From: Bryopsis sp. KO-2023
Lineage: Eukaryota > Chlorophyta > Ulvophyceae > Bryopsidales > Bryopsidaceae
Reading direction: 5' to 3'
Assembly (NCBI GenBank): GCA_030272585.1
Contig: BSYQ01000010.1
Span: forward strand, 1,798,001-1,862,000
DNA: 64,000 nt
Shown here: piece after piece, positions 1 to 64,000 of the stretch
How the letters are laid out: every line of letters starts with the position of its first letter
Position numbering within the stretch: the stretch's first letter is position 1
Made by a program: the position numbers and the translations under genes
The notes under the pieces: model-generated
The model's database searches: none
What the model was told of the DNA's origin: nothing
The model's input: the letters and a program-made list of their open reading frames with translations, nothing else

Positions 1-2130
1 GTCCGTTTGTAAATCTTGCTGCAATTTAAGGGGAAAAATAAAAATATGTGAGCGTATTTTTATTATTATTTCTTTTGTTTTTTTCACCTTTTTTTGTTTT
101 GCAAGATGCAGTTTTGTCAAGAAGTGTGGGGAGAGCAAACATGTCTCATTCTGTCGAGAGGGGGGGGGGAGGAAAAAAAAACATATACCGACCGCTGCTC
201 AAATATACCATGGGGGATTGTTTAGGACTGTTTCGTTATTGGTCTATAAAAAAAAAAAAAAAAAAATCTCGGGGATAGAGAGAGAGAGAGAGAGAAAAAA
301 AATTGGGGAAAGGGGGGGGTGCTATGGAAAAGCAGCAGGGGGGAGAAACAGAAGAGGGAAAATTACGTATGCGTCGATTTTGGGGGGTGGCTGGTGATGG
401 AGGGGAAAAAAAAAGAAAAGAAAAATTATCGTTTTTGGGGGGAGGGGGGGAGAGGAGGTCTGAAAGATGAAACCTCGGTTAAGAAAAAAAAGTCTTATGG
501 GGAAAAAAAAAGAGTGAGAGAGAGAGAGAGAGTGATATAGAGAGAAATGGGAAAATCAATCGGGGTATGTGGGTGGTTGGTGGGGTTTTGGGGAGGGGGG
601 TTTTGATGGGGGTTTTCATTTCTCGTTATGAAAAAAAAAGAGAAGTGGGGTGTTTGCCCATCCTTTGTTTCTTTTTTTTTTCGTGTTTTTTTTGTCAAGA
701 AAAGATGGAGGATGGGAGGGGAACAGAACAGAAAAGAAGGATTGTGATGGATTTTTTATTTTTTTTTCGATTTTTTTTCTGATCGAAAATCAGAGCAGAG
801 AGAAAAGAAGAGAAAAAAAAGAAAAAGAAAATCGTTTTTTAGGAAGAAAATGTTGTTTTTATGGTTTGTTTTTATCGTCTTTCTTTTCGAGGGTTCGATT
901 TATTTTTGGGGGGTTGTAATGGGATTCTCTTTTTACATGCAAGTGTTTTTTTCTCTCCATTCAGAAAATGAAAAGAAGGAAAAAGGGGAAAAAGGGGAAA
1001 GATACGAACACTGAGCCCTTTTTTTTCCCCTTCTGAAAAACCTATTTCCAAAAAAAAAGAAAATAGGGAAAGCATGTTTCTGTTCATTTTTTTTTCCAAT
1101 GTCTTTTTTTGGTAGTTTTTTTCTTTCTTTCTTTCAAAAGAAATGTTTGCTGTGTGGAAAAGAGAGAAAAAAGCGTTTTTTGATCAATCTCGTTGGAACT
1201 CTTGTCATTTTGTTTTCCTTTTATGATGGCAATTTTATTTTCCTTCTATGATGGCAGATTTATCATCTCAAAAAAACAAAGTCTCTTCTTTCACAGCTGC
1301 TTTTTTTTTCTGATTTAACATTCGACATTTCCCCCCCCCCCCCTTTTTTTTTCGTTTCTCTTTCTTTGTCAATGCTGGGGGTGAAGGCTGGGAGTGGATG
1401 GTGTTCGTTGGGAGAAACAGTTTTTGAGATTTTCCTTTCACTTATTTACTATGGGGCGAATTCGACACGATGTGTTATCTGTATATCCCCCTCCACGACA
1501 CGTAACCATGAACATGGATATTCAGTAGCAGTGACCTGATTTGGGTTGGATGAAAACAATCAAATGCTGTATTTTTCTGTGTAAATAGATTGCCTGGTTT
1601 CGAACCCTACTGCCTCTCATTTCATCAGAACCAATACAAGACCCCTCCCTGATCAAGCGTTTTTGAGCCGCTTTCCAGTGCAGCACAGGAAAGCTCCAAA
1701 ACTGAGTGGGGATTGAGAAGAAGGAAAAGAACCAATCTCCCTCACACACCACTGCCTGGCAAAGCAAAACACTCCCTAACCCACAAAATACAAAATGGCA
1801 GAAAAGAGGCCATTCCATCTCCACATTAGCCAGCCACCTCACACATTATATCTGTAATAATATATGAAAAAAAAAAAAAAAACATAAAGATAAAAATTAC
1901 CATTCACATGCATCATTTGAGAAAAATGGGGAAAGATTGAATCGCAGAGCCCGACAGCGCAACAAACAAAACCGTCGGTGGTGCTTTGATTCTTTCTCTG
2001 CGCTTTGAGTATACACTTCCGGTTTGTGTGTGTGTGTGTGCTCTTTTACTGTTTTCAAATCTTACGGACTTCTTCTGTCGACGGAAGAGTATCGACCGAT
2101 GTTCTCTTGCTTGGGAGAATTGCCCCCCAG
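1..2130. other. Low-complexity non-coding left edge
   Basis: No gene could be supported here. The stretch is dominated by A/G-rich tracts on the plus strand (poly-A, poly-G and short GA repeats, for example near 279-296 and 515-545), then a T/C-rich part with a C run near 1331. Open frames across it are purine- or pyrimidine-tract artefacts (runs of Lys/Arg/Glu or Phe/Ser/Leu). It may hold the 5' end or first intron of the phosphatase gene that follows, because no in-frame ATG was found for that gene. Confidence 0.6.
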
Positions 2131-5100
2131 GGGCGAGCTCATGGTCGTGTGCGGTGAGCGCCATTCGTCTGGGAGATGCTCCATGTGCGTTGGATCGTTG
2201 GACGACCGTCGAAACCACCCGCTTTTCGTTTCTCGGTGGTGCAGGATTTCTCGCTTGCCTGTACGTTTTCGGCGAGGTGCTTTGCGACGCGAGTGACGAC
2301 CTGGCGGCCTATCTGAAGGACGTCTTCGTATGGTGGGTGATTTCTGCAGCTCCCCCCCCCCGATTCTGCTCCTCAGGATGCTTCCTTTCTTTGAACTGCG
2401 CCCTTTTGTCGGTGCTGTTATTATTGAAACGTTGGGAAAGTTTTTCTCCCCCTGAAATCACTGCTGGCCAAATTCGTGGACGAGTTAGAGAGAACGGTCG
2501 CTCACTGCGGATCGATTCTTGATTTTCGATTCGTGCGCGCGCATGATAAAGATCGCGCCGACAATCCAGTCGCATGCGCGCGCATGAGAGAGAGGGATGA
2601 GTGACCATGGAATCGCACCCAAAACAGCGATTGATTTGTGATTGGCGAAAACAGTTCCGCGCAAAATCGTCTGGACTGCGAAAAGCGCAAGTTTGAAAAA
2701 TCGATTCACAGTAATATGATTATTGAGCGGGTGCGCTTGTTCTTTCAGGGGCCACATGGTGGCGTCGAGTGTGGTGGAGGTGTGCGTCTGGCTGGGACTT
2801 TTCCTCTGGGCGATGAACTGGAATCTGGTGAGAAAAAAAAAAAAAAAGATCGAACGAAAAGCACACTGACTCATTTTCACAGTTAGCAATCCAGTGGGTT
2901 TTTTACTCCTTTTAGTGATTTGGAGTGAATTTGTGGCGTCGATCGAAGCACAGAAAAGAAACCCTCTGCAGTGTTTTGATGGAAAATTTCTGTGGAGAGA
3001 GTCAATCTTGGTTGCATTTTATGTCGAGAGGTTTTGCTGGATCCGATATCTTTGAATGGAATTTTCCCTTGAATTTTGATGCAAACACCTGTTCCGATCT
3101 CTTTGATTGGAATTTTTCCTCGAATTCAGATGAAAAAAACACCTGATCCGATCTCTTTGATTGGAATTTTTCCCTGAATTCAAATGGAAACACCTGATCC
3201 GATCCGCCTGGTTGGATTTTTCCCCCTCAACTATGATGCAAACAGCTGATTCGAGTGTGGATGCTGGCTCCCTAGTCATTCAATCAGGAAACTGCACATT
3301 TTGGTGTTCAAGTCTTTCCCACAGGCCAGCAATTTTTTTTTTTGGCCAGTTGTGGGCAGTGCAAGCAAGCCATTCTCTTTCCTAAGCTTCGTTGCTGCTG
3401 TGGTTTTTTTCCCTTCACTGACCCAGGCCAGCAATGGAGGGAAAAAAATCGGACTTCCAGCAACGAGCAGCCCGGCATCGACCCCCCGACCATGCGATCC
3501 CGAACCAAGCCACCCCGAATCTTCGAACTCGACCGACCGACCAGCCCTCCGGAGGTCGGCTCTGCTCAAGTTGAAAAACTTGCGGAGCCGTACCCGAGGA
3601 GGTTCAGAAATGCTGGTTGCGTCCAAGTCGAGGACGAATCGGGGTGGATTGATGTGGGAAATGCTCTCGGGAAAGGTGAGTTGAAACTTCGGGACTTGAA
3701 ATCAAAGGAAAATGTAGTTGTTGTTGAACTTGTTTTTTGGCTGCCTCGGAACATCGATTCTCATATGTGCTTGAACCCGAACCCCCACCAGCCCCCTCTT
3801 TTTTTTTCTTCAAATGGACGAGCAGGGATTTTCTTTTTTTTCTGGCTGACCGGATCTGAACAGTTTTGGCACAGTTTTCATTTGGTTTGGTCTGATTTTT
3901 CCGAATCCAGAAGTCGAAAGGTTATGTTTCTGGCACGTCAAAACTTTAATGCAACTTTCCCGACCTCAAAATAAAGCTTATATGCAGATTTGACCAGTGG
4001 GAGAAGGTCCTTTCACAATGAAAATTTTCTGTGGACCATTGGAAATCCAAAACATTGAAAAGGTTGACTGGAGCTTTTCTTGATTGGAACCTGATAAAAA
4101 ATTTTAATATCAAAGCTCCCACCTCTGGCGCTGCAGCAAATATATTTTTCTGATGCTGAATATCGAGACATTTTGAGAATCCACTGAAAAAAAATCTATT
4201 GCTTCCTGGATCGATGTTTTTTTTTTCTTTTTTGTCAATTCCCAGGATCAAACCAGCCCCCAGAATCTCCGGAAGGCAGGATTCAAGCTCAGCGCCTCCA
4301 GGAAATGCTTGTCCGCAGCCGGTTCCAACCCCAACAAGACCCCCAGCACGAAAGCCAACCTCCCGGGACAGTCGAGGCCATCCAACCCCCCTTCAGGAAA
4401 TGCTGCTGTGGCGAAGAACCCCCCTGTGCCTTCTGGAAAAAAAGCGAATGCTGACTGTGGAGCCAAATGTCCAGAGAATCAGCAATCAAAAAAGGTAAAG
4501 TGCATGACCCCGTAAATGAGACAATCGAGCCAGGTGCAACTCAAGATCTTTTCTTACTTTTTCCAATTATCTTTTTCCCTCTGAAACAGGAGGGCAGAAA
4601 AGGAACCTCCTCAATTGTGTGGAATTTTTTTGCTATCGTAATTGATTTTCTGCCAATCAGTAACGAAAACGACTCGTTTTCATTTGGGGGATGGGGAGTT
4701 CTTCCTTTTTATTCGATTGCGTCAGTGGCCTGTGGAAATATTCAATAAGTTTTCTGCAGATCGATAGAATGCATTTAAAAATTGTGGTGATGAGTAAATA
4801 GACATGGAAATTGGCTTTCCTGAAACCTGATTGATCAGTAAAAATATGGACAATCCTGCTGGGTGCACCATTTCAAATCAACTGGATGCTCTGAAAAGGA
4901 TGATATGCTGGAATGAACATTTGGGGTTCCAGAATGAAAAGTGGGAGGGGCCCTTGTGAAGAAAGCATCATCCTTCGAGATGTTCGCAGAGACGTCGAAA
5001 AAAACGTCACAAAGACGTCTGAGATGCATGTGATGTTGCGAATCTTCAGGTCGGCAGACTCGCGGTCGTGCTCGATCTCGACGGCACGATGATCCGCTCG

Positions 5101-5640
5101 TGGCACGAGTGCAAGGATCCGCGTCGGTCGCCTTTCGCCAACGTTCCGCCCCAGGTCCAACGCGCCATTCTCCACGACAAACTTGAAACGTTCAAGTATC
5201 GTGGTTTCATCGGCGTCGTGCGACCGGGTGCGGAACGCTTCATCCGCGAGATCGCGACCTTCGCCGACGTCTTCATAGGGACGCTCGCCAGCCCGGGATA
5301 CGCTGCGTACGTCCGACGCGTGTTGGACGGGGATCGAGGTTTGGTGCGCGGGATGACCACCAGCGCCGACAGAGACGAAAACGGCTTGAAGAACTTGGAT
5401 CTGTTCAACCACGACCCTAAGCGGATCGTGATCGTCGACGACGACACGATGATTCGCCAGAAGTCCAACATCGTGGAGGCGCGACCGTTCTACGGGGACC
5501 ATGAGGATAAGGATCTGGATTTCATATTGACGAGGCTGAGGGCGCTGAATGGCGTTTATGATGTGAGGCGCTACGAGATCTTTCGCAGAGGAAGATTGTC
5601 TCCACGCCGTCCAAAAGACAAATCGAACCCGTCGGCATGA
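2131..5640 (+). CDS. CTDNEP1/Nem1-like FCP1-domain protein phosphatase (5' end unresolved)
   Basis: This is a multi-exon HAD-superfamily phosphatase. Exons that join in phase are: up to 2332, 2749-2827, 3427-3675, 4246-4494 and 5050-5640 (stop TGA). The first two exons encode hydrophobic helices (around FSFLGGAGFLACLYVFGEVL and VEVCVWLGLFLWAMNW). Two exons of 83 codons form a Pro/Ser/Lys-rich linker. The last exon holds the FCP1/SCP domain: the nucleophile motif DLDGT, the RPGAERFI and VVRPG region, and IVIVDDD as the second acidic motif. Membrane helices before an FCP1 domain are the layout of CTDNEP1/Dullard and yeast Nem1, which dephosphorylate lipin at the nuclear envelope/ER; that role is inferred by family. 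The first exon has no ATG in frame, so the true start lies upstream or in a small missed exon. SCP-type or Tim50-type phosphatase is the alternative. Confidence 0.62.
3040..3250. repeat. Four-copy ~52-bp tandem repeat in a phosphatase intron
   Basis: Four degenerate units begin near 3040, 3091, 3145 and 3196, each starting with GATCCGAT or TTCCGAT and followed by a TTTGATTGGAATTTTTCCC-like core. They sit wholly within the intron between the exons ending at 2827 and starting at 3427. Confidence 0.8.
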
Positions 5641-6823
5641 ATTCCTATGCGCCTCCGTTCAAGACCAAATCGTAGGTGGAGATGCTTGTCCTTTTTTTTT
5701 TTTTTGCTGATGGTGGGGATGGGGTCAGGACTTTTTCCAGAGGGTGTTTGAAGCTGCAGGCGAACAAATGATGGTCAGCAATTAAAAATATGTTAAAAAA
5801 ATTGTGATTTAAATCACTGTTTTCTTCTGAGGCCATGAAGAAATTGGGTAATTTCAAGTACCCACAGCTTTTGCTAAAGATGTATGTATATTTTTTTATT
5901 TTTTTGCTTGTTTCATCTTGGTTTTGTAGATAGGAGATAAACCTGGCTGATATTTCAAGTGGAAAAAAATTACCATGAAGAATGAGAATGAATGGAGGTC
6001 TTGTTTTTTTCCAGGATGGAGCAGCTCAGCCCCCCCACATGGACCATTCCGGAACAAAAAAAAAAAATCCAACACCACATCCATCGGGTGCTGCGGCGAA
6101 ACTCAATCGGCGAAACTCAATCGAAGAAATGAAACCCAAATCTGTGAGACTTTGGGGAACTGAGATGGGGTTTCAGTCTGTCATGCATTCACTGAGTATG
6201 TTTCTTCACAGTCTTACCAGTGGCATATATTTCTTGTGTCGATTTGGACTTTTTGATCCGCTGCATGGTTGGGGAGGATCGAAATTTCCAAAAAAGACGC
6301 ACCATTGCTGATCGGAGAACTGTGAATCCTCGCAAATTGTGCCCAAATTTGGCTGAGTGAATACAATCACTGCCAGTACGAAGCAAAAAAGGTCGATGTT
6401 GGTATGGGAAAGTGGATTTGGATGTGGGTGGCTGGATGGAGTCATTTCTGGGGTGGTTGGCTGTTCCGAAAAAATCGATTGGGTGCTGCAAGGCAATGAA
6501 CAGAGGTGCTTGGATGATTCAAGATTCGGTGGGAAATGGAGAATGATGGGGCTGGAAAGGAGGATAAGGAGATTTATATTGAATGTGGGTTGGAAATGAT
6601 GTGCACAATATTTGAAAAGGGGAAATTATGGATTCAGTGGAGATATATGAAGAGCTGAGGAGGGGGCTCTTTGGAAACTGCTTGTCTTTTGTTGGAAGAG
6701 AGGAAGAAAAGGGTTTGGAAAAGAGCACAACAGGTGATGGAGTTTTTCAAAAATGGGGTTGCATCATGAAAGGGGAAAAAAAAGCTTGAGCTTGGGAAAT
6801 TGGATCACAGTGGAAGAACATGG

Positions 6824-6890
6824 TTTTATATATATATAGATATAGATATTATAGATATCTATAATATATATATATATATATATATAAATG
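6824..6890. repeat. AT-rich palindrome and (TA)n microsatellite
   Basis: Alternating TA/AT with an internal palindrome around ATAGATATCTAT. It is simple-sequence DNA capable of a hairpin; no gene is associated. Confidence 0.8.
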
Positions 6891-7309
6891 CAGAAAAAAT
6901 ACTCTAAAGAAAGGGGAATGTAATTGAGGAAAAGAGGCAAAAATATTCCGAACTTGGTGATGATCCATGGAAAAGCGGTGGGAGTCAGTGAGCAGTCCTG
7001 TTTGCAAGAAAAGGATATTCTAAAAAAAGAAAAGAGGAAAAAAAAGAGTGGCGGGTAGAAAAAAATGCATTCAAATTTGAGGGGGAGAAAAAAAAAAAAG
7101 AGGGAAAAATCAGGAAAGGAAAAAAAAAAAAGAGTGGCGGGTAGTGAAAAAAAATTAGAGAATTGAAGATTAGATCACATGTTTTCCAAAAAATCAGAAA
7201 AAACGATAAAAAGGGAAAGAGGTTCTGAAACACAGTGAGTGGGTGATGCAACGGATAGTCGAAGGAGACAATTACTTCAGTCAATTTTGAAAAAGACATC
7301 AGAAAATCA

Positions 7310-7780
7310 AAAAAAGAGTGGCGGAATAGTGGAGGGAGAAAAAAAAAGTAATATGGTATTTTGAAAATACATAAACAAAGGCAAAAAACAGGAGTATTTT
7401 TTTATTTTTATTTTTTCGTTTCTTGGGGGGGAAGAACGGGAAGAAATCTGATAGTATTTGGAAAAAAAAAAGACAAAATGGGTTTTGGGGAGGGGGGTGG
7501 GTGAAACTGGAAAAAAAAAATGTCACAGATTTGTATGCAAGGGGAAATCAAAGAAAGAGTGGCAGAATAGTGGAGGGAGAAAAAAAGAAGTAATATGGTA
7601 CTTGGAAAATACACAAACAAAGGCAAAACACAGGAGTGTTTTTTGTTTTTTTGTTTTTTTATTTTTTTTTTTGGGGGGGGGAAGAACGGGAAGAAATCTA
7701 ATAGTATTTGGAGAAAAAAAAGAAAAAATGGGTTTTGTGGAGGGGGGTGGGTGGGGTCACAGATTTGCATGCAAGGGACA
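7310..7780. repeat. Tandem duplication, two ~240-bp units
   Basis: Unit 1 (about 7310-7545) and unit 2 (about 7556-7780) share the same order of landmarks: GAGTGGC(G/A)GAATAGTGGAGG, GTAATATGGTA, GGCAAAA..CAGGAGT, a T-rich tract then a G run, GAAGAACGGGAAGAAATCT, AAATGGGTTTTG and TCACAGATTTG(T/C)ATGCAAGG. The copies differ by point changes and homopolymer length. Confidence 0.85.
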
Positions 7781-9352
7781 TTGAGCGAGGAAAAAATAGA
7801 CATCGTCCAGCAAGGTGAATCGACTTCGTTTTTTTCGTTTTCTTCTGGTGCATATATAATTAAGGATTGTTGCCTTTATTATATCTGTTATCGATTTGTT
7901 TGTGTGTGTTTGAATGAAAGTGCTTTTTCGCAATTTTTTTTTTTTTTTTGGGGGGGGGGGAAATCTGGTGGTGGGGAGAATATGGGGGGTCAAAAAGAAG
8001 GGGAAAAGTTTACAATATTTTACGAGGCGATCGAATTTGGCATCAGGATGCGACAAAAAAATGATGGGATGTGTTTGGAAGGGTTGCAACAAAAGAAAGG
8101 AGGAAAAGGTTACCAGGGTTCATGTAGAAGGGGGAAATTTTAAAAGGGAGAAGAATAGGGGTAAGATTTGGAAAAACAAGCATCATTGAAGGAAGCGGGA
8201 GGGGGGGATCAAGGGCCATAAGAAAACATGCAAAGAAAAAGTTGAAGAAAATTAAGAAAAGGAAGAAAAATTGCACTTTCGATGGGCGGAAAAGAGGAAA
8301 TGCATAATACATGGAAGGATTTTTGTTTTTCTGGGGTGGGTTTAAAGTGGAAAATATATTGCCAAAGAAGAATTGAAATTAAAGTCTGAGGCTGAGGGCG
8401 AATCGAAAATATAAGACTGTGGGAAAAGGAAACATCCCAGAGATGATTTCACACCAAAAAAAGAAGCATTTTGGGCAGCACTGCTGATCCAATGGACTTG
8501 AAGAAACAGCTAGGGGGGACCACGTTCTGTTTTTGGAAGAAGTGGGTAAAAAGTATGAGCCTTCTTGTGTTAGAAAAAAAAAAATCGGAGAGGTAATCAC
8601 AGTGAACAGCTATAACTTTGGTTTAGAGTGAGGGAGAGTGATCGATAGATCCTGCCTGGAAAAACAAAAAAAAAGAACAAAAGAGACTTTTGTCCAGAAT
8701 GTCCTGCAAATCCCGATTAAAAATCACACACGCACTTCAATTTTCTTTTCTTCTGATCTGGATGGGGAGGTTGCTCAGTAACATTTCTGGATAATGTGTG
8801 TTTTGGGATATTCTGCTGTCTATGGCCTGATGTAAACACATGGGGGGAAAACTATGTGTGTGGGTTGCATTCCTATCTTTCGGAGTGCTGACTAAGTTGT
8901 GGAGATTCTTTTGAGGAGATGTTAGGGGGTTGGCAGGAAAAAAAATACATGAAATTCTTCCAACTGGGGGGGGGGGGGCTTGTCCACAATATCAATTGAA
9001 TGAACAAAAAGAATTCATCATAAAACAAAAGGTGTTTTTACCTCTTGCAGCACCCCTTCATGCAAACCGACTCACAGCTAGACAGATCACCAGGCTCCAT
9101 TACAAAATTGATGTCCACAGACCCATATCACACAGCCCCTCCCCCCCCCTCCCAACAGAAAAAAGAAACACCTTTCTTTTGAACTTTTTTCCTCTAAAGT
9201 CCGAAGTAAGCCCACCCATCCGTTTGCAAAACTCGACCATCTATCGACAACGAAAACGAACCAACATCCCCATGTGGCCACATGGAGGAAAAATTTTCCC
9301 ATTGCCAAGTTGATTCTCTAACGAGATAAAAAAAACAACGCCACAAGGTCCA

Positions 9353-9859
9353 TCAGAGCACGAGCTGGAGCGACACCTCCACCAGCAAGTCTTTCAGCGC
9401 CAAAGACTGCAGACCCAACAGGTCATTCGCAGGCGGATTCGGAAACTTGTTGCCGAAAGTCGCGACCAGAGGCAGATCCGCATCAGGGTCGTAGTCCTTC
9501 ACGTATGTTTTGATGGACACCACATCCTTCAGGGTTGCTTTCGGAATAGCGTCTATCGCACGCTGAACATTTTCGAACACGAGCTCGAACTGACGGGCCT
9601 TGTTCCCAACGGCATCGTCTGGCAAAGTCCCATCCGCTTGCAAGGCGGTTTGCCCAGAGACGAAAATATGCTGCCGTCCTCGTGTCGAAACTATCTGCGT
9701 GTATCCGGCAGTGGAGGCATCGAACAAAGTGTCGGGGTTCGTGAACTCGAGCTTCGCTCCTTGACTGCCCACAATTCTGACAGTATCCTCTCCCGAGCCT
9801 CCGTTCCCGCCCCAAGCCGCAACCAGCGACAACACACACAGCACGGCGAGATATCGCAT
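9353..9859 (-). CDS. Predicted secreted RidA/YjgF-fold protein, copy A
   Basis: A single-exon frame of 168 residues if it starts at the ATG at 9859. That start gives a good signal peptide (MRYLAVLCVLSLVAAW); the frame stays open upstream for 26 more residues. The remainder is a YjgF/YER057c/UK114 (RidA) domain: IFVSGQTA, the FELVFENVQRAIDAIP helix, VVSIKTYVKDY and the C-terminal LLVEVSLQLVL strand. In classical RidA a conserved Arg before the last strand binds the substrate carboxylate for enamine/imine deamination. At that site this protein has an Asn in PANDLLGLQ, so deaminase activity is doubtful although the Glu of LVEV is kept. It lies just outside the inverted-repeat arm carrying DMT copy 1. 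A paralogue is at 13094-13597. Confidence 0.85.
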   Translation of the reverse strand: MRYLAVLCVLSLVAAWGGNGGSGEDTVRIVGSQGAKLEFTNPDTLFDASTAGYTQIVSTRGRQHIFVSGQTALQADGTLPDDAVGNKARQFELVFENVQRAIDAIPKATLKDVVSIKTYVKDYDPDADLPLVATFGNKFPNPPANDLLGLQSLALKDLLVEVSLQLVL

Positions 9860-10703
9860 ATCTTTCCAAGAATTAACACAGGCGTTGCAGGGGTGGCGTT
9901 TGCACGGGTGGCTGAGGTTGGACAAGAATGCGCCCAACCGGAATTAGTGTGTTAAAGTATGATGTTAGTGCAAGCCAGCAAGGTGAGTCGACATGCAGGT
10001 GCGACACACAAAATAACGAATAGCTTTGCTCTTGTTTTAGATTTTCTTTTCCCTTAGTCGTTCTTATTTTTAGATATGCACCTATGTAGCATGCCATCAT
10101 GTGAAGTATCCATATTTAAGCCAAGGGAAGAAAAAAAAACGAAAAAAAAGATGATTGATTGGTTGGACAATGCACCTCAAAATGCCGAGAGGTGTAGTTC
10201 AGTTTCTTGCTGGCGACGAAACAACATCCTTAGATCGCCCGATGCAAAGAACTGTGAAACGGTTAAAAATAAGTAAATCAATAAACAAACAACATTGAAC
10301 CTTGTCCTTCCCCTATTGATTCCCTCCATCAGCTGGAGCCACATCATAGAGCTTACTCAGAATGCTCCACCCACTGCACCCGCCCACCTCTTCTTCACGC
10401 CCTAATCCCAGTCTGACTCATCCATGATCACCTAACCTCAACCCCCACAAGGTTCATTCATACCCGTGAATGGATGCCATTTGTTTTTTAAGTTTCTGAA
10501 TGCCATATGCAATCACGAAAAAAAACCAAAAAACATTGGGCAAAGTCTCTGTGAACAGATGCCTCTGATAAATACCCCCCCTCCCTCCTCCCCTTTTTTT
10601 CTTCTGTAACCAAAACAGGAAAGCCCTTCCGCAAAATGGTGTACAGGAAAAAAAAAGTAAGAGTTAGAATACATACATGAATAAATTCCAATAACGCATC
10701 GTG

Positions 10704-10723
10704 TTGCAGCAATGATGCTGCAA
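10704..10723. promoter_or_regulatory. Stem-loop in 3' flank of DMT copy 1
   Basis: TTGCAGCA and TGCTGCAA form an 8-bp perfect stem around a four-base loop, about 26 bases downstream of the DMT stop codon. The same stem-loop is kept at the same place after DMT copy 2 (29762-29781) but is absent after copy 3. It may be a 3' UTR element or simply inherited palindromic DNA. Confidence 0.5.
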
Positions 10724-10749
10724 TTGAAAAAAAAGTACAACCTCCCCCC

Positions 10750-12127
10750 CTACGCCCCTGACTCCTCCTGTGTTGCTGGTTTTTTCAATTTAACCACTGT
10801 GAACGAAACTATGGCCGAAGCTCCAACCACACATAGACATCCAAGCAAGGAAAGCGCCGAAAAGGACACCCCAAAAAGAATCAAATCAAACCCAAACGCC
10901 CACATCAATTGCATACTCATCACCACCGACGCCACGGTGGCAGAAGTCAACTGAACAGATCGATACATCAGAAACCACGACAATATTCCCAACACTGCTG
11001 GAGCGCATGACAAAACGAGCTCAATGGCTGGCACTCGGAAAACTGGTTTGTAAGGGATGCCCACCGCTAAAGACACCGTGCTCAATACCAACATCACCAA
11101 ACACTGCCAGTACAGCATCGTGACGCCCCCTTCCCTGTTGTTCAGTTTTCTGGAAATCAAGAAAACGAATGTGAAGCACAAGGCGCTGCAAGCTGCAAGG
11201 ATCCACCCCAGGATCCGCTCGGAATCCACAGGCAATGCATATGCACCGAAAATCACAGCCGGTCGGGTCACCAAGATCACCCCCACCACATTCAGCACCA
11301 CAGCGATGGGAGTTATTTTGGACCATTTATCCAGCCCCAGAATCGCTGCCAATGCTGCGGTGACGATTGAGTTTGAATAAACGATGGACAGAGTCTCGGC
11401 CATGGGCACGTGGTGGACCGAAGCCCAAATAGACATTACGTGGCCAAACGCAATAACTCCCAGTATAGCGAGCAAATGCATGTTTTCTTTTTTGCCGAGG
11501 AGCGAAACGTCAGATTTGAGGAGTCTTGTCATGATTGGGGCTCCAATAGTAACAATGACCGCCCGAATCCAAATGATTTGCATCCCTGAAATGTGGGGTG
11601 CCACTTTTTTGACAAGAACTAGAATAGTGGCGAAAATCACGGAGGACACGGTGACAAGAAGGAATCCATTTTTCCAAATTAATCTGTAGAGTACAGACGC
11701 ACACACACCGCACACGAAAAACTTGAGAAAAACAAATTGAGAAATGGGAATGTTTGGTTGATCAGTCAAGATTTTCTTCAGGTTTTAGTCATGAGATTGT
11801 TGAAACTGTTTTCTCTTTCCACCAAGTGAATCGTGTCTGAATTTTTTGTGAGCCCTCCCAACGGCAATTCCAAGCATTCAAATTTTCGACACCATCTGAG
11901 GTTCCATAATGAGGTTCCATCTCTGTTGGTGCAGGACCTCATATCACCACAGTCCCGTCTGACGGCCTTTCGACGCAGCGCTATCCAGGCCGCCGCGACG
12001 CACGCTCGGAAAAAAGGAGTCGTTCTACGCACCTGTTCCAGAGGGAGTCTTTGGCGACCTTTTCTTCTTGTGGTGGTTGAGCTTCGAGAAGGGGAACGTT
12101 TGCCTCCTCATCTTTGCGGCCGACCAT
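10750..12127 (-). CDS. DMT-superfamily (EamA/SLC35G-like) transporter, copy 1
   Basis: A two-exon gene: exon 1 12127-12033 (start codon in AACAGTATGGTCGGC, donor AACAG|GTGCGT) and exon 2 11683-10750, joined in phase 2; 342 residues. The protein has a short acidic/polar N-terminus (RKDEEANVPLLEAQ) and then about ten hydrophobic segments in two EamA-like halves. The family signature at the end of the first half is visible (AAILGLDKWSKITP then GVILVTRPAVIFG). SLC35G/EamA proteins export or exchange small metabolites across membranes; the substrate cannot be read from sequence. Copies 2 and 3 have the same exon structure and length and differ mostly by conservative changes, so this is a recent local family. 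Copy 1 lies in an inverted arm relative to copy 2. Confidence 0.88.
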
Positions 12128-13093
12128 ACTGTTCGAGTCGTTTGCAGTGGTGGTCGCTGGCGGAATGGCCACGGGTTCAAAACAATCAAACATGCACTCA
12201 TCAATTGTATCCTTGCCGATCGCCAAAACTGAATTCTTGCTGCCAAATGACTGAATTCTGCTCTGATTGCGAGCGGTATTGTGTGACCTGCTCTGAAGGA
12301 GTAGGGCTGGTTATAGGAGGCAGAACAAATGGTGCAGTGTCCTATTACTAAAGCTTGCAGAGTTGGATTCTGCAGGGGGTAGAAGTGGAGTTGGCACCAG
12401 GGAGAATTAACTTTCCCAGCCTGCACGTCTTCGGCTTTGGTCGCTGGCGTACCCTAGTTCCCCCCACCCTGAGGGCTTGCTTTTGGAGAAAGGAGTAACA
12501 TGAGTGCCGGGGAGTGGGTGGAGCCAATGAAAGGAAGGAAGTTTTTTGGTTTGGGGAGTTGTATGGGTTGACTTGCTGGATAAAAAAAAAATCTTGAAAG
12601 ATCTTGTAAGAATGAATGCTAGAATTCTGAGTGGGCAGAATAACCTGGAAGTAGTTGCAGAGTGGACTGCGTAGACTACCTCAGTTACCGTGCTATGAAC
12701 TGCCAGATTTCCTGCTAGGAAAGAACTATTACTGTACAGTGACACACTTGACAGGAAGTCAAAATTTTCACTCAAAAACTCAGACACAGAACAATTGGTA
12801 AGAATCACGGAATGGAGGCTCTGGCGCCACAACCATTTCAGAGCTCCACCCCCCAAATACCCCATACTAAAAAAAATGAAAAAACGCCTGTCATGGTGTA
12901 GTTGCTATGCGCCAAATTGGTCGACCGCTAAAACACAACACAAAAACACTTGCACTAAAGGCGATAGTCACCCGCGACTCGACAGCCAGGTCAAAACACT
13001 TCTAGTAAAGTTGATCGCAGAAGCCAACTCTTTTCCACAGCCCAAACATTTCCCAGAATATGCTCGATGAACGCGTGTCGTAGCTGGCAGCCA
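12128..13093. other. Intergenic; possible degraded LTR material
   Basis: The first ~150 bases are the upstream flank shared with DMT copy 2. From 12277 the sequence is unique to this copy. The stretch from about 12288 (TGTGACCTGC) to 12794 (ending CAGAACA) has TG...CA ends and is followed two bases later by TGGTAAGAATCACGG, which could be a primer-binding site. No second LTR or coding remnant was found, so a solo LTR or LTR fragment is only a possibility. Open frames here have no supporting domain. Confidence 0.3.
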
Positions 13094-13597
13094 TCAGAGC
13101 ACCAGCTGCACGGACGCCTCCACAAGCATACCTTCCACTGGCAAAGCTTGGACGCCCGCCATCTCGGTCGCAGGTTTATTTGGAAACCGTTTCAGAAATG
13201 CAATCAGGAGGGGAAAATCCGTTTCATTGACATAGTCTTTCACGAAAGTTCGCACGAACACGACGTTTCCCAGGCTTGCACCCGGGATTGCTGCTATAGC
13301 CCTCTCAATATTGTCGAAGACGAGGTCGAACTGACTTGCTTTATCCACAGCGTCCCCTACGAACCCTTCCAGCGTCGCCGAAGATTGACCCGAGACAAAA
13401 ACCAGCTGCGGTCCTCGCGTCGAAACGACCTGGGAGTAACCGAAGTCGGTTGTGTCTAACATGTTATCAGGAATCTTGAACTCCAGCTTCGTTTCGTGGC
13501 GCCCCCCTCGCCTCGAAAGACCTCCTTTCAAGCGTCTGTCGTGGTTTTCGGCTGCAACAGCCACCCACATCACGTAAAACAAAAGAAGCCACCGCAT
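13094..13597 (-). CDS. Predicted secreted RidA/YjgF-fold protein, copy B
   Basis: A single-exon frame of 167 residues from the ATG at 13597, chosen because it opens directly into a signal peptide (MRWLLLFYVMWVAVAA). The frame stays open for 47 residues upstream, but that part is not signal-like. After a basic linker the RidA fold follows: KLEFKIPDN, YSQVVSTRGPQLVFVSGQ, FDLVFDNIERAIAAIPG, VVFVRTFVKDYV and a final MLVEASVQLVL. It aligns end to end with copy A, about half identical by eye. The carboxylate-binding Arg of classical RidA is replaced by Thr (PATEMAGVQ). Both copies are on the minus strand and flank DMT copy 1, suggesting tandem duplication before the transporter arrived or was duplicated. 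Confidence 0.85.
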   Translation of the reverse strand: MRWLLLFYVMWVAVAAENHDRRLKGGLSRRGGRHETKLEFKIPDNMLDTTDFGYSQVVSTRGPQLVFVSGQSSATLEGFVGDAVDKASQFDLVFDNIERAIAAIPGASLGNVVFVRTFVKDYVNETDFPLLIAFLKRFPNKPATEMAGVQALPVEGMLVEASVQLVL

Positions 13598-14523
13598 GTT
13601 TCCTTGGTACTTGTCGGTACTTCTTCTTTGCGCCTTGGAGAGAAAGATATCTAGGGGACGTTTTCTAGTTATTATAACTGTCGCACCTACTGGAGTCACT
13701 GTCATAAGTTCAAAGCTCTTTTCGCAATGACACTGCAAACGTTTCCGAACCGCAAATGCTGGACGGTTCTAAATCGAAGTCCTTGAGATGGATGCATTTC
13801 CGAAACGAAAATCGGTAGGGGCCCTGCATATAGAAGCCTGGGCCCCGAGGAGCGAGTGTGTCGAGCGGAAGGTGTTGCCAGGGGCCTTGACGTTCATACG
13901 TTCAATGTCCAGAGTCTGGTAGTTGGCTTGTAGAGTTCTCCCCTGCCACTCGGTCGTAACGCCACCTCGACAGCTAACGCTCCGCATTTTCGAAGACGCT
14001 CGTTTCATGCGAGAAGCACAGCCGAAACACATGCGCTCGGCGGGCGTGAGTCCCACACCGTGGCCGATACGTGGGAGTTTTTACCTTCACAAGTTTTCGA
14101 CACTTCTGAACTTGTCGTGACGTTATCCATGCACCGACTCGGAAACAGTGGGTGGCAGGTGCCGCGGCGTACAGTATTTTCTGCTTCCCATTAGAATATT
14201 AGCGCAGTATTGCGTGCGGCGCTGTGTGAGACAAGCGCATGCGGGTGTTCTGTGTCCAGTTTTTCCCAATGCAAAAGAAGATCGAAATAAAAAAGGGTAC
14301 TGGCCATGAAACCCACAGGCACTCTGACTAAAAATATTTCCGTGGAACATTATAAAACCCCCGCAGTCAGGTAAGTTTCGAAACGATTCCAGCGTTTTGG
14401 TCCAAAAAGAGGCGAGAATGATCAAGAATACTCCGATATCGATTACAGATCAAAATATGCGCAAAAAAATCTGAACTTAAATGACGCCTTTGATGGAAAG
14501 GCTTTCGTACGCAAAGAAACAAG
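13598..14523. other. Intergenic, nothing recognised
   Basis: About 0.9 kb upstream of RidA-like copy B and up to the retrotransposon insertion site. It probably contains the promoter of copy B. Short open frames on both strands show no recognisable domain or splice-supported continuation. Confidence 0.5.
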
Positions 14524-14850
14524 TGTTGTTACTGGAAGAACGAGCCTTCCGCAAAAAAAGTCTTACAACAAAAAGACAACCCCGAACTCCCGTTCACAGA
14601 CTTTCCTTCCCGACTCACTCAACTCTCACACTTCCTCCACTGACTCATACCTCGTACTTCTAACGTAAAACCCCTACTGCCATGGGGCCTCTCACCCGCA
14701 CTGACCAGTCGATTCAACACATTTGACATCGCTCTCAGAGTCAAATCGTGTGGTAGTACTTTCATTAGAAATGAGTGTCCGTTGTGTGGATTTGTTGATG
14801 TGACGCTCTTATGTCTGTCTTTCAGTACTTGTGTTCTACCCGGTCCAACA
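14524..14850 (-). repeat. RT1 3' LTR
   Basis: 327 bp, same sequence by eye as 21119-21445. It lies downstream of the integrase end because the element is on the minus strand. The adjoining internal sequence (14851 onward) is moderately purine-rich in element orientation (GAGGCAGTGAAGCG), the expected place for the polypurine tract. Confidence 0.95.
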
Positions 14851-15050
14851 CGCTTCACTGCCTCAAACCTCCGAAAAAGTTCTACTCGTGGTAGAAGAAA
14901 CTAATATCCTCACTTCCACACCAGTGTAGCCTTCTCCTACACTGTGTTTCATCAGAAAAAAACATCCCTCACCGGATGGAAAAGAAACCTTCTCTCCTCC
15001 GTTTACTATGTCTTCTGGTCCTACCTATTCTCTCATCACCACCATTCTAC

Positions 15051-18000
15051 TCAGAAGAAGTGCCTGATCTGTGATTTGTGCACTTCTAGGAAGGGTTTCC
15101 TACCCCTCCTGAGTTTGCCATTGGTTTCCTCAATCCTGACTCGACTGGGGGAAATCAGTTCCACTATTTTATATGGTCCCTTCCAACTTGCACTGAATTT
15201 CTGATCCTTTTTTTCAGCCCTTGCTGAATCATATAAAAGGACCTCCTCTCCCAGAAAATGATTCCAGTCAGACAATTTTTTCTGTGCATTCACCTTATCT
15301 CTGCTCTCCTTCAATCTCTGTTGAATTCTATCCCACTCCTTGCTTGATAGTGTCCACACTTTGCATGGTGGCCATCCAGTGGTTCTATTCACCATGTTGC
15401 AGACCATCCAGTTGGCCTTCTGCAGCCAATCATCCCAATACCCTCCATGATCCAACAACAGTACTCTGATTTTAGAAATCAGAGCTCTGTTCCTCCTCTC
15501 CACCACTCCATTCGCTCTGTGGTGATAAGGGGGTGTCCTCCAAACCTGAATGTGGTTGTCTTTGTACCATGCTCTCATGTCCTTCGAATGGAAGTAGGCA
15601 GCTCCATCACATAATAGGTTGTCTGGAGATCCATGAGTCGCTATCCACTCACCTAAACACTCTCTGACCTGTTTCCCCTTCACCTCCTTTGTCTTCCAAA
15701 CCATCGAATCACGAGAGAGGTGGTCCACCACCACTACTATATGATTGTGGCCAGACCTACCAGAGGGTAGTGGACCGATGATGTCCATGCCCACTGTTTG
15801 ACCAGGGTGGGTTAGATGCCCAGCTCCCCTAAGAAGTTCTTTTTCCTTCTTAGGGGCTACCCTCTGGCAGGTCTGGCAGTACCTCTGAATTTCCTCCAGA
15901 TCTCCTCTATTAGCCTTCCATCCATGTTGTGCACACAGCCATAGCAATTTTTGTGGGCTCCAGTGTCCCTCCTTGTGCAACCGTTCCAGCTGATCTCTGC
16001 TCAGCTCTTTCCCTTCCGCTATCTTGCCCAACTCCTCTCCTCTTGAGCCTCCTGTATATGCATGTCCCAACTCTGTGTTTCCTGACATGCCAGACCTTCC
16101 TGAATCACTCTCTTTAGAGTCCACTGCCTCAGCCTGCTCCAGCACCTGTTCTGTTGATCTGTTGGATCCTCCTGATTCCATGCTTGTGTTTTTACTGATT
16201 TGCATCTCTTGTGGTTCAAGTGCACACACCTGCCCTTGTGTTTGTGTTGGCCTGCTGTACCATCTAGACAGGAGATCAGCCCAAGGGTTAGATGTCCCTG
16301 GCAGGAATTGAACCCTCAACCTTCCAGGGGAGGGATAGTTCTCTGCCAACCAAGCCAAGAGACGCACCACTCTGATGTCCTCCACGACTTCTTTCGGTGC
16401 TAACTTCGTAATCCTTTGCACTGCTGAGTTCGAATCAGTGTGCAGGGTTAGCTGACCCCCAGCCACCACCTGTGAAACCGATTTCAATGCCCATATTAGA
16501 GCTTGAAGCTCCCCCAAATAGGAGCTGACTTTTTCTCCTCCCTTATCCGCACACTTTCGACTGTTGAGGCTGACGATACACCCCTCTGAGGGGGTACCTC
16601 TGAACAGAACATACCCCCACCCAGAGGATGACCAGTCTGTAAACAAATTATACTCTCCAGAATCTGAATTACCCAACTTGACATTATTAGTCAGTATGGA
16701 TTTCCATGCTTCTGCCACCAACTGTTGCATGAGTTTCGGATTCGATCCCTTGGGAAGCTCCAGCAGAGGTTGAATGATGTTATGGAAATTCGGGCAAACT
16801 CCCCTGCAGACATTAAGCATGCCGACGAATTGACGGACGTCCCTGACGTCGCGCATTTCTGGCAACTGACGCACTTGGTCGTCGACGTAGCGTCGAAGGC
16901 CGTAGCTCCCCTTCGTGACCGTGTACCCCAAGTAGGTAACCTCCTTTTGTCTGACGACCGCTTTTTTCCTGTTTATCCGTAATCCCATTTCGTCGAGCCT
17001 GGTCAGAACACGTCGCAGGTTCCTGTCATGGCCTTCGACGCCTTCTCCGCCGATTATGAGGTCGTCGACGAAGTTACGCCCGGGGTATCCATGGATAGAG
17101 CTCCGGATGCGGGAGTGGAACAGCCCTGGCGAACAGTTCCAGCCTTGGGGGAGACGGAGGTAGGTGTAATCCCCCTCTCCGGTTTCGAACGCGAAGAGGG
17201 GTTGGAGGGCGTCGCAAACGTCCACCTGGAAGAAGCCCTGCTCCAGATCCAGGACGGTGAAGTAGTCCCACTCCGGTGGGATCGACTTCAGCACATCCCG
17301 GACATGGAGCAGGGACGTCTTCCAGGCGTCCGAGTACGAGTTCAGGAGGCGGAAGTCCACCGTTTTCCTGACTTTACCATTGGGTTTGCGGAGGAACAGG
17401 ACCGGGGAGAACAGAGCCCGCTCGCCGACGCCCAGGGGACGGATGACGCCTTGCCCCTGCAACGAGGTAAGCAGTTTTCGAATCTCCTTAGGCGCGACGT
17501 CGGTGGCGTAGTACCGTATCCCCGTGTTGTGCAGCGGAATCCTGTGGAAGGGAACGCGCCATTTCACCTCCCTGTGGCAAACCCGAAGAGGAGCAGCAGT
17601 CGCCTTTGCGTCTCTGCTAAGGTCGTCACGAATCACGTTCGGAAATTCGCGTCGCCAGTATTCCACTGAGCCTGTATCCTCCGTCTCTGACTGCGTTTCC
17701 GACGTGCAGGCAGGGTGTTCCTGAGTGGTTTGCACCGTAGCAGTATGTCCGTTCCAGAGTCTTTCCCCTGTTCCTACTGCTGTGGTGTTGTCGAGAAGGT
17801 CGTCAGCCACCTCCTCCCAAATCGTCGTCAGGTGAGAGAAAGGGGATGTAGTGTGTTCGCTAAAACTTCTGCCTGGTGGTTTCCCTCTGAGGGCTTCCCA
17901 GTACTTCCAGAGATCAAGGTGCTCCTGTTCCACTGTCCCCCCTACCCCCCCCCTGGGTGAGCAGAGTAAGTTTTCCTCTTGAAGGTGAGAGACTGAACTC

Positions 18001-21000
18001 TGGTTTTTCCCCAGTATGTCACTGTTAGTGGGACTCTCAGTAGTTACAGTCTGTCCCTCAGTGTGTGTTTGTTCCACTGCCCCGACTACCCCCCCCCTGG
18101 GTGAGCAGCTCCCTTTTTCCTTTTGTGAACTCTGAACTGTACTCTGGCTCTGTCCCAAGGTTTCCCTGTCTGTAGGACTCTCAGTAGCTACAGCTTTGCT
18201 TTCTTGCAGCAGAGTGCTGTGTGCAGTCAGGCTGTTAGGTGTGAGGACACTCTGGGTGCCTTGGTCTTCCCCACATGTCCGTCCCTCTCTCCCCCTTGGT
18301 ATGTCCCTCCATTGATCCTGCTGGGGGGTGGAGAATGTACCCTGGCTTGTCCCCAGTGTAGCACTGTTTGCAGGACTCTCAGAAGCTACATTCTCCTCCT
18401 GTGTGTGGAATTTCGACTGCTGCACCCTTCCCTGAGTATCTGACTTGGGTAAGTGATGTACAGCCTCTGAACTGTTGGTGTGTAAGCCAAAATTCTTTTC
18501 TCCCTTCTCCCTATCTGAACTGATGAACTGTCCAGTAGCATTAGAGCTATTGGGCTGACATTCAAAGTCTGTGTTTGATGTCTGTGTTCTCCCCTCATTC
18601 TCAGAGTCCTTCCCCTCAATCCTGTCCCTGAGTGGATAGTGCGTAGCAGAACTCACATCCAGTTCTGTGAGAGAGGCTGTGCTCTGGCTCTTCCTCAGTG
18701 TTGCACTGTTTGTTGGATTCTCAGTAGCTACAGCCTCACTGTTCTGTGTTGTTAAACTCCGTAACACACACCCATCCCCTGAACTGAGATGCTGTTCTCC
18801 AGAGTCGGAACTGATGGTCGGTATATCCCTGTTTTGGACAGAATTCGATAGTACTCTACTGTCCCCCTCTGGGCTCAACTGCTGTCCAACAGATGCAAGC
18901 TGGCCTGTTTGTGAATCACAGTCCTGATTCGACTGCATTGTGCCCCAACTGCCCTTCGAACCACTGGTTCTGTCAAACACTTCCAGTGACCCACAGTCAT
19001 TCTTTGGTGGTGGAAAAGAAACCTTTTTACATCCTCCATCTCCCTGTTTTTCTATTCCAGAACACCCCCCCTCCTCAGATTCCACTTCCTGTGGTGGAAA
19101 AGAAACTGTTTGACATCCTCCATCTCCCTTCTTTTCAATCCCAAAACACCCCTCCTCCTCAGGTTCCACTTCCTCCTTCTCTCTGAGATCCAAACCATGG
19201 GGCAGTAAACCATCCTCCTCCCGTTCGACACATTCCTCCTCTGCTCCTCCTTCCTCTATCACCACCGGCGTTCCCTCAGCCACCCTGAAGCTAACCAAAC
19301 ACAGTTTTGCAGTAAGCATCCTCGCCTCCAACTGGGCGTTATACAGCGTGAGTCGAACTCTTCCGTCGGAGTTCGTCGTCACAGAGTGAAGGAGGTTGTG
19401 GGGTTGTCCTATGGCCATTAACGAAAACAGGCCAGGCCCAGTAATTCGAAAAGGAAGAACAACCGTTTTAATCGCGTAGGGTCCCAGAACCAACGACGAA
19501 CCCAGGGGTAACCGAAACTCCCCATCCTTCCCCACTAAACGAATCCTGCGTCCTTTTTTCGTGAGGGGGTCTTGCAGCACTCGAACCACACCCCGCTCTA
19601 ACTCTCCCGACTTCTCCCCTACCTTCATGACTGCGTGGCAAGGGATGGACGTTCCGTTCTTGCCCCAGAGGCAGTTGCGAGCGCAGTCGACGGTGAGGGA
19701 AAGGTGTGCGAGTAGGGGGACGCCCAGAATAATCTGGGATGTGTTTTCCGAAACCAAAAATACTTCCTTCCCCTCCCACGGTCCTACTTTGACGTCGAGC
19801 GTCACCGTCCCTCGCACGCTCTCCTTGCTTCCATTGAACCCGGTCAGCGTTAGCACTCCTTTCGGAGGAGCGACTCCCCATCCGTGCCTTTGACATACCT
19901 TCCATGGCATGATGGAGCATCCACTTCCGCTGTCGACCAACGCTTCGAAAAGGTGGTTACTCCCTCCCTGTTCTCCTTCCAGCCTGAGTTTCACCCGAAG
20001 TTGTTTTCGCACCGTATCTCCGGCGGGCGTTCCTGCTGCGACCGAATGGCACGACGACGACGGCTGCTCGTGCTGTATTGCCTCCAGCAGCTCGCCGAAA
20101 GCATCTTCTTCCACACTCGCCACCTGCGCTCTCCTCTTCGTCCGGCACTGCGCTTCCCAGTGCCCCTTCCGCCCGCAGAACTGGCAGTACGGAATCTCTC
20201 CCGTCCGAGTAGGTGGCCTGTCCGCCACCAAAACTTTCGTCCCCACCTTAGGTTCTGCTTTAGCATCCACTTTCACTTCTGTCTTCCCCTCCTCCTCCTT
20301 CTTTACTTCCGCGAGAACTGCTTCCCTGTATTCCGTCCTCCTCTTCATTCGATCCAAAAGCTCCCGAAGTCCGCTGAAGGTCAGTTTTTCGAACTCTGTT
20401 TCCAACACGACGCGGCTCAACACCCTCCCCGGTAACCGGGCCACGAGTAGCTTGACCGCTTTTTTCTCCTCTTCCACCTCCGCCGCTTGTCCCGTGTTTA
20501 AGAACATCAGGAAAAACCGCTGCAAGAACTCCAACTCTGTCTCCTCCTCCGTTTGTTGCAGCCGCCGAAGTCTGTCCAACGTAGCTGATCCCTCCGTCGA
20601 AACTGAAGCCGCAGGCGCCGCACTCCCGAGCTCCAGGACTTCCCTTCTCATCGCCGTCTCTGTTCTACGCCGCCGTAACCATGCAGAACCTTTGTCGAGG
20701 AACTTCAGTAGGTACCCCAGCAGAAGCGAGGAGGCGATCCCTGCTCCGACCAGGTTGGCGTTGGATCCCCGCAGGACTCCCCAGAGCTTGTGCATCCTGT
20801 CTGCAAGCTGCACAAGCTCCAGGGTGTCCCACGCAGCAGCGGGGTTCGGTGAAGGGGAGGGTAGGGCACGATGTGAGTGTCGATGTCTGATCGACCACAT
20901 CAGCCTCTGCCAGAGCTCGTGTGGAGACGTTCTGGGCGTGTGAGGCGTAGAGAATGGAGGAGGTGATGGGGGATACGTTGCTGGCGCCCTTCCGGCTGGT

Positions 21001-21119
21001 GTTGCCGGCGCCGCATTTTGATCTGATATCGTCGGTGGTCGCTGTAACAGCAGCGACATACCGGCTAGTAGAGCCAAGCCCCCAAAGGCCAGGATCCACC
21101 CTGTTCGCTCCGAAACCAT
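15051..21119 (-). CDS. RT1 gag-pol polyprotein (single frame)
   Basis: A single frame of 2022 residues from the ATG at 21119-21117. The frame also runs a few codons into the LTR without an ATG, so this ATG is the natural start; its A is the last base of the LTR and its TG the first bases of the primer-binding site. In order: an N-terminus with a hydrophobic stretch (WILAFGGLALLAGMSLLL) and a second one ~110 residues later; a Gag region; a CCHC knuckle (CQFCGRKGHWEAQC); a retropepsin motif (LVDSGSGCS); an unusually long Ser/Thr/Gln/Glu-rich spacer of several hundred residues with internal repeats (NPTNSATL, GDGGC); reverse transcriptase (FTVLDLEQGFF, LPQGWNCSPGLFH, NFVDDLII); RNase H (LFTDWSSSGWG, LHTDSN); integrase with H-H-C-C, DIIGPLP, CDGAAYF and NGVVERRN. 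Gag and Pol are fused with no frameshift. Confidence 0.93.
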   Translation of the reverse strand: MVSERTGWILAFGGLALLAGMSLLLQRPPTISDQNAAPATPAGRAPATYPPSPPPFSTPHTPRTSPHELWQRLMWSIRHRHSHRALPSPSPNPAAAWDTLELVQLADRMHKLWGVLRGSNANLVGAGIASSLLLGYLLKFLDKGSAWLRRRRTETAMRREVLELGSAAPAASVSTEGSATLDRLRRLQQTEEETELEFLQRFFLMFLNTGQAAEVEEEKKAVKLLVARLPGRVLSRVVLETEFEKLTFSGLRELLDRMKRRTEYREAVLAEVKKEEEGKTEVKVDAKAEPKVGTKVLVADRPPTRTGEIPYCQFCGRKGHWEAQCRTKRRAQVASVEEDAFGELLEAIQHEQPSSSCHSVAAGTPAGDTVRKQLRVKLRLEGEQGGSNHLFEALVDSGSGCSIMPWKVCQRHGWGVAPPKGVLTLTGFNGSKESVRGTVTLDVKVGPWEGKEVFLVSENTSQIILGVPLLAHLSLTVDCARNCLWGKNGTSIPCHAVMKVGEKSGELERGVVRVLQDPLTKKGRRIRLVGKDGEFRLPLGSSLVLGPYAIKTVVLPFRITGPGLFSLMAIGQPHNLLHSVTTNSDGRVRLTLYNAQLEARMLTAKLCLVSFRVAEGTPVVIEEGGAEEECVEREEDGLLPHGLDLREKEEVEPEEEGCFGIEKKGDGGCQTVSFPPQEVESEEGGCSGIEKQGDGGCKKVSFPPPKNDCGSLEVFDRTSGSKGSWGTMQSNQDCDSQTGQLASVGQQLSPEGDSRVLSNSVQNRDIPTISSDSGEQHLSSGDGCVLRSLTTQNSEAVATENPTNSATLRKSQSTASLTELDVSSATHYPLRDRIEGKDSENEGRTQTSNTDFECQPNSSNATGQFISSDREKGEKNFGLHTNSSEAVHHLPKSDTQGRVQQSKFHTQEENVASESPANSATLGTSQGTFSTPQQDQWRDIPRGREGRTCGEDQGTQSVLTPNSLTAHSTLLQESKAVATESPTDRETLGQSQSTVQSSQKEKGSCSPRGGVVGAVEQTHTEGQTVTTESPTNSDILGKNQSSVSHLQEENLLCSPRGGVGGTVEQEHLDLWKYWEALRGKPPGRSFSEHTTSPFSHLTTIWEEVADDLLDNTTAVGTGERLWNGHTATVQTTQEHPACTSETQSETEDTGSVEYWRREFPNVIRDDLSRDAKATAAPLRVCHREVKWRVPFHRIPLHNTGIRYYATDVAPKEIRKLLTSLQGQGVIRPLGVGERALFSPVLFLRKPNGKVRKTVDFRLLNSYSDAWKTSLLHVRDVLKSIPPEWDYFTVLDLEQGFFQVDVCDALQPLFAFETGEGDYTYLRLPQGWNCSPGLFHSRIRSSIHGYPGRNFVDDLIIGGEGVEGHDRNLRRVLTRLDEMGLRINRKKAVVRQKEVTYLGYTVTKGSYGLRRYVDDQVRQLPEMRDVRDVRQFVGMLNVCRGVCPNFHNIIQPLLELPKGSNPKLMQQLVAEAWKSILTNNVKLGNSDSGEYNLFTDWSSSGWGYVLFRGTPSEGCIVSLNSRKCADKGGEKVSSYLGELQALIWALKSVSQVVAGGQLTLHTDSNSAVQRITKLAPKEVVEDIRVVRLLAWLAENYPSPGRLRVQFLPGTSNPWADLLSRWYSRPTQTQGQVCALEPQEMQISKNTSMESGGSNRSTEQVLEQAEAVDSKESDSGRSGMSGNTELGHAYTGGSRGEELGKIAEGKELSRDQLERLHKEGHWSPQKLLWLCAQHGWKANRGDLEEIQRYCQTCQRVAPKKEKELLRGAGHLTHPGQTVGMDIIGPLPSGRSGHNHIVVVVDHLSRDSMVWKTKEVKGKQVRECLGEWIATHGSPDNLLCDGAAYFHSKDMRAWYKDNHIQVWRTPPYHHRANGVVERRNRALISKIRVLLLDHGGYWDDWLQKANWMVCNMVNRTTGWPPCKVWTLSSKEWDRIQQRLKESRDKVNAQKKLSDWNHFLGEEVLLYDSARAEKKDQKFSASWKGPYKIVELISPSRVRIEETNGKLRRGRKPFLEVHKSQIRHFF
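21107..21118 (-). promoter_or_regulatory. RT1 primer-binding site
   Basis: TGGTTTCGGAGC immediately follows the 5' LTR terminal CA on the minus strand. TGG complements a tRNA 3' CCA end. The same 12 bases occur just after the 5' LTR of RT2 (48717), although the elements are otherwise unrelated. Confidence 0.75.
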
Positions 21120-21445
21120 GTTGTTACTGGAAGAACGAGCCTTCCGCAAAAAAAGTCTTACAACAAAAAGACAACCCCGAACTCCCGTTCACAGACTTTC
21201 CTTCCCGACTCACTCAACTCTCACACTTCCTCCACTGACTCATACCTCGTACTTCTAACGTAAAACCCCTACTGCCATGGGGCCTCTCACCCGCACTGAC
21301 CAGTCGATTCAACACATTTGACATCGCTCTCAGAGTCAAATCGTGTGGTAGTACTTTCATTAGAAATGAGTGTCCGTTGTGTGGATTTGTTGATGTGACG
21401 CTCTTATGTCTGTCTTTCAGTACTTGTGTTCTACCCGGTCCAACA
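21119..21445 (-). repeat. RT1 5' LTR
   Basis: 327-bp LTR at the upstream end of the minus-strand element, apparently identical to 14524-14850. It is expected to hold the RT1 promoter; no clear TATA box was identified. Confidence 0.95.
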
Positions 21446-22537
21446 CAAGCTTTTTCCTTTTTTTTCCAGTGTTGAATTCACATTCCCACAAGTAAAAAGT
21501 ACGACCCCCATTCCAACCAAAGCCCCTTCAAATAGCACAACCATCCTTTTATTATTGGTCCTTGGAGACAACCACACTCTTCAGAATTTCCCCCTCTACA
21601 CAACGTTAACATGGGCTCAAAACAGTGAAAGAAGAGGCGGAGAACAAAACAGACGTCTTCTTCGACGTCGATTTGAGGTTTTACAAGGCCACAAAACACA
21701 ACGAAATTGGGTCGACCGTTTTCCGTTTTGAGTGTGGAACTTCCACAGAACACTCATCATACTCAAAGACAAATGTTTGACGCTGTTAAGATGTTTTTGC
21801 TTCCCAGAAGTTCCATTGATTTTTCCTTCAAAAACTGCCACCCCTTTTTTGTTTCTGATGAGTTACAACTCAAATAAAAATGAAAAAAAAGGAGAGGGAA
21901 CTGGTGGTGGTGAACACGTTTTTGAAAACTGTGAGTAGCTTTTGGGGAAGTGTACACAGGAGAGTGGAGGGGTTATGCGTTCAATTTCATTCACGGGTGG
22001 ATGAATACCTGGAACGAGAAATGACGCCCCTCAGTTCAAGGGGAGCGTTTAAGATTAATTGTGTGTGTGGCCCCCCCCCCCCCCCACTGGGGTGTGTGTG
22101 TAGAGAAGGAAATCAATAGGGGAGGGAGCTCAGCGATGGCAAAGGCTTCGCTTGTTTTATTTGTTTTTTCTCTGCTTTCTTCGTATTTGTTTTTTGTTTC
22201 TTTGTATTTTAGAAATAATGGTCTTGTTGAGTTCAAATTCTTCTACTTTAAAATGTACGACCCGTAAAGTCCCTTCAAATATTACAGCCAAGAGTCCTAA
22301 TTGTACAAACTGCACACCAAATATCCACCTGAATTATTATTAATTATTCTTTTCCAAAGTCTGCGAAACAAAATTGACAGGAACGAAGAAAATGGTGGAC
22401 GTGAGTTTATGGCTGACCGCAACACACGATGAACGCACCTTTTCTACATTGCTCCAAAATCATCACCATTTTGTTTGTTGGAAATATTATTTTATCCACT
22501 ATTTCATTATCACATCAATGACAATCCAAACATAAGC
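21446..22537. other. Intergenic, nothing recognised
   Basis: AT-rich DNA with a C run near 22070-22085. Two short blocks resemble each other (TACGACCC...CCTTCAAATA, near 21502 and 22256), suggesting an old local duplication. No exon with supported splice sites was found. Confidence 0.5.
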
Positions 22538-22614
22538 AAAGAAAAAAAGTGCTTGGATTTTCTTTGCAAAACATCCAAACATAAGCAAAGAAAATCCAAG
22601 CACTTTTTTTCTTT
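22538..22614. repeat. Perfect 30-bp inverted repeat (hairpin)
   Basis: Arms 22538-22567 and 22585-22614 are exact reverse complements around a 17-base loop; the arm core is AAGTGCTTGGATTTTCTTTGC. The loop-proximal flank also repeats ATCCAAACATAAGCAAAG in direct orientation. It sits just beyond the 3' end of the U5 gene. It could be a fold-back insertion or a small hairpin RNA source. Confidence 0.85.
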
Positions 22615-22667
22615 AATAATATTTCACCAAGCACAACAGAAAAAAAAAGTGGAAGGAATGAACATTA

Positions 22668-22800
22668 GAGTTTAGGTGCATAACACCTCTTAAAAATAAT
22701 GATTTAGAGCGATTGCATTCGCAAATGGCCCTCGGTATCCTTTAGTAAAAGGCGAAAGGGTAGCACGACAGCAGAACCATCTGCACCGCTTGTACCAAAT
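22668..22800 (-). ncRNA. U5 spliceosomal snRNA
   Basis: On the minus strand the U5 invariant loop I is present as CGCCTTTTACTAAAG (loop core at 22753-22744). It caps a CCTTT/AAAGG stem, and a lower 12-bp stem is made from GCAGATGGTTCT and AGGGCCATTTGC. An Sm-like site (ATTTTTAAG, 22697-22689) follows, then a 3' terminal hairpin AGGTG-TTATG-CACCT (22688-22674). This order (loop I stem, Sm site, 3' hairpin) is the U5 architecture. U5 loop I holds exon ends during splicing, which fits the intron-rich genes nearby. The 5' end is approximate and no promoter element was identified. Confidence 0.88.
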
Positions 22801-24876
22801 CACTGAAAGTCTAATTATATGAAGCAAATATAATCATTTCCTGCTGATGTTTCTGAAAATGATGGACCAAAAACAAAGAAAAGCCATCCAAGTGGCGGCT
22901 GTTCAATTTTTTTTGTTTGGTGCCGAGGAGCGCAAGCGCTTTCTCAGCCTACCAAAAATAGTACCGTGGGAGCACCCCATAAGGGGTCCCTGCCTCGACC
23001 GATCCATTGGTGCCAAAAGATCAGAAGAGACAGACCGTTCCTCTGGGTGAGCAGGAACAAGCCCCGGTCAGGTAAGTATGATTTTTCTATGGGAGGGAGT
23101 CCTCTGATAAAGGAACTGGGGGCTTTTTTGCTTTTGAAGTTTTCAAGTCTCAGACCTGAGCTCGAGTCCCTTCGATTGACAGTTTTGGGATTAGATGTTG
23201 CACACAAACAATCAAATAAGGATTACGAAATGACAGAAGAGGCAGGAACGCCTTTTGGCGAGGCTTAAAGGAGGATGGTGGTTGGACGAAGAAGGGAGCA
23301 AGTGGACGGCACCCCTCCCCCATGGCCAGAAAGAGCAACACACCCAGACCAAAAATACCCTTTTCGCACTTCGTGTAACTCATGCAATCAAAGAAACAAC
23401 CAAAACACTGCTGGCCACTCATGGATCTGGGCTCCACCACCAGCAGCACAATCTGCTGCCGCTGTGGGAGCAATTGTCAATAAGCCCTCTCTTCCATGAT
23501 CCGAGTGTTGTCAAACCGAAGTGTTACTCCGTTCGCTAGCGCTGTAATGTGATGCATCACAAATAAACATATGTTTATTTGTTCGCTGCTGTTCCAACCC
23601 ACGCACGATCGGCGGCGCGCGGGCCATGCAGAAATCAATCAGCCGCCTTGCGCTGCGAAAGAATCCCAGACCCGAAGGTTGATCTAGAAACCGCCGAACA
23701 AGGGACAAGACCCGCACTTTTCATTTGTAATATCCTATTACACGTCCCGAGAGTTCCTCGGTTGATCCCTTCCTGTCTGCTTTATCTGGGTTCAAGGATG
23801 CGGGACATGATTTCCCGAAGCCACGGACAGGAGCTGGCCTCGTCACCAAATGCGGACGTGACTCCACGGCCTTCGCGAAGTCCCACTCGCAAGCAAGCAA
23901 GAAAACAAACAAACAAACAAACAGTTTTTCACCTGTTGATGGTCATAGCATTATGTTTTGCAGCCGCCGGCCGTGTCACGTGATCCTGCCGCAGTCGGGA
24001 TTGAGTCAAGTGATCGTGGGGATGTGTCGAGGTGTTTTTGGACGACGATGGGTGGACTGCACCTGTAACGTCGCTCTTTTGGTATCTAGTTCTGTTTATC
24101 GCTGAGCGCTGGGTTTTTTTTGCAAAAGGGCTTATGGATCCTACTTAATTTTTGATGAGGTGAACCAAACAGCAGCAGTGCCATCATCCATACAAGCCTC
24201 CCAACAAAAAACGAACCCCCTTTTTCAATGAATAAGTGCCTACCTACCCACCCACAGAGCATGTTTGATTGATATATGAGTGGACACTTTCCTGGAGTTG
24301 TTGTTCGATCAGGTCTGTAGTGTCAAATAGCGCCCGGTTTGGAATCCAACCACACAATCGCACACCGTCAAATTAGGATGACACCGTCATCCTAATTTTT
24401 TCCTGCTGCTCGTTGTGTTTCACTGAAGTGGAAAGAGTGCTTCAGATAACATAACATAATATCTTGATCAATACCTTGGGATGACCTGCCATGTAATATT
24501 CATTGATCGATCCAACTGCCAATGAACTGGAAAATTGAAAACCTCGATTGTTGATCGCAAGAATAAATCTTTCTCCTGAAATAAAAGAAGAGAATGACCA
24601 CGTCATCACCACAGAGCTTTTTTTCATCATGATAATATAATTTCTTTGAGCATTTGGGACTCGAACCCTTTTCTGTGCCCCTTCCTGACACAAATGCCCT
24701 TTTTTTTGTTTTTTTTCCACCTCCGAGAGTTTTTTTTTTTTTTTTTTAATAATATGCCCCACCTCAAGAAATAAATAAATAAACATGCGCTCCCTTCAAA
24801 AACTGTTTTTTTTTTTTTTTTCTCGAGTTTTTTTTTCATCCCCACCCACCCCACCCAGTAAAAAAGTGAAATAAAT
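22801..24876. other. Intergenic; no gene resolved
   Basis: About 2 kb. A CpG-richer part (about 23530-24070) contains a GTCACGTGATC E-box-like site near 23975 and could be a promoter, but no coding exon with good splice signals could be tied to it. A B-box-like GGGTTCGAGTCC occurs on the minus strand near 24660, next to A/T homopolymers. The plus-strand frame at 23579-23983 is open but has no recognised domain. Confidence 0.4.
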
Positions 24877-26123
24877 TTAATCGGAGTGATCACACACCTG
24901 AAAGCAACGAGACATGACAGTGTCAGTACAAAAACCCATATGGCAGAATGCACAAAAAAATTACCAACCACATTACTCACTCCGTAGTCTGGACTAGGGC
25001 AGCCCCCAGACTCCACATCCTCCCCCCAAACAGTCACCATGTACTCAGCAAATCTTGCCTGCAGCCACTCTCGATCTACTGGACAATTCGCAGCCTGGTC
25101 TTCTTCATAAAGATCGCCTTCGGGCTCCTGCATTGCCAACAACATTCAAATCAACACAATATAGCACACATTTTTTTCAGCCTTTTCTAAACAGAGTTCA
25201 TTTGTTCGATTCTTCAAAAATCAACTTTTTTTTTTCCAAACGAAACATTCATCGTTCACATTACCGCAACAAAGGTGAAAGGACTAGGCGGTTGGGTCGA
25301 AATGGAAGGCTGAAAGTATACATAACATAACATAACATAACATAACATAACATAACATAACATAACATAACATAACATAACATAACATAACATAACATAA
25401 CATAATTACACGCGAAGAAGCCACCCAGCTGAAAGTATACACACACCAACGAATCTTTTCACCCAACGAATATCGAGAAAATAAAATAAAACCAGCAATC
25501 ATGTCGGGATCCGTTTTTTCCCCACACATGCACATGCAGCAAGAATGACTGCCATCAATTTTTTTTTATTTTTTTTTATAAAGAAATCTGGGAACCGAAG
25601 TCGAAGCCCTGTTGATGGTTCACCGGAATGAACCGGGGAACTTTAGTCCCGCGAGGGAATGACTTCCTCTCCTCACTGTGCTTGGTTTCCTGAGCCACAA
25701 GCAGGTTTTTCCTGTGGAGAATCAAAGCAATAAACCAACAAACCTGTCAAGACACACATTCAGAAAAAAAGAAAACCCCACAACCCTGAATCCCCCGTCT
25801 GGGAACCAAATTTTAACTTTTCCAAAACTATACTTGATACTGATAGTTAGAGAATGAGGGAGTGTCATATAGATATAAATGTATCTTCATTCAAGGAACG
25901 AATGGTTCCACAGAAATGGAAATTGTGTTCAATACAACAAGGAAACTGGGTGTTCCAACAAATCTATTTACTGTTCTTAATAATAATTTTAACTGGGTGC
26001 TTCAACAAATCCCCTTTTCTTTCCCTTTTCCCCCTACCATTTTTCCAAAAGCTCTTCTTGCTCTTTTACAAATGATGAGAGCACAGTCTTGGTAGCAGCA
26101 AGCTCTGTGGATAGAAACTCCTC
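24877..26123 (-). CDS. Unrecognised multi-exon gene, 3' portion
   Basis: Exons that fit splice signals and phase on the minus strand: 26123-26038 (acceptor TTACTCAG, helical sequence EEFLSTELAATKTVLSSFVK), 25711 to about 25623 or to a stop at 25576 (KNLLVAQETKHSEERKSF), 25309-25265 (PSISTQPPSPFTFVA), 25127-24981 (REWLQARFAEYMVTVWGEDV) and 24897-24877 (VCDHSD, stop TAA). The 26123 and 25711 exons join in phase 2. The last three join in phase 0. Whether all belong to one transcript is unclear: the 25711 exon either stops at 25576 or uses a GTGAAC donor to reach the next exon. The first part looks like a coiled coil. No family was recognised. Upstream exons probably exist between 26124 and 26720 but could not be placed. 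Confidence 0.55.
25321..25405. repeat. (CATAA)n pentanucleotide array, ~17 copies
   Basis: An essentially perfect array of the five-base unit CATAA, inside an intron of the minus-strand gene. CTGAAAGTATAC occurs on both sides (about 25310-25321 and 25430-25441), so the splice acceptor next to the array is duplicated. Confidence 0.95.
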
Positions 26124-28167
26124 CTGAGTAACAAACAACAATAAGAATGGCTAAGCAAAGGAACGTGATTGCACCATGTCAGACTGCCACCTGTTCTTGT
26201 TCAATAGGTTTTCTAATAACGGTTGAGAAAAGATTGTGGTATTTTTGTCAGCAAACAGGGGTTTTGTTTTTCGAAATCTTGGCCTGGAGCCTTGTACCTG
26301 TTTCACAGTTGTATTGATAGTTTCTTTTTTCAACCAGACTGAGAAGTTTTACCTTTTCTTTTCGATTGAATGTCAAATACAGGAAAAAAAATATACTGGC
26401 TACGAATCCAATCCAAAGGACCACTCCAAGTGAAGAAACCAAACATGCGTATCGGATTGAATGTATTGTACAGGATTTTTAATGCACTTGAGCAAGCAAC
26501 AGCAACAAAAAATATCGCTGTTCAATTATCTGTGTGGTTGAATGAATGATTTCAGAAATGAACTGGACACCACATTGATGTACAAAAAAATCTCTGAAAT
26601 ATTTCCAGAGATTTCCAAAGGTAAGAAGATAGACTATACCTTCTGTGACAGCCATCCGAAACCACACTCCAGCAAAAAAATCCCCAAAGCTATGAGGAAA
26701 ATATGGAGCCAATCATCCCTGTGGAAACGGTAAATGCATGGTCGTCAAGGGGCAAGAAAAACGGTACATGCGATGACGACTTTCGTACACGCGTCCCTAC
26801 ATGATTGCATCCCCGTGCATTGAAGCGAGCGACGGCATCTTTCTTCCTTGTCGAGATCCGTATACTTTGATCGCGGGCAGGTGAAGGAAAAAGCCAGAGC
26901 CGCCATTAAGTAAGGAGAATTCTACGGTTGCGGCAAGTCAATCAACTACTTCGACTCAGTAACCAACATCAGAGCGTTCAGCGGTCGAACCCGAACCGGG
27001 CTGCCGCGCCGCCTGAATTTTCCAACTCGACGAAAAAAATGGGTTCGACACCAATGACAAAAGAAAACCACTACATTCGATAGGTGAGGCAGCAAGTGCT
27101 CCTCCAGCCCGTAAACAAACGGTAGCCCAGCCACCGAGCGAACGAATGATCGAATAACCGGATATGAGCAGCGACGCAGTGAACCATAAAAGAATCCTTG
27201 ATAAATGCGCCATGCCGACGCATCACTCGGCTGCGTCTTGGTGTCTCTAAACCGTCCCGTTTAGTGGCGAGTCTGCATGCACTGGAGCGGCGCATCCCAC
27301 AAGTGGCAGAGGGCTTACAGTCTAAGACGCCCTCAAATGTGGGGTGTGTCGACCCGACACACAGCGTCGGACGCTGAGAAGAAGGCGGCATGTTGCGATC
27401 AGGTTGAAGAATTCATTTTGCTTGTCCTCCAAAGAATTCTGATTACAAGAATGGAGTGGCTTCAAGGATACAATGGTCGGAACTGTTGTGTTAGACCCAT
27501 TGTTATGGCGACCACTTGATGGCGTGTCGCTCTTCTGGGTTACTAGGGATGTTCAGCACTTGAGCGAAGCTTCGACGCTAACGCTATTTCGACGTTATTC
27601 CTACCGAAATAATTCTCCGCCGACTCGACCAAACGCAGCTGTTTCGATTAGTAATAACGTCGAAATAGCGTTAACGTTGAAGTGCTGACTGAACACCCCA
27701 CTGTTTCTGTGCTCAGTCCTTATGGTAGATGTTTACGATCGCTGGTGTTGCGTCGTTGAGTGTTACGAGCCCGGTCGGGAACTATGTCCGACCCAAAGAA
27801 AGTCTTTTTACAAACACTCTGGTTCACTATCCTTACTGCGTTCCCTTTTTCTCCAACCGTCAGGCGAAGGGACACATGCCAGAAACATTCGAACTACCAC
27901 GAATCCATCTATTCGATTATCCCGTGCTAATCGAACAAAAGCTCGAATGTGCTACCCATCAACATGGTTCTTTTTAACAGAAACTTCCATTTGGGTTAGC
28001 ATCTTTAGGAAACTGTTTTTGTTTTTGTTGTGTTTTTTGCATTGGCTGGGAAGGCGCTCTGCTTTGACGCTTGCGTGTAGAAACTGGCCTGGCATCGAAA
28101 TGTGTTCCTCCAAAATTTCCCCCGACAAGAGGTGGGTGTTTCGCGCGGGTGCATCTATGTCAGACTT
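26124..28167. other. Intergenic / unresolved upstream exons
   Basis: The first ~600 bases may hold earlier exons of the minus-strand gene ending at 24877; a minus-strand block ending ..YNCETG at a GTACAAGG donor (about 26302-26344) and a plus-strand block around 26553-26611 are both plausible but unproven. 26730-27400 is CpG-richer. A fold-back element lies at 27541-27703. Nothing else could be supported. Confidence 0.35.
27541..27703. mobile_element. Small fold-back (MITE-like) element
   Basis: About 163 bp with inverted ends: TAGGGATGTTCAG on the left and, reading inward, TGGGGTGTTCAG on the right. Near the centre is a nearly perfect 24-bp inverted arm (CGCTAACGCTATTTCGACG against its complement, one mismatch). 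No convincing target duplication was found, so the class is unknown. Confidence 0.55.
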
Positions 28168-28331
28168 CCGCTCGCAATCAGAGCAGAATTCAGTCCATTT
28201 GGCGAGCAATGCTCAGTTTTGGCGATTGGCAAGGATACAATTGACGAGTGCATGTTTGATTGTTTTGAAGCCCATCCTGTACCCCCGTGGCCATTCCGCC
28301 AGCGACCACCACTGCAAACGACTCGAACAGT

Positions 28332-29735
28332 ATGGTCGGCCGCAAAGATGAGGAGGCAAACGTTCCCCTTCTCGAAGCTCAACCACCACAAGAAGAAAAG
28401 GTCGCCAAAGACTCCCTCTGGAACAGGTGCGTAGCTGGACTCCTTTTTTCCGAGCATGAGTCGCGGCGGACTGGGAAGCGCTGCGTCCTATGGCCGTCAG
28501 ACGAGACTGTGATGATATGAGGTTTTGCAGTATTACTGTTAAACAGAGATGGACCTCTGGATTGCGATGGTGTCGAAAATTTGAATGCTTGGAATTGCCG
28601 TTGGGAGGGCTCACCAAAAATTCAGACACGATTCACTTGGTGGAAAGAGAAAACAGTTTCAACAATCTCATGACCAAAACCAGAAGAAAAGAGAATAAAC
28701 CTTGACTGATCAACCAAACATTCCTATTTTCCAATTTTTTCTCAATTTTTTTTCAGTTTTTTTTCCCACTTTTTTCGTGTGCTGTGTGTGCTTCTCTACA
28801 GATTAGTGTGGAGAAATGGATTCCTTCTGGTCACCGTGGCCTCAGTGATTTTCGCCATTATTCTAGTTCTTGTCAAAAAAGTGGCACCCCACATTTCAGG
28901 GATGCAAATCATCTGGATTCGGGCGGTCATTGTTACTATTGGAGCCCCAATCATGACAAGACTCCTCAAATCTGACGTTTCGCTCCTCGGCAAAAAAGAA
29001 AACATGCATTTGCTTGCTCTGCTGGGAGTTCTTGGGTTAGCTCAGGTGATGACTGGTTGGGCTTCGGTCAACCACGTGCCCATGGCCGAAACTCTGTCGA
29101 TCGTTTTTACCAACTCGATTATCACTGCGACATTGGCAGCGATTCTGGGGCTGGATAAATGGTCCAAAATAACCCCCGTGGCTGTGGTGCTGAATGTGGT
29201 GGGGGTGATTTTGGTGACCCGACCGGCTGTGATTTTCGGGGCATATGCATTGCCTGTGGACTCCGAGCGAATCCTGGGGTGGATCCTTGCAGGTTGCAGC
29301 GCCTTGTGCTTCACAATAATTTTCTTGATTTCCAAAAGATTGAACAACAGGGAAGGGGGCGTGACAATGCTGTACTGGCAGTGTTTGGTCATGTTGGTTT
29401 TGAGCACGGTGTCTCTAGCGGTCGGCATCCCTTACAAACCAGTTTTCCGAGTGCAAGCCATTGAGCTTGTTTTGGCATGCGCTCCAGCAGTGTTGGGAAT
29501 ATTGTCATGGTTTCTGATGTATCGATCTGTTCAGCTGACTTCTGCCACTGTAGTGTCGGTGGTGATGAGTCTGCAATTGATGTGGGCGTTTGGGTTTGAT
29601 TTGATTCTTTTTGGGGTGTCCTTTTCGGCACTCTCTTTGCTTGGGTGTTTGTGTGTGGTTGGAGCTTCGGCCATAGTTTCGTTCACAGTGGTTAAACTGA
29701 AAAAACCAGGAACACAGGTGGAGTCAGGGGCGTAG
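28332..29735 (+). CDS. DMT-superfamily (EamA/SLC35G-like) transporter, copy 2
   Basis: A two-exon gene: exon 1 28332-28426 (donor AACAG|GTGCGT) and exon 2 28802-29735 (acceptor CTTCTCTACAG), joined in phase 2; 342 residues, the same length as copies 1 and 3. The N-terminus RKDEEANVPLLEAQ is nearly invariant among the copies. The two-fold EamA repeat, the LGLDKWSKITPVAVVLNVVG block and the C-terminal VVKLKKP tail are present. The gene is in the right inverted-repeat arm, opposite in orientation to copy 1 and in the same orientation as copy 3. The substrate is unknown; the family moves nucleotide sugars, amino-acid derivatives or other small metabolites. Confidence 0.88.
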
Positions 29736-29761
29736 GGGGGGAGCTTGTACTTTTTTTTCAA

Positions 29762-29781
29762 TTGCAGCATCATTGCTGCAA
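29762..29781. promoter_or_regulatory. Stem-loop in 3' flank of DMT copy 2
   Basis: Same 8-bp stem, four-base loop palindrome as at 10704-10723, about 26 bases after the stop codon. A T-rich run precedes it. Confidence 0.5.
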
Positions 29782-30454
29782 CACGGTGCTTTATTGGAAT
29801 TTATTCATGTATGTATTCTAACTCTTACTTTTTTTTTCCTGTACACCATTTTGCGGAAGGGCTTTCCTGTTTTGGTTACAGAAGATAAAAAGGGGAGGAG
29901 GGAGGGCAGGGGTATTTATAAGAGGCATCTGTTCACGGAGACTTTGCCCAATGTTTTTTTCTTCTTTTTTTTTGTCGTGATTGCATGGCATTCAGAAACT
30001 TATTTAAATGATGCCATGCATTCACGGGTATGAATGAACCTTGTGGGGGTTGAGGTTAGGTGATCATGGATGAGTCAGACTGGGATTAGGGCGTGAAGAA
30101 GAGGGGGGGGGGGGGGGGCAATGGGTGGAGAATAGGGGAAGGGCAAGGTTCAATGTTGTTTGTTTATTGATTTTTTTATTTTTAACCGTTTCACAGTTCT
30201 TTGTATCAAGCGATCTAAGGATGTTGTTTTGTCGCCAGCAAGAAACTGAACTACACCTCTCGGCATTTTAAGGTGCATTGTTCAACCATTATCTTTTTTT
30301 CGTTTTCTTTTTCCCTTGGCTTGAATAGGGATAACTCACATAATGGCATGCTACATAGGTGAATATCTAAAAAAAAAGGACTAAGACAAAAAAACAATCA
30401 AAAATGCACGAAAGTAAAACTATTCGTTATTTTGTGTGTCGCACCTGCATGTCG

Positions 30455-32000
30455 ATGAACAGATTGTAAGCCTCCACTTTAGATTCTGTGGGAGGATCTC
30501 TTTGAGCGTAACCTATCCTCTCATGACAACGGCCTGCTGGAGGAATTTGATCGCTTGCAGGTGCTCTTTGAAAAGATTTTCGGTTTGCGATTTAACACAA
30601 AGAATATCTCAATCTGATGCATCAGCCCGGGCTGAATTTTTTCCATAACTACTTTCTGTAGACATACATAGCACCCATCAATTTTTTGAGAATTGAAAAA
30701 AAAGAAAATTCAAATGGTTTATTCGACATGCAAGTTGGCGGAGAAATATCACTGAAAAACGGACGAACGACGAGCATCTTTTCTCGAATCCTGTGAAAGT
30801 TGAAATTTCACAGACAGTCAGAAAGACGGGGAAGTGAGTGGCCGTATCCACCAGGGGATACCTTTTTCGTTTGTTTGAATTCACTTTATATTTTGTTCTT
30901 CCCTGATCAAGAACTGTTCTTGCATTTCCGTGAACTAAATAAATAGAAAATAAATAAATAGAGGAAAATAGGGACTGAGTCTACCCCAGGTTCGAATCCA
31001 GCTGTGCTTGTAAATGGCAAGCCCTCGTGACTGGGGGTAAACCTAAATGTTCAAAAATAGAAGCAACGTCCCAATATATCTCCAACGAGTGAAGTCTTCT
31101 TCACTTGCCCTCCCAAATGGTTAAAAAAACAAGACAGCAATATTCTGAGAACGGGAGAGGCAGCGCTGTTTTTTTTTTCATTTCAGCTGTTCTTTCTCTT
31201 TTCCTTTGGTTCCTTTCCATCTCCAAAAAAAAACTGTTCTTTCTACCTGAACTGAACGCAACAAGCCACCAATTCACGATCAAAAATCGCAAGCCATTGA
31301 TCCACGTCGGCAAAAAATGACCAGGGATCTGCCCGTCGTTGGAGCGGTGATTCGCATGCAGATGGAGGAAAGGAAGAGGAGGACGGAAAATATCGAGAGA
31401 CCTTCGAAAACGAACGAGCGAACGGTCGAAAGAGTTCAACTCTATATACCAACCACCGTGGAGAGAGAAAAATGGTCATCAGTGCGGTGGCGAGTTGTCT
31501 GACGCCCAAGGTCATCGAATCGCAGAGATGGTCACCGCGAGCTCGTCACTGCACTACTTGCCCTGCTTCCGCTCTCAATAAGTTCGTCAAAGCAAAAAAA
31601 AAGATGTTGCCGCACCGTCAGCAGAGCCTTCTGCTTCTCGAACTGAATGCCAAAGATCCAAAAAAACAACGGATTCTTTCCTTTTCCGTACCTTCATTGA
31701 TTGAGCTACAAGGTTCTGTTAGGTGTAATACTCACTGAGAAGTTTCGAGGTGGTGCTTTCGGGAGGTTTCGGCCGCCGAACGACCGCTCAGCGGCCGTTT
31801 CGTTTCCCCTCAAAGAAACCAGAGCTGCGATACTTCTCAACTCAGTTCATGTGGGGGTGTAAAATTGTCGACGTGTCGCGCATAGGTGGTATAAAACTTC
31901 GCGATTGACGTCCCAGTTTTTGAAGAGGCACTTATCTTGCTCCCCCTCGCCTTGCCGCTTTCTTCCACCTGGGGCCACAGCTGCAAACGGTTCAAACAGT
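30455..32000. other. Intergenic; promoter side of DMT copy 3
   Basis: No gene supported. AGGTTCGAATCCAG near 30991 matches a tRNA B box, without a convincing A box or cloverleaf. 31740-31960 is CpG-richer (GGCCGCCGAACGACC) and probably belongs to the promoter of DMT copy 3. Homology to the flank of copies 1 and 2 starts only about 40 bases before the start codon. Confidence 0.45.
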
Positions 32001-33461
32001 ATGGACGGCCGCAAAGATGAGGAAGCGAACGTCCCCCTTCTCGAAGCTCAACCACCACAAGATGAAAAAGTCATCAAAGATTCCCTCTGGAACAGGTGCG
32101 TAGCTGGACTCCTTTCTTCCCAGCATGCGTCGCGGCGGTGCATACCAGCTACGAAGCGTTGCGACCAAAGGGATCCAGGCGAGGGTGTGGCCATATTATA
32201 TAATATTCTTGCGTTGTGGACCCTGAGCTTTGAATCGTGTAGAACACGCGAAGGGCTGACTGTGTTGGTATAAACAGGAAAAGTGGAACCAAGCAATATG
32301 CTTCAACTTGACAAGAGTCTGACTGAGGGCCAGAAAGGCATAGACAACACATGTATATATTCTTTTAGGATCTGCAGCAATAGAGATGGAACCTGGGTGA
32401 AACTGGATGAGGTACATATAGGTTGACTGATTGGTGATGAGCTGTCTGACTGGATGGACCATCCCTGTTTCTGCGATTTTTTGTTCTCAATTCTTTTGTG
32501 TGCGGTGTGTGCTTCTGTACTTTACAGATTAGTTTGGAAAAATGGATTCCTTCTGGTCACTGTGGCCTCCGTGCTTTTCGCCGTTGTTCTGGTGCTTGTA
32601 AAGGAAGTGGCATCCGACATTGCAGGGACGCAAATCATTTGGATTCGGGCGATCATCGTTACTATTGGAGCCCCGATCATGGCAAAACTTCTCAAATCTG
32701 ACGTTTCGCTCCTCGGCAAAAAAGAAAACATGCATTTGCTCGCTATATTGGGAGTTGTTGCGTTAGGCCAGGTGATGACTTGCTGGACGGCAGTGAACTA
32801 CGTGCCTATGGCTGAAGCCCTGTCCATCGTTTTTTCAAACTCGATCGTCACCGCAGCATTGGCGGCAATTCTGGGGCTGGATAAATGGTCCAAAATAACT
32901 CCCGTAGCTGTGGTGCTGAATGTGGTGGGGGTGGTTTTGGTGACCCGGCCAGCTGTGATTTTCGGTGCATATGCATTGCCTGTGGATTCCCAGCGAATCC
33001 TGGGGTGGATTCTCTCGATCTGCAGCGCCTTGTGCTTCACAATCACTTTCTTGGTTTCCAAAAGATTGAACAACAGGGAAGGGGGTGTCACGATGCTGTA
33101 CTGGCAGTGTTTGGTGATGTTGGTTTTGACCACTGTGTCTTTAGCGGTGGGTATCCCTTACAAACCAGTTTTCCACGTGCCAGCCAGTGAGCTTGTTTTG
33201 TCGTGCGCTCCAGCAGTGTTGGGAATATTGTCATGGTTTCTGATGTATCGATCGGTCCAGTTGACTTCTGCCACCGTGGTGTCGGTGATGATGAGTCTGC
33301 AATTGATGTGGGCGTTTGGGTTTGATTTGATTCTTTTTGGGGTGTCCTTTTCGGGGCTCTCTTTCCTTGGGTGTCTGTGTGTGTTTGGAGCTTCGGCCAT
33401 AGTTTCGTTCACAGTGGTTAACAGGAAAAAACCAGCCACACAGGTGGAGTCAGGGGAGTAG
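32001..33461 (+). CDS. DMT-superfamily (EamA/SLC35G-like) transporter, copy 3
   Basis: A two-exon gene: exon 1 32001-32095 (donor AACAG|GTGCGT) and exon 2 32528-33461 (acceptor TACTTTACAG), phase 2; 342 residues. It is the most diverged of the three copies at the protein level (for example KEVASDIAGTQ where the others have KKVAPHISGMQ) and in its flanks and intron, but the transmembrane pattern, LGLDKWSKITPVAV block and exon structure are conserved. Only exon 1, its near upstream bases and exon 2 are similar to copies 1 and 2, so this copy is older than the inverted duplication. An upstream in-frame read-through of the intron exists but is not needed. Confidence 0.87.
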
Positions 33462-33919
33462 GAGGAAATTGTACTTTTATTTGCATTCTTATTGATTGTT
33501 TTTTTTTTTTTCTTTTCTGATGGGCATTTTTCTTATGTATCAGTTAGTTTGAACCAATTTGTTGAAGGGTCTGACCTCTCCTTTTTTTTTCCCGTTGAAA
33601 AAAAAAAAAAAAACAGGAGGAGGTGGGGGGGGGGGGGGGGATTTTTTAGACTCTGGTCGACGGAGTTATAACCGATAGGAGCAGACCAAGGTTCAATCTT
33701 TCAACAGATGTTTGGGAAAGGATAAGGGAAGAACAACGTTATTGATGATGTTTTTTAATTGACTTGCTGTGAATTGCTTTGTCATGAATGATAAAATGAA
33801 GTGTTGAACTATACTTCTTCATATTACAAGGTGTATTTCCCAACCACAATGTTCTTTTTTCATTTTGAATATCGTTAATCTTGGTTTCAAAAAAAGGAGA
33901 GAGAGAGACAGAGAGACAT

Positions 33920-33950
<31 letters not shown>

Positions 33951-34972
33951 TTTTCTAGTTGAAGTGATATATTATATATATCATATATATCATTTTTCTT
34001 CACAATCTCCCTATCTCGGCTCTATTTTGCCCATCATTCTAATGGAACAGCGCCAATTCATTCTTCTTTTCCAAACAGAATCCATTGATTTTGTTTGTTC
34101 AAGAAAATATAGGGGACATTGAATTTCAAAGATTTAAAATTTACTTAAAGATTTGCATCTTGGTAAAAAAAAAAAGGTGTCTAAAAATACCACCAATTTT
34201 TTTGCCTGAATAAACAATTACCCTAGAGCAATAGCAATAGCTACCAGCTATGAGCAGCATATAACCCGCCCATTGTTATTGCACTGCGGGGCGCAATGGG
34301 GCGAAAGGGTCGATAGGGAACGCAGGAGGCCTTGGGGGGCTAGTCGGACTGTGAACTTGGGGACGAAGCATTAACTATTGCGTGTTTTTTTTTTTTCGAT
34401 TTTTTTCAAGGGGCCTATCTCCAGTATTCAAGGAGGGAGGAAACCTCGCTCAGAGTGACTCAGAGTTTGCATGTGTGGCAATTGTTTCTTGATTTGTCCC
34501 CATCAGTTCAAACAATCTCAATTTCCCTTCCCAACGAAAAAACCATGTGGGGAAAAGCAATTAAGGTTCGTTTCATGAGGATACACCAAATACTGAACGG
34601 AGGGAAAAAAAAAAAAGCCAGAAAAAAATTTCATCTTGAAAACCTGAAAAACAAAAACCTGACGTTCCAAAAACGAGTCAACACCAAAGAATGAAATACT
34701 ATTACAAATAATGACATGCTACATATGTGTGTATCTCTATTAGATTTAAAAAAAAAAAAAACAAGACAAAGGAAAGTAAAATCCCCCATTCACAAGAGCA
34801 CAGCTATTCTCTATTTTCCTCTCTTTGGGTGCAAGTCATGAAAACGCAAGAACAGTTTTCGATCAGGAATTGAAAAAGTACCTCTTTCTTTTTTTTCTGT
34901 TTTTAATATGAGATTTCTCTCCTTTTTTTTTTTTCTTTTTGCCGCTGGAAAGAAAGAATTTCTCGTCCATCC
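33462..34972. other. Intergenic, simple repeats only
   Basis: Holds long A, G and T runs, a (GA)n tract at about 33895-33953, and a TATA-type palindrome just after it. An imperfect hairpin region is at 34230-34330. No exon with a supported splice pattern was found. The right end is the 3' flank of the minus-strand TAF2 gene. Confidence 0.55.
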
Positions 34973-37927
34973 TCAGGCCTTCAAGGAAAATGCACCCAAC
35001 TTCAGTTTGATTTTCAGCTTGCCCGATTTTGTCACTCCAGGGGATTGCGAAGAAGATGGGGCAGGCAGCAGACCGCTGTCCCCATTCTGTGAATCTGAAT
35101 CGAAAAAGACAGAAAATAAACACAAAAAATTAATTTTGAATTTTCTAAATAACTAGAAATTAAAACAGATATAATAAACATGCATGTCAACATGAAAATA
35201 GATGCACTTGATAAAATCACTGTCCGCTTTGTTTTTAACTTCTTTGCAGGAAAAAACGGGGGGGGGGGGGAACGAGATAGTCATATTTTCTTCCTGTAAA
35301 AATTTATAAATATATATATAATTATGATGTCAGTCATTCTTATAGATGCATGAGTGACTCACCCAGCATTGAATCTTGTCGAGGTAATTGCAGAGCATCT
35401 TCTTCCTTGTCCCTGTAAGTAGTGACAGGTTCTCCGCAAATCGACATGATCAGCATGTATGCGAAATGCCGAACGATTTCGTCCTCATTTCCGATCATAG
35501 TTCGATAAATCGCATCCAGAGTAGCCCAAGTCACCCCTCTTTTCCCTCGAACCTTTTCAGAAAGAAAGAAAAAAACAACAAAAAAAACAGGTGTGAGAGT
35601 TATGTTATGCGAACTACCTGAAACAGAAAAGAGATTATTATTGTAGGGGGGCAATGAAGGGGGAAAAATAAGAAAAAAAACGAGAATCGCACGCAATTGA
35701 TGGTTATTTTGAGAAAGGGGGGGGGGGGCAGGTTGACACTGGTACTAGAAAGTACAGTGGTGAAAAACTGTTAAAGAGGACCTCAGTTTTGGAAGGATAT
35801 GTTTATTTTTCTATTGGAAAAAAGGCGAGAAAAATGGGGAAAAAAAACTTTTGCATTGTTGTTCTGTCTGGTTGAAGACTGACCTGTCTGCCAAGCCTTG
35901 CAGCAAAATCGATGGCTTCGTCCCAGACCCCCCATTGGACCGACGGAGAGGGGTCGGAGCAAGTTATGGCATTGCTGAATGCTCGATCGGGGCCGTGCAG
36001 CGATAATTCAACCTGGACGAGGTGCACCGCAGAAACACAGAGAGATTTAACAAGAAAAAAACACTCATAAAAACATATGAGAAAAGTATACCTATACATA
36101 CAAATATATCAATTAAAAAAATATATATCTTTCATCTATCAAAAATGTACAGGTTCACATACCTCCATGGTGCATTTTCGTGCGGTTTCTCGAATTCTGG
36201 CATGATGCTCCGGTTCGTGATATTTCTTCAGCAATTTCAACAGGGACGTTCGATGGGTTGAACTCATGTGCAGTGACAAATTCGACCACGAACGCAAGCA
36301 AGCTTGAGTTACGCATCCAGTCAAAGAAGGAAAAAGCTGAGCGGACACCCCAAAAGTCAAACTTCGATTTCCCCATTTCCAAATCTTTTTCAAAACGATC
36401 ACAGGGTTCCCCCCCCCCCCCTCCTCTATCTTTATTTACAAAAAACTTGTTCCGGATTCCTCAAGAAAACGAAATGCATGCTGCTCGTAAAACACTTTTA
36501 TAAATCTTCTTTCTTTCTTGAAATGAATGCATGGGTTTTTTGGCGTACCTTGTCCCTCTCCAAATATCGATCGATTCGCTGCACTATGCCAGCGATTTCT
36601 TCTTTGTCAGACACACGGACAGCTCCTAGAGCCTCCAAAAACGCACAGACCCAATCTGCATCGTCAAATTCATTCCCTTCATTATCGTTGTGGTCGAGCA
36701 CCTGTTTTGCAGGAACAAAAAAAAAAAAAAAAAGAGTAAGAAACCCCCCAAAAAGACAGGTTTAATAGTTCCATTTCCTAAGAAAACAAGAGGGTGGGGG
36801 TATTTTTCATCATTTTGTTTTTCTGAAAACAAACAAACAGAAGCAGGAAAAGACCAAAACGAACAAAAAAAGAATGAAAGGCATTAAAAAAAAACTTCTT
36901 TCACTTTCCCCTACCGACTAAATCCATTTTGACCTTTTCAGTGAGAGAAGCACAATTTTGTTTTGGTGGGTTTGGGTTCTCCCCCATTTTTTTTTTCCAA
37001 CCAAAAACAACCAACAATTATTTATAAAAATAAGTCCCCCCCCCAAAAAAAACAAAACGAAAAAGCAAAAAACAGAAACATAATAATAATTGTTATTATT
37101 ATAAAACCAACCTCGAGCATGAGTTCGATAACTTCTGACGGAGTCGTTCCATCCCCATCCCGAGCAGCGGAAAAGGCAAAAGGCAAACTCAAATTGACGT
37201 AATGTTCGCTGAGGTCGCCAAAATAATTCCTTTTCGGTAGATTCACCTCAGCATCGTAACATCTGGTCATTATCAATGCTTCGTTCAGCACCATAATTTT
37301 GGGAAAAAATAAAAATAAAAAATAAATAAAAAATATATATATATATATGTCCTTTTATTTATTTTTTTATTATTTTTATTTTTTTATTATTTTTATTTTT
37401 TTATTCGAAGGGTGCCATTCTCATGGGCAAAAAATGAAAAGAGTGGGATACGAAGAGGGGTCACACTTTTTTGGAAGCTTCCAAGACGATCCTTCTTGAT
37501 TTTTTTTTGGGGGGGGGGTAGGGTTGATGTGGCTACAGAGCCTTGATGCAATACATTCGCAAAAAGAAAAAAAGAAATTGACTTCATTCTTGATTTTTAT
37601 TTACAGCCCCCCCCCAAAAAAAAATTTCGTTTCTTTTCTTGTTGAATATCATGTTCTAACATAATTTTTTTTTTTCTTTGTCAAAATAGAAAAATTAACT
37701 CACCGTGAGCGGAGGTATCGAATGAGAAAGGGCACCGCAGCAAATCCATTTTCCTCACAAGAACTTTGCCCCAAGGCCAGCGCAGCTTCCATGCGAACTC
37801 GACAAAAAGCTCCAGATTCCAAATATTTTCTCAAAACGTTCATGATCCCCATGGACGAAGGACGAATGCCTGCCAACCCTATTTTTTTATTATTATAATT
37901 TTGTTTTTGGGGGGGGGGGGGGGGCCA

Positions 37928-37975
<48 letters not shown>

Positions 37976-40900
37976 CTTCAAACCAGGCAATGTAAACTAA
38001 CAACCTCTTGATATAAAAAAAGCAATGCGCAGTGTTTTTTCAAAATCCCCCCCCCCCCCTAAATTGAAAACATCCCACTTCAGACCTTTTTTTCAAACAC
38101 CACATATATATAATAAAAATATTATATATATATATTATATATAATTTTTTTTCGTTTCTTTTGTTCTCGTTTCCTTTCTTTTTGTTCCTTTCTTTTCTTT
38201 TTTTCTTTATTTTTCGTTTCTTGTTTTCATTTTTCACTTTCTTTTTTTCAGGGGTGCAAGGAGATGGGTGGGTCGAATCCCACCTTCTATCGCTTCCGAC
38301 TCAGCCACCACATCCTTCGCCTCATCCAGCATGTTACTCCACATTGTCTCGTTTTGATCGATTTTCACGTTGGCCAGCCATTCCCCCCCCGGATCCACCC
38401 TCACCCACTTCACGGGGCATTGAGATTCTTCATCCACTATTTCCGCATCCAGCCTCCGTTTCTTTCTCGGTCGACCATGCACTTTAAAGCGCTCCTCCAT
38501 GACAGACTCGGAACCCAATCGAATGGTGTGCTCCGAATTCGTAGTCCCCTCATTAACGTTGACCTGGTTTACCCAGGAAAATAAAATTTAAAAATTTAAA
38601 ATTAATATAAATTAAATACATCGGCACATGGGAACCAATAGCACAGCTTTGGGTTTTTCCTTCTCCATTGAGGAGGGGGGGTTACTCATATTTTTTTTTC
38701 AAAAAAGTCGAACCAGGATTTGGTTGTCTGTTTCGACGCTTCGATAAATGTAATGGCTTTTTCTTTCTTTTTTCTTTTTTAAACCCTTTTCCTTACCTTG
38801 ACGACTCCGATGCCTCCATCCTTGGACATGGACATCGCTTTTATCATTCCGTCTCGGCATCTTTTCGACCCCTGCTGCTGAAGTTTCACATCCAGGCCAT
38901 ACGCTTGATTGTCGAATTTCACAACGGCATTGAGAGTGGGGCAACCTCGACCATACACCCACCTGTGAGGAAAAAGCAAAAGCAAAACTTTAAAGGAAAA
39001 CGGAAAAAAAAGGAAAAAGGAAAAAAAAAAGAAAAAGGAAAAAGGAAAAAAAAAGGGCAAAAGGAAAGAAGGAAAAAGGGACCTCCCTCATCGAAAGCAG
39101 CCCCAGAATAAAAACGAAAAATATGAAAATTGTGAAACGAAATAAGATGGAAAATTCATCAAAAAAATTTCTTGGCATTGTTATCATCATATATCCTTAT
39201 CAGGTCGATCTTTTTTTTTCTAATCCAGAAACATTGAGTTTCCATCCCCGAAGGTACGCCAATATCGTGAAAAACAACAACGAAGGGGTCAAAATCGCAC
39301 CGTTCAGCAAAAGCTTGTATTTCTTTCCGCACACCTCCCGACTGGCCGACCTCCTTCAGAAAAGAATGAGTGCTCAAAAATCGGGAGCTGCTGGAGAGGC
39401 CCGATTCCACGGCATGGGCTGCTCGACTTATCAACCTCTCTATCACTCTTCTGAAAACCTCCTGCCCCACTCGCTTCTCCAGCATGCACATGACTGTCGT
39501 GGATTTCCATCGAAAATGGTGCGGCCGACCCACCCACTGCGAAATCCACACAGCTTCCATTTCAACAACCCAAAAAGCTGCTCTTTTTTGGGGTGCTAAT
39601 GTCATACTTTTTTTCAGAGGATGGAGATTGAATTGACGTCACACTTTTTTTTTGGAGGAGGGGTTGTCCATGTCACACTTTTCTTGGAGGATTTAGATCC
39701 ACAGACAGACAGGTGGTTGCAAAGCCCAAAATCTTTGAAAATGAAAGAAACACAAAACAGAACAGAAAAATCAAGTGGAAAAACAAATTTGACCTCCTGT
39801 GAATAGTCAAGTGACCCACCTCCGTCCCGGCCACCTCCATGGCAGACTCTCGGGGGCACAATGGCGGCCAGCTGCCATCATCTCCACTGGACACCGCTTT
39901 CCTTTGTTTTGCCAAGTGATGGCTCCATTCATTTGTTCCCAACTTTGCCAAAAATCGGCCCTCCAGCCAACCCACCAAACCCTCCATTACCCATGCGTCG
40001 GCTGCCCCTTTTGCCATCAAAACAACTCCGAACCACAGCCCAGCCACTCCCCTGACAATCTGAAGCATATACCGTGGGCAACACAAGGAAAGGGTCAATT
40101 AATTTCATTTTATCATTTTTTTTGGAAGTCAAGCTCATCCCTAGGTCTCAAAAACCTGTTATATCACAAGTTAAAAAAAAAGAAAAAAAAATGATTCAGG
40201 CAGACCTGAAGCTGGGATTCCAGGGTCCTCGACGCCACCTCCTTGGCTGGCAACAGGTAGTCCGCAGAGAACGCACAGCAAGAGTGGCTGATTTTCGATG
40301 GCCCCCTCAAATCCGGCAAGAAAACGTTTTGGACCGAAGGCAGCGGAAAGCTCGTCCCCAGCACATCCTCGAAAAATTTGAATATCATAGGAAAAAGTTT
40401 CATGGTGGATTCCAGCGATTGGAGGGTGCCCCTTGGGGAAAAATGGGTCACTGTTGGGGATGGATTTTTGGTGGAGGGGGAAGCTGCTGGGGATGAGGCG
40501 GAATTCGGTAGCGCGCATGGGGCAATGTCGAAAGGGCCAACTGCTAGAAAAAGGTTGCATGCTGGGGTTGGGACCACCTGGAGGAGGAAAAAACGCAGTT
40601 AATTACTCCGCAAAAAATTCACCCCTTTGCTGCTCAAAACATCAAAAACTTGGTTTTGCCTCTTTTCTACTAAAGATCCTCTGAATTTCGACATCGAGTT
40701 TTGAAACATGGTGTTACTTTTTTTTTCTTGTTGTAGTTTGCTTTGATTGGCACCGGAGCCCAGCAGGGGGTGCTTGCATCCTTATTCATACACAGACTCT
40801 TGAAATCTGGAGGGTCAGGAGAAACAGCGAAAAGTTTTTTTTTTAACCTTATATTTGTACAGCTTCCATTTCTTGTCGGGAGACCAGTCGTGCCCTTCAA

Positions 40901-42625
40901 GAACCCCCGAGAAAATTGCCAGCTCATCAGGTCTGACTGCAATTTCGATTTCAACGGAGCATTGTTTGTCTGGGAGGTCTACTCTGGGCAGCCAAGTCGC
41001 CAGTGACCTGAGGCCCCCTACAGAATGCACGTATCTGTCCGCAAAATGCAATCCTGAGGAAGTTTCTCCAGAGAACAGCACCTGTCACATCGATTAACAG
41101 TTTTCAGATCGATTTGATACAATATGCTACGCATGCCCTCTTCCAGGAGGCACTGCTGTGTCTGCCCCATCCCTTTTTTTTTCCACGCTGTCCTTAAGGC
41201 TGGCACTAGTTTTGGTTCTTTCTTTCAGACTTCTTGCTATTCAACTGAGGAAAAACAATTTACCCCCCCCCCCAAAAAAAAAAAAAAAAAAGAAAACAAA
41301 AAACTGTATCAGTTGCTTCTCTGTATCATTTTCCACATTCAAACCACACCTGGATGACTATCTTGTGCATGCCAGCACAGTTTTTCTCGCAGTCTTTTCC
41401 GTTTTGGGGGGGATTCTCCTCCAGCTCTGGGATTTCCATCAGGAGATTTGGTTGGCTTTCGAATTCGAGCAAGTGTCTGTGTTGAAGGTAAGCCAGCCTC
41501 GCGGTTTTGTGAATTTCCTCTTTCAAATCGTTCTTTTTCCAGGCATCTGGAATGGAGTTCAACGAGGGCCTCCGTCCGACATAGTCCGCTGAGATCCCAT
41601 TTATAACGATTCCAGCAATATCCAGGCCATGAGAATGGAGCCCAATGGTGGCAGTCCCCTTTGCAATCGAACAAATTATTTCTGTCCACCTGAAGAAAAA
41701 AATAAAAATAAAAAAATGAAATGAATGAATAAGTAAATGCAACAAAAATGGTTTTGTTTGTTGGTTTTGTTTTCCTATAAGAGATAATACATGAAAAATA
41801 ATTCAATGAAAAGGCAGAAATTTTGGCCTTTTTTTTTCCTTATGAAAGATCACAAATTGTTTTTCTTATCCCCGGAGACCCTCCACTCGTTTTTTTTTCT
41901 CCTTCAGATTTTGGTGGGTTTTTGTTTTTTTCAATCTCAGATTTCCCTTGGGGGCATTTTCTTCTCCCTTTTCATTTTAATTTCCTTTTCTTTCACATTT
42001 TTTCTATTTAGGTGTGGGTGTTTTCAGGAACCCAGGAAAAAAAGAAAAGTGTGACCCTCTCTAGACAAAAGCACCATCCAAAGCGTGAGTGGACGTCGAA
42101 TCTCGCACAAACTGCGCAGTCCCACATAAAGGTTGATTCCTTCTCGGGAAAAAAAAAACACAAGGACAAAAAAAATGACCCCCAGCCAGCTCCATACCCC
42201 TCGAATCAAAACTGTAAAAGAAGCCACTGCTAAACATGATGCGCCGATTTGCCAAAACAATAAAAGCGCACTCTGAGGATAGGTTGACGAAACACCATAC
42301 TTGATAAAAAAACGAGGCTCCTCTTATCATGTCGATTCCCCCCACACACTGACACAGGCGCTCGAACCACGGTTTCACCTCGACCCAAGGGATGATCTCG
42401 TGGGGTATACATACAACCTTTCGAGCATTGATACGTTATTTTTTTTCCCAACTTGCGCTTCTTGTCTCTCTTCCAAGCCGTACAATGTTTTTCCGTTCGC
42501 TTCCAAACAAAAAGACAGACCCACGCGAAACCTGCGGTTTCATCGACTCACCCTCTGAACGCCTGGGCTTTCGTATCCACCGTCATCCAAACCTTCTGGC
42601 TCGACACGCTGTGAGCGGCGTCCAT
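34973..42625 (-). CDS. TAF2: TFIID subunit 2 (TAF2)
   Basis: A gene of about 16 exons on the minus strand. In-phase exons: 42625-42552, 41689-41350, an uncertain one near 41200-41090, 41081-40848, 40577-40206, 40059-39820, about 39598-39250, 38962-38797, 38563-38284, 37869-37704, 37262-37112, 36701-36549, 36336-36163, 36012-35884, 35552-35363 and 35094-34973. TAF2 is the M1-aminopeptidase-like TFIID subunit that helps bind core promoters. Family marks include: a first exon ending QKVWMTVDTKAQAF joined in phase to WTEIICSIAKG; GLHF then WLPRVDLPDKQCSVEIEIAV (the TAF2 WxPCVD..C region); FLAVGPFDIAP; VMCMLEKRVG; CPVKWVRVDPGGEW; and the HEAT-like CRVRMEAALALG. The zinc-binding HExxH of true M1 peptidases is not seen, as expected for TAF2. 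The C-terminus ends in a basic KLKIKLKLG segment. Confidence 0.9.
37927..37975. repeat. (CA)n microsatellite beside a G run in a TAF2 intron
   Basis: About 24 CA units directly after a T run, a run of about 16 G and a CCACCA spacer, between TAF2 exons 38563-38284 and 37869-37704. Confidence 0.95.
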
Positions 42626-43814
42626 TTCCACTCCCTGGCTCCTCCACCTCCGATTGCGCGCGCCATTTTTGTGCAATTCGAACAGGGTGACGTGACAGAA
42701 ATCCGATCCATTCCTCACTTTTATAATGGCTCCAGGCGATATTTTTAAATTCGGGACGACTCGGCTCCATCACAGCGTCAATCTGACCTCTTCCCCCTGG
42801 CGCGCGGTGCCAGCCATTGTGTTCAATCGAAAGTGCAATTATCTGTACTGTGGTGTCTGCGCACCCCTATGGATTCTCGGTTCTTTGTGTGCGCTTGAGC
42901 TGATTGGTTTCACCCGAAAAGGGCTTCTTTGTGTCGGAAGGAACCTGGATGGGTTCGATTTGGTTGGTTTTGTGCCGATGAATGTTGACTGGGAAAATTG
43001 ATTTTAGTTGTTTTGACGTCAAGGAGCAATATCAGAGTCGATGGGGGAGGTTTGACAATGAGTATCCTGGAGAACTACAACAAATTCACCCCACAAAAGG
43101 CCAGAACAAAGCAGCGATCATTTTTTATTTTTTTTTCGGAACTGCTCCGGAACCGCTCCGAAACACAACGGTGAGGTACCTGACGCGAAGCGCCAAATAA
43201 AAATCAAAGAGATTGGCGTCGCTGGACTAACACGGGAGAAACAGTCAGACACACACACTCCGCACCTCACGGAGCCCGCGCCGCCTCCAACGGCGGCCGC
43301 CCAACTCCGGCGCTCTGAGAACACCGACGCCCTATTTCCATGCAAATACGAACCTGAAGCGGTCGCGTGGTGGTATGGTGTGAATCCTGAGGTCAGGTTC
43401 GATCGGCTTGTTGATCAAAAAGTACATTCCGAGGTCCAGACGCTTTTGACTAAACCTGGAGCAGCCAGCATGGAACCTCCTACTGTCGATCACGAAACGC
43501 CCAGCTGGTGTATCGCAACTTACTGGTCTCGAAACAAAACAACGTGGTGCCTTCCAATCCGCGCCGGTTTTTTGGTTTCTCAACTCGGATAACCACCAAT
43601 TTATTTCCGTTTACGGAGCCCGAATTTCGCATCCGCGGCTCGTGGAGTCCGTGTGGTGCGGTGTGTGTGTGTGTGTATCCAGTTCTGCTTGTTTTTTTTT
43701 GCTTTTGCTCCATGGGTGTGAACGACAGTGGGAAACGCATGATTGTTTGATCGCGCGCGCCACTTTCAGCACTCTGTCGGGAAAATTTGTGGGCGTCCGG
43801 ACTCGCGGGGGGTG
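42626..43814. promoter_or_regulatory. Divergent promoter interval between TAF2 and a membrane-protein gene
   Basis: About 1.2 kb separates two outward-reading genes, so it must hold both promoters if no exon is hidden. It is GC-richer than the introns. A GCGCCAAA site (E2F-type TTTGGCGC on the other strand) lies near 43189 and ATTGG boxes near 42904 and 43212. These motifs are short and only suggestive. Confidence 0.4.
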
Positions 43815-44387
43815 ATGATCGAGAAGGACGGTCGAGGTTCACCGAACAGCGACAACAGTCACGACGAGGGAGGCGAAGGAGCCACCCAAACGGGGAAAGG
43901 CCGTTCGGCGGTGTCGTTACCGGAGCTTCGTATTGCCTGGAAAACCAGCGAGGGGAGGGATCCCAAAAAGGAGTGCAACTCGCTGCTACGACACCACAAC
44001 AAAGCTGACGTCTCGCCCGCGTTCGTCGTCTCGGTGGTAGGTTCGGGGGCGCTCTGTTTTGCCGTCGGCTCCGAAGCTTTGTACCCTTATTTCGCGGGGG
44101 GTTTCGTTCTGGAAGGAGTCGTGCGTTTGATGAAACGGGACAAGATTCTCCTGTCCGTGTGTTGGTCGCTGGGCCTCTTCACCGCATCCTTGGTGATTCT
44201 AGCGCGTCGAAGGGGAAAGAGTGTTGCGGTGAGCGACGGTCGCGTGAACGGGAACGGCTTGGATCTGGGGGCTGCGATGAGGAAGGGTCGCAACATGACC
44301 ATCCTGTCGATGGGAGGCTATCTCCTCGCGCTGGGCCTCGCGAGCTTTTCCCTCGTGCAAAACGGGGAGTTGCCGATGATGTGGTGA
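43815..44387 (+). CDS. Small multi-pass membrane protein, unrecognised
   Basis: A single-exon frame of 190 residues. The frame opens earlier (43743), but the ATG at 43815 gives a clean hydrophilic start (MIEKDGRGSPNSD). The first ~85 residues are polar and charged, so no signal peptide. After that three to four hydrophobic segments follow: around FVVSVVGSGALCFAVG, YPYFAGGFVLEGVV, ILLSVCWSLGLFTASLVILA and TILSMGGYLLALGLASFSLV. A basic RRRGK loop follows the third. The coding stretch is CpG-rich and GC-rich compared with the surrounding homopolymer DNA, which supports it as real. It is divergently oriented from TAF2. I do not recognise the family. Confidence 0.65.
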   Translation: MIEKDGRGSPNSDNSHDEGGEGATQTGKGRSAVSLPELRIAWKTSEGRDPKKECNSLLRHHNKADVSPAFVVSVVGSGALCFAVGSEALYPYFAGGFVLEGVVRLMKRDKILLSVCWSLGLFTASLVILARRRGKSVAVSDGRVNGNGLDLGAAMRKGRNMTILSMGGYLLALGLASFSLVQNGELPMMW

Positions 44388-46925
44388 ATGGGGAAAAAAA
44401 ACGCAGCGAGCTTCTGGAGAATGGAGAGCTGGGTTGGAAACAAAACAACAAAATTAGACACCGGAAAAAAAAAAAAAAATGAAGTGGGCGTTCGTCAAGA
44501 GGGACAACAACTGATACTCTTGAGCGTCATTTTTAACAACCTTGTTCACTCGGTAGCGTAGGATGAATCGAAAATCGGTGCGCAACTTTTGCACTTTTTT
44601 TTTGATGGGAGGGGGGATGGGGTGGGTGCTTTTTCTCGCGCGCGTTTGGAGTTTTCGTCGAGAGTTGCGCTTGTCTCTTTTTGTTTTTTCGGAAAAGGAG
44701 GGACGGGCGGCGACGTCCTGCGTTCGTGAGGAAAAGAAAATGGAAGAGGAAAAGGAAAAAAAAAAAGAGAGAGAGATTGACAGCAAGATTTTGGAGCACT
44801 TGTATATCGCGGCTTGCGATAAACCTTGACGTTTTTTTTGGTTATTTGGGGGAGGGGCCGGGAAAGAGACGACTTATCAGGGAGAGGAAAAATTGGTGTG
44901 CGAGGAGGAGAAGGAGGAGGGTTTTTTTTAACGCTGACGTCGGGATGACTAAGAAGGTCCGGTTTTTTGGGGGGAAGGGTTATTTTCTGGACCATAGTTT
45001 TGCTTCGCTGCCGTAGAACGGACGGAAATCGAAAGGGATATGTGACGACTTTCCGACGTCTTTGAGTGATTTCTGTTTCTTGTTTCTTGTGGTGTTTCTT
45101 TTTTTTTATTTTTTTTCCCTCTTTTCTGTAGAGGAGAAAAATGAAATTTCGATATTTTGTAAAGGAGGAGAACGCTTCACCTAAGTTTTCGAGTGGTGTT
45201 GCTAAAACTCTTTCTGTTTTAAGAAGTGAAAAAGAAAAAGAGTGGAAGGGTATAGATTTTTCTTTTTTTTTTTTTTTTGGTTGGGAGGGGGCCGGAGGGA
45301 GCAGTCCTGGATTTTATCTTGAATGAAATTGTGCTTGTGTTTCTTTTATTTGTGTTATTTTGTTTCTTTCTCCCTTTTTTTTCTTTTTCCTTTTTGTTTT
45401 TCTGGAATTCCTCTCGTGAGATGTTTCGGGGTGAAACTGTGGAGGTTCGATTTTTCGTTTAGGGATGAACCGAAAAAAAAAAAAAAAAAAAGGAGGGGAG
45501 AAAAAAAAGATAAGAAAGAGAATTGGTGTCAAGCGGATGTGGATAATGTTCTATATAATATGGGTGTTTTTGTAGTTTCTTGTGAAATTTGTGTTCCAAT
45601 CAAAGCTGAAGCGAGAGAAAAAAGGGAAAAGATGAAAGAGAGGTTTTCAAAAAACGGAAGATTCTGTTTGTTTTGTTTTGTTTTGGTTTTTCTTTGGGGG
45701 GATAGGGGATATGATAAGAAGACGAAAAAGTGTAACAACGTAATTAATTGTCAATGAGGGCTTGAGAAAAAGAGAGGAAGAAGGCTGCCAAAAAAATGCA
45801 AAAAAAAAGGAAAAAAAAATGACGGAGGGAAAAGAGCTGAGGGAAACCAAAAAAAAAATTAAGAGATGCATCTCAGAGAGAGAGAAGAAAAGAAAGAGGG
45901 AAAAGAAAAAGAGGAGAGAATCAAAAAACAACTAAACTTGTTCAAGAAAGACAACGAAAAAAAAAAAAGGAAAAAGGGGGGGGGGGGGGGGGGGGGACAA
46001 AGAACTGTATTGTGATTTTCTTTCCGTCATGGCTTCATGGCGATCAATCAATTTGACCCGTCCTCAAAAACAGAAAGAGAAAAAAAAACTGAAGCCAAAA
46101 AGTCCAAAAACAGGGTCTCTTCGATCAGACTCTTTCGTTTTTTTTGGTGGATTTTTTTTTTTTTTTTTCTGGAAGGATTTATGGAGCCTCTTGACATTTG
46201 GGAATAAGCATGTTTTTGTTTTGTTTTTTCCCGTTTTGTTTGTTCAAAGTGTCGACAAGATCGAACTGTTGCGACGCAGGGGGTGTTTTGAATTATTCGG
46301 AATAGACAGGGGATCTAAAAGAAAAACAAAAAAAGACAAGGAAGGAGGGGAAAAAAAAGACCAAAACTGTGTAATGAGAATTTGATTTTTTGACGAGGCC
46401 AAAAGTATTGTAAGGAAGATAAACAGAGAGAAAGAACAAGAAAAAAAAACAAAAGGTAAAAAAAAAGGAAAGAAAAAAAACGAATGCGTTCGAAGCAGGT
46501 CAGTGCTGGATGCTTTGCTGTATCAAATTGTAATGTCTTTGTTGCAAGAGAACAGGAAGAAAAAACACTTGATTTTTTCCAGCAAATTCCGGTTTCTGCG
46601 AAGTATAAATGAGGGCTGGTGTTTGTATGTCTCACACTGTTTAGCAACAAACAGTTTTTGAATTTTTTGAGAAGAGTCTATCGTGGGAAGCAACGGTGCT
46701 GGAGCCTGGATTAAACTGGATGCTCGCATCCCTGAGCAGTGGGGGGAATGAGTGGCCACCTTTCCACAACCGAATGCTATCTCAGAAAGCGACTGCTGAC
46801 GCGGATGCACATGGGTTTATGCGCACTGCTCCGATCTCGTCTATGTCGGACATCGGGACAGCGTCATCAGAACATCAGGACATCGGGACAGCAACCCATG
46901 TACGATATTCGGGCCCCCCCCCCAC
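44388..46925. other. Long homopolymer-rich non-coding interval
   Basis: About 2.5 kb of A/G- and T/G-rich sequence, including a run of about 20 G near 45978-45997 and many T-run/G-run junctions. Open frames are tract artefacts (FFFF or KKKK). A short tandem GGACATCGGGACAGC occurs twice near 46851-46893. Confidence 0.6.
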
Positions 46926-47029
46926 AAATAGACGTGTATTTCGTATAGCAGTAGTGACCTTGGCAGGTTTGTGAAGCTCGACATACAGAGTTGCTTTTGC
47001 TGAGCGAAGCGCCCTACACCCTGATCACC

Positions 47030-47637
47030 ATGACGAAGGTCGCAGCAGTTATACTGATCGCTCTGGTCGTGGCGGCCACCGCTGCTCCAGAGTTCCATGG
47101 TGAGATAGTTCACTCAGCGCCACCTTGGTTCTTCCCGATCCCCTGGTTGGGGATCTTTGCTGGTTGGAAGACGTTTCGAAAAAGCACAGGGCGTGTGCGC
47201 AGGAGAGCGCGCACACCTCTCTTGAGAACTCTGTGTGTACTTAACGGTGCACCCCGAAACGTTCAAGTACAGTTCTCAGGTTTTCAACGCACACCCCCGT
47301 CTCAATAATCATGGATCCGCCCCTGGCACAGCCCTTCCCCACAAAGTCCCGAAACAACACATCGTAATTATGAACGAATTTGTGACCATGATCTCTGCAG
47401 GGGACGGCGTCGATCCAGCAGAACAAGGTGCCAAGAGCTACCCTGGGGCGGCCATTGGCATGTGTAAGTGATCGGGGTTTGCTGTCTCGAGTGTTGGTTC
47501 AAGGCTTGGTCAAGCGATAACCTGGGTTTCTTTTGCCTGCAGTGAAGAATTGGTTTGTCGCTCAAAAAACCCGACTGTCCGTCAAGTACGGCGATGGTAA
47601 TGACAGGGACCCATTGACCGCACCCCCTGGGAGGTGA
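47030..47637 (+). CDS. Small secreted protein, intact copy
   Basis: Starts with a clear signal peptide (MTKVAAVILIALVVAATAA, likely cleaved before APEFHG). A working model has three exons: 47030-47236, 47280-47463 and 47543-47637 (stop TGA), giving 161 residues. The second intron has strong signals (GTAAGT, TTGCCTGCAG). The first, 43 bases, is weaker; an alternative intron from GTGAGATAG near 47101 to CACAG near 47189 also keeps the frame. The mature chain has an aromatic segment (PWFFPIPWLGIFAGW), a basic cluster (RVRRRAR) and an acidic, Gly-rich middle. No known family. The duplicate at 55472 has a 20-base deletion that breaks the frame, so this copy is the better functional candidate. Confidence 0.6.
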
Positions 47638-48198
47638 TCAGTGATTTTCCAAGTTGTGTGCGCGCCTCGGAAGATGGAGCAACATTTTTCATCCTCTTTT
47701 GCCACTTTTTACCACTTTTTGAAGCAAGAAAAGCACCCAGAGGATCTCCAGAAGACCTGAAGGCAGTTTTTAAGAATTTCCAACACTTTTTTTTTCCCAG
47801 GCTGGAGTGATGTTTTGGTGTGTGTTGTAATTGTCTGTTGCATGTTTTACGCTAGACAATCTCCAATTGGATTCATGCTCAATCAGCTTGAAAATATATA
47901 TATATATACTATATCCTTGCTGCCAAGATCCGATCTGTGCCATAAATAATCTCATTTAATTGGGTCTGACACAACACGTTCCAATTGATCGGATTGCATG
48001 GCCATGGCTTGTTTGTTTGTTTTTATGTAATTTGATGCTTGTTTGTTTGTTTCTGTTTTGGTTCACTTTAAAATTTTGGGGGAGGGTCTTTGTCAATTTA
48101 TGCATCCGTTCGGTCAAAATTCGTTGAGGGACAATGCAAGAACCCCCTTTTTATTCACAAATCCGCTGTACAACCAATTTGGATGGTTCCAACAGATG
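47638..48198. other. 3' flank of the secreted-protein gene
   Basis: Non-coding, shared in part with 56069-56636. It contains a T run, a (TA)n tract near 47893 and GTTTGTTT repeats. It ends at the RT2 target duplication AGATG. Confidence 0.6.
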
Positions 48199-48204
48199 TG
48201 ATAC

Positions 48205-48275
48205 CAGCTGCTGACGTCCAGGGACGTCAGACGTCAAAGGCGTCATGCATCTGACGTCTGTGAAGCGTCAGATGC
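48205..48275 (+). promoter_or_regulatory. Cluster of TGACGT-type bZIP half sites in the RT2 LTR
   Basis: Within about 70 bases there are several copies of TGACGTC, GACGTCA or GCGTCA, arranged as TGACGTCCAGGGACGTCA and CATCTGACGTCTGTGAAGCG and nearby. TGACGT(CA) is the core bound by CREB/ATF-type bZIP factors and, in stramenopile algae, by aureochromes. The copy in the 3' LTR is at 53345-53415. Confidence 0.55.
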
Positions 48276-48359
48276 ATCCCCGGTGAATGACAGCATCCTC
48301 CCAAGGAGGTACTACTGACCTACAGCGAGGAAACCACCGTAAGAGCACAGAGTCAAGAC

Positions 48360-48417
48360 AGTGGTTCGATCATCCAGATTAGGACTTGCGAGACTGAGGT
48401 CTTGGGTTCGAGTCTGA
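48360..48417 (+). other. tRNA-like sequence inside the RT2 LTR
   Basis: AGTGGTTCGATCATCC resembles a D-arm/A-box; GGTCTTGGGTTCGAGTCT provides a B box (GGTTCGAGTC) at tRNA-like spacing. No matching acceptor stem is visible, so it is tRNA-derived or tRNA-mimicking rather than a gene. Duplicated at 53500-53557 in the 3' LTR. Confidence 0.5.
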
Positions 48418-48716
48418 GCGGAAACGTGCTTTGGTCTGGGCCTGTGTGTGAGAGTGTGAGTGAGTCAGGAGTAGAACTGGCGGCTGTGAGTCAGGGTAGT
48501 GGGAGTGTTACGGGTGGTTAGTCACCCTCGGGAAAGTCGAACTGGGAGTTAAAATGATGGGACGCTTGATGTAACCTTGCTTTTCAGTGATCTGTTGGTG
48601 TGACCCCGAGTCTGTGACCCGTGCGATTTTGTGTGACCGTTCCGCCGCCGCCTCACTCTTTTCCGAGATAGGAGACGTCGCTCGCGGACGTCAGTCCTCC
48701 CGAGCGATAACATTTT

Positions 48717-48734
48717 TGGTTTCGGAGCCCGAAG
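48717..48734 (+). promoter_or_regulatory. RT2 primer-binding site
   Basis: TGGTTTCGGAGCCCGAAG starts four bases after the LTR terminal CA. Its first 12 bases equal the RT1 primer-binding site. Confidence 0.75.
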
Positions 48735-50524
48735 GAACCGACTGGACTGGAGCTCTCCGCTGGTTTGACCAGCAGGTTTGTTCGAGGCGCTTAACGCCAG
48801 TCGTAAGGTCGTGGGAAAACGGAAAAAGGCAAACGCAGTGAACGGGAAAAAAGGAAAACGTGTGGTAGCAATGTTGGAAAAGAAGCACACCCATAAAAAG
48901 AGAGAAAAGAGGGTGCCAACGTTCAGTCGTGTGACAGGACATTTGGGAAAAAGGTTACCCTGTAACCTGCGTCGCTGTCAGCGAACTGTAGTACTCAGGT
49001 TCGAAGGGTTAGAGTCGGACGTGAAGGGGTATAGTAGTATTACGTATAGTAACTCTCACGGCAAGGGCACGTGGGTTATCCGTTCACAGTTCGGCAAGGA
49101 CAGGTCGTGGCGCGAAAGTCAACGGTCTACAGTTGACAGTAACCGTTGCCTGGAAAGTCAACTGAAAGTCAAGCGACCAGAATGGCTCTGGTTCCGGTCG
49201 TTACAGAAAGCGACATGGTCGCGATAAGCGACGAAGTCATGGAAGGGTCAGAAGTGCAACCAATGGTGCACCAGCAAATTCAGAATATACAGATTAATGG
49301 TTCTGATCACACTGAAATGCAAAGACAGATTGAGGTCTGGGGTGGAACAGTAACCAACCACCTCCAGCAATCATTGACCTCCATGCAGAGTCAGGTTCAA
49401 CAAGTCCAGGTTGAACTCTATACACACAGAGAGCAAGCAGAGCTACATCAGTCAACTCTAAAGGAAGAGTTGCAGTCAGCCTTAGTGCACAGTTTGGAAG
49501 AACAGAGTCGAAAACTACAGCAGACTCAGGAGCTACATGCAAAGGACTTTTATCAAAGCCTCACTGCAAATACAAATACTCAACTGAAGGACCTTGGTGA
49601 ACAGTTGAGAAGTACAGGAAAAGATCATGCTGTGGGCATGGCTCAGTGGAAAAATAAGAACCAAACAGAGCTGGAACTATTCCAGAAGAAGCAGTTAGCT
49701 CTACAGGAGCAACTGATGTTGGTTCAAAAGAAACAACAGGAAGATATTAATGCCCAATTATATGAAGTGTCTCAGCACATGCAAAGAATGCAAAAACAGC
49801 TGATGGAAGAGAGGGAGAGTATGACAAACACAATGACTAGCATACTGCAAGGAGAATTGGACTCCTATCCTGCAGTCATTCAGAAAATGGTAGCTACAGC
49901 AGTGGATGAAACCACCACAGCTATTGAGGACAAGTATAACAATGCTGAAGGACAGAAAGCAGATCTAGAAGAGACTAGATGGGCTTTAACTGATCCAGAA
50001 TATCAGAAAGCAGTTGATGGCTGGATGAAGGATGGAATCCTGAGAACACCTATTCCTCCACAAGTGATGCAAGTGCATATGATGCAAGCAACACAAACAG
50101 TACAGAATACAGAGGAAGGAGAAACTGAGGGACAAACTCAGGATATCCCAACATCTGGTCAGCCACCAGTACAGCAAGTTATACCTGCCACAAGTACTGG
50201 AGCAGTACCTCCAGGACCCTCTTCTTTAGGTCTAATAGACCTCACTTCAGGACAACAACTGTCCATGGGTTTACCACCCCCTATACTGCAACCACCAGCA
50301 GTAACTATAGCACCTCCAGCTACCTTTACTTTAGGTACTACCCCAGCACCATCAGGAATGGGAATTAGACCACCAAATCCCTTTGAACAGTTAACAAGTC
50401 AAAGAGCACCCAGTGGTGGTGCACCTGGAGGAAATCCAGGGGATCCAAATGGATCAAATGGACCAAATGGCCCAGACAGACCAGGCATGCCTAGAGCATC
50501 TGGTTCTGGACATCCAGGGCCAGG

Positions 50525-50990
50525 CAGAGATAGGACTTGGGCCAAAATTCTGGTCCGGCTACGGTCCGGTCCGGTTACGGTCGAGTTACGGTTCCGTATT
50601 ACGGCCGTAACTCCGTACCGTAACCGGAGTAATATGTTGTTTTTACGGTACGGAACAGGTACGGTATAGCTACGGTAGCCCCTAGATCATCGTGAAGTAG
50701 TGTGGTTCAGTGCTAAAGCGTTAGGCTGTAGTCTGTAAGGTCGTGGGTTCGAATCCCCCTGGGTTCCTTTGGGTTCTCGGGACCCTGCGGGGGTTACTAT
50801 TTACGGTTTACGGTTGGTACGGTGGTTACGGTCGGTACGGTCCGGTACCGGAGCAGTACGGAGTGGTACGGTGGTCCGGTTCCGAGCACGAAAACCACTC
50901 CGGTCCGGACCGTAACTACCGTAACCGTAAGTGACCGGAGTGGGGTTACGGTACGGTTTACGGTACCGTAACCGGAAAGTCCTATCTCTG
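50525..50990. mobile_element. Non-autonomous DNA transposon 1 (hAT-like), 466 bp
   Basis: Terminal inverted repeats CAGAGATAGGACTT (50525-50538 and 50977-50990) are perfect over 14 bp. The 8-bp target duplication GGGCCAGG is at 50517-50524 and 50991-50998. An 8-bp duplication with a CAG-starting inverted repeat is typical of hAT elements. It has no coding capacity. Both arms are built from variations of TACGGT, CCGTAACCG and GGTCCGG, giving many overlapping palindromes; between them is a tRNA-like sequence. It is CpG-rich inside a CpG-poor host frame. Confidence 0.9.
50700..50760 (+). other. tRNA-like sequence in transposon 1
   Basis: GTGTGGTTCAGTGCTAAAGC (A-box/D-arm-like) followed by TAGTCTGTAAGGTC and GTGGGTTCGAATCCCC (B box, near-perfect T-arm). 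Acceptor pairing is not evident. It shares TAGTCTGT.AGGTC and the B box with a copy in transposon 2. Confidence 0.55.
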
Positions 50991-51892
50991 GGGCCAGGGA
51001 ATGGTGGTGATGGTGGTGGAGGTGATGGAGGAGGTCCCCCAGGAGGAGGACCACCTGATAGAGATCCTAGTGGTACATCAGGAGGTTCAGGACAAGGTCC
51101 TGATAGACCTTACAGCAAACAGATTAAGCTCACTCCCCCAGAGAAATTCACAGGAGATGAAAGGATGTCTGCAACAGAATGGATACTAGGAATGAAGAGA
51201 TGGTTGCAGAATCAACACATCTTAGAGAGGGACTGGTTATCCTGTTTTCAGTCACATCTCCAGGGAGATGCACTTAGCTGGTTAAACCTGATGGATATAC
51301 AGATCATGAATCAGGAAAAAGCAGAGTATGCTAGCTGGCAAGAGTTCACTCAAGAACTAAGGAATGTTTTTGAGCCAGTCTCCCTAATAGAGACTGCCAG
51401 AAAACAATTAAGAACTCTAAGGCAGACTGGAACTGCCTTAGGCTACATCAGACTCTTCAGAAAGCTGATGTTTAGACTCCCCAATCTACCTCAAGAAGAA
51501 AGATATGCAGCCTTTGTGGATGGGCTCTCAGATAGAAATATGCAAGCACAGGTTATGACCCTGTGTGATGGAGATCTAGATAAGGCCATCCTCACAGTCC
51601 AAAGACTCTCTGCAACTATAGGCAGTAGAGGTGGCACTACTAGCAGTTTTAGAGGCAGAGGTAGAGGGAGGGGAAGATTTGGACAGAGAAATACACAGAT
51701 GTCAGCAATGATGTCTGCTGCAACATCACAACTGCCTCCTGCAGCAAATTCAGTTAAGGCTGTGCAGCAGAGAGGTCAGATGGGATCTAGGCCCTCAAGG
51801 GGAGGATCCTTCAAGTGTTTTCTATGTGGAAGCACAGAGCATGGGGTAAGACAGTGTCCCAAACTGTCCCAAGCTCAGAAAGCCCTGAAGAA

Positions 51893-51899
51893 GGGAAAC
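51893..51899 (+). promoter_or_regulatory. -1 ribosomal frameshift heptamer GGGAAAC
   Basis: G GGA AAC, in the gag frame, immediately before the gag stop TAA. It fits the X XXY YYZ rule, and the protease frame is exactly the -1 frame. No downstream pseudoknot was modelled. Confidence 0.75.
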
Positions 51900-52540
51900 T
51901 AAAAGAGGAGGCTAGTGTTGGGTCAGCTAAGCCTCCAGATGATATTGAAATGAAAGAACCCACTACAAAAACACCAGCCTCACTAAATGATGGTGTTCAA
52001 GAGACACCTGTGGTTGCAGCCCCTATTGCAACAGAACAGGAAGCATACACACTGGATGGGGTCACTCCAGGAGTGTTAATTCAAAAGAAAAAGCAGTCTC
52101 AAAAGAGAGTGGATAAACAAACAGAGGCCACTGTGAGTTTACCCACTAGAGTGGAAAGAAATGTTGAGGGAAAGGAACCAGTTCAGACTGCAGTAGCTCA
52201 GGCTACAGCAGCATATAGAGGATATGAACTGGCAGGATTTATTGGTGCAAAGAAAGCTACAGCATACATTGATACAGGATCCACTGCTAACTATATTAGC
52301 ATGGATGCAGTCAAGGAACTGGGACTGCAATACAAACCACAAGAAACTCCTGTTAAGTTTCTAGATGGTACAGAAAGGAAATCAGTAGGGAGATGTTATG
52401 GCATCCCATTTGTCTGTGGAAAGATCCAGCTCTCATTTGATGCTGATGTCTTTCCAGACAGTAATCACCCAATCCACAACTGCCAGGGGATTTACTTGCT
52501 GGAAAAGCTCAAGCTGAAGCAGAGTCAGTACAAGAGATGA
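51893..52540 (+). pseudogene. RT2 protease region (pro), truncated
   Basis: The -1 frame relative to gag. A charged linker of about 110 residues is followed by a retropepsin-type active site (AYIDTGSTANYIS) and surrounding strands. The frame then runs into the internal deletion and stops at 52538-52540. The normal continuation into RT is lost. Confidence 0.8.
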
Positions 52541-53082
52541 TATCTCATATGCAGGAAGTCATCAATGATGCCAAGGACAGATATAAAACAGCCCAAGAGA
52601 AGATGAGGCAGCAAGCAAATAAAAGGAGAAGGGATGTACAGTTTCAAGTGGGAGAAAAGGTGTTGCTCTCCACAAAGACATTGAATTTATCAGTCTTGAA
52701 ACATATTCCAGTGAAAATCAGAAGAAGATATATAGGGCCTTTTGTTATTGCTGCTGCAGTGGGATCTGTGGCATATAGATTGGTGTTACCAAATGGATGG
52801 AAATTACATCCTGTATTTCATGTATCAAAGTTGAGAAAACTTCAAGAGAGTTCTAAGTTTCCTAGGGAGGTAATGGCACCTCCAGCAGAATTAGATTCTG
52901 AGGGAGAAGAAGAATTTGAAGTTGAGGCTGTAGTAAGACATAAGTTTTCAGGAAGGAAAAGAAGATTTTTAGTAGTCTGGAAGGGGTATCCACTTAGTGA
53001 AGCAACCTGGGAACCCCAAGACAATTTATTGAATGCATCAGAGATCCTGGCTGATTATAAGAGGAGAGCTGGGATCAGGTAG
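52498..53082 (+). pseudogene. RT2 integrase C-terminus with chromodomain
   Basis: Begins at the deletion junction in a different frame from the protease. It holds the integrase C-terminal region (DAKDRYKTAQEKMRQQANKR, FQVGEKVLLSTK, HPVFHVSKLR) and a chromodomain (RRFLVVWKGYPLSEATWEP). A chromodomain at the end of integrase marks the chromovirus branch of Ty3/gypsy, where it directs insertion to modified histones. The catalytic D,D-35-E core is absent. Confidence 0.85.
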
Positions 53083-53338
53083 AAGTTAGATGCACTTTTG
53101 ATTCTGTGGCTGAAGGATCAGGAATCCCAGAGACTAGGGGATGGGTTGCATAAGGGCAGTGAAGTGTTTTCTGAACTTCTGTGGGTTAAGGATTTTATGG
53201 GGATCTAATTATCCTTTCAGAAGTGCAGGGAGCTTGGGATTTGCATCACCCTAGTTCAGAGTTACTTTTACAGAATCAGAAGGATGCATTTGATAGATAC
53301 TTGGTGAGGGCACCAACTGCCCCCAGGGGGGAGGCAAT
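53083..53338 (+). other. RT2 3' untranslated region and polypurine tract
   Basis: Non-coding up to AGGGGGGAGG immediately before the 3' LTR, the expected plus-strand primer site. Confidence 0.7.
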
Positions 53339-53852
53339 TGATACCAGCTGCTGACGTCCAGGGACGTCAGACGTCAAAGGCGTCATGCATCTGACGTCTG
53401 TGAAGCGTCAGATGCATCCCCGGTGAATGACAGCATCCTCCCAAGGAGGTACTACTGACCTACAGCGAGGAAACCACCGTAAGAGCACAGAGTCAAGACA
53501 GTGGTTCGATCATCCAGATTAGGACTTGCGAGACTGAGGTCTTGGGTTCGAGTCTGAGCGGAAACGTGCTTTGGTCTGGGCCTGTGTGTGAGAGTGTGAG
53601 TGAGTCAGGAGTAGAACTGGCGGCTGTGAGTCAGGGTAGTGGGAGTGTTACGGGTGGTTAGTCACCCTCGGGAAAGTCGAACTGGGAGTTAAAATGATGG
53701 GACGCTTGATGTAACCTTGCTTTTCAGTGATCTGTTGGTGTGACCCCGAGTCTGTGACCCGTGCGATTTTGTGTGACCGTTCCGCCGCCGCCTCACTCTT
53801 TTCCGAGATAGGAGACGTCGCTCGCGGACGTCAGTCCTCCCGAGCGATAACA
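53339..53852 (+). repeat. RT2 3' LTR
   Basis: 514 bp, apparently identical to 48199-48712, followed by the AGATG target duplication. Confidence 0.95.
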
Positions 53853-53995
53853 AGATGTATAAGCAGAAGAATTCGACGCAACCACAAGCACCAGGAGGAC
53901 ACAAAAAAATGGGCGCAGAAAATTGTCGATATTGGAGCTATGGTTTCCACCCCCCTTCAATCGTTCCAGCCACACTCTTTTCGAAGTGCTGTGGT

Positions 53996-55020
53996 CATAC
54001 TATGGATCCGATCACGATCTAATCGGTCGTGGATTGATCGGTCCGACCGATTAAATCGTGATCGGGTTTTTCCGATCAGATCGATCGCCGATCAAATCGG
54101 TTTGGCCGATCATCGATGGAGATCGGCCGATCACCAATCTGATCGGCTGACCGATGAAATCGGCCGACTATGAACGGCCGATCACGATCACACCGACCAA
54201 CATCGGCCGATCAAGCGCCGACAGGGCGAGGCGCTTGATCGTGATCGTGGTCGTGATCGGAGATGCCGATTAGATCGGATCATGATCGGTCAATTGATCG
54301 GTCCATCACAAATGCCGAGAAATCACCACCCGCAGGTGTTTCTGGGGTGCAGGGATTCGAACCTGAGACCTAACAGACTAGAGACAGACGCATTAACGCT
54401 TGGACCACTCGGAGCCACGGTCACTAGGTCATCCGTGTCATTATATACCTCAGTTTGTCGGACTGACAGATCACGTATATAATGACACGGATGACCTACA
54501 AACCGTGGCTCCGAGTGGTCCAAGCGTTAGTGAGTATGCTTCTAATCCGATAGGTACCCGGTTCGAATCCTTCCACCTCAGAAACACCTGCGGGTGGTGA
54601 CTTGTCGGCATTTTCGCGAGACCGATCAATTCATCGATCAAATGATCAATACCGATCATGATCGGATGCAGGTCCGATCACGATCGGTCGATCACGATTA
54701 CACCGATCAAGGTCAGCCGATGAAGTGCCGACAGGTCGCGGCGCTTGATCGTGATCGGGATCGTGATCGGAACAACCGATCAGATCGGTGATCGGCGAAC
54801 CGATCACGATCACGATCAACATGTGATCGGACGATCAAGAGCACGATCAACATTTGATCGGCCGATCACGATCACGATCACCGATCAGCCAAAAATGAAA
54901 AAAAAAAAAAAAAAAACCGATCATTGCTAAAATAGGTTCTAGGACGCAGTTATGATGTCGGATTACTGCTGTGACCTAATATTACCTTAGTTTTGGAAGA
55001 TCGATCAGATCCATAGTATG
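53996..55020. mobile_element. Non-autonomous DNA transposon 2, 1025 bp, GATCGG-armed
   Basis: Terminal inverted repeats CATACTATGGATCYGATC (53996-54013 and 55003-55020, one mismatch) with an 8-bp target duplication GCTGTGGT (53988-53995 and 55021-55028). The 8-bp duplication suggests hAT or P-type transposition; the ends differ from transposon 1. No coding capacity. The arms consist almost entirely of GATCGG/CCGATC, CGATCACGATC and related palindromes, giving dozens of GATC sites. A ~50-bp block (GCCGACAGG.CG.GGCGCTTGATCG) occurs twice in direct orientation near 54217 and 54728. The centre is a palindrome with two inverted tRNA-like units. Confidence 0.9.
54311..54612. repeat. Central palindrome with two inverted tRNA-like units
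   Basis: About 302 bp. It begins AATGCCGAGAAATCACCACC and ends with the imperfect reverse complement (GGTGGTGACTTGTCGGCATT). Each half carries a tRNA-like unit reading away from the centre: minus strand about 54420-54346 and plus strand about 54504-54578. Both have GTGGCTCCGAGTGGTCCAAG as A box (class II, Ser/Leu-like) and GGTTCGAATCC as B box. The central part (GTCATCCGTGTCATTATATA and its complement) is a further hairpin. Confidence 0.85.
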
Positions 55021-55028
55021 GCTGTGGT

Positions 55029-55369
55029 GCACATGCCCAGGCATGTGATTTGATGTTTGTTTGTTTGCACACGCCCAGGCCACTTTAAATGAGGACACGT
55101 GAGGACATTATCCTCATTTCACAAACTTAAATCCAGTCAGCCGGCAACAAACGGCAACAAAACGTACGCCGTGGGTGGTACCCGAACACCCAAAAAGAAA
55201 TACAAGGTGTTTCGCCCAGTTTCGCGACTGCTCCTTTCATTTCGATGGTCACAACAGCTCTTTCTGTCCAGATCGCGCGTTGTGTCATGTGAGTCCGACT
55301 CATTTGCGTTTTTATATAGAAACATATACGATTTTACAAATAGATAACATCAACATGGGGGTACATCAA
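55029..55369. other. Unique spacer between transposon 2 and the right duplication copy
   Basis: No gene recognised. It includes GTTTGTTTGTTTG and an inverted pair around CACGCCCAGGC and GCCCAGGCATGTG. Confidence 0.5.
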
Positions 55370-56760
55370 ATATACGTGTATTTCGTATAGCAGTGGTGGC
55401 CTTGGCAGGTTTGTGAAGCTCGACATACAGAGTTGCTTTTGCTGAGCGAAACGCCCTAGACTCCGATCACCATGACGAAGGTCGCAGCAGTTATACTGAT
55501 CGCTCTGGTCGTGGTGGCCACCGCTGCTCCAGAGTTCCATGGTGAGATAGTTCACTCGGCGCTACATTGGTTCTTCCCCATCCCCTGGTTGGGGATCTTT
55601 GCTGGTTGGAAGACGTTTCCAAAGAGCACAGGGCGTGTGCGCAGGAGAGCGCGAACACCTCTCTTGAAAACTCTGTGCGTAGCTAACGGTGCACCCCGAA
55701 ATGTTTAAGTACAGTTCTCAGGTTTTCAACGCACACACCCGTCTCAATAATCATGGATCCCCACAAAGTCCCGAAACAACACATCGCAATTATGAACGAA
55801 TTTGTGACCATGATCTCCGCAGGGGACGGCGTCGACCCAGCAGAACAAGGTGCCAAGAGCTACCCTGGGGCGGCCATTGGCATGTGTAAGTGATCGGGGT
55901 TTGCTGTCTCGAGTGTTGGTTCAAGGCTTGGTCAAGCGATAACCTGGGTTTCTTTCGCATGCAGTGAAGAATTGGTTTGTCGCTCAAAAAAAACGACTGT
56001 CCGTCGAGTACGGTGATGGTAATGACAGGGACCCATTGACCGGACCCCCTGGACCTGTTGGGAGGTGATTAGTGGTTTTCCAAGTTGCGTGCGCGCGTCA
56101 CAAGATCCTTTTTTGCTACTTTTTACCACTTTTTGGAGCAAGAAAAGCACCAGAATCTCCAGAAGACCTGAAGGCAGTTTTTAAGAATTTCCAACTTTTT
56201 TTTTTCCCAGGCTGGAGTGATGTTTTGGTGTAATATTGATTGATTGATTGATGTTTTGGTATGTGTTGTAATTATCTGTTGCATGTTTTACCAAACCAAA
56301 CCAAAAAGTACATGTTTACGCCGGACAATCTCCAATTGGATTGTCCTCAATCAGGCTCAATCAGCTGGAAAATCCCAAGAAAAGAGTGATATGTGCCCAC
56401 TGCTTTTGTAATTATTGCCCGAAATCCCCCTCCCTATGATCAAATCTCACAAAAACAACCCCCTCTTCTTATACTTTCGGTGGTGATGGACTCCTCTCTT
56501 TTTTGCCGTTGGTTACTTCAGCCACACAACAAACAGCATATCGAAGCTTATAAGCTTTTTCTTTTCTTAAAAGCTTAACCCCCTTTTTATTCACAAATCC
56601 GCTGTACAACCAATTTGATGGTTCCAACAGATGTATTAGCAGAAGAATTTGACGCAACCACAAGCGCCAGGAGGGCCACAAGCTTCCCGGAGCAGAGAAT
56701 TGTTGATATTGGAGCGATGGTTCCACCCCCCACCCCCCCTCGATCGTTCCAGCCACACTC
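55370..56760. repeat. Segmental duplication, right copy (with empty RT2 site)
   Basis: Paralogous to 46926-48198 plus 53853-53987. It contains the frameshifted secreted-protein gene and, at about 56622-56640, the uninterrupted sequence GGTTCCAACAGATGTATTAG where the left copy carries RT2. Similarity fades after CCAGCCACACTCTTTTTCGC. Confidence 0.88.
55472..56068 (+). pseudogene. Small secreted protein, frameshifted copy
   Basis: Paralogue of 47030-47637 with the same signal peptide (MTKVAAVILIALVVVATAA) and aromatic/basic N-terminal half. A 20-base deletion near 55757, relative to the left copy, shifts the frame, so the reading frame used in the left copy ends early. Downstream exon sequence and the GTAAGT/CAG intron signals are still intact, and a separate in-frame ATG (ATGGATCCCCAC, 55754) could begin a shorter product. 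Either a pseudogene or a copy with an altered C-terminus. Confidence 0.55.
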
Positions 56761-57193
56761 TTTTTCGCAATGCTGTGTTGTTTCCTGCTTTGACGAGCCT
56801 GCGGTCCTTTCACGAAATCCACGTAAAACGAACGCCATCGTCACGACAGCAAGCGCCCGTACTAGTAGTACAACCGCGGACTTCCCCGTATGTCGTACTC
56901 GTACGAGACGGGCTCGCGCGTTTCGGAACGCAACGCGTCCCACAGCAATTAGAGGCCGAATCGATCGAAGTGCCGGGCTCTGGTGGGAGCTTTTCGCGCG
57001 AACCGCACTCGGACGCTCGATCATTTCCGTCGAAACATTTCAGCGAAAGAGGGAAAAAAAAAAGCCAACGGGGGGTAGAATACGAAACGTTCACGGAGGG
57101 AGAGAGACCTGGTTGAAAAAAAAAAAAATCTAGTCGTGCAGGGAAAAAGAAAGTAGAAAAAAAAACTAGAGTTCGACTCCGCGGATTGCCGCG
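56069..57193. other. Duplication 3' flank and MLO upstream region
   Basis: The first part is the duplicated 3' flank. A GCGCC-richer stretch (56800-57030, with TTTCGCGCGAA near 56990) precedes MLO and is the likely promoter. A minus-strand frame ending LVVASNSSA.TS is conserved between the two duplicate copies (near 56640 and 53870) and could be a C-terminal exon, but no start or splice partner was found. Confidence 0.4.
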
Positions 57194-60100
57194 ATGGCGT
57201 CGGGCTCCGCAGACGAGAAAACTTTGTCCAATACGCCCTCTTGGCGCATAGAGCTTTTGATTCTCGTCTTCATTGTTATCACGTTGCTTTGGGAAAAAGG
57301 AACGGATAAAATAGAACACTTTTTGAGCTCAAGAAAACGATTGGGGTTGCGCCACGTAATTCACAAAGTCGAGGAGGAGCTTCTGGCGCTCGGGCTGATT
57401 TCTTTGCTCCTGATAGCCTTGCAGGTGGGTGCTGTTTAAATTCTTTTTCACGTTTTTTTTTGGGGGGGGGGGGGGGTGAAGCGGTGTTGCGCTTTTCTTG
57501 GTTTCGTTTTTGGCAACGCTCAGTAGAGGCGTTTATGACTAACCTATTCAAAGAAAAAAAAGAGTTAGTTGGCCCCTTGGATTGGTAGTAGATTATTATT
57601 TATTTTTTTCAGAATGAATTCAGTAATATATACAGGCTCTTTTTCCCCGCTTGGCTTTGTTTTTCTTTTTTTGGAGATCCTGGACAGGATGATCTTGAAG
57701 ACGGCCCGCTATTTTTTTATTTTATTTTTAAGGAGCTATTGTATTTTTTAAATTTAGAAAAAAAAGAAAAGTCCAAGCAAAACCCACTAATACTACGCAG
57801 TGCCCCCTTTTATTTTGAATTCAGGAAAATAAAACCCAAGCAAAAACCAACCTATACTACGCAGTGCCCCCTTTTTTCTCTGGGGTTCCCCCCCCCCTCC
57901 TCTTCATATTAACTTTTTGTACGTATATATATACATAAATTATCGATTTTTTATATGTATTTTTTTTCTGTTTGTTTTGACACGTGCATCAACGAATCAG
58001 GATCCCCTCTCCAACTTTTGCATAGACAAACCCGAAGAAGAATACTCCTCCCACGAAAGCAAATACAGCCCCGACCCTTATTCCAAAGAAGAACCGGCAG
58101 CACCCGATGACAGTCATGCGAGGCGACTGACTGCCAGCGGTGGGGGGGCCGGGAATTGTCCGGAAGGCAAAGAGCCTTTCTGGTCGATCGCAACCACTCA
58201 TCAAACACACATCTTCATTTTCCTGCTGGCTCTGATTCACATTGTTTACGCAATGCTTTCCATGATCATTTGTCTGTGGAAAGTGCGAAGGTGGAAAAAG
58301 TGGGAAGACATGGCGGACCACAATCTCTCGGACATGTGAGGGAGGGGGGGGTTCGGGGCTGTGTGTAAAATATGTATAAAAATATAATATATATTATAAT
58401 AATACTGGGCTAAATCACCTCGTTGTGGAGGGCCTTGGTTGGGGAAGTTTGACTAATGTAAATTAAACATTCATTCATGCTACAAAATTGTACAGAACTG
58501 TACCGCTTTTGTACCAAAAACTATGTGCTTTTTTTTCTCTTCTCTCTTTTTTTTGAAGTTTTTTTCTGACTCATTTCGGAACTTTTGTGCGTTCGAAGAA
58601 TTGGAAAAAAAAGGAAAGGAGAAATATTTTTTCTTTAAAAAAAAGTCTATCGTTGGAGATGATGTTGATTTTTTTTTAAAAGTTAGTCGACTTGGCTTTT
58701 ATTAATCTATTAACTTATGCTTGAATTTTTCTTTTTTTCTCAGAGTCTTTTTTCACTGGAAAGAAATTGAAAAAAAATGAAATGAATGCATGTAGGAATA
58801 TCTTGTCCCGGAGAAACATGTTCTGTTATTACTGGGATGCCTGGACGGGGTCTTTCACGGAATCCATCGACCGATCGGTTTACCTGGGGTTGAGAAGGCT
58901 TTTCATCGAACGAATGAGTCTGACAGATTCCTTTAATTTTCACGAGTTTCTGGTCAATTCAATGGAAGAGGAATTCTCGAAGGTACTGAGGTAACGCATC
59001 CCAGCCCCAAAATAATTTACGTAGAGTTCTTTTTGGTTGAATGGCTGCTGCTTATTTGCCGGCTTGAAAATTGCTCTCCCCCCCCCCCCCTTTTTTTCTT
59101 TTTCCTGAAACTATGACCCCCCCTTGAAATAAATGGAATAAACTGTTCTATTTTTGCAGATAAGAACTGCTTGTCCTAAGGCAAAGCTGAAGTTGTCGGA
59201 ATTACCTTCCCAAAGCATTATTTCCTCAAGTTTAAAAATTGCACCCTGTGATTGACTCTCTGAGATAGATATACATATACATTTTTTTATTTTATTTCTT
59301 TTTTTGGGGGAGGAGGGAGTCGAGGCTTTTTTGTGTTTGTTTTGTTTTTCCAGGTTGTGAAGATGGAATGGTTGATGTGGGCGATCGTCGGGATTTGGGT
59401 TTTGGCACCACCCTATGTGCTTTTCATAATGACAGGATTTGCTGTCATTATTATGGTCGTCGTTGGAACTCAATTGGAGCTAGTGGCCATCAAGCTCAGC
59501 CATCAAGTGAGCCACCAAAAAAAAACTCGAGAAAATGAAACAATCTCATTCAAGCACCAAAAGAAAATGAACATAAATAATGATAATAATAAAGTGTATG
59601 CTGTAATGATTTGTGAAACAATCGCTGCGAACAGCAAAATTGACCTTGTATTTTTTACTTAATGTTTTGAGATGGTGATGGCTTGGGGTGGTGCATCACC
59701 TCCCACCCTTTTTCAGGTTTTTTTTGTTTTTTTTGACAAGTCCTGGCATAGTTTACTTTTTTTTCCTGGGATTGCTCATTTGATTAATAAGATTTTGGAG
59801 TCATCAAATTTTTTATTATTTTTTTTCATTCAGGCGTACTTGTCGTACGGAGATAGGCCGACTTTGACCAAACATGAAGGTCCTTCGTTGATCAGGCGAT
59901 CGCTTGCCACAATTTCGAAAGGACTACGAAGTGAGATATTTTTTTTTCCACCCCCTAATTCGCTTTCACTAAAGTAACACAGAATTGAAAAGAAAAAAAA
60001 CGGGAGTTTCGTTTTTTCATGAAGTTTCATGTTCAAGTTTTGAAACTTTTTTGGGAGAGAAATTCAACAAGAAGAAAATTTCATTTTTGATTCTGATTAT

Positions 60101-61665
60101 TCCTAAAAATGAAATCCAACAAGGTGAAAACTTCATTTTCGATATCGAGTTTTTTTGGGTGTGCAGAATCCAACATGGAAATTCTATGCTGACTGATGAA
60201 TTTTTTTTATCTTTCCTCTTTCTTTCTAGCAGAGGGGTCGAAAAAACACCACACAGATGGGGAAGTCAGACATGAAGTGAAGGCAGTGAGCAGGGCCCCA
60301 TCTTCCTCTCGAATTCACAGCGACGATTTGGACTTGTTCATGGCAAGAGACAAAAGAAGAGCCTCCAACATGACAAGAACAGGCAGCTTTTCTTTGGATC
60401 ACTCAAGGAGGGAAAAGGAATTCTCAACTCAAGAAATCACGTCGAGTGAGGCATTTTTTTATTTCTTTTTGCATGTCAATTTCCCCCTTTCACACGCACA
60501 CAATAAAAAAAAGAGAGATGGGGATTATAAATCGTTTGCTGCGCTCCAGACTGAAAAAGAAAAATTACAAACGATTCGTAAATTTTTGCTATTTTTTTCC
60601 CTGTCCCATGCATGTGCATAGGATCTTCTTCCAATAATTTTGATATATATATATATATATATATATAATTCTGGGGGCGTGCTGCTTGTTTGCTCATTGA
60701 TATTGATTTGTGAAGGTTTTTGACTTGCCAGGCGGAGCCCCATCTGCGATTGCACCCGAAAGAATATCAACCTTGGAAAGGGGCAGCCATGTGCATTCTG
60801 GATATACCTCCAGCTCAGACGACGAATATCAAACAGGTTATTTCGAAAACATACTCGTAGAATTGTTGAAGGAATGTATTTCTCATGAATCCCGAAAATT
60901 AATTAAAAAAAAAAAGCAAAAAAGAGTCGATAATATTTTCGTGTGGTCGAAACCCCAGTTTTGCCTTTTGCTCCTTTTCCTTCTTCATGCATAATTTTTT
61001 TGCCCCCCCCCCCCCCAAACTTTGTGCCACTGTTGATTTTTTTTTTTTTTAACTGTGCCAACTGCCACCATCAGAAATTTCTTGCTACCTTTAGAACAAT
61101 AGAAAAATTGTATAGTATGTATATAAAGAGGCACAATTTTTGTTTTACCTCTATTTTCAACTTTTTGTGGGGTTTTTTTTCCCTGTCAGACACACCTCTT
61201 CATCCAGGGATGATGAGGCATGCTGAGGCTTCCATCCAAGAAAGCCAGGACGGCAAGCCAGGCACCAGTTTCGGAAACGTCGATTACGGAGAAAAACTGG
61301 GGGGCCTCCCTGTGATGGAATCTCACGAACAAGAAAAAGCCTCGATTGGATCCAGTGCGAGACGATGGGCTCGTGCCGTCGACTGGGCAATCGGGGGAAA
61401 AAAACGTGAAGAGGAGAGAATGCAACGACAGCAAGACACGTTTGCCGAAAGGTGGAACGAAAAAAAAAAAATTGATCATAATAATAATAATGAAATGATG
61501 AAAAAAAAAAGGAGAAAGAAAGGAAGAGGCGAAAATCGTGCACAGAATTGGATTCGATATCTGCACCTCGAGATCCCCCCAAAAATTAGGAGCTCCTATT
61601 TAATTAGGAGTGATATGTATATATAAATATATCCCCAAAAATTAGAAGCTCCTATAAAATCAGGA

Positions 61666-61703
<38 letters not shown>

Positions 61704-63686
61704 TCCCCCAAAATTAAGAGCTCCTGAAAAATTAGGAGTGATATATATAACTGTTTCTCGTGGTTGTGTGGCTGAGCAGTTACCCGGTGGCGGATTCCGC
61801 GCAGCTCTTTTGGCTCCGTCGACCTCGTCTCATGCTGAGGGCAGTCCAATTCACGTATTTCGAAACCTCCATCGTGCTGGCAATCCTGCTGTTCAACATG
61901 TGGCAAGACATGGCGTTCATCATCAGCAAAGATTTTGGGAATCACAATTGGCTGACTTTCGGGCTCGTCATTTTGGGGGTCCTCTTGATGTTGCACAGCG
62001 CTTATTTCATCTTGCCGGTGTATGCCCTCACGATGGCTGCGGGATCTCACTGCCCAAGATCCATTCTCAAATTGGCCAAAAAGAAGAAAATCAAGCCACA
62101 GATGGTCAAGTGAGTTTGCGAGCTAAAGAGTGCCGGCCAAAAAAAAAAAAACACTAAATACCACTAATAATGAAGAATCGTGTGATTCCCATTCTGCTGA
62201 AGTTTTTTCAAGTTAATCGTTCAGTATCAATACTGTGCAGCAGCTTTTGCTGATGCTCGTTTTCCTTGTCGGAAATCATCTCATGCTCTTCTTTTTTTGC
62301 GGATTTGATGTCTTATTTGGTCTTTAGTTTTTTTCCATTGTTATTTTTGCATTTTTTGATCTCATATTTGATCTTTTTTTTTCATTGTTATCTTTTGTGG
62401 TTTTGATCTCATATTGATATTGGTTTTTTTGGGTTTTTTTCTCATTTTTTGTATGGCTGTGAACGTAGCGCCCTCGAGAGAATGTCGTACAACCCCTTTG
62501 GTCAAGGGACGACATCAGCCGAAGCCACTGGTCCAGATGATGTCATGATCGACATGGATTGGGAAAGAGAAATCGAGAAAGTGGCTGCTCAAGACGCACA
62601 GGTGCAAAAAAAGAAACAACCCCAACAAAAAAAGATCACAATTTCTAGTCAATGGATTGATTCGAAAACACGATACGAAATCATGCAAAAGGGTTTCCGC
62701 CCCAAAACAGCTCCTTTGCCTTTAATGACTTCATTGTTTCATTGTTTTAATAGCTCCTTTTTGTTCACCTAAACTATTTCGCTTTTTTTTTCTCATGTGT
62801 GTGTGTGTGTTTTCTTCATCTAGGAGAGAAATCAAAATTCCATAACGACATTGCTGGGAGCAATGTTCCAGGAAAAGGCAAAGGAATTTGCTCTGGCCAG
62901 GCGATCGTATCAAAAGCAAAGCGAGGACTTGTCCTTGCAACCGAGATGGATGTCCGAAGCCTCCCCCAGAGCTCACGGTGCGTTCCCAAAAACTCGCTGT
63001 CGAAAAACCGAGCAAATTTCAACTTTTTTTTTTGTTAAACACCTGCTTTGTGTGTGATGTGGTTCCAACAAGACATCAACACTTGGCTTGAAAAGAAATA
63101 ATAATAAAAAGAAAACTTGCTTTGTTATTGGAAAAGAAATAATAATAAAAAGAAAACTGCTTTGTTATTGAACCCAGGTAAATCGCCTATGAGCTTCACG
63201 GAGCCAGAACTGCTGTCGAACGAGCATGTGAGGCCGGCATCCCCTCTCCGGACGTCCTCCCAGCCGCCGGAGGACTTCAAACGAATGCCGACATTCGCAA
63301 TCATGGGAAACGACGAACAAAGCGGCAGCGGCTCCAGGAGCGTCGAGGGGGGCGGGACGATGGGGACCAGCAAAAACCCACATCAGTACTCAGAGCATGA
63401 GGCAGCGGAGGAAGACCCCAGGGGGGGATTGCTGGTGGACCTCGGAGGGCAGCTGAGGAAATCTTCGTTTTCGTTCGATTCGCAGATGAGTGGGGTGGCT
63501 GGGGCGAGGAGGATGCCTTCTCAGACGATTCTGGATGAACCGGATGCTTACACGAAAAAATGTACGATATATGGGAGCCATGCCACATTGCATGAAATTG
63601 CTCTGTTGTTCAAAAAGGCAGAGGACCCCAGGGGGCCGTCTGGGAGTGGAAAAGCGGAGCATGGGAGGAGGAGGGGGTCCAGTTAG
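57194..63686 (+). CDS. MLO-family seven-transmembrane protein
   Basis: Twelve exons, all joining in phase: 57194-57424, 58001-58335, 58796-58982, 59354-59506, 59834-59930, 60230-60445, 60732-60836, 61190-61451, 61780-62109, 62469-62601, 62824-62977, 63178-63686; about 903 residues. MLO marks: TPSW and ELLALGLISLLLIAL (helices 1-2), an extracellular Cys loop, HQTHIFIFLLALIHIVY, KVRRWKKWE, FNFHEFLVNSMEEEF, MVVVGTQLELVAIKL, FWLRRPRLMLRAVQF and LPVYALTMAAGS (helices 3-7). MLO proteins are plasma-membrane calcium-linked channels or regulators, known from plant mildew susceptibility and pollen tubes. Exons 5-8 add about 220 residues to the cytoplasmic loop before helix 6, where plant MLOs have a few tens. 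The usual calmodulin-binding Trp after helix 7 is not obvious. Exon 3 start and exon 10 end are the least certain boundaries. Confidence 0.92.
57775..57880. repeat. ~57-bp direct duplication in MLO intron 1
   Basis: CCAAGCAAAA..CC then CTACGCAGTGCCCCCTTTT occurs twice in succession. Confidence 0.8.
61576..61750. repeat. Three-copy ~55-bp repeat in MLO intron 8
   Basis: Units of CCCCAAAAATTAG(G/A)AGCTCCT then AT..AGGAGTGATAT and a (TA)n tail. Each unit carries an inverted pair (AGCTCCT / AGGAG(T)), so each can form a hairpin. Confidence 0.85.
63088..63172. repeat. ~42-bp tandem duplication before MLO exon 12
   Basis: AAGAAATAATAATAAAAAGAAAAC followed by TTGCTTTGTTATTG occurs twice, just upstream of the last acceptor (AACCCAG). 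Confidence 0.85.
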
Positions 63687-64000
63687 ATATACTGCGGGGG
63701 GGGGGGGGGGGAGGGGATGGGCAGTGGTGGTGGGGTAGAAGGAATTATGAGTGTTTTCCCAGAAAAAAGAAAAGAGAGGGGGGGGGCGGGACGGGTGGGC
63801 GGGAAAGGGACCTTTCAAAAATGGACGTTACTGGTTCTTTTTCCCTTTTTTTTTTCAGATTTAAAAGAAAAAAACACAAAAACAAAATGAAGGCACCGAA
63901 CATGCATTGTTTTTTTTCTTTCTTCTATTGTTTTTTTTGGGGATTGATGATGGTTGGGTTTGATTTCGGGGGGAAAAGGAAAAAAAGAAAGCAAAAAACA
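63687..64000. other. MLO 3' flank
   Basis: G-rich then T-rich non-coding DNA to the window end; no gene seen. Confidence 0.6.

Follow-up and report, generated by a model that had tools for sequence, protein, structure and literature searches.

A non-autonomous hAT mini-element with a mirror-image pair of tRNA-like units at its centre in the green alga Bryopsis sp. KO-2023

A 1025-bp sequence of Bryopsis sp. KO-2023, read at positions 53996-55020 of the window (the whole stretch of 64,000 nucleotides that was analysed), combines GATC-dense arms with a large central palindrome, and raises the questions of whether it is a mobile element, which enzyme would move it and what its centre contributes. 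The host is a coenocytic green alga, and the window lies inside contig C10 of a genome that was searched as 91.1 Mb in 28 contigs. Elsewhere in the window, long frames at 15051-21188 (minus strand) and 49143-53082 (plus strand) resemble retrotransposon polyproteins by eye. The element and its borders comprise the following features, in window coordinates:

53988..53995, no strand: left copy of the 8-bp target duplication, GCTGTGGT, read in the window
55021..55028, no strand: right copy of the 8-bp target duplication, GCTGTGGT, read in the window
53996..54013, plus strand: left terminal inverted repeat, CATACTATGGATC and 5 bp more, by inverted-repeat pairing
55003..55020, minus strand: right terminal inverted repeat, by inverted-repeat pairing
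53996..54260, plus strand: left arm, dense in GATC/CCGATC and common to the long hAT elements, by identity to the left ends of L039, L040 and L041 (97-99%)
54261..54643, no strand: centre, element positions 266-648, missing from the three long elements read
54283..54448, minus strand: left arm of the palindrome with the left-facing tRNA-like unit, 84% complementary to the right arm
54353..54363, minus strand: B box of the left-facing unit (GGTTCGAATCC), the same in both family consensuses
54405..54417, minus strand: A box of the left-facing unit (TGGCTCCGAGTGG), by box reading
54435..54447, minus strand: left-facing TATA motif, TATATAATGACAC, by box reading
54449..54474, no strand: loop that separates the palindrome arms, with 1 of 26 sites variable in 81 centres
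54475..54640, plus strand: right arm of the palindrome with the right-facing tRNA-like unit, 84% complementary to the left arm
54476..54488, plus strand: right-facing TATA motif, TATATAATGACAC, by box reading
54506..54518, plus strand: A box of the right-facing unit (TGGCTCCGAGTGG), by box reading
54560..54570, plus strand: B box of the right-facing unit (GGTTCGAATCC), by box reading
54611..54614, plus strand: TTTT, a possible Pol III stop of the right-facing unit, read in the sequence
54644..54895, plus strand: right arm, by GATC density, with 31-bp tandem copies at 54801-54880
54896..55020, plus strand: right tail with an A19 run, common to the long elements, read in the sequence

The original prediction, made from the letters of the window, had described most of this architecture. 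The 8-bp target duplication that it claimed is present on both sides of the element (GCTGTGGT), and the 18-bp inverted ends (53996-54013 and 55003-55020) pair at 17 of 18 positions. The arms (element 1-265 and 649-900, 517 bp) are GATC-rich as stated: GATC occurs 44 times in them, whereas 1000 single-base shuffles gave 2.0 on average and never more than 7. The density is 7.2 and 9.9 sites per 100 bp in the two arms and 0.36 elsewhere in the window; in the final 125 bp at the 3' end it drops to 3.2 per 100 bp, and the A19 run is found there. A central palindrome with two outward-facing units is also present, but it measures 358 bp and not the 302 bp proposed, with arms of 166 nt that are 84% complementary and lie 26 nt apart. 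As single-stranded DNA it is predicted to fold at -143.8 kcal/mol, whereas shuffles average -46.0 (z = -22).

That the sequence belongs to a DNA transposon family, as had been suggested, follows from its copies. The genome contains 381 occurrences of the terminal 13-mer CATACTATGGATC and none of its reversed control, and among 312 first-look candidates at least 40 match the full 1025 bp at 97-99%; copies in a set of 39 differ from the consensus by a median of 8 substitutions. The search was also run for the outcome that would count against a transposon, namely no other copies, or copies without common ends or duplications, and it returned a multi-copy terminal repeat, shared ends and duplications throughout. 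The 48 insertions examined comprise 44 mini-elements (about 0.5-1.5 kb), one element of 1.9 kb and three long elements, and a perfect 8-bp target duplication flanks 48 of these 48 two-ended insertions, a count that is uninformative on truncated copies because the insertions were picked for having both ends. The target preference is palindromic and close to GYNRYNRC. The pattern of the Ac family, nTnnnnAn, fits 11 of the 48 targets in its strict form and 39 in the relaxed form nYnnnnRn, and the Buster-type pattern nnnTAnnn fits only one. For 14 of 47 insertions the joined flanks match sequence that is continuous across the insertion point, examples being L022 (100% over 295 bp) and L035 (100% over 300 bp, within a long hAT element). 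The arrangement at C11:3887150-3889207 can be read as a copy within a copy. One copy (L012, G000 C7:8741-9765) sits within a CCCTAAA telomere-type repeat, with the target CCCTAAAC. In two others (L049 and L055) the centre is interrupted by insertions of 0.4-0.5 kb, with short repeats of element sequence at the borders.

The enzyme is indicated by the three long elements L039, L040 and L041, which have the same ends as the mini-element, including the common 13-bp end core, facing each other at 6850, 7335 and 7286 bp and flanked by perfect duplications. An 839-codon frame is open in L039 and L040, and the corresponding match in L041 is split. This frame harbors the hAT dimerisation domain PF05699 (E 7.8e-16), and its C-terminal part matches the Hermes transposase (E 1.4e-8). 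An autonomous partner with the same ends had been anticipated, encoding a hAT or a P transposase, and it is the hAT type that was found. A protein database search with the frame, in which 7999 candidates were scored, gave three matches, of which two (39-40%) are unnamed proteins and the third (33% over 8% of the query) is a RICESLEEPER-like protein from a plant. Among the 54 of 307 genomic candidates that were scored, uninterrupted full-length frames at 99-100% occupy at least 8 places, a second transposase lineage is listed at 35 places at 62-68%, and two further places are found at 55-57%. Most of the second-lineage matches listed (for example G000 C1:1607264-1609636) have exactly one in-frame TGA, possibly at one shared position or within an intron. 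L040 also holds a second open frame (L040:4061-5200, minus strand), present in L039 as well (380 and 352 codons), with tandem P-rich repeats; the L040 frame has no Pfam match. It is practically certain that the mini-element is a non-autonomous hAT element, and its description as a hAT mini-element with a likely partner identified is secure. From the shared ends and arms, it is apparently moved by the transposase of the long partner.

The centre (element 266-648) is absent from L039, L040 and L041 and has a make-up of its own. Each unit contains an A box, a B box and a TATATAA motif 30 bp before the A box, and the A and B boxes start 54 bp apart in both units of the consensus. By the usual box consensus, these are predicted Pol III type 2 promoter boxes at a suitable spacing. 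The original description of the units as tRNA-like holds for the A and B boxes, found in both, and does not extend to a tRNA as such: ARAGORN in default settings found zero tRNAs in the window and zero in the element, its relaxed settings gave only scattered hits on the element, and the Rfam tRNA family RF00005 was absent from the matches at E <= 1 and at E <= 5. Intact tRNA genes in the centre were rejected on the default ARAGORN and the Rfam results. Rfam matches to mir-489 and mir-144 were likewise discarded, as the best of them scores 37.1 bits, below the gathering score of 61, and they reflect the hairpin. Compared with 30 distinct tRNA sequences from 20 fetched loci of the genome, the right-facing unit is closest to tRNA-Leu(AAG), with a weak similarity (31, where the highest of 200 shuffles reached 26); that of the left unit is also weak (27 against a shuffle maximum of 26). 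A TATA motif lies upstream of 1 of 38 distinct tRNA genes examined in the genome. Long tandem arrays of units of about 3 kb occupy G000 C5 at about 2.78-3.77 Mb (L070-L078), with as many as about twelve different tRNA genes repeated from unit to unit. The window itself contains U1 and U5 snRNA genes at 22672-23079, both on the minus strand and about 130 bp apart; inspection by eye revealed nothing obvious as an upstream element common to these genes and the core of the centre.

Nearly all of the tRNA-like units listed lie in this setting. The loop 20-mer is found at 156 genome places with at most 2 mismatches and the unit core at 243; among 100 listed cores, 95 have a listed loop no more than 70 bp away, four form outward pairs 117 bp apart and one lies 476 bp from a loop. 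Dispersed solo units with variable-length duplications, the signature of tRNA-derived SINEs, were not found among these 100 listed cores. From the side of the arms, 84 of 97 places of a right-arm marker have a listed loop within 340 bp and at another 4 a unit or loop lies no further than 1.3 kb away, so that at most 9 of the 97 have no listed centre nearby, a number that is an upper bound because mismatched loops are only partly listed. One of these (L052) reads as loss of the centre between direct repeats.

A second family of mini-elements carries the same kind of centre. Its representatives, L048 (1073 bp) and L047 (1068 bp), are flanked by perfect duplications, and their centres are 83% identical to the one studied here. 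An arm of L048 matches L007 at 97% identity over 200 bp, and L007 lies at a transposase of the second lineage; this match indicates that the arms follow the transposase lineage while the centre is common to both mini-element families. Among the transposase matches, four, on C7, C10, C11 and C12, have a loop no more than 6 kb away. The shared centre would reflect either descent from one ancestral mini-element or an exchange of arms. In this family the tRNA similarity of the right unit is 27 against a shuffle maximum of 24, and that of the left unit, 26 against 27, is not above shuffles.

Several explanations have been considered for the arms and for the palindrome. The left ends of the long elements match element 1-265 at 97-99% identity, and their right ends match element 649-1025 at about 86%, the latter as a mosaic in which identity per 50 columns ranges from about 70% to 100%. 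As the long elements are GATC-dense at their ends (7.2 per 100 bp on the left, 6.9 on the right) and not inside (1.2), the simplest reading, and a very probable one, is that the arms are subterminal transposase-binding arrays, with CCGATC, by analogy with Ac, as the likely binding motif. Slippage at a short motif, once put forward as the origin of the arms, is not needed for the mini-element, because the long elements bear arms of the same kind. In green algae, adenine methylation is reported at ApT sites, and the packing of 44 GATC sites into 517 bp of arm could suggest that the arrays serve methylation or repair and not transposase binding. As the purpose of the arrays this is very improbable, given that the arrays lie at the ends of a transposase-bearing element, where transposases of the Ac type bind subterminal hexamers (PMC3260210), and that GATC sites show no raised substitution count in 39 copies: A is substituted at 5 of 58 GATC sites against 28 of 221 others, and T at 1 of 58 against 22 of 176. 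Both observations bear on methylation only indirectly, and methylation and transposase binding could also occur together. Methylation-type decay was rejected in the same 39 copies, where GATC substitutions show no excess and neither does C>T change at CpG (8/99 against 18/158). With respect to the palindrome, it could be functional in itself, if a cruciform or hairpin aided transposition, replication or escape from silencing and the foldback were selected, as had also been proposed. Its strong predicted folding (z = -22) and arms that still match at 84-86% agree with this, but selection for foldback is unsupported because the palindrome is less perfect in the abundant-copy consensus (85.5%) than in seven copies of greater divergence (90.6-93.5%), and the unchanged stretches are the boxes and the core, not the stem in general; a functional foldback is improbable.

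A stronger competitor, which we place a little below even chances, is an ordinary hAT MITE in which a tRNA-derived inverted pair was captured by chance and hitch-hikes as inert filler. The variation among 81 centres of family 1 (64 distinct) bears directly on it. The A and B boxes are variable at 9 of 48 sites, against 42 of 82 between the boxes (p = 3.5e-4) and 112 of 284 in all of the non-box palindrome (p = 0.006); by block permutation the contrast gives p = 0.015 on sites and 0.0001 on cells. The boxes stand out, against what inert filler would give, even when compared with non-box sites that are identical in both arms, where variants in at least three copies affect 0 of 48 box sites and 27 of 236 outside (p = 0.012) and variants in at least two copies 2 of 48 and 38 of 236 (p = 0.038). 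Singletons are equally common at such sites (8 per 48 box sites, 40 per 236 outside), and the shared-versus-singleton contrast gives p = 0.098 when variants count as shared from two copies and 0.028 when they do so from three. The pattern fits a situation in which mutations arrive everywhere and box-damaged copies do not multiply. The retention of the centre by two families with different transposase lineages also argues against inert filler, and in the comparison between them the least changed parts are the B boxes (0 of 22 positions, against 49 of 266 in the rest, p = 0.019) and the TATA-loop-TATA core (2 of 44 against the same 49 of 266, p = 0.026). The A boxes differ at 5 of 26 positions, presumably degenerate consensus positions or changes that restore the consensus. 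All these box tests are modest and were picked after viewing the data, and their p values are nominal. The slow change of the boxes would be attributed by the filler explanation to shared ancestry, homogenisation of the arms and small numbers, an account to which we give not quite an even chance. In its favour, 37 of 50 variants at sites where the arms differ match the opposite arm, so that the arms appear to exchange sequence, although ancestral variation could give the same pattern; derivatives without a listed centre also persist (up to 9 of 97).

The promoter reading of the centre has points counted against it as well: a TTTT on one side only, the left-facing unit having no equivalent inside the element; the lack of an intact tRNA and the weak tRNA similarity; the rarity of TATA at tRNA genes (1/38); the A-box differences (5/26); and the absence of a C>T bias in singletons. 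A C>T strand bias had appeared in a first set of 58 copies (27 against 11, p = 0.014), the two copies of an original 60 that showed over 40 differences having been dropped. It was weaker in the 81 centres (40 against 25, p = 0.08), absent from singletons (10 sense, 15 antisense) and confined in direction-uncertain form to shared variants (30 against 10, p = 0.002), and it was dropped as support for transcription.

The best explanation of the whole is probably a Ds-like non-autonomous hAT transposon with a fixed filler and a proposed promoter as its centre. The proposed model is that the transposase of the long element binds the 13-bp ends and the CCGATC arrays, excises the mini-element and re-inserts it at sites like GYNRYNRC. 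The centre would derive from a leucine- or serine-type tRNA and act as a bidirectional Pol III promoter, with diverging TATA motifs followed by A and B boxes, and the palindrome would be a by-product of the inverted duplication and not a selected feature. On sequence grounds, a working bidirectional tRNA-derived Pol III promoter is the favoured reading of the centre, and Pol III transcription from both halves, as originally suggested, is plausible, with the slower change of the boxes as indirect support. The chances that the centre can recruit Pol III factors are evenly balanced. TFIIIC or Pol III bound there could keep the copies accessible and easier to mobilise, although it is rather doubtful that such recruitment helps the element to spread. 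It is similarly unlikely that the transposon depends on a captured bidirectional Pol III promoter, so that copies with intact boxes and TATA motifs multiply and the module is kept by two families across two transposase lineages. Pol III use by transposable elements is associated with SINEs. Should selection act on the boxes, the element would be a DNA transposon that uses the Pol III machinery for something other than a retrotransposition template, and the question of whether occupancy by Pol III or TFIIIC shields a transposon from silencing or increases its mobility could be tested directly, a test made feasible by the presence, in a single alga, of numerous nearly identical copies together with open frames of the partner. 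Even on the plain reading, the two elements make a clear Ac/Ds-like pair from an alga, and their subterminal motif is new.

Among known systems, tRNA-derived SINEs resemble the centre described here in having a degenerate tRNA-like unit with the A and B boxes of Pol III promoters. Unlike in SINEs, the units form an outward-facing pair inside hAT ends with fixed 8-bp duplications, and the 100 listed unit cores sit in such hAT-element centres. This mirror-image pair of tRNA-like promoter units makes the centre unusual, and a search of the open literature by title found no MITE and no hAT element in which an inverted tRNA-like pair forms the centre. The Drosophila element Mar, a hAT MITE of the Buster family, is likewise short and non-autonomous with 8-bp duplications, but it targets nnnTAnnn (PMC3517528), which fits 1 of 48 targets here against 39 for nYnnnnRn. 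Another close parallel is maize Ac/Ds. Its elements have 8-bp duplications and short inverted ends, short Ds elements are mobilised by a long partner, as we infer here, and Ds1 elements have a common filler (PMC3260210). The terminal 200 bp of Ac contain multiple hexamer copies that are bound by the Ac transposase (PMC3260210), a binding predicted here for the corresponding subterminal arrays. The Bryopsis element differs from Ac/Ds in its ends, CATACTATGGATC, and its motif, CCGATC, where Ac has its own ends and AAACGG, and in a filler that consists of an inverted pair of tRNA-like units.
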